IMG/VR virus record: IMGVR_UViG_3300036670_000159
Span: 1-33,169 of that record
Source of the DNA: a virus
Direction: 5' to 3' (one strand)
DNA length: 33,169 nt
Shown here: piece by piece, positions 1 through 33,169 of the stretch
Position numbering within the stretch: the stretch's first letter is position 1
How the letters are laid out: the number at the start of each line of letters is the position of its first letter
Translations under genes and position numbers: made by a program
Notes under the pieces: generated by a model
Told to the model about the DNA's origin: nothing
Seen by the model: the letters and a program-made list of their open reading frames with translations, nothing else
Database searches by the model: none

Positions 1-105
1 TTTATGGTCTACCTTAGCAAGGATGAAAAGGTCAATTCTCAGAACAAACTATCAAATAGTCCTAGTCAAAGTACATACAGTAGATCAGGCAAAAGGTTTT
101 GCTGA
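1..105 (+). CDS. 3'-partial copy of the DUF3820-like gene (C-terminus only)
   Basis: This is the C-terminal 34 codons of the gene that is complete at 32743-32988; the reading frame enters the window at base 1. It encodes a low-complexity Ser/Lys-rich tail and adds no information beyond the complete copy. Confidence 0.6.
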   Translation, partial: FMVYLSKDEKVNSQNKLSNSPSQSTYSRSGKRFC

Positions 106-219
106 AACCGAAGATGAAGCTAGAAAATGTTTGATAAGATTATGAGTCAGGTTACAGATTTTACGAGTGCTAAATTATTATTCAACAACAAACTAATCGA
201 GGAGCGAAATGGAAACTAA
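23..219 (+). pseudogene. Frameshifted left copy of the 65-residue gene at 32906
   Basis: The reading frame from ATG 23 matches the intact copy until the A run at 124-127, which is one base shorter here. The frame then shifts and stops at 143-145 instead of 217-219. Because the right-hand copy is intact, this is best read as a sequencing or assembly indel, or a minority variant, rather than a second broken gene. Confidence 0.6.
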
Positions 220-619
220 CTATTATGAGTACGTCGGTACACAAAAGCAGGCAGATAAATATGCATATCCTAAGCCTATAATAGGGAATATATATCCTGA
301 TGATGCAAAAATAGGAGGAGAGAAAGTATCTTTTTGGCTTATTTCAACATCATTAGCTAAGGAATGGAAGCGAGTAGAAGAACAATCAACTGAGGAGCTT
401 ATCGAGCTGCTAAACAAAAAAGCTTCCAAAGATGGCTTAATCTGTTCGGTAACTTTTGAGAAGAAGCCTGGGATTGAGATTATAGATTTTGAAACAATCC
501 CGACTTGTTTTAAAGTAAGTATTGAACTTTCTGTTTTGATTAATTTAGATCCGCTAAAAGTAGCCAGCAAAGAATCAAAACTAATTGAAGCAATCAAAAC
601 GGTACTAGAAAATGACTAG
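209..619 (+). CDS. Hypothetical phage protein, N-terminus paralogous to the 32268 product
   Basis: The product has 136 residues and I recognise no family. Its first 55 residues carry the pattern YYEYVG, QADKY, PKPI, Y, then an EWK motif. The same order occurs in the 67-residue protein at 32268 (YYQYVG, EADQY, PKPI, EWK), so the two share a small duplicated domain; this one has a further C-terminal alpha/beta-looking region of about 80 residues. The start ATG at 209 sits just after GGAGCGAA, which fits the AGCGA leader motif seen at other starts. The gene overlaps the next one by 8 bases. On the circular map it belongs to the operon that begins at the promoter at 32219. Confidence 0.8.
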   Translation: METNYYEYVGTQKQADKYAYPKPIIGNIYPDDAKIGGEKVSFWLISTSLAKEWKRVEEQSTEELIELLNKKASKDGLICSVTFEKKPGIEIIDFETIPTCFKVSIELSVLINLDPLKVASKESKLIEAIKTVLEND

Positions 620-809
620 ATCAAATAAGTTTCAACTTGCGATCATGGGTTTGATTACCTTAGCTCTGATAGTTATATTTTCCAGTTGCTCAAGCCAAAA
701 GCATCCAGAATTTAGCTCGTACAAGGATCTTAACAGAAAAATGGATCGTGAACTGAGAAGGAACATTAAGGATGCTGATAAGGTAAGGCACGACTACAGA
801 AGGAAATGA
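612..809 (+). CDS. Small lipoprotein
   Basis: The 65-residue product has an N-terminal hydrophobic stretch (about residues 9-24, AIMGLITLALIVIF) that ends in SSC, a plausible lipobox with the modified cysteine near residue 26. The mature part is short, strongly charged and probably helical (KMDRELRRN, DKVRHDYRRK). It is likely exported and lipid-anchored. It overlaps the genes on both sides by 8 and 4 bases, so it is translated as part of the same operon. Its role is unknown; small lipoproteins of this kind can act in superinfection exclusion or lysis, but nothing here decides that. Confidence 0.75.
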   Translation: MTRSNKFQLAIMGLITLALIVIFSSCSSQKHPEFSSYKDLNRKMDRELRRNIKDADKVRHDYRRK

Positions 810-1057
810 GAGCGGTTATAGTCATCATTTTTCTGCTCTTGTCAGGCTGCGAAGCTGCAAAGGTAAACAGACTTAGGCATCGCATCATGAGCGAAGAGGG
901 TATCGTAATTGAGGTAAACAGGGAGTACGGGTTCTATACTGTATTTTGGGAGTGCGAGAATGCAAGGTACAAGAACCAGCCTTGTTTTGGAATCAGCGAT
1001 CATCCAATTAGGAGGGGAATAAATTTAGGTGATACAGTTAAAATAATGATAAAATGA
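806..1057 (+). CDS. Small lipoprotein with a beta-rich mature domain
   Basis: The 83-residue product has a short signal (MRAVIVIIFLLL) followed by a clear lipobox, LSGC, so lipid modification at Cys15 is expected. The mature part is beta-rich with two further cysteines (WECENARYKNQPC) and ends in GDTVKIMIK. It starts with a 4-base ATGA overlap with the preceding lipoprotein gene and overlaps the next gene the same way. Two adjacent lipoproteins in an early or middle operon are worth noting, but the function is unknown. Confidence 0.78.
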   Translation: MRAVIVIIFLLLSGCEAAKVNRLRHRIMSEEGIVIEVNREYGFYTVFWECENARYKNQPCFGISDHPIRRGINLGDTVKIMIK

Positions 1058-1626
1058 CTAACGAAAACTTAGAGCGATTAATAAAAGTGTTAGATGGAAC
1101 ACAATTTGAAATTGAAAATAGAGCTGATGGCTATGTTTGGGTATCACTTAAAGACCCTTGGGAAGGTGTGGAGTTCTGTAAAAGCAAATGTAGCGATTCA
1201 ATATATCTTGTATCTGATCTTAAAGACCTTGATTTAAAACAAGGATATATACCCTCCACAGAAGAAGCCTATGTAAACCAGCTAAAGGATAAGGCGTTTG
1301 AATTGTACGGTGAGATTAAATACGGGGATAGGTTCGAGGATTGGGAGGGAAATGATTTTGAAATTTATAAAACAGTTTTTACATACTCAAAAATAGATAA
1401 CAGGCTTTATTTAGATTCTTGGATAATTCACGAAGAGGGTAAATGGGCTAAGAAGCTACCTAAAAGGATTGAGGTTAATTTAGTTCATGCAAATGTGTAT
1501 AGTAGGCTTTTTTATTTCAGGTACAGCAATGAGACTACTGAAAAAATGATTAATATCGGATCTCCAAAAATAGGTGAGTTCCTAGCAAATCAGCTAGAGA
1601 AACTATTGAATGATGAAGTTGATTAA
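1054..1626 (+). CDS. Hypothetical protein, last gene of its operon
   Basis: The 190-residue product has no signal peptide or membrane segment and is rich in aromatic and acidic residues. The first half contains a possible two-cysteine turn (EFCKSKC, residues 41-47); the second half looks beta-rich (FEIYKTVFTYSKIDNRLYLDSW). I recognise no catalytic motif. It overlaps the upstream lipoprotein gene by 4 bases and is followed within 10 bases by a strong terminator, so it closes the operon that starts at 32219 on the circular map. Confidence 0.75.
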   Translation: MTNENLERLIKVLDGTQFEIENRADGYVWVSLKDPWEGVEFCKSKCSDSIYLVSDLKDLDLKQGYIPSTEEAYVNQLKDKAFELYGEIKYGDRFEDWEGNDFEIYKTVFTYSKIDNRLYLDSWIIHEEGKWAKKLPKRIEVNLVHANVYSRLFYFRYSNETTEKMINIGSPKIGEFLANQLEKLLNDEVD

Positions 1627-1635
1627 CACCTAATT

Positions 1636-1666
1636 AGCCCGGGATTAACATTTCGGGCTTTTTTTC
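1636..1666 (+). terminator. Rho-independent terminator
   Basis: AGCCCG and CGGGCT form a 6-bp stem with a 12-base loop, directly followed by a run of T. It ends the small-gene operon and separates it from the terminase genes. Confidence 0.85.
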
Positions 1667-1697
1667 GTTAAATTGCAGTGTAAACGAAAAGTAAATT

Positions 1698-2051
1698 ATG
1701 GCAGGGGGCAGACCTATGATTTGGAAAGATCCTATTGAATTATCTAATTTAATTTCTGACTATTTCAATGAGACAAAAAGACCGACCCTTTCAGGGCTTG
1801 CGGTATTCTTAGAAGTTGAAAGACAAACTTTGTACAATTACAAAGAAAGAGATGAGTTTTTAGACATTATAAAAAGGGCTAGGGCAAAGATTGAGTCGAT
1901 TTACGAAGAAAGGATGATCTACGAAAATAGTCCAACTGGGGTAATCTTCGCCTTGAAAAATATGGGTTGGAGTGACAACAAGAAAATTGACTTGGCGGTA
2001 AGCAAAGAACAGCCATTATTCAGCCTTAGCGATGACGATGATGTAGAATGA
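1698..2051 (+). CDS. terS: Terminase small subunit
   Basis: The 117-residue product has the build of small terminase subunits: an N-terminal GGRP motif, an HTH (about residues 27-50, LSGLAVFLEVERQTLYNYKE), a helical oligomerisation segment (IIKRARAKIE), and the motif ENSPTGVIFALKNMGW typical of this group, ending in an acidic tail (SDDDDVE). It should bind the packaging start site and guide the large subunit to it. It overlaps the large-subunit gene by 4 bases (ATGA), which supports the pairing. Confidence 0.92.
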   Translation: MAGGRPMIWKDPIELSNLISDYFNETKRPTLSGLAVFLEVERQTLYNYKERDEFLDIIKRARAKIESIYEERMIYENSPTGVIFALKNMGWSDNKKIDLAVSKEQPLFSLSDDDDVE

Positions 2052-3334
2052 TTACTGAGGGATTCCAAGTAACCACAGCGATAAAAAAGCTCTCAAAGCT
2101 AAAGGCTAGAACTAGAGTAGTGCCGGGCGGAACTTCAGCGGGCAAAACTTTTGGAATCCTTCCTTTGCTGATTGAAACGGCAACGGTAACTAATGGAGTT
2201 TCTATATCTGTGGTTTCGGAAACCATACCGCACCTAAAAAAAGGGGCTATTAAGGATTTTCAAAAGATCATGAAGTCTACTAATAGATGGCATGATGAGC
2301 GATATAATAAGACTGATAGAGTCTATACCTTTGCCAATGGTTCTTATATCGAGTTCTTTAGTGCTGATAGTGAAGGAAGGGTTAGAGGCCCAAGACGTGA
2401 TATTTTATACCTTAACGAAGCCAACAACCTTCTATTTGATACCTACTATCAGCTAGCAATTAGAACCGCTCAAACTATTTGGTTAGACTTCAATCCATCA
2501 AATGAATTTTGGGCGCATTCTGAGCTTTTAGATGACGAAGACGCGCAATGGCTTACGCTTACTTATAAGGATAATCAAGCCTTAGTTCCTGCTATCGTAA
2601 AGGAGATTGAAAAGAATAGGACAAAAGCGTTCTTTGATGAAAATCTTACAAGTGACGCGCTATGGGCTGAATCAAATATAAAGTCCTCCTACTGGGCTAA
2701 TTGGTGGAAGGTCTACGGACTTGGGCAATTAGGTAGTTTAGAAGGTGTTATCTTCTCTAATTGGTCTATGATAGGATCTATTCCAGAAACTGCAAAACTA
2801 TTAGGTTACGGGCAAGACTTTGGATTTACAAGTGATCCGGCTGCTACTATTGCAGTTTATACTTATAATGGAAAAATAATACTACACGAGCTAGTTTATA
2901 AGCGAGGCTTGCTTAATGTGGATTTAGTCAAGGAATACAAAAGATTAGGCGTTAATTTAGGTTTACCGATCTGGGCGGACAAAGCGGAGCCAAAAAGTAT
3001 CAAGGAAATTTCAGGGTATGGCTACCGAATAGATGGAGCCGACAAAGGACCTGACAGCGTTAATTTTGGCATTGACTTATTACAGGGTTATGATATGCTA
3101 GTGACTTCAGAAAGCACTAATCTCATTGCAGAGCTTAGAACCTATCAATGGGAAAAAGACAGATCAACGGGCAAAAATACCAATGTTCCAAAGGATGCAA
3201 ATAATCATGCGATTGATGCAGTCAGATATTTAGCCGTTATGATGCTTACAAATTATCAACCTAACTACAAAGGCAAAGGACATGGACGAATCAACCCACC
3301 TTCAAAGAAAGAGTTTTATAAGGACTTCATTTAG
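2048..3334 (+). CDS. terL: Terminase large subunit (packaging ATPase/nuclease)
   Basis: The 428-residue product is full length for a phage terminase. The N-terminal ATPase has a Walker A-type loop (GGTSAGKTF, about residues 27-35) and a Walker B-like strand with the NEA signature (DILYLNEANN, about 118-127). The C-terminal RNase H-like nuclease has a first acidic motif in GYGQDFGFTSDP (about 255-266), a middle acidic motif in PIWADKAEP and the final one in NNHAIDAVRYLA. It pumps DNA into the prohead and cuts the concatemer. The 3' end overlaps the next gene by 53 bases. Confidence 0.95.
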   Translation: MITEGFQVTTAIKKLSKLKARTRVVPGGTSAGKTFGILPLLIETATVTNGVSISVVSETIPHLKKGAIKDFQKIMKSTNRWHDERYNKTDRVYTFANGSYIEFFSADSEGRVRGPRRDILYLNEANNLLFDTYYQLAIRTAQTIWLDFNPSNEFWAHSELLDDEDAQWLTLTYKDNQALVPAIVKEIEKNRTKAFFDENLTSDALWAESNIKSSYWANWWKVYGLGQLGSLEGVIFSNWSMIGSIPETAKLLGYGQDFGFTSDPAATIAVYTYNGKIILHELVYKRGLLNVDLVKEYKRLGVNLGLPIWADKAEPKSIKEISGYGYRIDGADKGPDSVNFGIDLLQGYDMLVTSESTNLIAELRTYQWEKDRSTGKNTNVPKDANNHAIDAVRYLAVMMLTNYQPNYKGKGHGRINPPSKKEFYKDFI

Positions 3335-3977
3335 AGAGGTCACAGTAGCCGAACTGCTATCTATAGAGCAGCACACACCTCGACAAGTCATCACGGCACT
3401 AAGCAGCCTAACGGCTAGGCAGGTCAATATATTAACTAGTGATGAGGTCCTGATTCTTTATGAGCTTGTCAGCTTTATTGACGACCTGAATGAGGCAGGT
3501 GCAGTTTTACCGCTTGATTTTACAGCTCCTAAATTTGACGTTGCTGGATCCACCTTTGAGAAATGCGAACGGGCTAAGATTAAGGCAAGCGAAAACAAAG
3601 CTCCTTACAGATTATTTTTAGACTTGGTTGATATTTACTTTCCAGATCAATATTTGACAGGCTTGGCAGCTCCAGCACTTGCGATTGGTGCGCTGATTTA
3701 TGAGGATCTTTGTATTTTGCTAGACCGATTCAAAGACCTTGCAGGCGAAAAACCTACCGAAGAAGAGGAGGAAGCAGGGGTTACGGCCCTCCATACGTTT
3801 GGACCTTACGGAATATGCGAGTCAATCGCAACCAGATACAGCGTTAGACCTTACGAAGTATTTTCATGGAGTGCTGAGGAAGTTTATTTAGAACTTACTT
3901 ACCAAATGGCAAAGAGTAGATACCAGGATAATCTTCGGGCGATTGAGAAAAGAAAAACTTTAGGGGCAGAGGGGTAA
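3282..3977 (+). CDS. Putative structural or tail-assembly protein
   Basis: The product has 231 residues. The first 65 residues are helical with the pattern REVTVAELLSI and LTARQVNILT. The middle is more beta-rich, there is an acidic linker (PTEEEEEAG), and the last 60 residues are again helical (GPYGICESIATRYSV, then SAEEVYLELTYQMAKSRYQ). The C-terminal helix pattern recalls tail-assembly chaperones, but this is a shape resemblance only. No later ATG is available, so the long overlap with terL (53 bases) appears real. A chaperone next to the terminase rather than next to the tape measure would be unusual. Confidence 0.75.
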   Translation: MDESTHLQRKSFIRTSFREVTVAELLSIEQHTPRQVITALSSLTARQVNILTSDEVLILYELVSFIDDLNEAGAVLPLDFTAPKFDVAGSTFEKCERAKIKASENKAPYRLFLDLVDIYFPDQYLTGLAAPALAIGALIYEDLCILLDRFKDLAGEKPTEEEEEAGVTALHTFGPYGICESIATRYSVRPYEVFSWSAEEVYLELTYQMAKSRYQDNLRAIEKRKTLGAEG

Positions 3978-4025
3978 TATTAACTTTTTTGTTTATATTT
4001 AGATTCACTAAAATATAGAGCGATT

Positions 4026-4268
4026 ATGAAAACATTTAGATTAGAGTTTAACGAAAAAAAAAAATATTTCCATCACTGTTATGAGCATCAATATTCATAT
4101 TCATATTCTAACCCAAATACTCACGGGTTTAAAACTATAATGAATGATTGTTCAGATGAATTTTTCAAAGTTTTATCAGCTAGATTAGATTATGTTGCTG
4201 GAAAAGGGTCTTTAAAGGTTCATCAAATAATGGTCGAAGTCATCAAAATTTACCAAGAGCGATTATGA
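4026..4268 (+). CDS. Small hypothetical protein
   Basis: The 80-residue product is of unknown function. It is rich in aromatic residues and histidine, with the run HHCYEHQYSYSYSN near the N-terminus that could bind metal, and has a helical C-terminus. The start is well fixed: GAGCGATT directly precedes the ATG, and the bases further upstream (GATTCACTAAAATAT) resemble the leaders at 11914 (minus strand) and 23313. It overlaps the next gene by 4 bases. Confidence 0.72.
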   Translation: MKTFRLEFNEKKKYFHHCYEHQYSYSYSNPNTHGFKTIMNDCSDEFFKVLSARLDYVAGKGSLKVHQIMVEVIKIYQERL

Positions 4269-4579
4269 AAACATACTCAGAAACAAAAGGAAAAGAAGCA
4301 TTTGATTGGAATAAGTTTCTTAAAAATCCACCTGAATATCTTTCAAATGAACACGACATTGCTTGTAATTTAGCCGCTGATTGGGTCACTTGCGCTTGTG
4401 GAAACCTTTGTGATATTATACCAAGGAGCCCGATAGGCCGTCCTAGTGATAGGGAATTAGAAATTTTAGGAGTTCATTTTCATTACTCAATTAAGGGGGC
4501 CGATTTTATGAGAGCCAAAGAAACCCTAGCAAAAATAGAAAAGAGATCAGAAGAACTAATATTTGAACTAACAAAATGA
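4265..4579 (+). CDS. Conserved small phage protein with a cysteine cluster
   Basis: The 104-residue product contains AADWVTCACGNLCDIIPR (about residues 37-54) followed by GRPSDRELEILG. This pattern recurs in small phage proteins near structural genes as far as I recall, but no function is known to me. The three cysteines in CACGNLC could form half of a metal site. Its start is again preceded by GAGCGATT, and it overlaps the previous gene by 4 bases (ATGA). A terminator follows immediately, so 4026-4579 form their own small unit inside the late region. Confidence 0.75.
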   Translation: MKTYSETKGKEAFDWNKFLKNPPEYLSNEHDIACNLAADWVTCACGNLCDIIPRSPIGRPSDRELEILGVHFHYSIKGADFMRAKETLAKIEKRSEELIFELTK

Positions 4580-4584
4580 AACTT

Positions 4585-4618
4585 AATCCCTCCGAGAAAT
4601 TAGAGGGATTTTTTTTTA
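4585..4618 (+). terminator. Rho-independent terminator
   Basis: AATCCCTC and GAGGGATT make a perfect 8-bp stem with a 10-base loop, followed by nine or ten T. It lies 6 bases after the gene ending at 4579. Confidence 0.88.
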
Positions 4619-4652
4619 GTCCTATCTGTAAAACAACTATATTGCCGAGGAT

Positions 4653-5066
4653 ATGGCAAACTATCAGAACATTGTAGACGTGTGTAGGGACTCAATACCT
4701 CGAGATATTCGGTTTATTCATGGACGGCTAATTGACTTTACTCAAGGCTATACCGGTACTTATCCCTTGGTTACGCTTTTACCTTTCACAATTAACGACG
4801 CAAGAAGCACACCGGATGGGGTTTTTGACAATGCTAATCTAGTTGTCGGGTTCTGGAAAGAAGATAGACCGGACACAACAGCAGAAGAACGCGAGGCACT
4901 GATTGCAGAAATGGACATTCTCAGCGATCTATTCCTATCAAATATTTTAGAGTCAAACAGCACAAAACTAACCAATATACAAAAGGAACCCCAATATCAG
5001 ATGTTTCAGGCAACCTTAAGCGGTTACGCTATTGCATTTAATATTAGCTTAGTTTCACCATGTTAA
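4653..5066 (+). CDS. Probable tail-terminator or head-tail joining protein
   Basis: The 137-residue product has the size and alpha/beta pattern of small joining proteins: an N-terminal helix (NIVDVCRDSI), strands with TYPLVTLLPF and NLVVGFWKED, a long helix (EEREALIAEMDILSDLFLSN) and a final strand (ATLSGYAIAFNISL). It is followed with a 7-base overlap by a gp10-like protein, the usual pair at the head-tail interface. The exact role (tail terminator or adaptor) cannot be settled from sequence alone. Confidence 0.75.
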   Translation: MANYQNIVDVCRDSIPRDIRFIHGRLIDFTQGYTGTYPLVTLLPFTINDARSTPDGVFDNANLVVGFWKEDRPDTTAEEREALIAEMDILSDLFLSNILESNSTKLTNIQKEPQYQMFQATLSGYAIAFNISLVSPC

Positions 5067-5533
5067 GCGGGTTAGTTGAGGCTATCTTGAAGAACTTTGC
5101 AGAAGAAACTATCGCAGGAATAAAAAGCCGAATACCAAACGTGACAGGCAAAAGTGCTGAGAGTTTAGGTTATCGAATAGTCGGCACTGAATTGACTATT
5201 TTTAGCACTGACAAGTATTTTACAACGCTTGAAACTGGACGAGGACCAACGGTTAACAAAACGCCAGGAAACCCTACGCTTCAACAAAGTATTGAACAGT
5301 GGATAAAAGACAAGCCTTTACAGCTTAATGGAATAACTGCTAAGTCACTATCCTATATTATCAGCCGTAAGATACACGAGGAAGGAACACTTCTTTACCG
5401 TGAAGGCGGAAAATCTGGCGTTATATCTAAGTCAATTAACGATCAAGTTATAAAAGAAAAACTAACAGATGTACTAACGGACAAGTTTCGGGACTATGTT
5501 ATCAATGAGTTTGTACGTAAATCACTAGATTAA
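5060..5533 (+). CDS. HK97 gp10-like head-tail or tail completion protein
   Basis: The 157-residue product resembles the HK97 gp10 family: an N-terminal helix, TGKSAESLGYRI, a strand with ELTIFSTDKYFTTLETGRGP (about residues 50-69), where the LETGRGP turn is typical, and a helical second half containing IHEEGTLLYREGG. Such proteins sit at the joint between the head-tail connector and the tail. It overlaps the gene before it by 7 bases and the one after it by one base (TAATG). Confidence 0.8.
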   Translation: MLSGLVEAILKNFAEETIAGIKSRIPNVTGKSAESLGYRIVGTELTIFSTDKYFTTLETGRGPTVNKTPGNPTLQQSIEQWIKDKPLQLNGITAKSLSYIISRKIHEEGTLLYREGGKSGVISKSINDQVIKEKLTDVLTDKFRDYVINEFVRKSLD

Positions 5534-6993
5534 TGGCAGTAATAAATCAGACCTTAGCGCCCTTGAACGGTGCGGACGTATTCAGCCCAATGATTTTCGA
5601 GTTCGGTTTTCAGTCTGCATCCTGTAATTTTGTTGACTTGGAAGGTATTGCAGCCATTGATATTCCGCTCAACTATTCGGAACTAATAGAAGTAGGTGAC
5701 AGCATAAGAATACGAAACGGGGCCTATTTAGGAGTTTATCGGGTTATTGAAATAACTCAAGATACGCTACTAAGGCTAACACTGAATACGCCATTTATCG
5801 GGTCTTCTTCGTCGACGGGATCAACTCAGTTCACGCCCGAAGGATCTCAGGAATTTCAACTAATAGCGGGCTACCTAACAGGAGCCGAAGCAAGTATTAA
5901 GCCATGGCAGGTGGTTGATGAGATAACCGTCAGTCCTAACCTTGCAGGCGTTTACCGGTTTGATATATCGGGTTATCTCAGAAGTAGATTCAAAATTACA
6001 GCACCTTTAACTGGTCCGAATGTGGATATTTCAATCCGCTACAATGTAAGGCTAAAAAGTGCTACAGCTATTCCAAACGATTCAAACGCAGTCACGGCTT
6101 ACTACGGTTTGGCAGACCTGACAGCAGCACAACAGGCAGGCGAAGAAGCAGTAGGGGAACGCCCTATCTTGTTTTTTGGAGATGAGCCGACACTTTATAG
6201 TTTAGCTTTAGAAAAAGGAATAATCAATAATTTCATTTCAAATGCTTCAGATTCATCTAGCACGGTTACGGGCTCAGTAATAAACTTAAACCTACTTAGT
6301 TGTCAGCCTAAAGTAATCACTTATTTAGTGGGTTCAAATGCAAGTGGGTTTACCGTTTCTCCAGCCTTACCAAGTTGGATCAGTGCAACGGCTAGTGGCA
6401 ATAATATTAATATAGTTATTAATCCTTGCACGGGTGGAGCTGGTGACTACCTAGCAGAAGATTATAGCCCTATTGATTATAATACAGGGGGTCAAATTAA
6501 TAGCATAATAGGAGCTTTTAGTTTTGTGTTCTCAAAAAACGGAACCTTGTTCACACTAAACATAAATGTGACAGCGATAAGCGAAATAGTCAATGTTTGC
6601 AAATCAGACGTTCTAAACTTCGCTTGGCTCAATCAGCGTGGAGGATTTTCATCTTTTGCACTAGAAAGTAGATTCATTGAAGGCAGAGATTTTGGAAGCG
6701 ATAACACGGTAGTAGATGCATTAGGAAAATTAAAGCGCGTAGAGTTTCGGGGTATTTACGATACTGTAGAACTTCGGGGCGGAGTTTTGTCTAAGAATCA
6801 GCTGGATTTACTGGCTAGTTTGCGTACGTCTATACAGGTTTATCTTTACAATATCACTACAGATGCTTTTGATATTCCTATCGTAATTGATCGGGCTAGC
6901 TTTACTACTTACGGAAACCGTTTTAATCAGTCTGAAACTAGGTTCGCTTTTAAGTTTAGAAGATCGCAGCAGGTCACAGTTCAAACGCAATAA
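5533..6993 (+). CDS. Large tail protein with an Ig/BACON-like insert
   Basis: The 486-residue, beta-rich product has a build I associate with distal tail proteins of Bacteroidota siphophages. The N-terminal part has ELIEVGDSIRIRNGAYLGVY (about residues 50-69) and a repeat of beta strands. The C-terminal part holds NFAWLNQRGGFSSFALESR (about 363-381) and FDIPIVIDRASFTTYGNRF. Between them lies a domain of about 90 residues (255-345) containing TVSPALPSWISATAS, which resembles BACON/Ig-like modules that bind glycans. It starts with a TAATG overlap and is followed 5 bases later by the next tail gene. Confidence 0.8.
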   Translation: MAVINQTLAPLNGADVFSPMIFEFGFQSASCNFVDLEGIAAIDIPLNYSELIEVGDSIRIRNGAYLGVYRVIEITQDTLLRLTLNTPFIGSSSSTGSTQFTPEGSQEFQLIAGYLTGAEASIKPWQVVDEITVSPNLAGVYRFDISGYLRSRFKITAPLTGPNVDISIRYNVRLKSATAIPNDSNAVTAYYGLADLTAAQQAGEEAVGERPILFFGDEPTLYSLALEKGIINNFISNASDSSSTVTGSVINLNLLSCQPKVITYLVGSNASGFTVSPALPSWISATASGNNINIVINPCTGGAGDYLAEDYSPIDYNTGGQINSIIGAFSFVFSKNGTLFTLNINVTAISEIVNVCKSDVLNFAWLNQRGGFSSFALESRFIEGRDFGSDNTVVDALGKLKRVEFRGIYDTVELRGGVLSKNQLDLLASLRTSIQVYLYNITTDAFDIPIVIDRASFTTYGNRFNQSETRFAFKFRRSQQVTVQTQ

Positions 6994-6998
6994 GTAGC

Positions 6999-9041
6999 AT
7001 GACTGAGATATTTATAAATAGTCAGTTAGTTGACACACAGGATGCGGACATAGTTATCACAGCTCAGGCGCTTACCTTTGATCAGTTAGGCAGCCGACGC
7101 GGTAGTTATTCCAATGTTTTTCACTTAGCGCGGACAAACGAGAATAAAGCGCTGTTTGATAATTGCGATATAGTTACAAGTTTGACCTCCATTCCTTACC
7201 AAAAAAATTCATGCCAGATTTTTATAGATGGTCAATTAATTGTAGATGGCAGCGCAATAATCCTAGCAAGCGGTACTATGTACAGGCTATACATAACAGC
7301 AGGGAATACTGACTTTTTTAAATCAGTCGGGTCTTTAAAGCTAATTGATGTAGATTTATCTGAGTACAATCACCTATACAATGGGCCTAACGTTACAGCA
7401 CGCCGTGAAACGGTAGAAGGATTTGTATATCCCAATATTGATTATGGGTTTTTTGAGTTTGCACCGCCCGATCAGACTAATTATAGTTTCCGTTTTTTTC
7501 AGCCTAGTTTTTGGGCCAAGACTATTCTAGAGAAAGCGATATTTGATTTGGGTTACACGTTGCAAGGTGCTATACTGGATAGTTTGAGCTTTAGAAGTTT
7601 AGTCGTTCTTTGCCGTGGTGCTGTTTCTGACTTGCTAGATAGTTTAGCTCAGTACACGTTTACGATTGATTTCAATCAACTGACAGGAGCAACAACTGAA
7701 AAGATAAGTTTTCCTAACAAAGTAAGTGATACAACTGGAAGATACGGACCCAATTTAGATGCAGGTCATTTTACATATACTCCTAATATTGCAACTGCTG
7801 AAGATGTACGTTTTGAAATAAACTTCACGGGCAAAGTAATAACCAACTTACCAAGGGATTACACAAATGCAAAGGTGTTTGTTGACCTTTTAGTTTACAA
7901 TGCATCGGGTGCTTTGTTATTAACCCTGACAAATTCAGTAACCTTTGAAGATCGGTTCTTTGGACCTTTTAATATTTATCGCGCTCCAAGTTCAGGAACC
8001 TTAGAAAGGGATTTAAACTTTACTTTTCCTTCAAGCCGTGACGATATAAATAGTTTTATCAACCTAGAAAACGCTACATCTGATTTAACTACTTTGCGAT
8101 TTGGTTGGCAGGTAAGAAGCAATAGAGCTGCAGCAGGACTGAAAAGGCTACGTTTTGAAAATTTGGAATTCACTATTAATCAGCTTCCAAGATCAGGAAA
8201 TCAGTTCGGGCCACAATCCTTTCCGATAAATGTTAGAGCGGCAAACGTTCTTCCATCTTTGCCAACGGTAGGGGACTTGTTACTAACTATAGCTAATTTA
8301 GAAGGTATTATAATACAGGTTGACGAGACGAGTAAAAAGATTCGCACCGCTAAAATTGACAATCTAAGAACCAATAAAGCAAAGGCTTTAGATTGGTCTG
8401 ATAAATTAGACTTGACAGAAGATCCGGAAATAGGGTATCAACTTGAAGGTTTTGCGCAGCGTAATTTCTATGAGTTTGCAGGAGATGAAAAAGATATTCT
8501 ATTGCAGCCAAACGCGGGCCGAGGTTCTTTCTTGGTTGACAATGTAAATCTTGAACCTGAAAAATCAGTTTTCAAAAGCAAGTTTAGCCCGGTTCCTTCG
8601 CTTCCAACCTTTCAGGGTTCGCGCGTTATGGGTAGAGTGTTCACAGGTGACAAATACACCTTTGACGGGTTTAATTATAATCTTAATGCAGAGATAAAAC
8701 TAGAAGACTTTGCGCCGCGGTTGGCAATCCTAGCACCGGCTGAAGCTTCGCTAGATATTATCATAGGTCAAAACTCAATAAACTATGAAGTCAATGCAGG
8801 GGCTTTGAGCTTTGAGCGCGCTTTGCGAGATAATTATCAGCTACTTGATACGGTATTTGTAAATACAAAAGTAGTAGAGGCCTTGTTTCTTTTGAACTTG
8901 TCAGACGTTCGGAACTTGGATTTTACCGTTCCTGTTTATGTCGATTATTTCGGAGACTTTTTCTACATTGAGCAAATCAAACAATTCAAGGTGAATAGAC
9001 GTGAGAGCTGTTTTGTAAGACTAATTAAACTAGGGATATAA
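6999..9041 (+). CDS. Tail hub or baseplate-like protein
   Basis: The 680-residue product is mostly beta. The N-terminal 50 residues contain FDQLGSRRGSYSNVFHLART, a signature of a large tail protein common in Bacteroidota siphophages (short strand, then a Gly-Ser-Arg turn and FxLxxT). The rest has many beta strands and no enzyme motif that I can see. With the preceding protein it probably forms the tail tip. The pair lies upstream of the tape measure, whereas in most siphophages tail-tip genes follow it. It overlaps the next small gene by one base (TAATG). Confidence 0.8.
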   Translation: MTEIFINSQLVDTQDADIVITAQALTFDQLGSRRGSYSNVFHLARTNENKALFDNCDIVTSLTSIPYQKNSCQIFIDGQLIVDGSAIILASGTMYRLYITAGNTDFFKSVGSLKLIDVDLSEYNHLYNGPNVTARRETVEGFVYPNIDYGFFEFAPPDQTNYSFRFFQPSFWAKTILEKAIFDLGYTLQGAILDSLSFRSLVVLCRGAVSDLLDSLAQYTFTIDFNQLTGATTEKISFPNKVSDTTGRYGPNLDAGHFTYTPNIATAEDVRFEINFTGKVITNLPRDYTNAKVFVDLLVYNASGALLLTLTNSVTFEDRFFGPFNIYRAPSSGTLERDLNFTFPSSRDDINSFINLENATSDLTTLRFGWQVRSNRAAAGLKRLRFENLEFTINQLPRSGNQFGPQSFPINVRAANVLPSLPTVGDLLLTIANLEGIIIQVDETSKKIRTAKIDNLRTNKAKALDWSDKLDLTEDPEIGYQLEGFAQRNFYEFAGDEKDILLQPNAGRGSFLVDNVNLEPEKSVFKSKFSPVPSLPTFQGSRVMGRVFTGDKYTFDGFNYNLNAEIKLEDFAPRLAILAPAEASLDIIIGQNSINYEVNAGALSFERALRDNYQLLDTVFVNTKVVEALFLLNLSDVRNLDFTVPVYVDYFGDFFYIEQIKQFKVNRRESCFVRLIKLGI

Positions 9042-9181
9042 TGGGAACCATGCTCAGTAATTTGCGAGAAAAATTAATGATCGCAAACCAGAAATATAAG
9101 AATTGCGGCTGCAAAATATACAGAGAGGAAGCGGAAGGGCTGAAAAAATTAATCTTGGAACTAGAAGCTAAATCCAAATAA
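9041..9181 (+). CDS. Small helical protein between tail hub and tape measure
   Basis: This 46-residue gene starts with a one-base overlap (TAATG) with the preceding gene and stops 3 bases before the tape measure, so it fills the only gap between them. The product is helical and charged, with a CGC motif at residues 22-24 (KNCGCKIYREEAEGLKKL). The length, position and tight coupling support a real gene. It may be a small tail-assembly factor; I recognise no family. Confidence 0.65.
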   Translation: MGTMLSNLREKLMIANQKYKNCGCKIYREEAEGLKKLILELEAKSK

Positions 9182-9184
9182 CAA

Positions 9185-11602
9185 ATGGCTGAAGAAAGCA
9201 TATTATTACGTGTCGGTATTGACGAGAACCAGATCAAGAAAAGTCAGGATGCAATCATAGCGGCCAGAACTGAGCTTCAACGGTTAAAGGAAGAACAGAA
9301 ATTAGTCGAAACGCAAACAGGCAGGAACTCACGGGTATTTATTGCAAACGAAACCGCGATTGCTGGACTGAATACAACAGTTCGGGAAAATCAGCGCGTT
9401 CTAACGGCTAACAATCGAATCAATGAAGTCAGCACCGGATCTATTATAGAGCTACGGGCTAACATATCAAGACTAAAAAGTGAGTATCAAAACCTAAGCG
9501 CAGCCGAAAGAGAGAACTCGCAAGTTGGCGGGGTATTGCAGGCGGAACTACTAGCACAAACCGAAGCGGCACGAGCTTTGGATCTGGGCATCGGAGTGAC
9601 TAGCTCAAGCGTCGGTAATTATACGCAGTCTATCATTTCAGCGGTTGACAGTTCAGGGCTGTTTGCTAAAGCTCAGGCAGCACTCGCAACCATTCAGACC
9701 GTAGCAACAGCAGCAACCGGAGCCGGAACAATAGCTACTAAGTCTTTTGGAAATGCTTTGATCGCTACGGGAATAGGTGCAATAATTATCTTATTCGGTT
9801 CGCTTATTTCATTCCTTACGAGGACACAGCAGGGTATGGATCTAGTCGCAAAAGCAACTGCTGGACTCAGTACATTTGTAGCAGTCATATTTGACGCGTT
9901 CAGTGATTTAGGTAAGCAGCTAGTTGGAACGATTGTACCCACTTTTGAAGGCTTAGGCGAAATAATAGGTGGTATCATAGACTTGGACTTTGATAGGGTT
10001 AGAAAGGGAGTTGATGGCATAGCGGAGGCAGTTGGCAAGGTTGAGCCTATTAATATATTAGCCGTTGCAGGAGCGGCGGGCAACGCGTCAGCCGAAGCAT
10101 TCAAACTAACTGGACAGCTTCAAAATGTAGTACGAGCTGAAAAGGCCTTGTCGCTTGAGACAGCAAACAGCAGAGCCGAGATTGAAACGCTCAAGAAGGC
10201 AGGTGACGACATAACTAAAAGCACTGAGGAAAGACTGGCGTCTACTCAGAAAGCGAATAGCATCGAACTAGCTCAAGAAGCTAAAAGAACAGCGCTACAA
10301 GAAGACAGGGTTAGGATATTGAAGGAGCAAAACGAACTGAGCAGCTCAACCGACGAAGATATTAACAAAGTAATAGAGGCAGAAATTGAGCTTGCAAATA
10401 TCAGACAGGGAAGCGCAACTATACAAACCGAACTGCAAAACAAACTAAATTCACTAAATAAAGAGGCTGAGGACAAGAAAACAGCAGCAAACGCAACGGC
10501 ACTTGCAGAAATAACTAAGGCAAACGAAGCGGCCACAGCAGCACAAACAAAGGCAGACGCAGAATCATTAAAAGCATCTATTGAGCTACAAAAACAAGTC
10601 AATGAAAGCTATCAGCAGGCACTTGAGCAAAGACAAATTGAAACGGATCTAGCGGTTAGGGATTCGATTAACCAGGTAAGACAGCAGTTTGCGGATGGCT
10701 TGATAGATTTGGACGCGTACCAAACAGCACTAGACCAAGTTGAAGCACTAGCTATTGAGACAAGGCAGGCAGCGTTAACAGGTCAATTAGAAGCCAACAG
10801 AACAAATGCGGTAATTGACGCGGAAACCAGACTAGCAATCGAAACGGAATTGCAAGCTGAATTGAGATCCTTGCAGGATGATAGTATCAGCGCGGGAGTT
10901 GAGAGTCAAAAGGCCGCATTGATTGCAGAAACTAAACTAGCAAAGGATAAAACAGACTTAGCAAAACTAACATCAGATTCACAGATTGCAGCAACCGACG
11001 CGGTACTAAATGCAGCACTCAGCGTATTTGGAGCGCAAAGCGTAGCGGGAAAAATAGCGGCTACATTTCAAGCCGGCATTGATACTTATAGGGCGGCAAA
11101 CTTGGCACTTGCAACTATACCACCTCCGTTTGGTCAAATTGTGGCAGCCGCTACAGTAGTACAAGGGCTTGCAAATGTTAAGAAAATAAACAGCACAGCA
11201 CCTCCAAAATTTGCAGAAGGTGGAGCAATGGAAGTATCGGGGCCATCTCATGCAGGCGGTGGCGTGGATGTTGCTTTGGGAGGTCAAACAGTGGCAAACG
11301 TAGAGGGTGGAGAAGGTTTATTCGTAATGAAGCGATCAGCCTTCGGAGCATTGAAAGCACTGTCTAGTTTCAATCAAAGACACGGAGGCAGATCTTGGAT
11401 GACGGGGAGTCAACGACACTTGGCAGATGGTGGAGCAATCGCACGCTCTGGGGTTCCTATGTTAGACCGTACGGCCTTAACTGATACAAGACAAAGTTTT
11501 GAAAACGCAATTAGCAGCCTGACAATCGTGACAAAGGTAAGTGACCTGAATCGGGTACAAGGGGAAATTAAGCTAGTTGAATTGCAGGGGGATTTGAGGT
11601 AA
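9185..11602 (+). CDS. Tape measure protein
   Basis: The 805-residue product has the classic layout. Residues 10-150 are coiled coil rich in Ala, Glu, Gln and Arg. About 185-280 is hydrophobic (ALIATGIGAIIILFGSLISF, then IFDAF, GTIVPTFEGLGEIIGGIIDL). About 310-620 is a second long coiled coil. Next come a hydrophobic Ala-rich stretch and a glycine-rich end with FAEGGAMEVSGPSHAGGG and VEGGEGLFVM, which is typical of tape measures in Bacteroidota phages. It sets tail length; at roughly 0.15 nm per residue the tail would be near 120 nm. The ATG at 9185 follows the small gene by 3 bases. Confidence 0.93.
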   Translation: MAEESILLRVGIDENQIKKSQDAIIAARTELQRLKEEQKLVETQTGRNSRVFIANETAIAGLNTTVRENQRVLTANNRINEVSTGSIIELRANISRLKSEYQNLSAAERENSQVGGVLQAELLAQTEAARALDLGIGVTSSSVGNYTQSIISAVDSSGLFAKAQAALATIQTVATAATGAGTIATKSFGNALIATGIGAIIILFGSLISFLTRTQQGMDLVAKATAGLSTFVAVIFDAFSDLGKQLVGTIVPTFEGLGEIIGGIIDLDFDRVRKGVDGIAEAVGKVEPINILAVAGAAGNASAEAFKLTGQLQNVVRAEKALSLETANSRAEIETLKKAGDDITKSTEERLASTQKANSIELAQEAKRTALQEDRVRILKEQNELSSSTDEDINKVIEAEIELANIRQGSATIQTELQNKLNSLNKEAEDKKTAANATALAEITKANEAATAAQTKADAESLKASIELQKQVNESYQQALEQRQIETDLAVRDSINQVRQQFADGLIDLDAYQTALDQVEALAIETRQAALTGQLEANRTNAVIDAETRLAIETELQAELRSLQDDSISAGVESQKAALIAETKLAKDKTDLAKLTSDSQIAATDAVLNAALSVFGAQSVAGKIAATFQAGIDTYRAANLALATIPPPFGQIVAAATVVQGLANVKKINSTAPPKFAEGGAMEVSGPSHAGGGVDVALGGQTVANVEGGEGLFVMKRSAFGALKALSSFNQRHGGRSWMTGSQRHLADGGAIARSGVPMLDRTALTDTRQSFENAISSLTIVTKVSDLNRVQGEIKLVELQGDLR

Positions 11603-11701
11603 AAAAATAGGGGGCGGAGGAGTCGAATCTATGTTTCATTTCTAAATTACCGCAGGCGAAACGTCTATTACGTACCTTTTTTAGCCCCTAAATTATATTA
11701 T
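11603..11701. terminator. Convergent intergenic region with pairing arms and T tracts
   Basis: This 99-base stretch separates the tape measure from a gene coming from the other strand. TAGGGGGC at 11608-11615 can pair with GCCCCTA at 11684-11690 over a long loop; read on the minus strand the stem ends in TATTTTTTT, and on the plus strand a run of T precedes GCCCC. ACGT is repeated inside (11661-11664 and 11670-11673). It probably ends transcription from both sides. The 18 bases at 11610-11627, read on the minus strand, also resemble the 3' half of a tRNA. Confidence 0.45.
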
Positions 11702-11914
11702 TTACTTCCTATTTTTTATTATTTCCTCTAAGTCTTCAATACTCAATGATTCATAATCAAGGTATTTTTCTATTGTATTTGCATCCATTTTTAGCGTAAC
11801 TGTAATTGAAACTTTAAAATCAACATTAGGAAGGTGTGATGTTCCGCTAAAACCTTCTAATCCGGTAATTTGTATTTTATATGATTCCGTATTATTTAAT
11901 TGTATGCATTTCAT
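11702..11914 (-). CDS. Hypothetical protein, last gene of the minus-strand cassette
   Basis: The 70-residue product has a beta-rich first half (SYKIQITGLEGF, then VDFKVSITVTLKMDA) and an acidic helical end (LSIEDLEEIIKNRK). I do not recognise it. Its start is strongly supported: the leader reads TTTCACTTAAACAAGAGCGATT before the ATG when read in two pieces, almost the same as the leader of the gene at 23313, and a perfect TATATTTG promoter box lies 24 bases upstream. It may therefore be transcribed on its own as well as with the two genes before it. Confidence 0.72.
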   Translation of the reverse strand: MKCIQLNNTESYKIQITGLEGFSGTSHLPNVDFKVSITVTLKMDANTIEKYLDYESLSIEDLEEIIKNRK

Positions 11915-11937
11915 AATCGCTCTTGTTTAAGTGAAAT

Positions 11938-11945
11938 CAAATATA
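11938..11945 (-). promoter_or_regulatory. Bacteroidota-type -7 box TATATTTG
   Basis: On the minus strand TATATTTG matches TAnnTTTG exactly, 24 bases upstream of the ATG of the 70-residue gene. No TTG is present at the usual 19-21 bases further upstream (the nearest is 26 away), so the -33 element is weak or absent. Confidence 0.5.
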
Positions 11946-11955
11946 ACCTTTTTAT

Positions 11956-12105
11956 TTATTTCTCTGGCATCCAACTTAAAACCTTATCAGAATAATCTTT
12001 TCCAGTTACTAAAAAAACAGTGATAAAGAACGGCAAACAGATAATGAAAACGACTAAGGAGAAAAGCACCGCGATAACTGCTAAAAGTCTTTGTAGGTAG
12101 ATCAT
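11956..12105 (-). CDS. Small one-pass membrane protein
   Basis: The 49-residue product begins MIYLQRLL and has one long hydrophobic segment (about residues 6-34, with LFSLVVFIICLPFFITVFL), then a short charged tail (GKDYSDKVLSWMPEK). It overlaps the upstream regulator gene by 4 bases (ATGA on the minus strand), so the two are translationally coupled. An inner-membrane location is expected. Small membrane proteins in reverse-oriented cassettes of phages often alter superinfection, but that role is only a guess here. Confidence 0.68.
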   Translation of the reverse strand: MIYLQRLLAVIAVLFSLVVFIICLPFFITVFLVTGKDYSDKVLSWMPEK

Positions 12106-12242
12106 GAGTTTAGGTATTTATGTATCAATGTTTTTAAAATATTAGTTTGAGTTTTGTTCTCTTGCTTGACCTTAGCCAAAAAGTTAGCCTTGAGTTCTTT
12201 TGAGATATGTACTTTGATTTGATCGAGATCACCTTTTGGCAT
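12102..12242 (-). CDS. Ribbon-helix-helix (Arc/CopG-like) regulator
   Basis: The 46-residue product has the ribbon-helix-helix pattern: a short basic strand (QIKVHISKEL, residues 8-17), a first helix (KANFLAKVKQENK), a turn, and a second helix (TQTNILKTLIHKYL). It is first in a minus-strand operon and is coupled by ATGA to the membrane protein gene. The 68 bases between its start and the head-protease start (12243-12310) are a divergent control region, where it could repress itself and affect the capsid genes. Confidence 0.7.
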   Translation of the reverse strand: MPKGDLDQIKVHISKELKANFLAKVKQENKTQTNILKTLIHKYLNS

Positions 12243-12310
12243 ATCACTATAATTATTTTGGGGAATTTACAAAAATTTATTTGGATAGTGTAATTAAATT
12301 AGTAGCGAAA

Positions 12311-13891
12311 ATGAAGATACTTAACATTGAGGGCATAATTAGCAGCAAAGCCGACGCGGAATATTTTGCGGAAGGTGAAAAATACTTTAGTTACGACGAT
12401 TTAGAGGACTTCATTTCCAATAATTACGGTGAGCCTTTTGAGGCAGTAATCAAAAGTCCCGGAGGTTCGGTTGAGGAAGGATTCAGGATCTACGACAAGC
12501 TCAAATCCTTGCAGGTTACAACCGTTGCAATCGTAGCAAATAGCATAGCTTCAGTGATTTTCTTAGCCGGTAAGGTGCGAAAAGTTACGGAAAACACAGA
12601 AATGATTATCCATAACGCGTGGGTTGCCGCTGAATCACTTTCGGGCGAAAAGCTAAATGTTCACAGCTTAGCCGCCTTGACAGAGCTTTTTGCCGCTACT
12701 GATATGCAAATCTTGAACGTGTATACTCAAATTGCAGGAGATGCAAAGGCTACTAAGCTATTAGCACTAATGGGCAAAGAATCACGGCTAGACTCAAAAA
12801 TGGCTTTGGACTTTGGCTTTGCTACTGAGCTAGTCGATAACACTTATTCTGCTATTAGCTTCAAAAATAAGGTTTTGACTTTTAGCAGGAATCAAATAAG
12901 TATTTTAGCGTTGCAGGATGGCCCCCTTACTACTTATGCCGATGTTGTATATATTAATAAATTAGGTGAAGTACTACTTTTACAAAGATTAGAAACTGAC
13001 GATTTTGAGCCGCTTACTTTTGGTTTTCCCGGTGGTAAGGTTATGCAAGGAGAAACCATCAATGCGGCGGCTATACGTGAATTTAAAGAGGAGACAGGGA
13101 TTGAATTAAAAGAAGTAACTCAACTAGCTGAAATAGTCAACGAAGATGAAAGCCTAAGCGTTTATTTTTACGCGGTAGGAAACGAACCTACACCTACGAA
13201 GCTAACAGAGCATAAGGCAGCATCTTATACAGATTTAAAATCATTTAAAGGTTTAGCTTTTATAAAAGGTCAAGAAAAAAGATTTACAGAATTAGTTAAT
13301 AAAACTTTAGAAAAAACGAATATGAAAACAGAAGAGAAAATCACAGCCTTTGAAAAGGCGATGAACGCTATGAAAAACATCTTCAAGGTCCAGATGAGAA
13401 ACATGGTGATGACAACCGACGCAGGCATTTCCATTTTTATCGAGGGCGAAGGCGATATGTTGGGTAAAACGGTCTACATCGCAGAAGATGGACTTCCAAC
13501 CGAAACATTAGCTCCAGCAGGCCCGCATAGTTTTGCAGATGGATCCAGTGTGGTACTTGACGAGTCAGGCGTTGTAATCGAAGTATTGCCAGCCGCGGCA
13601 CCAGCCGCAAAAATGGAAGAACTAGAGGCTACTATCGCAGCAATGGAAGATGACAAGATGAAAGATCAAGCCGTTATAGTCGCTTTGAATGCAAAAGTTG
13701 CAGCTCAGGCGAAAGTAATCGCAGACGGCAATACAAAGCTTACAAAGTTGGCAGTTGATTTCAAGGATCTAAAAAACATGGTGAACGGTGATCCTGACAC
13801 TAAGAAGAAAAATGCAGTTATTCCAGCAGCGGACTTCGCAAAATTATCGACTTCTGAGCAAATCAGACAGCGAGCAATGAATAAGGTTTAA
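12311..13891 (+). CDS. ClpP-like head protease fused to a Nudix hydrolase and a scaffold-like domain
   Basis: The 526-residue product has three parts. Residues 1-190 are an S14 (ClpP-like) protease of the capsid-maturation kind: SPGGSVEEGFRIYDKL (49-64), catalytic Ser81 in NSIASVIFLAG, His101 in MIIHNAW, Asp161 in RLDSKMALDFGF. Residues 205-330 are a Nudix domain with a complete box: Gly242, Glu248, then REFKEETGI at 256-264, followed by a typical EHKAASYTD segment. Residues 338-526 are an Ala-rich, partly coiled scaffold-like region. I start at ATG 12311, preceded by AGCGAAA; an upstream TTG at 12236 would overlap the minus-strand gene. The Nudix part is AT-rich: GC counted in 60-base blocks is 20-33% there against 43-50% in the flanks. 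Confidence 0.9.
   Translation: MKILNIEGIISSKADAEYFAEGEKYFSYDDLEDFISNNYGEPFEAVIKSPGGSVEEGFRIYDKLKSLQVTTVAIVANSIASVIFLAGKVRKVTENTEMIIHNAWVAAESLSGEKLNVHSLAALTELFAATDMQILNVYTQIAGDAKATKLLALMGKESRLDSKMALDFGFATELVDNTYSAISFKNKVLTFSRNQISILALQDGPLTTYADVVYINKLGEVLLLQRLETDDFEPLTFGFPGGKVMQGETINAAAIREFKEETGIELKEVTQLAEIVNEDESLSVYFYAVGNEPTPTKLTEHKAASYTDLKSFKGLAFIKGQEKRFTELVNKTLEKTNMKTEEKITAFEKAMNAMKNIFKVQMRNMVMTTDAGISIFIEGEGDMLGKTVYIAEDGLPTETLAPAGPHSFADGSSVVLDESGVVIEVLPAAAPAAKMEELEATIAAMEDDKMKDQAVIVALNAKVAAQAKVIADGNTKLTKLAVDFKDLKNMVNGDPDTKKKNAVIPAADFAKLSTSEQIRQRAMNKV
13322..13891 (+). CDS. Possible nested scaffold protein from an internal start
   Basis: Met338 of the protease fusion is the first residue after the Nudix domain and is preceded by AAAACGAAT, similar to the ACGA leader motif. 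Translation from here would give a 189-residue scaffold protein made of the Ala-rich coiled part only. Lambda makes its scaffold Nu3 in the same way from inside its protease gene C. No independent evidence for the start is available. Confidence 0.35.
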   Translation: MKTEEKITAFEKAMNAMKNIFKVQMRNMVMTTDAGISIFIEGEGDMLGKTVYIAEDGLPTETLAPAGPHSFADGSSVVLDESGVVIEVLPAAAPAAKMEELEATIAAMEDDKMKDQAVIVALNAKVAAQAKVIADGNTKLTKLAVDFKDLKNMVNGDPDTKKKNAVIPAADFAKLSTSEQIRQRAMNKV

Positions 13892-13912
13892 TCCATAAAA
13901 CTAAAAAATACA

Positions 13913-15148
13913 ATGGCAGACATTAATTTTCCAAACGGTAATACTTACGCGGGTAAGCTCTATGCCGAATTTCTTACACCCGCAATTCTAGCTCCAACAG
14001 GGATCGTAAATCGCGGGCTTGTTACACCTGTTGAATCAGTTAAAAATGTGGAGACGCTACGAGGCGTTAACCGTGTGATTGAATTGCAAACTCCTAGTGC
14101 AAAGTTTGTCCCTCAAGGCGGTGACATTGAACTAAGCGAAAAGCAGTTGACCATGAAGGCTTATGAAGTCATGGATGAGATCGACGCGATTCAGTTGAGC
14201 AAAACTTGGGAATCCGAGCAGCAATCACCTGGTTCTTTCGAGGATTACAAATTGACTCCACAGCTTTACAACTTCTTGTTAGATAGAATTTACGTTCCGC
14301 GTATGGCTATTGCTAACGAAGCTCTGTATATTCTAGGTAAGGCAGGCGTAAACAATACCCAAGTAGCTACAGCTACTTTCTCAGGCGATTACGTTGGTCT
14401 TTTGGGAGAAGCAAAAGCAGACGCAGGCGTCGCTAAAAAGTCTTTGCCAGCTAATTCAAAGTCCGCAATTTCAGCTATTGCATCAGGTACAGCAGGTAAT
14501 GCAACGGTAACGGTGGCAAGTGCTGCAAATATCATTGTTGGAGACCGTGTAACCTTGATTGGAACCAATGGAAACCAGACAATCGGTGGCGCCACAATTT
14601 CAGGTCAAGTCGTTACTGTAATTGAGATTACAGGGAATGTATTGACTATTGACGAGGTAGTATCAGGATCAACCGCGGCTAGTGCTGGTAATGCTTTTTT
14701 CATTAATCAGAACAACGTGCTAAGCGTTTTGACTTCTGTATATATGAGCATTCCGCAAAAGGTCAAGAAGCAGATTTCAAACACGGGTAACGGAAGAACA
14801 AAGATTCACGTTTCCGATAGAATCGCAGACGCTTACAGAGTTGCGAACGGTTTAATTGCAGGCGGAGCAGGATTATTTACGCGTGAGGGTTACTTTGATC
14901 AAGACGCTTTGATTCCTTACTTGGATATTGATTTGGTAGCTATGCCATACTGGGAAGATAACCTTTTAGCGGTGTTCAATCCGGGTAACGTGTTCTTAGG
15001 TTTTGACTTGCTTTCTGATGAGGTTTTTGCCCAAGTATTGTACTTGGGAGATGTGACAGGGGATCAGGTTTACCGGATTAAAAACCGAATGAAATCTGAC
15101 ATCACTTACAAGTACGCAGCGGAGTTATCCTTGTACTTACCAAAATAA
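13913..15148 (+). CDS. Major capsid protein (HK97 fold)
   Basis: The 411-residue product follows the protease-scaffold gene by 21 bases, the standard position. The N-terminus (YAGKLYAEFLTPAILAP) and the central part (VESVKNVETLRGVNRVIELQ, then PQGGDIELSEKQLTMKAYEV) fit the N-arm, E-loop and P-domain of HK97-type coat proteins. The C-terminal half (IHVSDRIADAYR, VAMPYWEDNLLAVF, then VYRIKNRMKSDITYKYA) fits the A-domain. About residues 183-268 form a Gly/Ala/Thr/Val-rich beta insert (GNATVTVASAANIIVGDRVT) that looks like an extra Ig-like surface domain. A hairpin follows the gene. Confidence 0.9.
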   Translation: MADINFPNGNTYAGKLYAEFLTPAILAPTGIVNRGLVTPVESVKNVETLRGVNRVIELQTPSAKFVPQGGDIELSEKQLTMKAYEVMDEIDAIQLSKTWESEQQSPGSFEDYKLTPQLYNFLLDRIYVPRMAIANEALYILGKAGVNNTQVATATFSGDYVGLLGEAKADAGVAKKSLPANSKSAISAIASGTAGNATVTVASAANIIVGDRVTLIGTNGNQTIGGATISGQVVTVIEITGNVLTIDEVVSGSTAASAGNAFFINQNNVLSVLTSVYMSIPQKVKKQISNTGNGRTKIHVSDRIADAYRVANGLIAGGAGLFTREGYFDQDALIPYLDIDLVAMPYWEDNLLAVFNPGNVFLGFDLLSDEVFAQVLYLGDVTGDQVYRIKNRMKSDITYKYAAELSLYLPK

Positions 15149-15151
15149 TTT

Positions 15152-15181
15152 AATTGGGTGGCCGTGAAAAGTCACCCAATT
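15152..15181 (+). promoter_or_regulatory. Hairpin after the capsid gene
   Basis: AATTGGGTG and CACCCAATT form a perfect 9-bp stem with a 12-base loop. No run of T follows, so it is more likely an mRNA-stabilising or partial-termination hairpin behind a highly expressed gene than a full terminator. Confidence 0.6.
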
Positions 15182-15204
15182 TCACAATTTAAAAAAATAC
15201 AAAT

Positions 15205-15789
15205 ATGCCAGAAATTCAATGCAGCGTATTAACACGGTCAATAAATCCAGATTGTGCAGCAACCCGAAAGCCGGGCGGGCTTAATAAACGAATGTATATC
15301 GGTCTACTTTCAGACCTTACAGCCGTAACTTTTGGAACTGGAAACTTAGCATCAGCTTTTACCTTTGCGGCAGAAAAAGGATTTATTAAGGTCGTAGGTA
15401 AGCGAGAAAAGCATAATTCATTTATGGCTCTGGAAGTTGGGGATAACTTTTCTTTGAGAAATCACGGAATCAATTTGGTCATCTATTACAATGGTCCGCT
15501 TGAACTAGAAGCTATTGAGTCATTGATTGATGTTGAGGGAGTTTTTATCGTTGTCGAAACGAATAGCGGTGAAATAGAATGCTGGGGTGTAAACAAAGGA
15601 GCTAACTTTACAAATTTTGGACTCAAGGCTAGTGCTATTGATGGAGGTTCCGGTACTGCGATTATAGATAGTAATATCTATACGTTGGCAATGAATGGAA
15701 ACCACGAAAATCTACAGCTTTATTTCAGATCAACTGAAAGTTCTACGCTTGCGGAAGATATTGCAATCATAGAAGCGTTAGTAGTTTAA
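15205..15789 (+). CDS. Structural protein, probably the tail tube
   Basis: The 194-residue product starts MPEIQCSVLTRSINPDCAA and continues with GGLNKRMYIGLLSDL. The body is beta-rich (GINLVIYYNGPLELEAIESL, then GVFIVVETNSGEIECWGV) and ends with a strand pattern like that of tail-tube monomers. I associate this pattern with the major tail tube of Bacteroidota siphophages, but a capsid decoration protein is the main alternative because the gene directly follows the capsid gene. It stands between a hairpin and a terminator, which would allow separate and high expression. Confidence 0.6.
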   Translation: MPEIQCSVLTRSINPDCAATRKPGGLNKRMYIGLLSDLTAVTFGTGNLASAFTFAAEKGFIKVVGKREKHNSFMALEVGDNFSLRNHGINLVIYYNGPLELEAIESLIDVEGVFIVVETNSGEIECWGVNKGANFTNFGLKASAIDGGSGTAIIDSNIYTLAMNGNHENLQLYFRSTESSTLAEDIAIIEALVV

Positions 15790-15808
15790 TCAAAAGTTAA
15801 AATTAAAC

Positions 15809-15840
15809 AGCCCTACTCGTTTTTCGGGCGGGGCTTTTTT
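15809..15840 (+). terminator. Rho-independent terminator
   Basis: AGCCC at 15809 pairs with GGGCT at 15831, with an inner TCG/CGG-rich loop, followed by six T. It separates the tail-tube-like gene from the portal unit. Confidence 0.75.
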
Positions 15841-15865
15841 CATATCTTACTTAAAATTAAAGGTT

Positions 15866-16060
15866 ATGCTGAAATTCAAACCAGAATACCAAAATAAAAC
15901 TTTAGTCCTATCGGATGGCACGCTAGTTAATTCAGATAATATCCAAGGTGAACACGTACAAAAGCGATTGAAAGAAACTCCATTGGTCAGTGAATTTTTT
16001 GAATCTGTAAAATCAGAAACTAAAGAGCCTTTAAAAGTTGCAAGAAAAAAAACTAAATGA
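15866..16060 (+). CDS. Small basic protein upstream of the portal
   Basis: The 64-residue product has an N-terminal beta-like segment (LKFKPEYQNKTLVLSDGT) followed by a helical, strongly basic end (SETKEPLKVARKKTK). It overlaps the portal gene by 4 bases (ATGA). Short proteins with a KPEYxxKT beginning occur near capsid genes in related phages as far as I recall, but no function is known. The lysine-rich end could bind DNA. Confidence 0.65.
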   Translation: MLKFKPEYQNKTLVLSDGTLVNSDNIQGEHVQKRLKETPLVSEFFESVKSETKEPLKVARKKTK

Positions 16061-17598
16061 GCAAGTCTAGGAATGTAAGGCAGGCACAACGGATTATAAA
16101 TATGCAGGCTCCTTCAGCTAGTGCCAAGGGCGAAACCATATTCAAAACCTTGTCCGATCTAAAAGCAAAGGTAGCTAGATCAATTAAAAATGCCGTTGCT
16201 GTTATTGTAAAGAACCAGGCAAATGATTACTATTTTTTTGGTGAACTTGATAATTTGCCAAATGCGATCATTGCAACGGTAGACAATTCAGGAACCGCAA
16301 CCGCTTGCGTAAATAGGTTGCAGCAATTCATAAAGGCAGACGGTTTTATCCTAGAAGGTATGGATGAAATTAAAGCTAACAAGTACCAAAGTTTAGCTGG
16401 GCTAGTCGATGACTTGAGTACAAACGTGTCCTATTTTCAGGGCTTGGCACTTAGATTGGTTTTTAATAATCTTGGTCAGGTTGCAAAGGTTTATTGCATT
16501 CCAATTTCTACTTTGAGAAGGAAAAATAACGGTTTTGAATATAACCCGCTGATGGGAGAGCTGGGAAAGTTTGAAAAAGATACACGGTTTTATCCTGAGT
16601 ACGATCCTGAAAGAACACCTATAGAACGCGCTCAAATCATAGCCGAACAAATCGAATTGCATAAAGAGCAGTTGGGCGAGATCCTATACGTATTCAAGAA
16701 AGGTTTAGGCAGGTATTACGACAAATACCCTGTACCTCCGTTTTATGCAAGTATTGAAGATGTAGTAAGTGATGGAAAGATAAGCCGCTTAGACCTTAGA
16801 AATATTGCGCAAGGATTTAGAACCCCGGTTGTGATTTCTACAGGGCCAATCGACGATCAAAACAAAGACGAAGACGACAAGACCGCTCAAGACTATTTTG
16901 ATGAGGCACTAGAAAGTTTCACGGGGGAAGACGCAAGCCCGATTTTGCACCTAAAAGGCAGCACTGAGGAATTTAAACCTACGGTGACAACAATCAACGT
17001 AGCGGAAATATTAGACCAGACAGATCGGGCAAGTGATCGGATCGCAAAGCGCGTAGCTAGAATAATGAGCGTACCAGCCATTTTAGTGGGTCTTGGCGAA
17101 GGGGGAAAACTGGGAGATACCAACGAAATAAAAAACCAGATGGCCCTCTTTTCACTTTCGGTATTTGGTATGCAGGACATGATTAAGCAGGCATTTGATA
17201 TGCTCAAACCAATACTGGCTTTGGAGGGTTTACCTCCTAATGCTGATTTTACACTAAGCACGCTCAAGCCTTTTGACTTTATACCCGATTCAGTTATTGC
17301 AGGACTGACAATAGACGAGCAAAAGGAACTGTTTGAGATTGACCTTGAAAGTAGTGTTTCCGTAACTTTGCCGGGGGCAGCTCCTGAATTGACAGCACAA
17401 GAACAAAACAATGCCTTTGCAAACTTGACAGGTCGACAACTGCAAAATATACAGCGCATAGTTCGAAAGTTCAACAAAGATGAATTGACCTACGATCAAG
17501 CCGAGCTTATGTTAATGCAGGGATTTAATATGAAAGACATTGACGCAGCAATTTGGTTAGTAACTAAAGACGAAGAGGAGGAAAATTATGCCGGATAG
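16057..17598 (+). CDS. Portal protein
   Basis: The 513-residue product has features of siphophage portals: an N-terminal region with INMQAPSAS and FKTLSDLKAKVARSIKNAVA, the wing part with GLALRLVFNNLGQVAKVYCI and ISTLRRKNNGFEYNP, a stem region (ILDQTDRASDRIAKRVARIM), and SVPAILVGLGEGGKLGDTNE before the C-terminal helices. The LGD-NEI pattern near residue 355 is typical of the clip/crown part. The portal forms the dodecameric DNA gate of the head. The gene lies after the capsid gene, whereas most siphophages put it before. It overlaps the next gene by 11 bases. Confidence 0.9.
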   Translation: MSKSRNVRQAQRIINMQAPSASAKGETIFKTLSDLKAKVARSIKNAVAVIVKNQANDYYFFGELDNLPNAIIATVDNSGTATACVNRLQQFIKADGFILEGMDEIKANKYQSLAGLVDDLSTNVSYFQGLALRLVFNNLGQVAKVYCIPISTLRRKNNGFEYNPLMGELGKFEKDTRFYPEYDPERTPIERAQIIAEQIELHKEQLGEILYVFKKGLGRYYDKYPVPPFYASIEDVVSDGKISRLDLRNIAQGFRTPVVISTGPIDDQNKDEDDKTAQDYFDEALESFTGEDASPILHLKGSTEEFKPTVTTINVAEILDQTDRASDRIAKRVARIMSVPAILVGLGEGGKLGDTNEIKNQMALFSLSVFGMQDMIKQAFDMLKPILALEGLPPNADFTLSTLKPFDFIPDSVIAGLTIDEQKELFEIDLESSVSVTLPGAAPELTAQEQNNAFANLTGRQLQNIQRIVRKFNKDELTYDQAELMLMQGFNMKDIDAAIWLVTKDEEEENYAG

Positions 17599-18139
17599 AT
17601 TATTAATATGCAAAGAAGATTTTACAGGTGCGAACCTTGTCAAGTTTTCGCAAAACATTAGTGAAGACCAACTAAACCTATATATACAGGCCGCTCAGGA
17701 ATACGACTTGGAACCTCGACTGGGCGAAGATCTTTACAGCGATATTTTAGGAGCTGATTTGGCATTTCCTTTGCGTTCTGAGCTTCTTACTTTTATTGAA
17801 AAGAAAGTTAAGCGGTATTTAGTTTTGATTTCTTATCGCAGGTTCATAAGTGCGCACGGACTTAACATTACGCAGTTTGGGTTGACGAAAACAGCGGACC
17901 CGCAGGGAACATTTAATCAAGCCGAAGCGCAGGAACGGGCAATAATTACGCGGCAAATTGACGCAGACGCAAATGTAGCCCTTTTAAAAATGACCTCCAC
18001 AGCGTTTATTTTTGATGGAATCAGCTATGTCAAAGAATTAAAGGCAGGTCACGTAAGTACTTCAATACGCGCACCAAAACGAAGAAATAAAGACTTTGGT
18101 TTTCCTAGTAGTATTTACGACAATCTAATCGACAAATAA
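17588..18139 (+). CDS. Head-tail connector (DUF6712-like)
   Basis: The 183-residue product is mainly helical: FSQNISEDQLNLYIQAAQEY, then DLEPRLGEDLYSDIL and a helix with FIEKKVKRYLVLISYRRFI. This matches the head-tail connector type of Bacteroidota phages (similar to HK97 gp6), which binds under the portal. It overlaps the portal gene by 11 bases. The C-terminus is basic (RAPKRRNKDFG). Confidence 0.75.
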   Translation: MPDRLLICKEDFTGANLVKFSQNISEDQLNLYIQAAQEYDLEPRLGEDLYSDILGADLAFPLRSELLTFIEKKVKRYLVLISYRRFISAHGLNITQFGLTKTADPQGTFNQAEAQERAIITRQIDADANVALLKMTSTAFIFDGISYVKELKAGHVSTSIRAPKRRNKDFGFPSSIYDNLIDK

Positions 18140-18141
18140 TA

Positions 18142-19074
18142 ATGGCACTAACTAAAGCACAACTCGAAGCCCTAAAAAACTCACTGTTAGCAAGTCAGCA
18201 GCCTATTATTGCATCTACGCATCGTGAGTTAATTCAGAACGTTATTAATGAAATGTATGATGCCCAAAGTAGGGGAAATCTACTTGCGGGTGTACAGCAA
18301 AACGGAACAACGACAACGGGCGACACGCTTCTATTAATTCGTTCGGGTGAAATGTTCTTAGTTCCCACTTCGCTATTTGGAAGCGTCGGTTTTAGCGATG
18401 CTAGGTATTTACGGAAGGATATTACAGATACAAAGACAGGCGATTTAACTCTTAACGACAGTTTGTTAATACCCACAGGGGGTATTCAAGCCATATCATC
18501 TTCAACATCAGCAAATAATGATGGGTCTTTTAGGTTTGGTGAGGCTGGTCTGGAATCATTTAGAATAGGTAGAGATAATGTTACGGGGGGAAGTTTTGGA
18601 ACAAACCAATTTTTAAGAAGAGCTTATTTTTATGATCGAGTCGATTTCAGAACTGGCGGGCTACTTGGAACTAATACAGCGCAAATTAATACAGCTACAG
18701 GTAGAATTTTTCACCAAAGATCAGGAGCAGCAAACGAATCTATAAGAAGGGACGAGCAAAGGCTGCTCTATCTTAAAACTATAACGACAGCAGGGACGAT
18801 AAACAGCCTATTATTGCAGGCTGGAATATTCAATTACCGATTTACCGCAGCTACTTCAATCACAGGTTTTGATCTAGGTGAAATTGGTCTTTCTATTATT
18901 ATTCAAAACTCTTCTAGCGCAACATTAACACTTGTTCACGAAAGTGGATTAAGCAGTGGAGGTATGAGAATAAGGCTTATAGGTGGGTCTAATCTAGTTA
19001 TTCCAATAGAGGGAAAAGTAACTTTGATTTATGTTACAGAAAACCGATGGGAACTACTATCTAAGAACTTCTAA
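18142..19074 (+). CDS. Tail or head appendage (fibre-like) protein
   Basis: The 310-residue product has a helical N-terminus (TKAQLEALKNSLLASQQPII) of the sort that anchors fibres, then FSDARYLRKDITDTKTGDLT, a motif often seen in fibre shafts. Beta-rich repeats with many Gly, Ser, Thr and Asn residues follow, with a final domain of regular strands (GLSIIIQNSSSATLTLVHES). It begins 2 bases after the connector gene and is followed 2 bases later by a baseplate-like protein. It is probably part of a fibre; which part is not clear. Confidence 0.7.
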   Translation: MALTKAQLEALKNSLLASQQPIIASTHRELIQNVINEMYDAQSRGNLLAGVQQNGTTTTGDTLLLIRSGEMFLVPTSLFGSVGFSDARYLRKDITDTKTGDLTLNDSLLIPTGGIQAISSSTSANNDGSFRFGEAGLESFRIGRDNVTGGSFGTNQFLRRAYFYDRVDFRTGGLLGTNTAQINTATGRIFHQRSGAANESIRRDEQRLLYLKTITTAGTINSLLLQAGIFNYRFTAATSITGFDLGEIGLSIIIQNSSSATLTLVHESGLSSGGMRIRLIGGSNLVIPIEGKVTLIYVTENRWELLSKNF

Positions 19075-19076
19075 TT

Positions 19077-19448
19077 ATGAAAACAAACGACATAGGAATA
19101 GTAAACATTCAGCTCAGACGCGGAAACAACAAGGCTTATAACCTTTCGTTCTTCGATGTTGCAGCGGACAACGGTCAAACGCCAAAGGATCTAAGGATCT
19201 ATAATGCAATCAGAATGGACATAAAAAAGACGACTGACGTTAATAGTCCTGTTATTGAATCGTTTGCAATCGGTACTGGACTAGCAATTATAGGAGAAGA
19301 TTTCAATGTATTAGAGATTACCTTTGCCCGTGAATTTATTGAGGTCAACGATATTCAATACGTCTATGACATTCTTTTCAGGGAAGATGAGGACTTTGCC
19401 AATTTGATAGGCGGAGTCATAAATATTAATAATACCGTTACAATATGA
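19077..19448 (+). CDS. BppU-like N-terminal baseplate protein
   Basis: The 123-residue product has the pattern of the BppU-type N-terminal domain: IVNIQLRRGNNKAYNLSFF, an IRMDIKKT strand, then FNVLEITFAREF and IQYVYDILFRED, ending with GGVININNTVTI. In other phages this domain attaches side fibres to the baseplate. It overlaps the following fibre gene by 4 bases (ATGA), so both are probably made together, which fits an anchor and its fibre. Confidence 0.72.
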   Translation: MKTNDIGIVNIQLRRGNNKAYNLSFFDVAADNGQTPKDLRIYNAIRMDIKKTTDVNSPVIESFAIGTGLAIIGEDFNVLEITFAREFIEVNDIQYVYDILFREDEDFANLIGGVININNTVTI

Positions 19449-20590
19449 GCGTTATAGTAATTAAGTCAGAAACTACAGAATATAGAATACTTGTCAAAGC
19501 AGGTGACGAAGAACTAGCAAGGCAAGAAGCTGTAAAGGCCGCAATCAGTGCGGAGGCGGCTAGAATTTCGGCTATTGCAGCAGGAGAGTCTGAGCAGGTA
19601 GCAACCGAAAAAGCAGCGCAAGCCTTGGAAGATGCGGCTCAGGCACTTGCATCAAAACAGGAGGCTGAAAGTGCGGCTACAGATTCGGGAGGCTTTGCTA
19701 CGAATTCTGGAATTTCCGCTACAAATTCCAACACAGCGAAAGGATTAAGTGAGGCAGCGAAAGTAATTGCTATTCAAGAAGCGGAAAAATCGAGTACCTC
19801 TGCAGGACAATCGGCTGGAAGTGCTACGGCTGCGGAGGTTGCGAAGAATCAGATTTTGAATAAAGCTGAGGTTAATATCACTACGGCAGGTAATATTTTG
19901 CGGGCTGATGGAACGCTATTTAAAAGCATTTCGGAGGTTGAGTTTTTGCGGAGTAAAACGCCTTTTTCCAGATCAATTTTAGGTTCTCTTTTTAATACCA
20001 AAAACATATATGGTTGGGACTCTTTCGACAGGCCTAACACAGTAAGCGGTTTGGGGAATGCGGATTCTGGTCAATATTGGGAGATGATAGGGTCATCGGT
20101 AAAAATAATTAATAAATATGCAAATATAAATAATTATAATTTTGCATTAATACCTACTCAAGGCGGTTCAAGTCAACGCATTATATTTGGAGGAGCTACT
20201 GAATTTGGAAATAACAGGTCTATAATTGCAGTTTTTTATAAAAATCAAAATGAATGTTTGCTTTTTAGATACAATGCATTTAGAATAGCGATTCAAAAAC
20301 AGGTTAATGGGGTTTTCACAGATATAATAAGTATTGCAAACCTAACTGCTTTACAGCCTTGTATTAACCTTAATGTTGAATTTATAGACTGTTCAATTTA
20401 CAGGCAACCTTCAAATGCGAGATTAAGAATAGCAATTCCAAGTTTTAATATTTTTGGTGAAATTACAACAACTGACGTTGAAACACTTTCAATTATAGAC
20501 GGAGCAACAAAGGTTGGAATCAGTGGTGAGACCGTTACTCCAAATTTAGGTATTAATTCTTTTGTAGCTCAATCACTTACTAATCTATGA
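19445..20590 (+). CDS. Tail fibre with a candidate receptor-binding C-terminus
   Basis: The 381-residue product starts with a short strand region, then a long Ala/Glu/Ser-rich coiled part (about residues 20-130, with EAVKAAISAEAARISAIAAG and repeats such as ATNSGISATNSN). From about 145 a short link (AEVNITTAGNILRADGTLFK) leads to a beta-rich C-terminal domain (about 190-381) with WDSFDRPNTVSGLGN and a lectin-like strand pattern. The composition changes sharply: 30/60 GC at 19561-19620 but 8/60 at 20101-20160. This fits a replaced host-recognition domain. It overlaps the next gene by 4 bases. Confidence 0.8.
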   Translation: MSVIVIKSETTEYRILVKAGDEELARQEAVKAAISAEAARISAIAAGESEQVATEKAAQALEDAAQALASKQEAESAATDSGGFATNSGISATNSNTAKGLSEAAKVIAIQEAEKSSTSAGQSAGSATAAEVAKNQILNKAEVNITTAGNILRADGTLFKSISEVEFLRSKTPFSRSILGSLFNTKNIYGWDSFDRPNTVSGLGNADSGQYWEMIGSSVKIINKYANINNYNFALIPTQGGSSQRIIFGGATEFGNNRSIIAVFYKNQNECLLFRYNAFRIAIQKQVNGVFTDIISIANLTALQPCINLNVEFIDCSIYRQPSNARLRIAIPSFNIFGEITTTDVETLSIIDGATKVGISGETVTPNLGINSFVAQSLTNL

Positions 20591-20967
20591 TACAACTAAC
20601 AAAACACCTCAACCCTGAAACAAACAGTTTCGAACCTGATTTCTCAAGTATCAATCTTGAAAAATGGGCAGTAAAAGGCTATGCAATGAACGAGGACAGC
20701 GAAAGTTATTCGGTTGAACTCGATTGGATTTCAGAAATTCCATTCTCAATAACGCCCGCTCAGGGGCGCATGATGCTCTTACAAATGGGATTATTGTCAA
20801 CCGTAAAAGCCTCTATTGAATATTCAAACAATGAAGCACTACTAATCTTCTGGGAGTATTCACTTAGTTGGGATCGGGATAATATTCACATTGCAGCTAT
20901 GTCAGCTATGCTAGAAATGAGCGAAGATCAAACTGATGATTTCTTTATTGATGCAAAAAAGATATAA
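20587..20967 (+). CDS. Conserved protein following the tail fibre
   Basis: The 126-residue product has an N-terminal part with MNEDSESYSVELDW and a C-terminal part with SITPAQGRMMLLQMGLLSTV, then FWEYSLSWDRDNIHIAAMSA. The pattern (TPAQ-R-LLQ-GLL, then WEY and W-R) occurs in many phage proteins encoded next to tail fibres. It may be a fibre chaperone or a minor tail component. It overlaps the fibre gene by 4 bases and touches the holin gene directly. Confidence 0.7.
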   Translation: MIQLTKHLNPETNSFEPDFSSINLEKWAVKGYAMNEDSESYSVELDWISEIPFSITPAQGRMMLLQMGLLSTVKASIEYSNNEALLIFWEYSLSWDRDNIHIAAMSAMLEMSEDQTDDFFIDAKKI

Positions 20968-21453
20968 ATGCAATTCGATAAACTAACCGATCCAATAGAC
21001 TACACAGAAGAAAACTTTATCGGGGCCAAAGTTCTACTTATAACTAGTATGTCTTTTCTAGGCATAAGTTACGGGTTAATTTTACTGCTTTGGTTCTTCA
21101 TGGTCTTTGATACGTTGCTGGGGCTAATCGCTTCAGTCGTAATAAGTGGATGGAACTCAATCACAAAAACCCGATTTTGGGCGGGCATACTTACGAAAAT
21201 TTCAATCCTTTTTATTCCGCTTAGCCTTGCAATTACGGGGGCATTGGCAGGGTTTAATCTCAACATTTTTGTTTTTAGTTCGATTTATGTTCTAATTGCA
21301 AATGATGCGATCAGCTGCTTTACCAATTTACTTTCGATTAAGACCAAGAAACGCTACATTAACAGGGATCTAGTCGAGATCCTTATCAATGCCCTACGAA
21401 GCAGCATCTACAAATTTGCGGAAGGGATAATCACAAAAATCAAAAAAGATTAA
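20968..21453 (+). CDS. Holin (phage_holin_4/TcdE-like)
   Basis: The 161-residue product has several hydrophobic segments: about residues 24-52 (SMSFLGISYGLILLLWFFMVF and beyond), 55-62, 78-103 (SILFIPLSLAITGALAGF) and 105-120. FDTLLGLIASVV, followed by TKTRFWAGILTKI, is typical of the toxin-secretion/lysis holin family, and VLIANDAISCFTNLL follows as expected. The C-terminus is basic and lies in the cytoplasm in this family. It forms the membrane holes that start lysis. It overlaps the phosphoesterase gene by one base (TAATG). Confidence 0.85.
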   Translation: MQFDKLTDPIDYTEENFIGAKVLLITSMSFLGISYGLILLLWFFMVFDTLLGLIASVVISGWNSITKTRFWAGILTKISILFIPLSLAITGALAGFNLNIFVFSSIYVLIANDAISCFTNLLSIKTKKRYINRDLVEILINALRSSIYKFAEGIITKIKKD

Positions 21454-22322
21454 TGGTTACAAAGATAACTAAGAATATTCACAGAATTGATTTAGGTATT
21501 TCCGGAAGACTTGCTGTAATCTCAGACCTCCACTGGGATAACCCGAAATGTGATCGGGAAAAATTGAAAGCGCACTTAGATTATTGCCTGAAAAATAAGA
21601 TACCCATTTTTGTAAACGGTGACTTCTTTTGTCTGATGCAGGGAAAGGGAGATCGCAGGGGCAATAAATCAGACATTCGGGCCGAACACAACAACGCAAA
21701 GTATTTGGATTCTGTAGTTGAAACCGCTGTTGAATGGTTTGCGCCTTACGCTTCGATCTTGACTGTAATCGGTTACGGTAATCACGAGACTGCAATTATC
21801 AAACATCAAGAAACCGACTTATTACAGCGATTTGTAGACTTGCTTAATTACAAATGCAAGAGCAATGTTTATGCCGGTGGCTATGGTGGATGGCTGATCC
21901 TGGATAAGAAGCACAAGCAAAGCAGTGATAAGGTATTAACCAGGGTATTGAAATATTTTCACGGTTCGGGCGGTGGGGGCGTGGTAACTAGAGGCGAAAT
22001 AAACCTTACAAGGGCTTTGGAAATACACGAAGGATTCGATATTTATTGCATTGCTCACATTCATGAAAATAAGGCTACTGACGTGGTTAGAGAGGCGGTT
22101 CGATTCAATAACGGAAGTCATAATTTTGAACAAATCCACAGGAATGTACACCTTATGATTACAGGTACGTATAAAGAAGAATTTGCTGATGGTTCGAGTG
22201 GTTGGCACGTAGAAAGAAATGCACCCATAAAGTATATTGGAGGCAGGATCTTAACGCTTACAAGCCACTTGAAAAATAATGAATATGAGGTTTTAGTTGA
22301 CTCTATAAAATTTCCGTTATGA
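21453..22322 (+). CDS. Calcineurin-like metallophosphoesterase in the lysis operon
   Basis: The 289-residue product has all the metal-binding motifs of the family: SDLHW (Asp25, His27), NGD (Asp57), YGNHE (Asn110, His111, Glu112), His170 in YFHGSGGG and AHIH (His202, His204). An intact dinuclear centre is therefore expected. The substrate is unknown; nucleic acids, nucleotides and phosphoesters of the envelope are all possible. It sits between the holin and the lysozyme with overlaps of 1 and 4 bases, so it is made together with lysis proteins. I see no signal peptide. Confidence 0.88.
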   Translation: MVTKITKNIHRIDLGISGRLAVISDLHWDNPKCDREKLKAHLDYCLKNKIPIFVNGDFFCLMQGKGDRRGNKSDIRAEHNNAKYLDSVVETAVEWFAPYASILTVIGYGNHETAIIKHQETDLLQRFVDLLNYKCKSNVYAGGYGGWLILDKKHKQSSDKVLTRVLKYFHGSGGGGVVTRGEINLTRALEIHEGFDIYCIAHIHENKATDVVREAVRFNNGSHNFEQIHRNVHLMITGTYKEEFADGSSGWHVERNAPIKYIGGRILTLTSHLKNNEYEVLVDSIKFPL

Positions 22323-22765
22323 AACTAAATAAAAAAGGAACTGTATTATTGCACCACTTTGAAGGCCTAAAATTAAAGGCTTATAAATGCCCTGCTGATG
22401 TTTGGACTATTGGCTATGGCAACACCTTTTACGAGGGTGGTAGCAAGGTTAAGCAAGGCGACACGGTTACTAAAGAAAGGGCTATTGAGCTTTTTAATTC
22501 TGTGGCCACATCTTTTGCGATTCAAATTACAGGCAGCATAAAAGCAAGCTTAAACGATAATCAATTTAGTTCTTTGGTTTCTTTCGCTTATAATGTGGGA
22601 GTTGTTAATTTCAATAAATCAACGCTGCTAAAAAAGATCAACATAGACAAAAACGATCCTTCAATATTTGCAGAGTTTTTGAAGTGGGATAAAGCAGCAG
22701 GGAAAGTATTGGCAGGATTAATACTAAGACGTAAGGCAGAGGCTAAATTGTACTTTGAAAAATGA
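22319..22765 (+). CDS. Endolysin (GH24 lysozyme)
   Basis: The 148-residue product is a T4/P21-type lysozyme. The catalytic pattern is E-8-C-5-T: Glu15 in HHFEGLKLKAY, Cys24, Thr30 in VWTIGYGNT; many phage lysozymes have Cys in place of the second-position Asp. LVSFAYNVGVVNFNKSTLL (about 89-107) and LILRRKAEAKLYF near the end match the family. It has no signal peptide, so it needs the holin to cross the membrane. It overlaps the phosphoesterase gene and the spanin gene by 4 bases each. Confidence 0.93.
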   Translation: MKLNKKGTVLLHHFEGLKLKAYKCPADVWTIGYGNTFYEGGSKVKQGDTVTKERAIELFNSVATSFAIQITGSIKASLNDNQFSSLVSFAYNVGVVNFNKSTLLKKINIDKNDPSIFAEFLKWDKAAGKVLAGLILRRKAEAKLYFEK

Positions 22766-23250
22766 AATACCTCTTACTATTCCTTATCATTTGCAGCGCT
22801 TGCAGGAGCGTAAAAAAGGACATAAGCAAGTCAAGCGAAACCGTAGCGGAAAAAAAGACTGAGCAAGTCAAAGAAACGGTAAAAGAAAAGTCCAATGTAA
22901 AATCCGTATCTGAGCTAAAAAAATCTTCGGAGTCCTTCGAGATTGCAGAACTGAAAATTTACCCTAAAGGCGTTTTCGTTATTGATTTGTCCGGCACTTT
23001 CACCGGGGAAGCTGATTCAGTTGTTCAGGTCAAAAATAAGGCTGTTAGCGAGATTTACAATCAAAGTAATGTAATTACACAGTTAAAGGAGTTGGAGGCC
23101 ACAAAGCACACTAAAAATGATTCTGAAAGGATTACAAGTAAAGAAGTCTTTGATAAAAAAGTTGAGCGCAAACCTAATACTGTTTTGGGTATTTTTTTAG
23201 TTATTATCGCTTTGGGAGTTGTTTGGTTTTTTTATTGGAAAAATAAATGA
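22762..23250 (+). CDS. Candidate one-piece spanin (u-spanin)
   Basis: The 162-residue product has both anchors expected for a u-spanin: an N-terminal signal with a lipobox-like end (LLLFLIICSAC, modified Cys14; Cys at -3 is not canonical) and a C-terminal membrane segment (about residues 139-159, TVLGIFLVIIALGVVWFFYW) followed by KNK. Between them lies a charged helical stretch (VAEKKTEQVKETVKEK) and a beta-rich part. Such a protein would link outer and inner membranes and fuse them after the wall is cut. It directly follows the lysozyme gene with a 4-base overlap. Confidence 0.72.
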   Translation: MKYLLLFLIICSACRSVKKDISKSSETVAEKKTEQVKETVKEKSNVKSVSELKKSSESFEIAELKIYPKGVFVIDLSGTFTGEADSVVQVKNKAVSEIYNQSNVITQLKELEATKHTKNDSERITSKEVFDKKVERKPNTVLGIFLVIIALGVVWFFYWKNK

Positions 23251-23259
23251 TCTTTTGTA

Positions 23260-23289
23260 TTGCATTATTAAATAAATTGTTTAGTATTG
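23260..23289 (+). promoter_or_regulatory. Promoter P1 of the early promoter family
   Basis: TTG at 23260-23262, 19 bases, then TAGTATTG at 23282-23289. The spacer carries ATTAAATAAATTGTT, shared with the promoters at 24967, 25900 and (slightly changed) 24373 and 32219. It lies 23 bases before the ATG of the 268-residue gene. Confidence 0.7.
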
Positions 23290-23312
23290 TATTCACTTAA
23301 ACAATAGCGATT

Positions 23313-24119
23313 ATGAGAATAAATAGCAAAACTTACCCCATACTAGAAAAGCTAGAAAATAACAGTTTAGGCAACATGCCTGTATTTGAAAAAGACAAAC
23401 CTTTTTTTGATGCTTTTGGTCACTGGTTTACGCAAACATGGAAATTTTGCAACAAAGATTTTAAAAAAGAAATCAACATTATAAGCGAATCTTTCAATCA
23501 GGCAAGTATTAAGGCAGAAAGAAAACTAATTGAGCTATACGGAGATATTGTACAAAATAATCTTTCTGATTTTGACGTAAACGGAACATATATTTTAGGT
23601 GATTTTGTTTACATGATTAAATACCAAATAAAAAAAGATTCTCAAGATAGTGAAATGTTTTTTTACCAGTTTGATAAAAATGGAATTCCTTTATTAATGT
23701 TTGTAGATAGCAGTGAATTTAAAATATATCAGAATACTTGGATTAGTAAGTTATCAAATGTTCATAATATGCCTGATGAATTAGCTTCGTTTGATAATTT
23801 CATGGTTTTCATAGTTATGAAGGTTATAGCTTTAAAAATGTTCAAAAGTTATGCTCAAGTTGAAACAAAAATACTAGCTGGAAAATCAAAGATAAAAGGA
23901 AAGGGCTACAAGCATTTAAACGAGACCAATTTAGAAATATGTTTCCTAGACTCAAAGTGGTTTACAAACCTCGTAAAATCTGAATCTTTTAATGTTTCAG
24001 GGCATTTTAGATTACAGCCAAAGAAAAAGGAAGGCAGCTGGACAAAGGAGTTAATTTGGATTGATGAGTTCGTGAAAAATGGATACACTTCTAAAGCTAG
24101 AATTTTAACAAATAGTTAA
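23313..24119 (+). CDS. Hypothetical phage protein
   Basis: The 268-residue product is of unknown function. It has a helical N-terminal half, a central beta part with DFVYMIKYQIKKDSQ and a helix-rich region with DNFMVFIVMKVIALKMF. A conserved-looking C-terminus contains NVSGHFRLQPKK followed by ELIWIDEFVKNGYT; the GHxRxQ pattern with a following WI and GYT recurs in phage proteins of unknown function. It has its own promoter (23260), the AGCGATT leader before the ATG and a terminator at 24125, so it is a single-gene unit. Confidence 0.78.
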   Translation: MRINSKTYPILEKLENNSLGNMPVFEKDKPFFDAFGHWFTQTWKFCNKDFKKEINIISESFNQASIKAERKLIELYGDIVQNNLSDFDVNGTYILGDFVYMIKYQIKKDSQDSEMFFYQFDKNGIPLLMFVDSSEFKIYQNTWISKLSNVHNMPDELASFDNFMVFIVMKVIALKMFKSYAQVETKILAGKSKIKGKGYKHLNETNLEICFLDSKWFTNLVKSESFNVSGHFRLQPKKKEGSWTKELIWIDEFVKNGYTSKARILTNS

Positions 24120-24124
24120 CCAAA

Positions 24125-24145
24125 GCCCTTCGGGGCCATTTTTTT
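24125..24145 (+). terminator. Terminator with a CUUCGG hairpin
   Basis: GCCC-TTCG-GGGC gives a 4-bp stem closed by the extra-stable C(UUCG)G tetraloop, followed by seven T. The 17 bases CCAAAGCCCTTCGGGGC recur at 25339-25355. Confidence 0.8.
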
Positions 24146-24149
24146 GCCC

Positions 24150-24177
24150 AAAAAAAAAGAGCAGTCATAAACCGCTC
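24150..24177 (-). terminator. Minus-strand rho-independent terminator
   Basis: On the minus strand GAGCGGT and ACTGCTC form a 7-bp stem (one G-T pair) with loop TTATG, followed by nine T. It ends the small minus-strand gene at 24210-24335 and faces the plus-strand terminator at 24125. Confidence 0.78.
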
Positions 24178-24209
24178 CTTTATCGCACTACTAAAACATA
24201 ACCTAACAT

Positions 24210-24335
24210 CTATTTTTTCAAATCGCTAATATCAATTATTACAACTGCTTTCTTATCATTCAAAAAGGTAAAGTAATCGTATTGATCAACTGGCTCAGAT
24301 TCTAATTCTTTCTTTGCAGCTGGGTTTTTCTTCAT
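24210..24335 (-). CDS. Small minus-strand protein
   Basis: This 41-residue gene lies in the only plus-strand gap of the early region. Its product starts basic (MKKNPAAKKELE), then has an acidic aromatic part (PVDQYDYFTFLND) and ends in a strand and short helix (AVVIIDISDLKK). It has its own terminator on the minus strand and starts divergently from the promoter at 24373, with TTCGCTAAATTAGAGCA before the ATG. The terminator and the non-random composition support a real gene; I recognise no family. Confidence 0.6.
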   Translation of the reverse strand: MKKNPAAKKELESEPVDQYDYFTFLNDKKAVVIIDISDLKK

Positions 24336-24372
24336 TGCTCTAATTTAGCGAATATTTTAATAATTAAAAGTA

Positions 24373-24403
24373 TTTGTTTTTCTAAATAAATTAGTTAATT
24401 TTG
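24373..24403 (+). promoter_or_regulatory. Promoter P2 of the early promoter family
   Basis: TTTG at 24373-24376, 19 bases, then TAATTTTG at 24396-24403, a full match to the Bacteroidota pattern TTTG-N19/21-TAnnTTTG. The spacer (CTAAATAAATTAGT) is a variant of that of P1, P3 and P4. The ATG follows 22 bases later. Confidence 0.78.
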
Positions 24404-24425
24404 GGAGTACTTAAACGACAAAATA

Positions 24426-24734
24426 ATGAGCGAATTTAAAGGAACAAAAGGAAAATGGTTTATTCAAGACAGTCCGTATCTTAATGAAAAAGACAATGAA
24501 AATCATGGATCATTTAATATTAGGAATGAAGAAAAAAAGATGGTTTCACAGCTTACTGCCTATTCGTTTTACGGCATAAAAAGCATTGAAGAAGCTAATT
24601 ATAACGCGCTGCTAGTATCAAAAGCACCTGAGATGCTGGAATTGCTAATGACTATTGAAAACGATAGTAATCAGGTTCCGAAATGGCTATGGGATAAAAT
24701 TCAAACTCTAATCAAAGAAGCAACTGAATTATGA
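24426..24734 (+). CDS. Conserved small phage protein
   Basis: The 102-residue product has the pattern FKGTKGKWFIQDSP at the N-terminus, a middle with EEANYNALLVSKAPEMLELL and a helical end. The KGTxGxW and EAxxNAxLxxxAPEMLExL motifs mark a very common family of small phage proteins of unknown function, usually early-expressed. It starts 22 bases after promoter P2 and overlaps the small membrane protein gene by 4 bases. Confidence 0.82.
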   Translation: MSEFKGTKGKWFIQDSPYLNEKDNENHGSFNIRNEEKKMVSQLTAYSFYGIKSIEEANYNALLVSKAPEMLELLMTIENDSNQVPKWLWDKIQTLIKEATEL

Positions 24735-24871
24735 TCCTATACCTAATCATAATTCCAATCCTAGCAATGATTTTGGTTCATAGTTTGAAAATAAAGCATG
24801 ATTCAATTAAGGCTTTAGCATGGGTATTAATAGTTTTGGCATCCTTCTTCATTTTTGGCTTGCTTATCTAA
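24731..24871 (+). CDS. Small membrane protein
   Basis: The 46-residue product has two hydrophobic segments (residues 1-17, ILYLIIIPILAMILV, and about 28-46, ALAWVLIVLASFFIFGLLI) separated by a short charged loop (KIKHDS). It would form a two-pass hairpin in the membrane. It starts in an ATGA overlap with the gene before it, which supports translation. A terminator follows at 24927. Function unknown; antiholin, exclusion protein and membrane anchor are all possible. Confidence 0.65.
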   Translation: MILYLIIIPILAMILVHSLKIKHDSIKALAWVLIVLASFFIFGLLI

Positions 24872-24926
24872 CATAAAATTAGCTATCTTTATATCGAAGG
24901 TCGCTCTTTGTTTAGTTGTGTGATTG

Positions 24927-24958
24927 ATCCCGGTTGTGAAAATAATCGGGATTTTTTT
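24927..24958 (+). terminator. Rho-independent terminator
   Basis: ATCCCG and CGGGAT form a 6-bp stem with a 14-base loop, followed by a run of seven T. It ends the two-gene unit from promoter P2. Confidence 0.85.
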
Positions 24959-24966
24959 ATGTCAAG

Positions 24967-24999
24967 TTTGTAAATATTAAATAAATTGTTTAATATTAC
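24967..24999 (+). promoter_or_regulatory. Promoter P3 of the early promoter family
   Basis: TTTG at 24967-24970, 20 bases, then TAATATTA at 24991-24998. AATATTAAA-TAAATTG-TTTAATATT within it is a perfect inverted repeat with 9-base arms, so it can also serve as an operator. The ATG at 25020 follows. Confidence 0.75.
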
Positions 25000-25019
25000 A
25001 TAAGCAAAACGACAAAGAC

Positions 25020-25337
25020 ATGACAAACACAGCCGAAAATATCGCAAAAGTAACAGCTCTAAAAACAATCAAAGAAACTCAATGGGTGGGTAATTTAACA
25101 TTTGACAGCTTAGACAAGTGTTTAACCTCTATGAATTTCAATACCTTAAATTCAGGATGGTATAATCCAACTGCATTGAGAATTAACGGACTAAAGGGAA
25201 TATTTATGCTGAACGAAGATGGAGTATTAAACTTTGAACAAAAAGTAACTAAATTAGAAGAAAACAAATTTTTAATCGAAAGCCTATCCAACGAAGGTTT
25301 TAACCAATTTGAAAACAAATATTGCGAACTAATCTAA
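25020..25337 (+). CDS. Hypothetical early protein
   Basis: The 105-residue product has a helical N-terminus (NTAENIAKVTALKTIK) and a beta-rich rest with NSGWYNPTALRINGLKGIFM and FEQKVTKLEENKF. I recognise no family. It follows promoter P3 with the leader AAAACGACAAAGAC before the ATG, similar to the leader at 24426. It ends just before a UUCG hairpin. Confidence 0.72.
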   Translation: MTNTAENIAKVTALKTIKETQWVGNLTFDSLDKCLTSMNFNTLNSGWYNPTALRINGLKGIFMLNEDGVLNFEQKVTKLEENKFLIESLSNEGFNQFENKYCELI

Positions 25338-25342
25338 TCCAA

Positions 25343-25356
25343 AGCCCTTCGGGGCT
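25343..25356 (+). terminator. UUCG hairpin, second copy
   Basis: AGCCC-TTCG-GGGCT, a 5-bp stem with the C(UUCG)G loop. With its flank it repeats 17 bases of the terminator at 24125 (CCAAAGCCCTTCGGGGC). Here no T run follows, so it may only slow transcription or protect the upstream mRNA. Confidence 0.5.
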
Positions 25357-25373
25357 ACTAACCAATCCAACAA

Positions 25374-25652
25374 ATGCAAACACAACAAACAAAGCAGCTT
25401 ACAGTGACTCACACAGTGGGCAACACTGAGTATTCTTTTGACGCTCAGATCACCTATACAGTAGATATAGAAGAAGGTGACTTCATGCACCCTACCTTTT
25501 CCGATACCATTATTGACCGGGTTGAGTATGTGGGCAAGACGCTTGCATATAACTATATGTCTAATAAAACGGAAGTAGTCACTAACACGGTATTACTAGC
25601 GGAAATAAGAAAGTTAATAGATTGGGAATTTGAACTAGAGAAATCACTATGA
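25374..25652 (+). CDS. Hypothetical early protein
   Basis: The 92-residue product is beta-rich in the first half (KQLTVTHTVGNTEYSFDAQI, then TYTVDIEEGDF) and helical at the end (LLAEIRKLIDWEFELEK). It has no cysteines or obvious active-site motif. It overlaps the XRE-like regulator gene by 4 bases (ATGA), so the two are coupled. It could be an accessory factor of that regulator, but only the gene order suggests this. Confidence 0.72.
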   Translation: MQTQQTKQLTVTHTVGNTEYSFDAQITYTVDIEEGDFMHPTFSDTIIDRVEYVGKTLAYNYMSNKTEVVTNTVLLAEIRKLIDWEFELEKSL

Positions 25653-25897
25653 TCTTACGGATAGAAGAGGCGTTGATTCGCTTCAATTCCACAGCGGAAA
25701 AGACAATTACAATAACGGAACTGGGTGCGGCACTTTGGCCATATAGCTCGAAATCTACTCAGATGGTTTCGGCTTACAAGTTAGTTCGAGGCGAAACTAC
25801 TAGAATACCGCTTAGTATGGTTAGGATTATTTGCGATAAATTAGAATGCAGTCCTAACTTTCTCTGCGGATTTAATGAAAATAAATTCGACTGGTAG
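25649..25897 (+). CDS. XRE/Cro-like HTH regulator
   Basis: The 82-residue product looks like a one-domain phage regulator: RIEEALIRF, then an HTH region with ITELGAALWPYSSKSTQMVS and AYKLVRGETTRI, and a final part with IICDKLECSPNFLCGF, which corresponds to the conserved (L)xVSxDxLLG end of XRE repressors. It probably binds an operator near its own genes; promoter P4, with its inverted-repeat spacer, starts 3 bases after the stop codon. No cI-like protease or oligomerisation domain is present. Confidence 0.75.
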   Translation: MILRIEEALIRFNSTAEKTITITELGAALWPYSSKSTQMVSAYKLVRGETTRIPLSMVRIICDKLECSPNFLCGFNENKFDW

Positions 25898-25899
25898 AG

Positions 25900-25930
25900 T
25901 TGAATTATTAAATAAATTGTTTAATATTAC
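25900..25930 (+). promoter_or_regulatory. Promoter P4 of the early promoter family
   Basis: TTG at 25900-25902, 19 bases, then TAATATTA at 25922-25929. The core ATTAAATAAATTGTTTAAT is identical to that of P3. It drives the recombination operon starting at 25958. Confidence 0.75.
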
Positions 25931-25957
25931 ATCATATAACAAAACAAAAGCGACAAA

Positions 25958-26251
25958 ATGAAAATTACAGTAAACACAACACAGGAAAGGGAAATAGAAA
26001 TCCCTAAGTTCTTCAGAATTGGGCGACATTCTTACAAGCTAAGTACCAATCAGAAGTATGTGACCGAGGTCAGCCTATACAAATTCCATGCAGAGGCCAT
26101 TGATTTGGAGATGTTTCCTACGCTGCGGGTTGAAATGATTAGATACGTATCGGCCATTGGATCAGGCGAAATTATCCCGATCACAGAGCAGGAGTTTGAG
26201 CAAGATGCCTATCAAGTCATTACTGAAATGGAGAAATTGATGGAGCTATGA
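25958..26251 (+). CDS. Hypothetical protein heading the recombination operon
   Basis: The 97-residue product has beta strands with KITVNTTQEREIEIPKFFRI and SYKLSTNQKYVTEVSLYKF, and an acidic helical end (EFEQDAYQVITEMEKLMEL). I recognise no family. The ATG follows promoter P4 with the leader AAAGCGACAAA. It overlaps the next gene by 4 bases, so it is made together with the exonuclease and its partner. Confidence 0.72.
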   Translation: MKITVNTTQEREIEIPKFFRIGRHSYKLSTNQKYVTEVSLYKFHAEAIDLEMFPTLRVEMIRYVSAIGSGEIIPITEQEFEQDAYQVITEMEKLMEL

Positions 26252-26721
26252 AGACTCACATTAAGAAGCTGCGGAACCCAAACTATATTGGAAGCTGGGA
26301 TTTACTCGACGAGAACGGCACTTGCAAGAATCGAATATTAACCATTGAATCAGTCAAAAATGATACTGTTTTTGATGGTAAAGGGGGCAGCGAGGAATGC
26401 ACGGTTTTGACTTTTACCGGAGCAAAACCAATGATCTTAAACAGCACAAACATCAAGACCATTTGCAAAACCCTTAGCAGTCCTTTTATCGAGGATTGGG
26501 TCGGTAAAAATATAGAGCTTACCGTTAACCGGATAAAGGCATTTGGCGAGATGCACGATGCGTTGCGGGTTGTGTCTACGGATCTAACCCTGACACCAAA
26601 GCATCCAAAATGGGCGGGTGCTAAGAAGGCATTGGCAGAAGGAAATGTGACTATTGAGGCAATTAAAAAAACCTATTCAATTTCAGAGGAAAACCAAAAA
26701 TTATTGAGCGATGCAAATTAA
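26248..26721 (+). CDS. Conserved phage protein paired with the exonuclease
   Basis: The 157-residue product has the pattern NPNYIGSWDLLDENG, then CTVLTFTGAKPMILNSTN (about residues 51-68), PFIEDWVGKNIELTV and a basic C-terminal part with KHPKWAGAKKALAEGN. Proteins with these motifs commonly stand next to a YqaJ/lambda-exo type nuclease in phages. The beta-rich core would suit single-strand DNA binding, so a role as recombination partner is likely but not shown. It overlaps the exonuclease gene by 11 bases. Confidence 0.8.
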   Translation: MKTHIKKLRNPNYIGSWDLLDENGTCKNRILTIESVKNDTVFDGKGGSEECTVLTFTGAKPMILNSTNIKTICKTLSSPFIEDWVGKNIELTVNRIKAFGEMHDALRVVSTDLTLTPKHPKWAGAKKALAEGNVTIEAIKKTYSISEENQKLLSDAN

Positions 26722-27325
26722 AGAATTTCAAGTCAGGTGTTCGGCCATTTCGGACATCATGACAAATCCAAGATCCAAGTCTGACATATTAAGTCAGACT
26801 TGCAAATCCTACCTTGAGACTTGGGTAAAGGAGCAAATATATAGCACTAGAAAAGAGATCAAGTCTAAGTACCTAAGTAAGGGTATTGCGGTTGAGTCTG
26901 AGGCTTTGGAATATTATTCTGATGTGAATGATTTAGGGTTCTTGGTTATCAATCAAGAACATTACCAAAATGAGTTTATCACCGGAACACCGGATCTAAT
27001 ATTTAGGGACACTGTTTACGACTTCAAGTCGTCTTGGGACTGCTTCACTTTTCCGTTATTTGATACTGAGGCCGATAAAGGGTATTGGATGCAGCTACAG
27101 GGATATATGTACTTAACAGGGGTAAGGATCGCAAAGCTGGTTTACACGTTGCAGAATACACCTGAAGAGCTGGTTTACGGAGATTCTAAGGACTACACCG
27201 AAATAGATGCAAAGTTTAGGATTAAAGAATTTGAATTTGATTACGATCCTGATTTTATGCTATCGGTTGAGGCTAGGGTAATTGATTGCAGGAAGTATGT
27301 TAAAGAGCTTGTCGATGCGCTATAA
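26711..27325 (+). CDS. PD-(D/E)XK exonuclease (YqaJ/lambda-exo type)
   Basis: The 204-residue product has the motifs in order: Glu62 in SKGIAVESEALEYY, Asp95 in ITGTPDLIF, DFKSS (Asp104, Lys106) and a helix with QLQGYMYLTG (Gln128, Gln130, Tyr132). This is the full catalytic core of phage 5'-3' recombination exonucleases. It should resect double-strand ends and, with the gene upstream, support recombination and concatemer formation. It ends in an 11-base overlap with a 33-residue reading frame. Confidence 0.88.
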   Translation: MQIKEFQVRCSAISDIMTNPRSKSDILSQTCKSYLETWVKEQIYSTRKEIKSKYLSKGIAVESEALEYYSDVNDLGFLVINQEHYQNEFITGTPDLIFRDTVYDFKSSWDCFTFPLFDTEADKGYWMQLQGYMYLTGVRIAKLVYTLQNTPEELVYGDSKDYTEIDAKFRIKEFEFDYDPDFMLSVEARVIDCRKYVKELVDAL

Positions 27326-27416
27326 CCTAAACAAAAACCTCACTATCGGTAATTATGCCGATAGTGCCATTATCCGGTACGAGAAGTATTTGGAAGAGAA
27401 AGCAAAAAAGTCATGA
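27315..27416 (+). CDS. Very small protein after the exonuclease
   Basis: A 33-residue reading frame with ATG inside the last codons of the exonuclease. The product has NKNLTIGNYADSAIIRYEKY and a basic end (EEKAKKS). The overlap suits coupled translation, but the short length leaves doubt. Confidence 0.4.
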   Translation: MRYNLNKNLTIGNYADSAIIRYEKYLEEKAKKS

Positions 27417-27471
27417 TTAGATCCGAGGTATTTAATCGGGACTGTAAATCACAACTAACATTATTTTAAAA

Positions 27472-27636
27472 ATGAAAAAATATAATTTTATAGAGTGCAT
27501 GTTAATGCTAATTAGGTGGATTCAGAAAATATTTTGTAAGCACAACCACACAACAGAGCTACATAGATGCTATCAAGAAAGATACGTAAAAGAAGTTTGT
27601 AATAATTGCCAAAAGGTTATTTACAATGATATTTAA
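27472..27636 (+). CDS. Small zinc-ribbon-like protein
   Basis: The 54-residue product begins MKKYNFIECMLM, then has a helical piece (LIRWIQKIF) and two metal-binding knuckle candidates: CKHNH (Cys22, His24, His26) and CNNC (Cys43, Cys46), with Cys33 between. This is the layout of a small zinc ribbon or zinc finger. It starts 55 bases after the previous frame, with no clear promoter, and is followed 17 bases later by an HTH gene. Likely a DNA- or protein-binding accessory factor. Confidence 0.6.
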   Translation: MKKYNFIECMLMLIRWIQKIFCKHNHTTELHRCYQERYVKEVCNNCQKVIYNDI

Positions 27637-27653
27637 TTTAACACTATTCTAAA

Positions 27654-27932
27654 ATGATTACAAAAACACAACTCAAAGAGGTAAAGCGGCTATTTGATGA
27701 CAATATTAGCTACAACGAAATAAGTGATAAAACAGGGCTTACACTACCTCAGATTTGGCATATAGTCAGAAATAGACTCAGGACTAGCAGGTACAACTGC
27801 AGCAACTTTACAGCGGTTGAATTGGCTACTATCAGAGATCTAAGCGCGGAGGGTAAGAACTCTGCGGAGATCGGAATCAAGATTGGGTATAGTTCGAGTA
27901 AGGTTAAGTATCAGTTGTTAAAAATGCTATGA
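27654..27932 (+). CDS. Double helix-turn-helix protein
   Basis: The 92-residue product contains two HTH units in tandem: residues 5-40 (LKEVKRLFDDNISYNEISDK, then TGLTLPQIWHIVRN) and 52-90 (TAVELATIRDLSAEGKNSAE, then IGIKIGYSSSKVKYQL). Both have the layout of resolvase-type or sigma-4-like HTHs. It probably binds DNA as a small phage regulator or origin-binding factor. It overlaps the next gene by 4 bases. Confidence 0.75.
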   Translation: MITKTQLKEVKRLFDDNISYNEISDKTGLTLPQIWHIVRNRLRTSRYNCSNFTAVELATIRDLSAEGKNSAEIGIKIGYSSSKVKYQLLKML

Positions 27933-28147
27933 AAATTCACTTGATAGGACGTAGGCTGATAATAACAATATCAAAAAAAATAAAGGTAAATGATATGTAT
28001 TTAGATTGTTTAGTACACCCTAATTTAATAACTTACCCTTTAGTGATGCAATGTTTTTTTGATGATGAGAAAAATATAATACAAAGTAATAGTGGAACTA
28101 CAAGCCCTATTAAGACAAGTAGAAAAATTATACTTGTCATTGGCTAA
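27929..28147 (+). CDS. Small hypothetical protein
   Basis: The 72-residue product starts in an ATGA overlap with the double-HTH gene. It has beta-like segments (MKIHLIGRRLIITI, then YLDCLVHPNLITYPLVMQCF) and a polar end. I recognise nothing in it. The region is AT-rich, so chance open frames are more likely; the overlap is the main support. Confidence 0.5.
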   Translation: MKIHLIGRRLIITISKKIKVNDMYLDCLVHPNLITYPLVMQCFFDDEKNIIQSNSGTTSPIKTSRKIILVIG

Positions 28148-28157
28148 AAAAAAATAA

Positions 28158-28421
28158 ATGAAAAACAAAATGAATATAGAAAAACAACAACAGGACTTAA
28201 TCGCTTCAATTAAGCACGAATTAGCAAAAGAAAATGAATTTTACAAGGCTTCATCAATGTGGCATTCAGTTTGGTTTCAACCGTCATCAGGTCGTTTTCT
28301 GTTTACAGACCAATACACAGGATACGAGGTTATTGAACCGTTGATTGAAAATAAAACACTAACATTTCAAAGTGTCGAAAGTCATCAAGGAGAACAAATG
28401 CTTCGGTATGTACTGTCTTAA
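28158..28421 (+). CDS. Small hypothetical protein
   Basis: The 87-residue product is helical at the N-terminus (KQQQDLIASIKHELAKE) and beta-rich after it (SVWFQPSSGRFLFTD, then YTGYEVIEPLIE). Two in-frame ATG codons lie at 28158 and 28170; the upstream one is preceded by AAAAAATAA and is used here. The same leader and first codons (AAATAAATGAAAAACAAAA) occur again at 28531. No family recognised. Confidence 0.6.
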   Translation: MKNKMNIEKQQQDLIASIKHELAKENEFYKASSMWHSVWFQPSSGRFLFTDQYTGYEVIEPLIENKTLTFQSVESHQGEQMLRYVLS

Positions 28422-28434
28422 GGTTGCCTATAAA

Positions 28435-28465
28435 ACCGATATATACGCATTACGTATATATCGGT
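28435..28465. repeat. Perfect 13-bp inverted repeat
   Basis: ACCGATATATACG and CGTATATATCGGT are exact reverse complements, with loop CATTA. No T run follows, so it is not a standard terminator. It lies in the gap 28422-28530 between two genes. It could be an operator for a dimeric regulator, an RNA hairpin or a cruciform site. Confidence 0.8.
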
Positions 28466-28530
28466 GTTGTAAAATCGAATTTTAAAAGTAATAGAAATAA
28501 ACTAACTTATAATGACTGAGACTCAAATAA

Positions 28531-28719
28531 ATGAAAAACAAAACTTGGAAAGGTCCCGAAATCCAGACCGTAAGAGATAACTTTCTGATGTCCCTTGAAG
28601 ATCTTTCTGAGCTGGTAGGAAGGAGCAAGACTTCGGTTTTGAATATGAAATATAAGCTCAAGAACCAAGGATTTAAGGATGATAGGGTTTATGTTTGGGA
28701 TTTAAAAAAAAGGCTTTGA
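28531..28719 (+). CDS. Small HTH protein
   Basis: The 62-residue product has one HTH: TVRDNFLMSLEDLSELVGRS then KTSVLNMKYKL (about residues 14-44). The C-terminus reads VYVWDLKKRL and stops at 28719. The last codons contain TTTAAAA at 28701-28707, a -1 slippery heptamer in the correct phase, and an A8 run. If the ribosome shifts there, the product continues into the next HTH frame and would be about 150 residues with three HTH units. Confidence 0.72.
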   Translation: MKNKTWKGPEIQTVRDNFLMSLEDLSELVGRSKTSVLNMKYKLKNQGFKDDRVYVWDLKKRL

Positions 28720-28991
28720 ATCTAATCCAATGCAAGAAGCTATACCAAGAAGGCTATACGATTGCTAGGATAGCCGAAATTCAAGATTTATCTGTTAGCA
28801 TGGTTAAGTATTACGTTTATTTTATCAGTGGCTTAAAAGGGCGTAAAATAGGTACAAGGCGAAAGGTAATTCCTGAGGATAAAAAGATTAGAATACGGTT
28901 CCTAAAATCTTGCTTTTACTCAGAAAAAGAGATCGCAAAAGAAGTAGGAATAAAGACAATTTATGTAGCAAGGGTAATAGAAGAGACTTAA
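28695..28991 (+). CDS. Double HTH protein without an ATG start
   Basis: The frame is open from 28695 (TTG) to 28991. A second TTG at 28716 overlaps the upstream stop codon as TTGA and is a likelier independent start. The product contains HTH units with YQEGYTIARIAEIQDLSVSM and FYSEKEIAKEVGIKTIYVAR, and a basic linker (KGRKIGTRRK). No ATG occurs before the first HTH, so translation depends on TTG, on coupling, or on a -1 frameshift from the gene upstream. The stop codon lies inside the terminator hairpin. Confidence 0.68.
   Translation: MGFKKKALNLIQCKKLYQEGYTIARIAEIQDLSVSMVKYYVYFISGLKGRKIGTRRKVIPEDKKIRIRFLKSCFYSEKEIAKEVGIKTIYVARVIEET
28701..28707 (+). promoter_or_regulatory. Possible -1 frameshift heptamer TTTAAAA
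   Basis: In the 28531 frame the codons read GAT TTA AAA, so T-TTA-AAA has the X-XXY-YYZ phase needed for -1 slippage. Eight A at 28704-28711 add to slipperiness. No stimulatory structure was found by eye. Confidence 0.35.
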
Positions 28992-29006
28992 CGGTCTCTT
29001 TTTTTT
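28982..29006 (+). terminator. Rho-independent terminator
   Basis: AGAGAC and GTCTCT form a 6-bp stem with loop TTAACG, followed by eight T. The stop codon of the upstream gene lies inside the loop. Confidence 0.85.
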
Positions 29007-29015
29007 GTGCATCGC

Positions 29016-29264
29016 TGCAAAATATGCACAGCCATTTTGCAAGCTTTTATTACGATTCAAGCATATTGGCGGCTTATTTTAGGTTATTTGCAAAATGCAC
29101 GACATTATAGGAATAAAATAAAACGAGTCTGTAAATTTTTTTATTTTTTAAAAAGCTTTGCATTTTGCAAATGGTACTAAAAAAGGCCTAAAAAGTGCCT
29201 TTAAACCTATGCCATAGCTGTTTTTGCCTTGCAAAATAGCTTTGCATCCAGTGAATATTTTGCA
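29016..29264. repeat. Cluster of six TGCAAAAT repeats; candidate replication origin or operator array
   Basis: The gap 28992-29333 (342 bases) holds no convincing gene. It contains TGCAAAAT at 29016, 29089 and 29230 and its reverse complement ATTTTGCA at 29034, 29162 and 29257, so the orientation alternates strictly. Partial copies (TTTGCAT) lie at 29241 and 29296. A long A/T stretch (29136-29154) lies in the middle. The cluster stands directly before an HTH gene and the primase-polymerase, the usual place for an iteron-type origin or the operator of an autoregulated replication operon. Confidence 0.7.
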
Positions 29265-29295
29265 CTTGATTATGATGTATTTATTTTCACAATGA

Positions 29296-29328
29296 TTTGC
29301 ATTCATAGCAAAGTAATTTGTATATTTA
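29296..29328 (+). promoter_or_regulatory. Possible promoter of the replication operon
   Basis: TTTG at 29296-29299, 21 bases, then TATATTTA at 29321-29328 (one mismatch to TAnnTTTG). The first element is part of a partial TTTGCAT repeat. The -7 box lies very close to the ATG at 29334, so the message would be nearly leaderless. Confidence 0.35.
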
Positions 29329-29333
29329 TGCAT

Positions 29334-29543
29334 ATGAAAAAGCAAATAACACAATTATCTAAAGATCAGATTGATAACTTTCAATTTTTGTTAGACAATC
29401 ATTCGAAGCAAGAAGTAGCTGAAAAGCTAGGAATATCTAAAAGATCAGTTTACTACTACATAAAAATACTAGGATTATCTAGTAACTACGTAAGTCAAAA
29501 AACCTCAAAGATATTTAACATTCTTGCGAATTATAACAAATGA
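29334..29543 (+). CDS. Small HTH protein at the origin-like region
   Basis: The 69-residue product has one clear HTH: NHSKQEVAEKLGISKRSVYY (about residues 22-41). This recognition helix is nearly the same as that at the C-terminus of the primase encoded next (VAEILNISKRTVYNYLK). I use ATG 29334; another in-frame ATG lies at 29328, and starts further upstream would run through the repeat cluster. It overlaps the primase gene by 4 bases (ATGA). It is the best candidate for the protein that binds the TGCAAAAT repeats. Confidence 0.78.
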   Translation: MKKQITQLSKDQIDNFQFLLDNHSKQEVAEKLGISKRSVYYYIKILGLSSNYVSQKTSKIFNILANYNK

Positions 29544-31750
29544 TAGTCACACTTGGAAGAGCGATTAACCTATTGCAAACGGGGCTGAGTGTTATCCCTA
29601 TAGGAGAATCAAAACAGCCATTTATAGCATGGAAGAAATTCCAGACTGAACAGATTGTTAAGGAAGACTTGGAGAAGCACTCTAGTAATCCTAAATTTAG
29701 GGGTTTTGGTATTGTCACGGGCTTTAATAGCTTGGAGTGTATGGATGTAGATCTAAAGGTATTTGAAGCCCTTACAGATCAAAAAAGCTTTTGGAATGAA
29801 TACCTTCAAATGCTTACCGATCACATTGATGACTTTGATCGGAAATTTGTCATCTACAAGACTGTTAATTCGGGCTATCATATTATTTACCGATGCAAAG
29901 AAATAGGCGGAAACCAAAAGATAGCAAAGCTAAAGGAGCATAAAAGTCAAGTCCTGGAGACTAGGGGCATAGGCGGTTATATCTTTGTTTACGAGAATCA
30001 GATTAGTAAACTAGGCTATGAGGATATTCAGGAAATATCCATAGAAGATCGAAATATTCTGTTTGGAATATCTAAGTTCTACGACTACAAGGAGGCTATT
30101 GACACAACGATTCAACAGGAACCCAAAGGTGAATCTCTGTCGCCTTGGCAGGACTACAATAATCGTAACTCTGTATTCGATGCTTTTGGAACTGACTTCT
30201 CGATAGTTAGGCAGTTATCAGACAAGACTGTAATTAAGCGAGCAGGAGCCACTACACCTCATTCAGGCTACGTGTATAATAACTCCGGGCTAATGTACCT
30301 TTTTAGCTCGGGAACTATATACCCATCTGAAAATGCTTTGAGTCCGTTCTCTATTTATGCTTGGAAGTATCACGGTGGTAATTATTCTGAAGCTGGTAAG
30401 GAATTATATAAGCAAGGGTTTGGAGAGCGTAAGATTAAGAAAATTGAGATTGAAAAGCCTGAAATACAAAAGGAAGATCTGCTATTTCCAATCGAAGTTT
30501 TTCCTGAGGATATTCAGACCTATATCATTCAGAACCAAAAAACCTTGAATCACTCAATTGATTACATGGGATCCTCTTTTCTTTGGCTTATTGCATCCTG
30601 CATTGGGAATGCCTGCAAAATAGAGGTCAAAGTAGGGTGGAGGGAATCGGCTAATATCTGGATTGGATTGATAGGTAAAGCCGGGTTGGGAAAGACACCC
30701 TCCATAAACGCAATGATATTTCCAATTAAAAAAAGGAATGCCTTTGAGGTTAAGCAGTACCAAAGAGAATACAAAAAGTGGAAGGAATACGAGAAATTAA
30801 GTGCTAAGGAAAAGAAAGACTTTGAGGAGGTTAAGGAGCCTAGACGAACTCAATTTATTGTCAATGATGTGACAATAGAAGCATTGGCAGACATTCATGA
30901 GGAGAACGAAAATGGTATATCTGTTTTCAAAGATGAGCTAAACGGATGGCTTAAGGACATGAATAAATACAAGCCAGGTTCAGATTTAGAGTTCTGGTTA
31001 TCGTGTTGGTCTGGTGAACCCGCTGCATTGACTCGGAAAACAGCAAAGAGTTCTTTTATTGAGCTTCCTTTAATCCCTGTTTTAGGCGGTGTGCAGCCGG
31101 GTATATTCAGCCAAATATCAACAGTTGAGAATAAGGATAACGGATTTCTTGATAGGTTACTGCTTTCGTTTCCTGAAAAAGATATTGAGCATTATAATAG
31201 AAATTCAATCTCACAAGAATTGCTGGATTGGTACGAGTCATACGTTTGTAATTTTTACGATCAGATCAAAAAGAATATTCTAACCTATAATTTTGACAGC
31301 ATAGACCCTAAAATATTAAGGCTGAATGATGAAGCTGATTCAGAATGGGAACGAATATTTAACAATGTTTCGGATATGCAGAATAGCGACGATATTAACG
31401 AATATGTTAAATCAATGCTATCAAAACAGAAGTCATATATACCCAGATTTGCGCTTATGCTGCACTGTTTGGATTGCTACGATAACGAAAAAAATATTGG
31501 ATGGATTGATAAGATAACCATGCTAAAGGCAGAAAAACTATCTAATTATTTCATAGCGATGAGTAAGAAGATTAAGATTTCAATGCTGGAATCTAAGGGT
31601 TTAATTGAGATAGTAGCATCTATGAAAGGTGAACCTGTAGAACAAATTGTAAAACAGATTTTTGCAAGCAATCCAGAGGCCTCTAAAATAGAAGTAGCTG
31701 AAATACTAAACATATCTAAAAGAACCGTTTATAACTATTTAAAGAAATGA
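29540..31750 (+). CDS. Primase-polymerase with DUF3987-type ATPase and C-terminal HTH
   Basis: The 736-residue product has three parts. Residues 1-185 are a Prim-Pol domain: LLQTGLSVIPIGESKQPF, the metal-binding DxD in LECMDVDLK (Asp69, Asp71), SGYH (His114) and LETRGIGGYIFVYE. Residues 320-600 are a helicase-like ATPase of the DUF3987 kind with Walker A GKAGLGKT (379-386) and acidic motifs such as VFKDELNGWLKDM. Residues 715-736 are an HTH (EVAEILNISKRTVYNYLK). It should prime and unwind at the origin. The HTH resembles that of the neighbouring small protein. It overlaps genes on both sides by 4 bases. Confidence 0.9.
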   Translation: MIVTLGRAINLLQTGLSVIPIGESKQPFIAWKKFQTEQIVKEDLEKHSSNPKFRGFGIVTGFNSLECMDVDLKVFEALTDQKSFWNEYLQMLTDHIDDFDRKFVIYKTVNSGYHIIYRCKEIGGNQKIAKLKEHKSQVLETRGIGGYIFVYENQISKLGYEDIQEISIEDRNILFGISKFYDYKEAIDTTIQQEPKGESLSPWQDYNNRNSVFDAFGTDFSIVRQLSDKTVIKRAGATTPHSGYVYNNSGLMYLFSSGTIYPSENALSPFSIYAWKYHGGNYSEAGKELYKQGFGERKIKKIEIEKPEIQKEDLLFPIEVFPEDIQTYIIQNQKTLNHSIDYMGSSFLWLIASCIGNACKIEVKVGWRESANIWIGLIGKAGLGKTPSINAMIFPIKKRNAFEVKQYQREYKKWKEYEKLSAKEKKDFEEVKEPRRTQFIVNDVTIEALADIHEENENGISVFKDELNGWLKDMNKYKPGSDLEFWLSCWSGEPAALTRKTAKSSFIELPLIPVLGGVQPGIFSQISTVENKDNGFLDRLLLSFPEKDIEHYNRNSISQELLDWYESYVCNFYDQIKKNILTYNFDSIDPKILRLNDEADSEWERIFNNVSDMQNSDDINEYVKSMLSKQKSYIPRFALMLHCLDCYDNEKNIGWIDKITMLKAEKLSNYFIAMSKKIKISMLESKGLIEIVASMKGEPVEQIVKQIFASNPEASKIEVAEILNISKRTVYNYLKK

Positions 31751-32235
31751 AAGCCCTAAAAGAACTGGAGAATCTACTATTACAGGAAAGCAGGGAAAAA
31801 TATCCTTCAATTCCTGAACACGCAAGAACGGTTAACCTATTCGGGAAGCTAAAAGCCGAGAAGCGGGAAAAGAAGCGCATAGAGACGTTCTTAAATGTAT
31901 CGGGACATTATGCTGCAATCATTGAGAACAGGGGGCAGCGGATAGATAACAGGCAAACGGTGACCGATATAATAGGAAGGCAGAAGGTAATAGGGTCTGT
32001 TACTTTTATAGGATCAGGAATGCGAAAAGGATTGGCAGACCTAAAAGCTACGATTTTCGGGCGAAGCGTGGATATTGAATTGAAACGGATTTACAAGAAA
32101 GGTAAGGATAGGCAAAGCGAAGAGCAGAAAGAAGAGCAAATAAGAGTTGAGCGAGCAGGAGGGATTTATTTGATTGTTTCTAGCTTTGAAGATTTTTATA
32201 ATAAATATTTGGAACTACTTGCAATTATTAAATAA
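31747..32235 (+). CDS. VRR-NUC domain nuclease
   Basis: The 162-residue product has the VRR-NUC pattern in its second half: GMRKGLADLKATIFGRSVDI then ELKRIYKKGKDRQSEEQ, with Asp98, Glu111, Lys113 and Gln127 in the places of the PD-(D/E)XK core, followed by AGGIYLIVSSFEDF. The first 85 residues are basic and helical. Phage VRR-NUC proteins act as structure-specific nucleases, for example on replication forks or Holliday junctions. The 4-base overlap with the primase gene supports a replication or recombination role. Confidence 0.85.
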   Translation: MKALKELENLLLQESREKYPSIPEHARTVNLFGKLKAEKREKKRIETFLNVSGHYAAIIENRGQRIDNRQTVTDIIGRQKVIGSVTFIGSGMRKGLADLKATIFGRSVDIELKRIYKKGKDRQSEEQKEEQIRVERAGGIYLIVSSFEDFYNKYLELLAIIK

Positions 32236-32250
32236 AATAGTTAATATTAC
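32219..32250 (+). promoter_or_regulatory. Promoter P5 of the early promoter family
   Basis: TTG at 32219-32221, 20 bases, then TAATATTA at 32242-32249. The spacer core ATTAAATAAAATAGTTAAT is a variant of P3 and P4. It overlaps the end of the VRR-NUC gene and drives the small-gene operon that crosses the window ends. Confidence 0.72.
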
Positions 32251-32267
32251 AAAAACAAAATAGCGAT

Positions 32268-32471
32268 ATGAAAAACGATGAAATTAAGTATTACCAGTAT
32301 GTAGGCAGTTCGTACGAAGCTGATCAATACGGATGTCCTAAACCTATAAGAAATAAGGTTTATTCAGAAACTGATAAAATCAGTCATAATCCTGTGGCTT
32401 ATTTCGCTACCACGTGTATCAATGCAGTTGCATTAGAATGGAAATTAGTAGACAAACCAAACAATAAATAA
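32268..32471 (+). CDS. Hypothetical protein paralogous to the N-terminus of the 209 product
   Basis: The 67-residue product carries the pattern KYYQYVGSSYEADQYG, PKPI, VY and ALEWKLV, in the same order as in the first 55 residues of the protein encoded at 209 (and at 33093 here). It is a free-standing copy of that domain. The ATG follows promoter P5 and the leader AAAATAGCGAT. Function unknown. Confidence 0.75.
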   Translation: MKNDEIKYYQYVGSSYEADQYGCPKPIRNKVYSETDKISHNPVAYFATTCINAVALEWKLVDKPNNK

Positions 32472-32473
32472 AA

Positions 32474-32743
32474 ATGGCAGATTACGACAACAAACTAAGT
32501 GGAGCATTATTCAAAAACGACAAAGGTGACAATCCTAAAAGACCTGACTACAGGGGAAATTACACAGATGAGAATGGCGTAGAGTTCAACGTTTCGGCTT
32601 GGATTAAGACCTCAGCCAAGGGCGTTACATTTATGAGCTTCACGATGCAGCTCAAGGAGTCTAAACTTACAGCCGCTATGCAAAGCCAGCCAGCACCGGC
32701 TACTAATTTTCAGGATGTAGATGGTGATAAACTTCCATTCTGA
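32474..32743 (+). CDS. SSB-like protein (DUF736-like core, acidic tail)
   Basis: The 89-residue product has a short beta core (LSGALFKNDKG, then YRGNYTDENGVEFNVSAWIK and GVTFMSFTMQLK), in the style of the small OB-like DUF736 family. A flexible Ala/Gln/Pro linker leads to an acidic end, QDVDGDKLPF. That ending closely resembles the acidic tip of SSB proteins (DDDIPF), which recruits replication partners. It may be the phage's single-strand binding protein. It overlaps the next gene by one base (TGATG). Confidence 0.75.
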   Translation: MADYDNKLSGALFKNDKGDNPKRPDYRGNYTDENGVEFNVSAWIKTSAKGVTFMSFTMQLKESKLTAAMQSQPAPATNFQDVDGDKLPF

Positions 32744-32988
32744 TGAAACAAAAACTAAAGTTTGGAGCCTACAAAGGAGTGGAGTTCTCAAAAGTTCCGC
32801 TTGACTATAAAATATCATTCTGGAAGATATTTGAAAGCAGGTACGAAAAGAATCAGTTGATAAAACAGCAACGAGTTCATGATTTTATGGTCTACCTTAG
32901 CAAGGATGAAAAGGTCAATTCTCAGAACAAACTATCAAATAGTCCTAGTCAAAGTACATACAGTAGATCAGGCAAAAGGTTTTGCTGA
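32743..32988 (+). CDS. DUF3820-like small protein
   Basis: The 81-residue product has an N-terminal LKFGAYKGVEFSKVPLDYKI motif typical of DUF3820 (fGkykGkpxxdvPxdYL), followed by a helix (FWKIFESRYEKNQLIKQQRV). The last 25 residues are Ser/Lys-rich and look disordered; they overlap, in another frame, the next gene over 83 bases. The motif family is also found fused to exonucleases, which fits a DNA-related role. The C-terminus should be treated with care because an indel in this part would change it. Confidence 0.68.
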   Translation: MKQKLKFGAYKGVEFSKVPLDYKISFWKIFESRYEKNQLIKQQRVHDFMVYLSKDEKVNSQNKLSNSPSQSTYSRSGKRFC

Positions 32989-33103
32989 AACCGAAGATGA
33001 AGCTAGAAAAATGTTTGATAAGATTATGAGTCAGGTTACAGATTTTACGAGTGCTAAATTATTATTCAACAACAAACTAATCGAGGAGCGAAATGGAAAC
33101 TAA
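32906..33103 (+). CDS. Small protein overlapping the DUF3820-like gene
   Basis: The 65-residue product has a regular strand-helix pattern: LRTNYQIVLVKVHTVDQ, then GFAETEDEARKMFDKIMSQ, then FTSAKLLFNNKLIEERNGN. The GFAETxxEARKxFDKI piece resembles helices in small conserved phage proteins. The start ATG at 32906 lies inside the previous gene, in another frame. Either the two genes overlap by 83 bases or one indel separates two parts of a single gene. A frameshifted copy is present at 23-219. Confidence 0.62.
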   Translation: MKRSILRTNYQIVLVKVHTVDQAKGFAETEDEARKMFDKIMSQVTDFTSAKLLFNNKLIEERNGN

Positions 33104-33169
33104 CTATTATGAGTATATCGGCACACAAAAGCAGGCAGATAAATATGCAGATCCTAAGCCTATTTTAGG
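33093..33169 (+). CDS. 5'-partial right copy of the gene at 209
   Basis: The first 25 codons of the gene that is complete at 209-619. Compared with that copy it has Ile for Val in the YxGTQ motif, Asp for Tyr in KYAxPKP, and a Leu for Ile at the last residue. The frame runs off the window end. Confidence 0.75.
   Translation, partial: METNYYEYIGTQKQADKYADPKPIL

Follow-up and report, generated by a model that had tools for sequence, protein, structure and literature searches.

An optional Nudix domain between the protease and scaffold-like parts of a phage head protein

The window analyzed here is the whole of a 33,169-nucleotide stretch of viral DNA (IMG/VR record IMGVR_UViG_3300036670_000159), and a small tailed phage is the best explanation of its source. 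The neighborhood of interest contains genes for terminase subunits, a tape measure protein, a combined protease/Nudix/scaffold protein, a probable capsid protein and a portal protein. Since the terminase is closest to those of Flavobacterium phages (57%), the host is probably a flavobacteria-like member of the Bacteroidota. The features discussed below are as follows.

12311..13891, plus strand: whole open reading frame (526 amino acids plus stop), encoding a ClpP-type head protease, a Nudix domain and a scaffold-like tail
12311..12895, plus strand: ClpP-type (S14-like) head maturation protease, residues 1-195 (Pfam, PHROG and alignment of the triad)
12898..13318, plus strand: optional cassette, 421 nucleotides replacing 19 nucleotides of the Nudix-less allele (blastn breakpoints and DNA alignment)
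12938..13246, plus strand: Nudix core, residues 210-312, with the Nudix box at residues 242-264 (PF00293, AF2 model and box)
13322..13888, plus strand: scaffold-like tail with its own candidate start, ATG 13322-13324 (Met338) (invariance of Met338, AT-rich upstream sequence, predicted helix)
13913..15148, plus strand: probable major capsid protein of 411 amino acids, directly downstream (position and conserved neighborhood)
16057..17598, plus strand: portal protein (phrog_11226, portal, 7.6e-28), 2.2 kb beyond the protease gene

We infer the identity of the capsid protein from its location and conserved neighborhood, as the one PHROG family that it matches has no known function. The order of the genes at 9185-17598 (tape measure, protease, probable capsid, portal) looks unusual, in that the portal gene follows the capsid gene and tail genes precede head genes. 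A small divergent cassette on the minus strand (11702-12242) lies between the tape measure and protease genes, and its open reading frames encode products of 46 amino acids (ribbon-helix-helix-like, as judged by eye), 49 amino acids (membrane-like) and 70 amino acids. The stretch around the 70-amino-acid frame (about 11695-11937) is missing from the alignments of the related contigs L005, L007 and L008 and is present in L006.

The protease, the Nudix domain and the scaffold-like tail are encoded in one frame, which runs uninterrupted through 526 codons from ATG 12311 to a stop ending at 13891. An earlier note, made from the letters alone, had read this locus as one polypeptide with the three parts in that order. 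This reading is borne out by the open frame and by Pfam and PHROG matches, and for the tail by its position, predicted helices and gene order. The same start and domain order, sought in other phages, were found in L018, L002 and L003. None of 50,697 phage records matches at least 80% of the window protein in one place, and scans of genome contigs revealed no prophage relatives of it. The AF2 model of the full-length protein is poor (pLDDT 54.5), and the domain arrangement in it was therefore left unused.

The protease part matches Pfam CLP_protease (PF00574) at residues 42-177 (1e-12, 48.8 bits against a gathering cut-off of 20.2) and the head maturation protease family phrog_94 (5.5e-22). The NCBIfam matches of the open reading frame agree with these assignments but stay below their cut-offs, including the equivalog domain NF045542 (Clp_rel_HeadMat), which scores 72.4 bits against a curated cut-off of 120. 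In an alignment to E. coli ClpP, the candidate catalytic residues Ser78, His101 and Glu157 are invariant in 11 family members, and they probably form the protease triad. The earlier note had proposed Ser81, His101 and Asp161. Only His101 of that triad is retained: Ser81 is also invariant yet out of register with the ClpP serine, and position 161 is not conserved, being Gly in most of the divergent relatives.

The evidence for the Nudix domain is of several kinds. Residues 210-312 match Pfam NUDIX (PF00293) at 5e-15 (56.1 bits against a gathering cut-off of 21.1), the protein matches a MutT/NUDIX PHROG at 2.5e-17, and the box GKVMQGETINAAAIREFKEETGI at residues 242-264 fits GX5EX7REUXEEXGU, in line with the complete box given in the earlier note. 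The Nudix domain modeled alone with AF2 is confident (pLDDT 92), and its best PDB matches are Nudix hydrolases, with DR1025 (1sjy) at the top (VIA-align Z 17.0, rmsd 3.0, 131 aligned residues), so that structure prediction also supports a Nudix fold. DR1025, NUDT18, BdRppH, NrtR and MutT, which belong to several substrate classes, match the model at tied scores, and thus no substrate follows from the structure. A Pro 15-16 residues after the Nudix box marks ADP-ribose enzymes, and a Tyr 16-18 residues after it marks Ap4A hydrolases. The window Nudix has neither: Asp and Glu are found at +15 and +16 in place of the former, and Glu, Ser and Leu at +16 to +18 in place of the latter. The catalytic REx2EE is retained in all six aligned Nudix domains, although the final Gly of the box is missing from L002. 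In the single pair that could be measured (L002 and L003), dN/dS is 0.084 in the Nudix domain, 0.054 in the protease and 0.163 in the scaffold, and the Nudix domain in this pair is thus under strong purifying selection.

The last third of the open reading frame has no Pfam match over the cut-off. We describe it as scaffold-like on account of its position before the probable capsid gene, the gene order and the long helices predicted by the low-confidence full-length model, among them a long C-terminal helix at residues 438-492. This tail probably has a translation start of its own. Met338, with the codon ATG 13322, is conserved without exception in 11 family members, Nudix-plus and Nudix-less alike and including L117. 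The 20 nucleotides upstream of it have an AT fraction of 0.80, the joint highest among 60 internal in-frame ATGs; the mean AT content in the same interval is 72% for 45 gene starts and 60% for the 60 internal ATGs. These observations suggest that ATG 13322 probably starts a separately made scaffold protein.

The fusion is real and the Nudix domain in it is optional. In blastn comparisons with L005, L006 and L007, the match breaks at 12897 and resumes at 13319, and the net gain of the cassette is 402 nucleotides, or 134 codons, in frame. The Nudix domain is absent from this junction in L005, L006, L007, L008, L009, L010, L117 and the partial L116; the first four share 96-99% protein identity with the window and have near-identical junctions. 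It is present at the same junction in L018, L002, L003/L004 and the partial L109, which were found in scans of viral contigs and come from other assemblies. Because these other contigs carry the domain at the same site, sequencing error is excluded as the source of the fusion, and the probability that an assembly chimera joined separate genes is negligible; no point was found in favor of either. Both findings that the earlier note had named as fatal to its reading, a Nudix box unmatched by any profile and a joining by sequencing error, can thus be dismissed. No relocated Nudix domain was found in L006 (32.4 kb) and L008 (35.8 kb), the two longest records of the near-identical set, either of which may be incomplete. 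The existence of Nudix-less sister phages implies that these phages can do without the domain in at least some hosts.

For both flanks, unrooted trees place the window together with L005 (support 98). Because the window allele groups inside the Nudix-less set, the simplest reading is that the Nudix domain probably entered the window lineage as a cassette. Fitch parsimony likewise gives a Nudix-less ancestor with three changes, on a tree whose deep branches are weak (48-87 for most). Alternatively, the Nudix domain could be ancestral, lost several times and kept in the window, a history that we regard as quite possible though not the one to which we incline. It would account for the identical insertion site in all Nudix-plus members and for the Nudix tree, in which the window is paired with L018, and L002 is paired with L003, a pattern that a domain traveling with the protease should produce; it fits poorly with the near-identical junctions shared by L005-L008, the grouping of the window with L005 and the parsimony reconstruction. 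Repeated loss of the Nudix domain, or exchange of alleles, may lie behind the plus/minus pattern.

The later insertion of the Nudix stretch had been proposed in the earlier note from low GC content. The insertion stands, borne out far better by the near-identical Nudix-less sister phages than by base composition, whereas the GC argument itself has largely been set aside. The Nudix stretch has 35% GC against 38% in the whole window, which is within the normal range of the window (23rd percentile of stretches of equal length), and its 60-base blocks range from 0.20 to 0.50. Truly low GC (25%) is found only at about 13200-13321, some 120 bases directly before ATG 13322, and the Nudix domains of L002 and L003 are not AT-rich. 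GC at third codon positions is 0.21 in the window Nudix against 0.43 and 0.54 in the flanks, and this low GC3 fits a recent gain.

Nudix domains are also joined to other phage proteins. Besides the ClpP-type fusions in the window, L018, L002 and L003, a Nudix domain is located inside an XkdF-type protease (PF14550) in L016, where it is 67% identical to a Nudix domain of Flavobacterium phage MaF61. It precedes DUF2213 head proteases in L089 and L062 (strong matches) and in L097 and L070 (weak matches), and in phage Pam4 it comes after MuF. A tree of 53 Nudix domains unites those borne by ClpP-type, XkdF-type and T4-like proteins in one clade (local support 0.86), with a support of 0.996 for the ClpP-borne domains. 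This clade is provisional, because the window Nudix itself served as the seed for sampling and fourteen open reading frames lacking a strict box are not in the tree. The domains fused to DUF2213 and MuF appear to be more distant from the window Nudix than those borne by XkdF-type and T4-like proteins. In Burkholderia phage Bm1 (L103, 2486-4995), a separate MutT/NUDIX gene lies three short open reading frames upstream of the head maturation protease gene. The family phrog_15528, 794 positions long and annotated as a portal protein, shows matches to Nudix domains at about positions 510-630, which suggests a portal-Nudix fusion.

Two large proteins combine a Nudix domain with many [LI]xE motifs.

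L012:520-3291: MaF61 ORF123, 924 amino acids
L017:3343-7413: L017 protein, 1,357 amino acids

The T4 prohead protease gp21 cuts after L/I-X-E (PMC9026906). The plain motif [LI]xE occurs 28 times in MaF61 ORF123 (12.6 expected) and 37 times in the L017 protein (22.6 expected), and a stricter form, [LI][NFSD]E[SGA], which was picked after the sequences had been inspected, occurs 10 times (0.6 expected) and 12 times (1.2 expected), respectively. In both proteins, [LI]xE sites flank the Nudix domain on both sides within 16-36 residues, and the stricter motif is absent inside the domain. The annotated genes of MaF61 include neck, prohead scaffold, terminase and portal. From the motif and from this gene content, both proteins would be internal head proteins, possibly T4-like core polyproteins. 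LxE sites are not enriched in the window protein.

What role would a Nudix domain have in such a chain? We consider the chances about even that it is cargo, an enzyme brought into the prohead by way of the protease-scaffold chain. The proposed route, of which we infer the internal start, packaging, release, ejection and substrate, would be as follows. The gene would combine protease and scaffold much as lambda C/Nu3 does, with the Nudix cassette as an optional element of the linker before the internal scaffold start. Plain scaffold would be made from ATG 13322, and the scaffold part of the full-length protein would bring this longer chain into the prohead, where Nudix copies would be in the minority. 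Next, cleavage of the linkers by the head protease would leave free Nudix inside the head, from which it would be ejected along with the DNA. Once ejected, the enzyme would hydrolyze a nucleotide-diphosphate-linked molecule, perhaps a host defense signal or an RNA cap. That the domain is packaged into the prohead is plausible, and the same idea has been published for other fusions of Nudix domains to head proteins (PMC9503650).

The cargo role is favored by the recurrent fusion of Nudix domains to phage proteins that are unrelated to one another and include several head proteins. The single clade of ClpP-, XkdF- and T4-like-borne domains, the LxE sites flanking the Nudix domain in MaF61 and L017, the dN/dS value, the retained REx2EE, the alleles at a single site and the arrangement in Bm1 also count for it; the lack of an LxE excess in the window protein, the placing of the two LxE-rich proteins in a head by motif and gene content only, the lost Gly in L002, the reliance of dN/dS on one pair and the Nudix-less sisters count against it. 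It is unlikely, in our estimate, that the domain instead acts late in the infected cell, in cleaning of the nucleotide pool or processing of RNA 5′ ends, and is fused for shared expression without being delivered. The mixture of MutT, Ap4A hydrolase and RppH-like structure matches and the abundance of stand-alone Nudix genes in viral contigs would suit such a role; expression, however, needs no fusion to a prohead-bound protein, let alone one repeated with unrelated head proteins. A purely structural part, as a spacer of the protease-scaffold chain without catalysis, is more improbable still. The domain does sit in the protease-scaffold linker, and the box of L002 does lack its last Gly, but REx2EE is kept in every aligned domain at a dN/dS of 0.084, and near-identical phages manage without any such spacer.

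If the Nudix domain is indeed head-delivered cargo, a broader picture can be drawn, which we offer tentatively and hold to be rather doubtful: it would be a one-domain plus/minus cassette that is swapped by recombination into the protease-scaffold linker, has passed from one to another of several unrelated head proteins in phages of Bacteroidota and protects against some host defense based on nucleotide signals. Phage heads have been proposed to carry enzymes that act at injection, and natural test pairs for such enzymes are useful and, to our knowledge, few. In the near-identical phages described here, the presence or absence of one Nudix domain in the linker is what sets their versions of this gene apart, so that their virion content and host range could be compared directly. 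The protease-scaffold linker also has the look of a place naturally suited to the loading of cargo.

Fusions of Nudix domains to head proteins are already published, and our finding is a variant of that kind. Iyer et al. (2022) described NudE-like domains fused directly to MuF, portal and a capsid-processing serine peptidase, and proposed that the fused Nudix is packaged and injected, an argument of the same form as ours (PMC9503650). The passage concerned mentions neither a fusion of the ClpP-type protease/scaffold kind nor plus/minus alleles, and we found no description of this version or of a plus/minus pair in near-identical phages, although the figures or supplements of that study could overlap with the present case (PMC9503650). 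Among known protein families, the ClpP-related head maturation proteases of phrog_94 and NF045542 resemble the window protein in its protease part only. PHROG 3778 (head maturation protease with DUF2213) and PHROG 6216 share with it the presence of a protease and a Nudix domain in one chain, as in L089 and L062, but their protease belongs to another domain family and their Nudix domain is N-terminal rather than in a protease-scaffold linker. Lambda C/Nu3 is a nested protease-scaffold gene. The window gene would resemble it in that the scaffold part apparently has its own in-frame start inside the protease gene, while lambda C is not of ClpP type and has no Nudix domain. The internal proteins of T4 are packaged and then ejected (PMC9026906). 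Together with Alt, they are processed by gp21 (PMC9026906). An enzyme thus travels in the T4 head along with the core until the head protease releases it, which is the route proposed for the window protein, whereas the protease and the cleavage sites of T4 are different and Alt is an ADP-ribosyltransferase.
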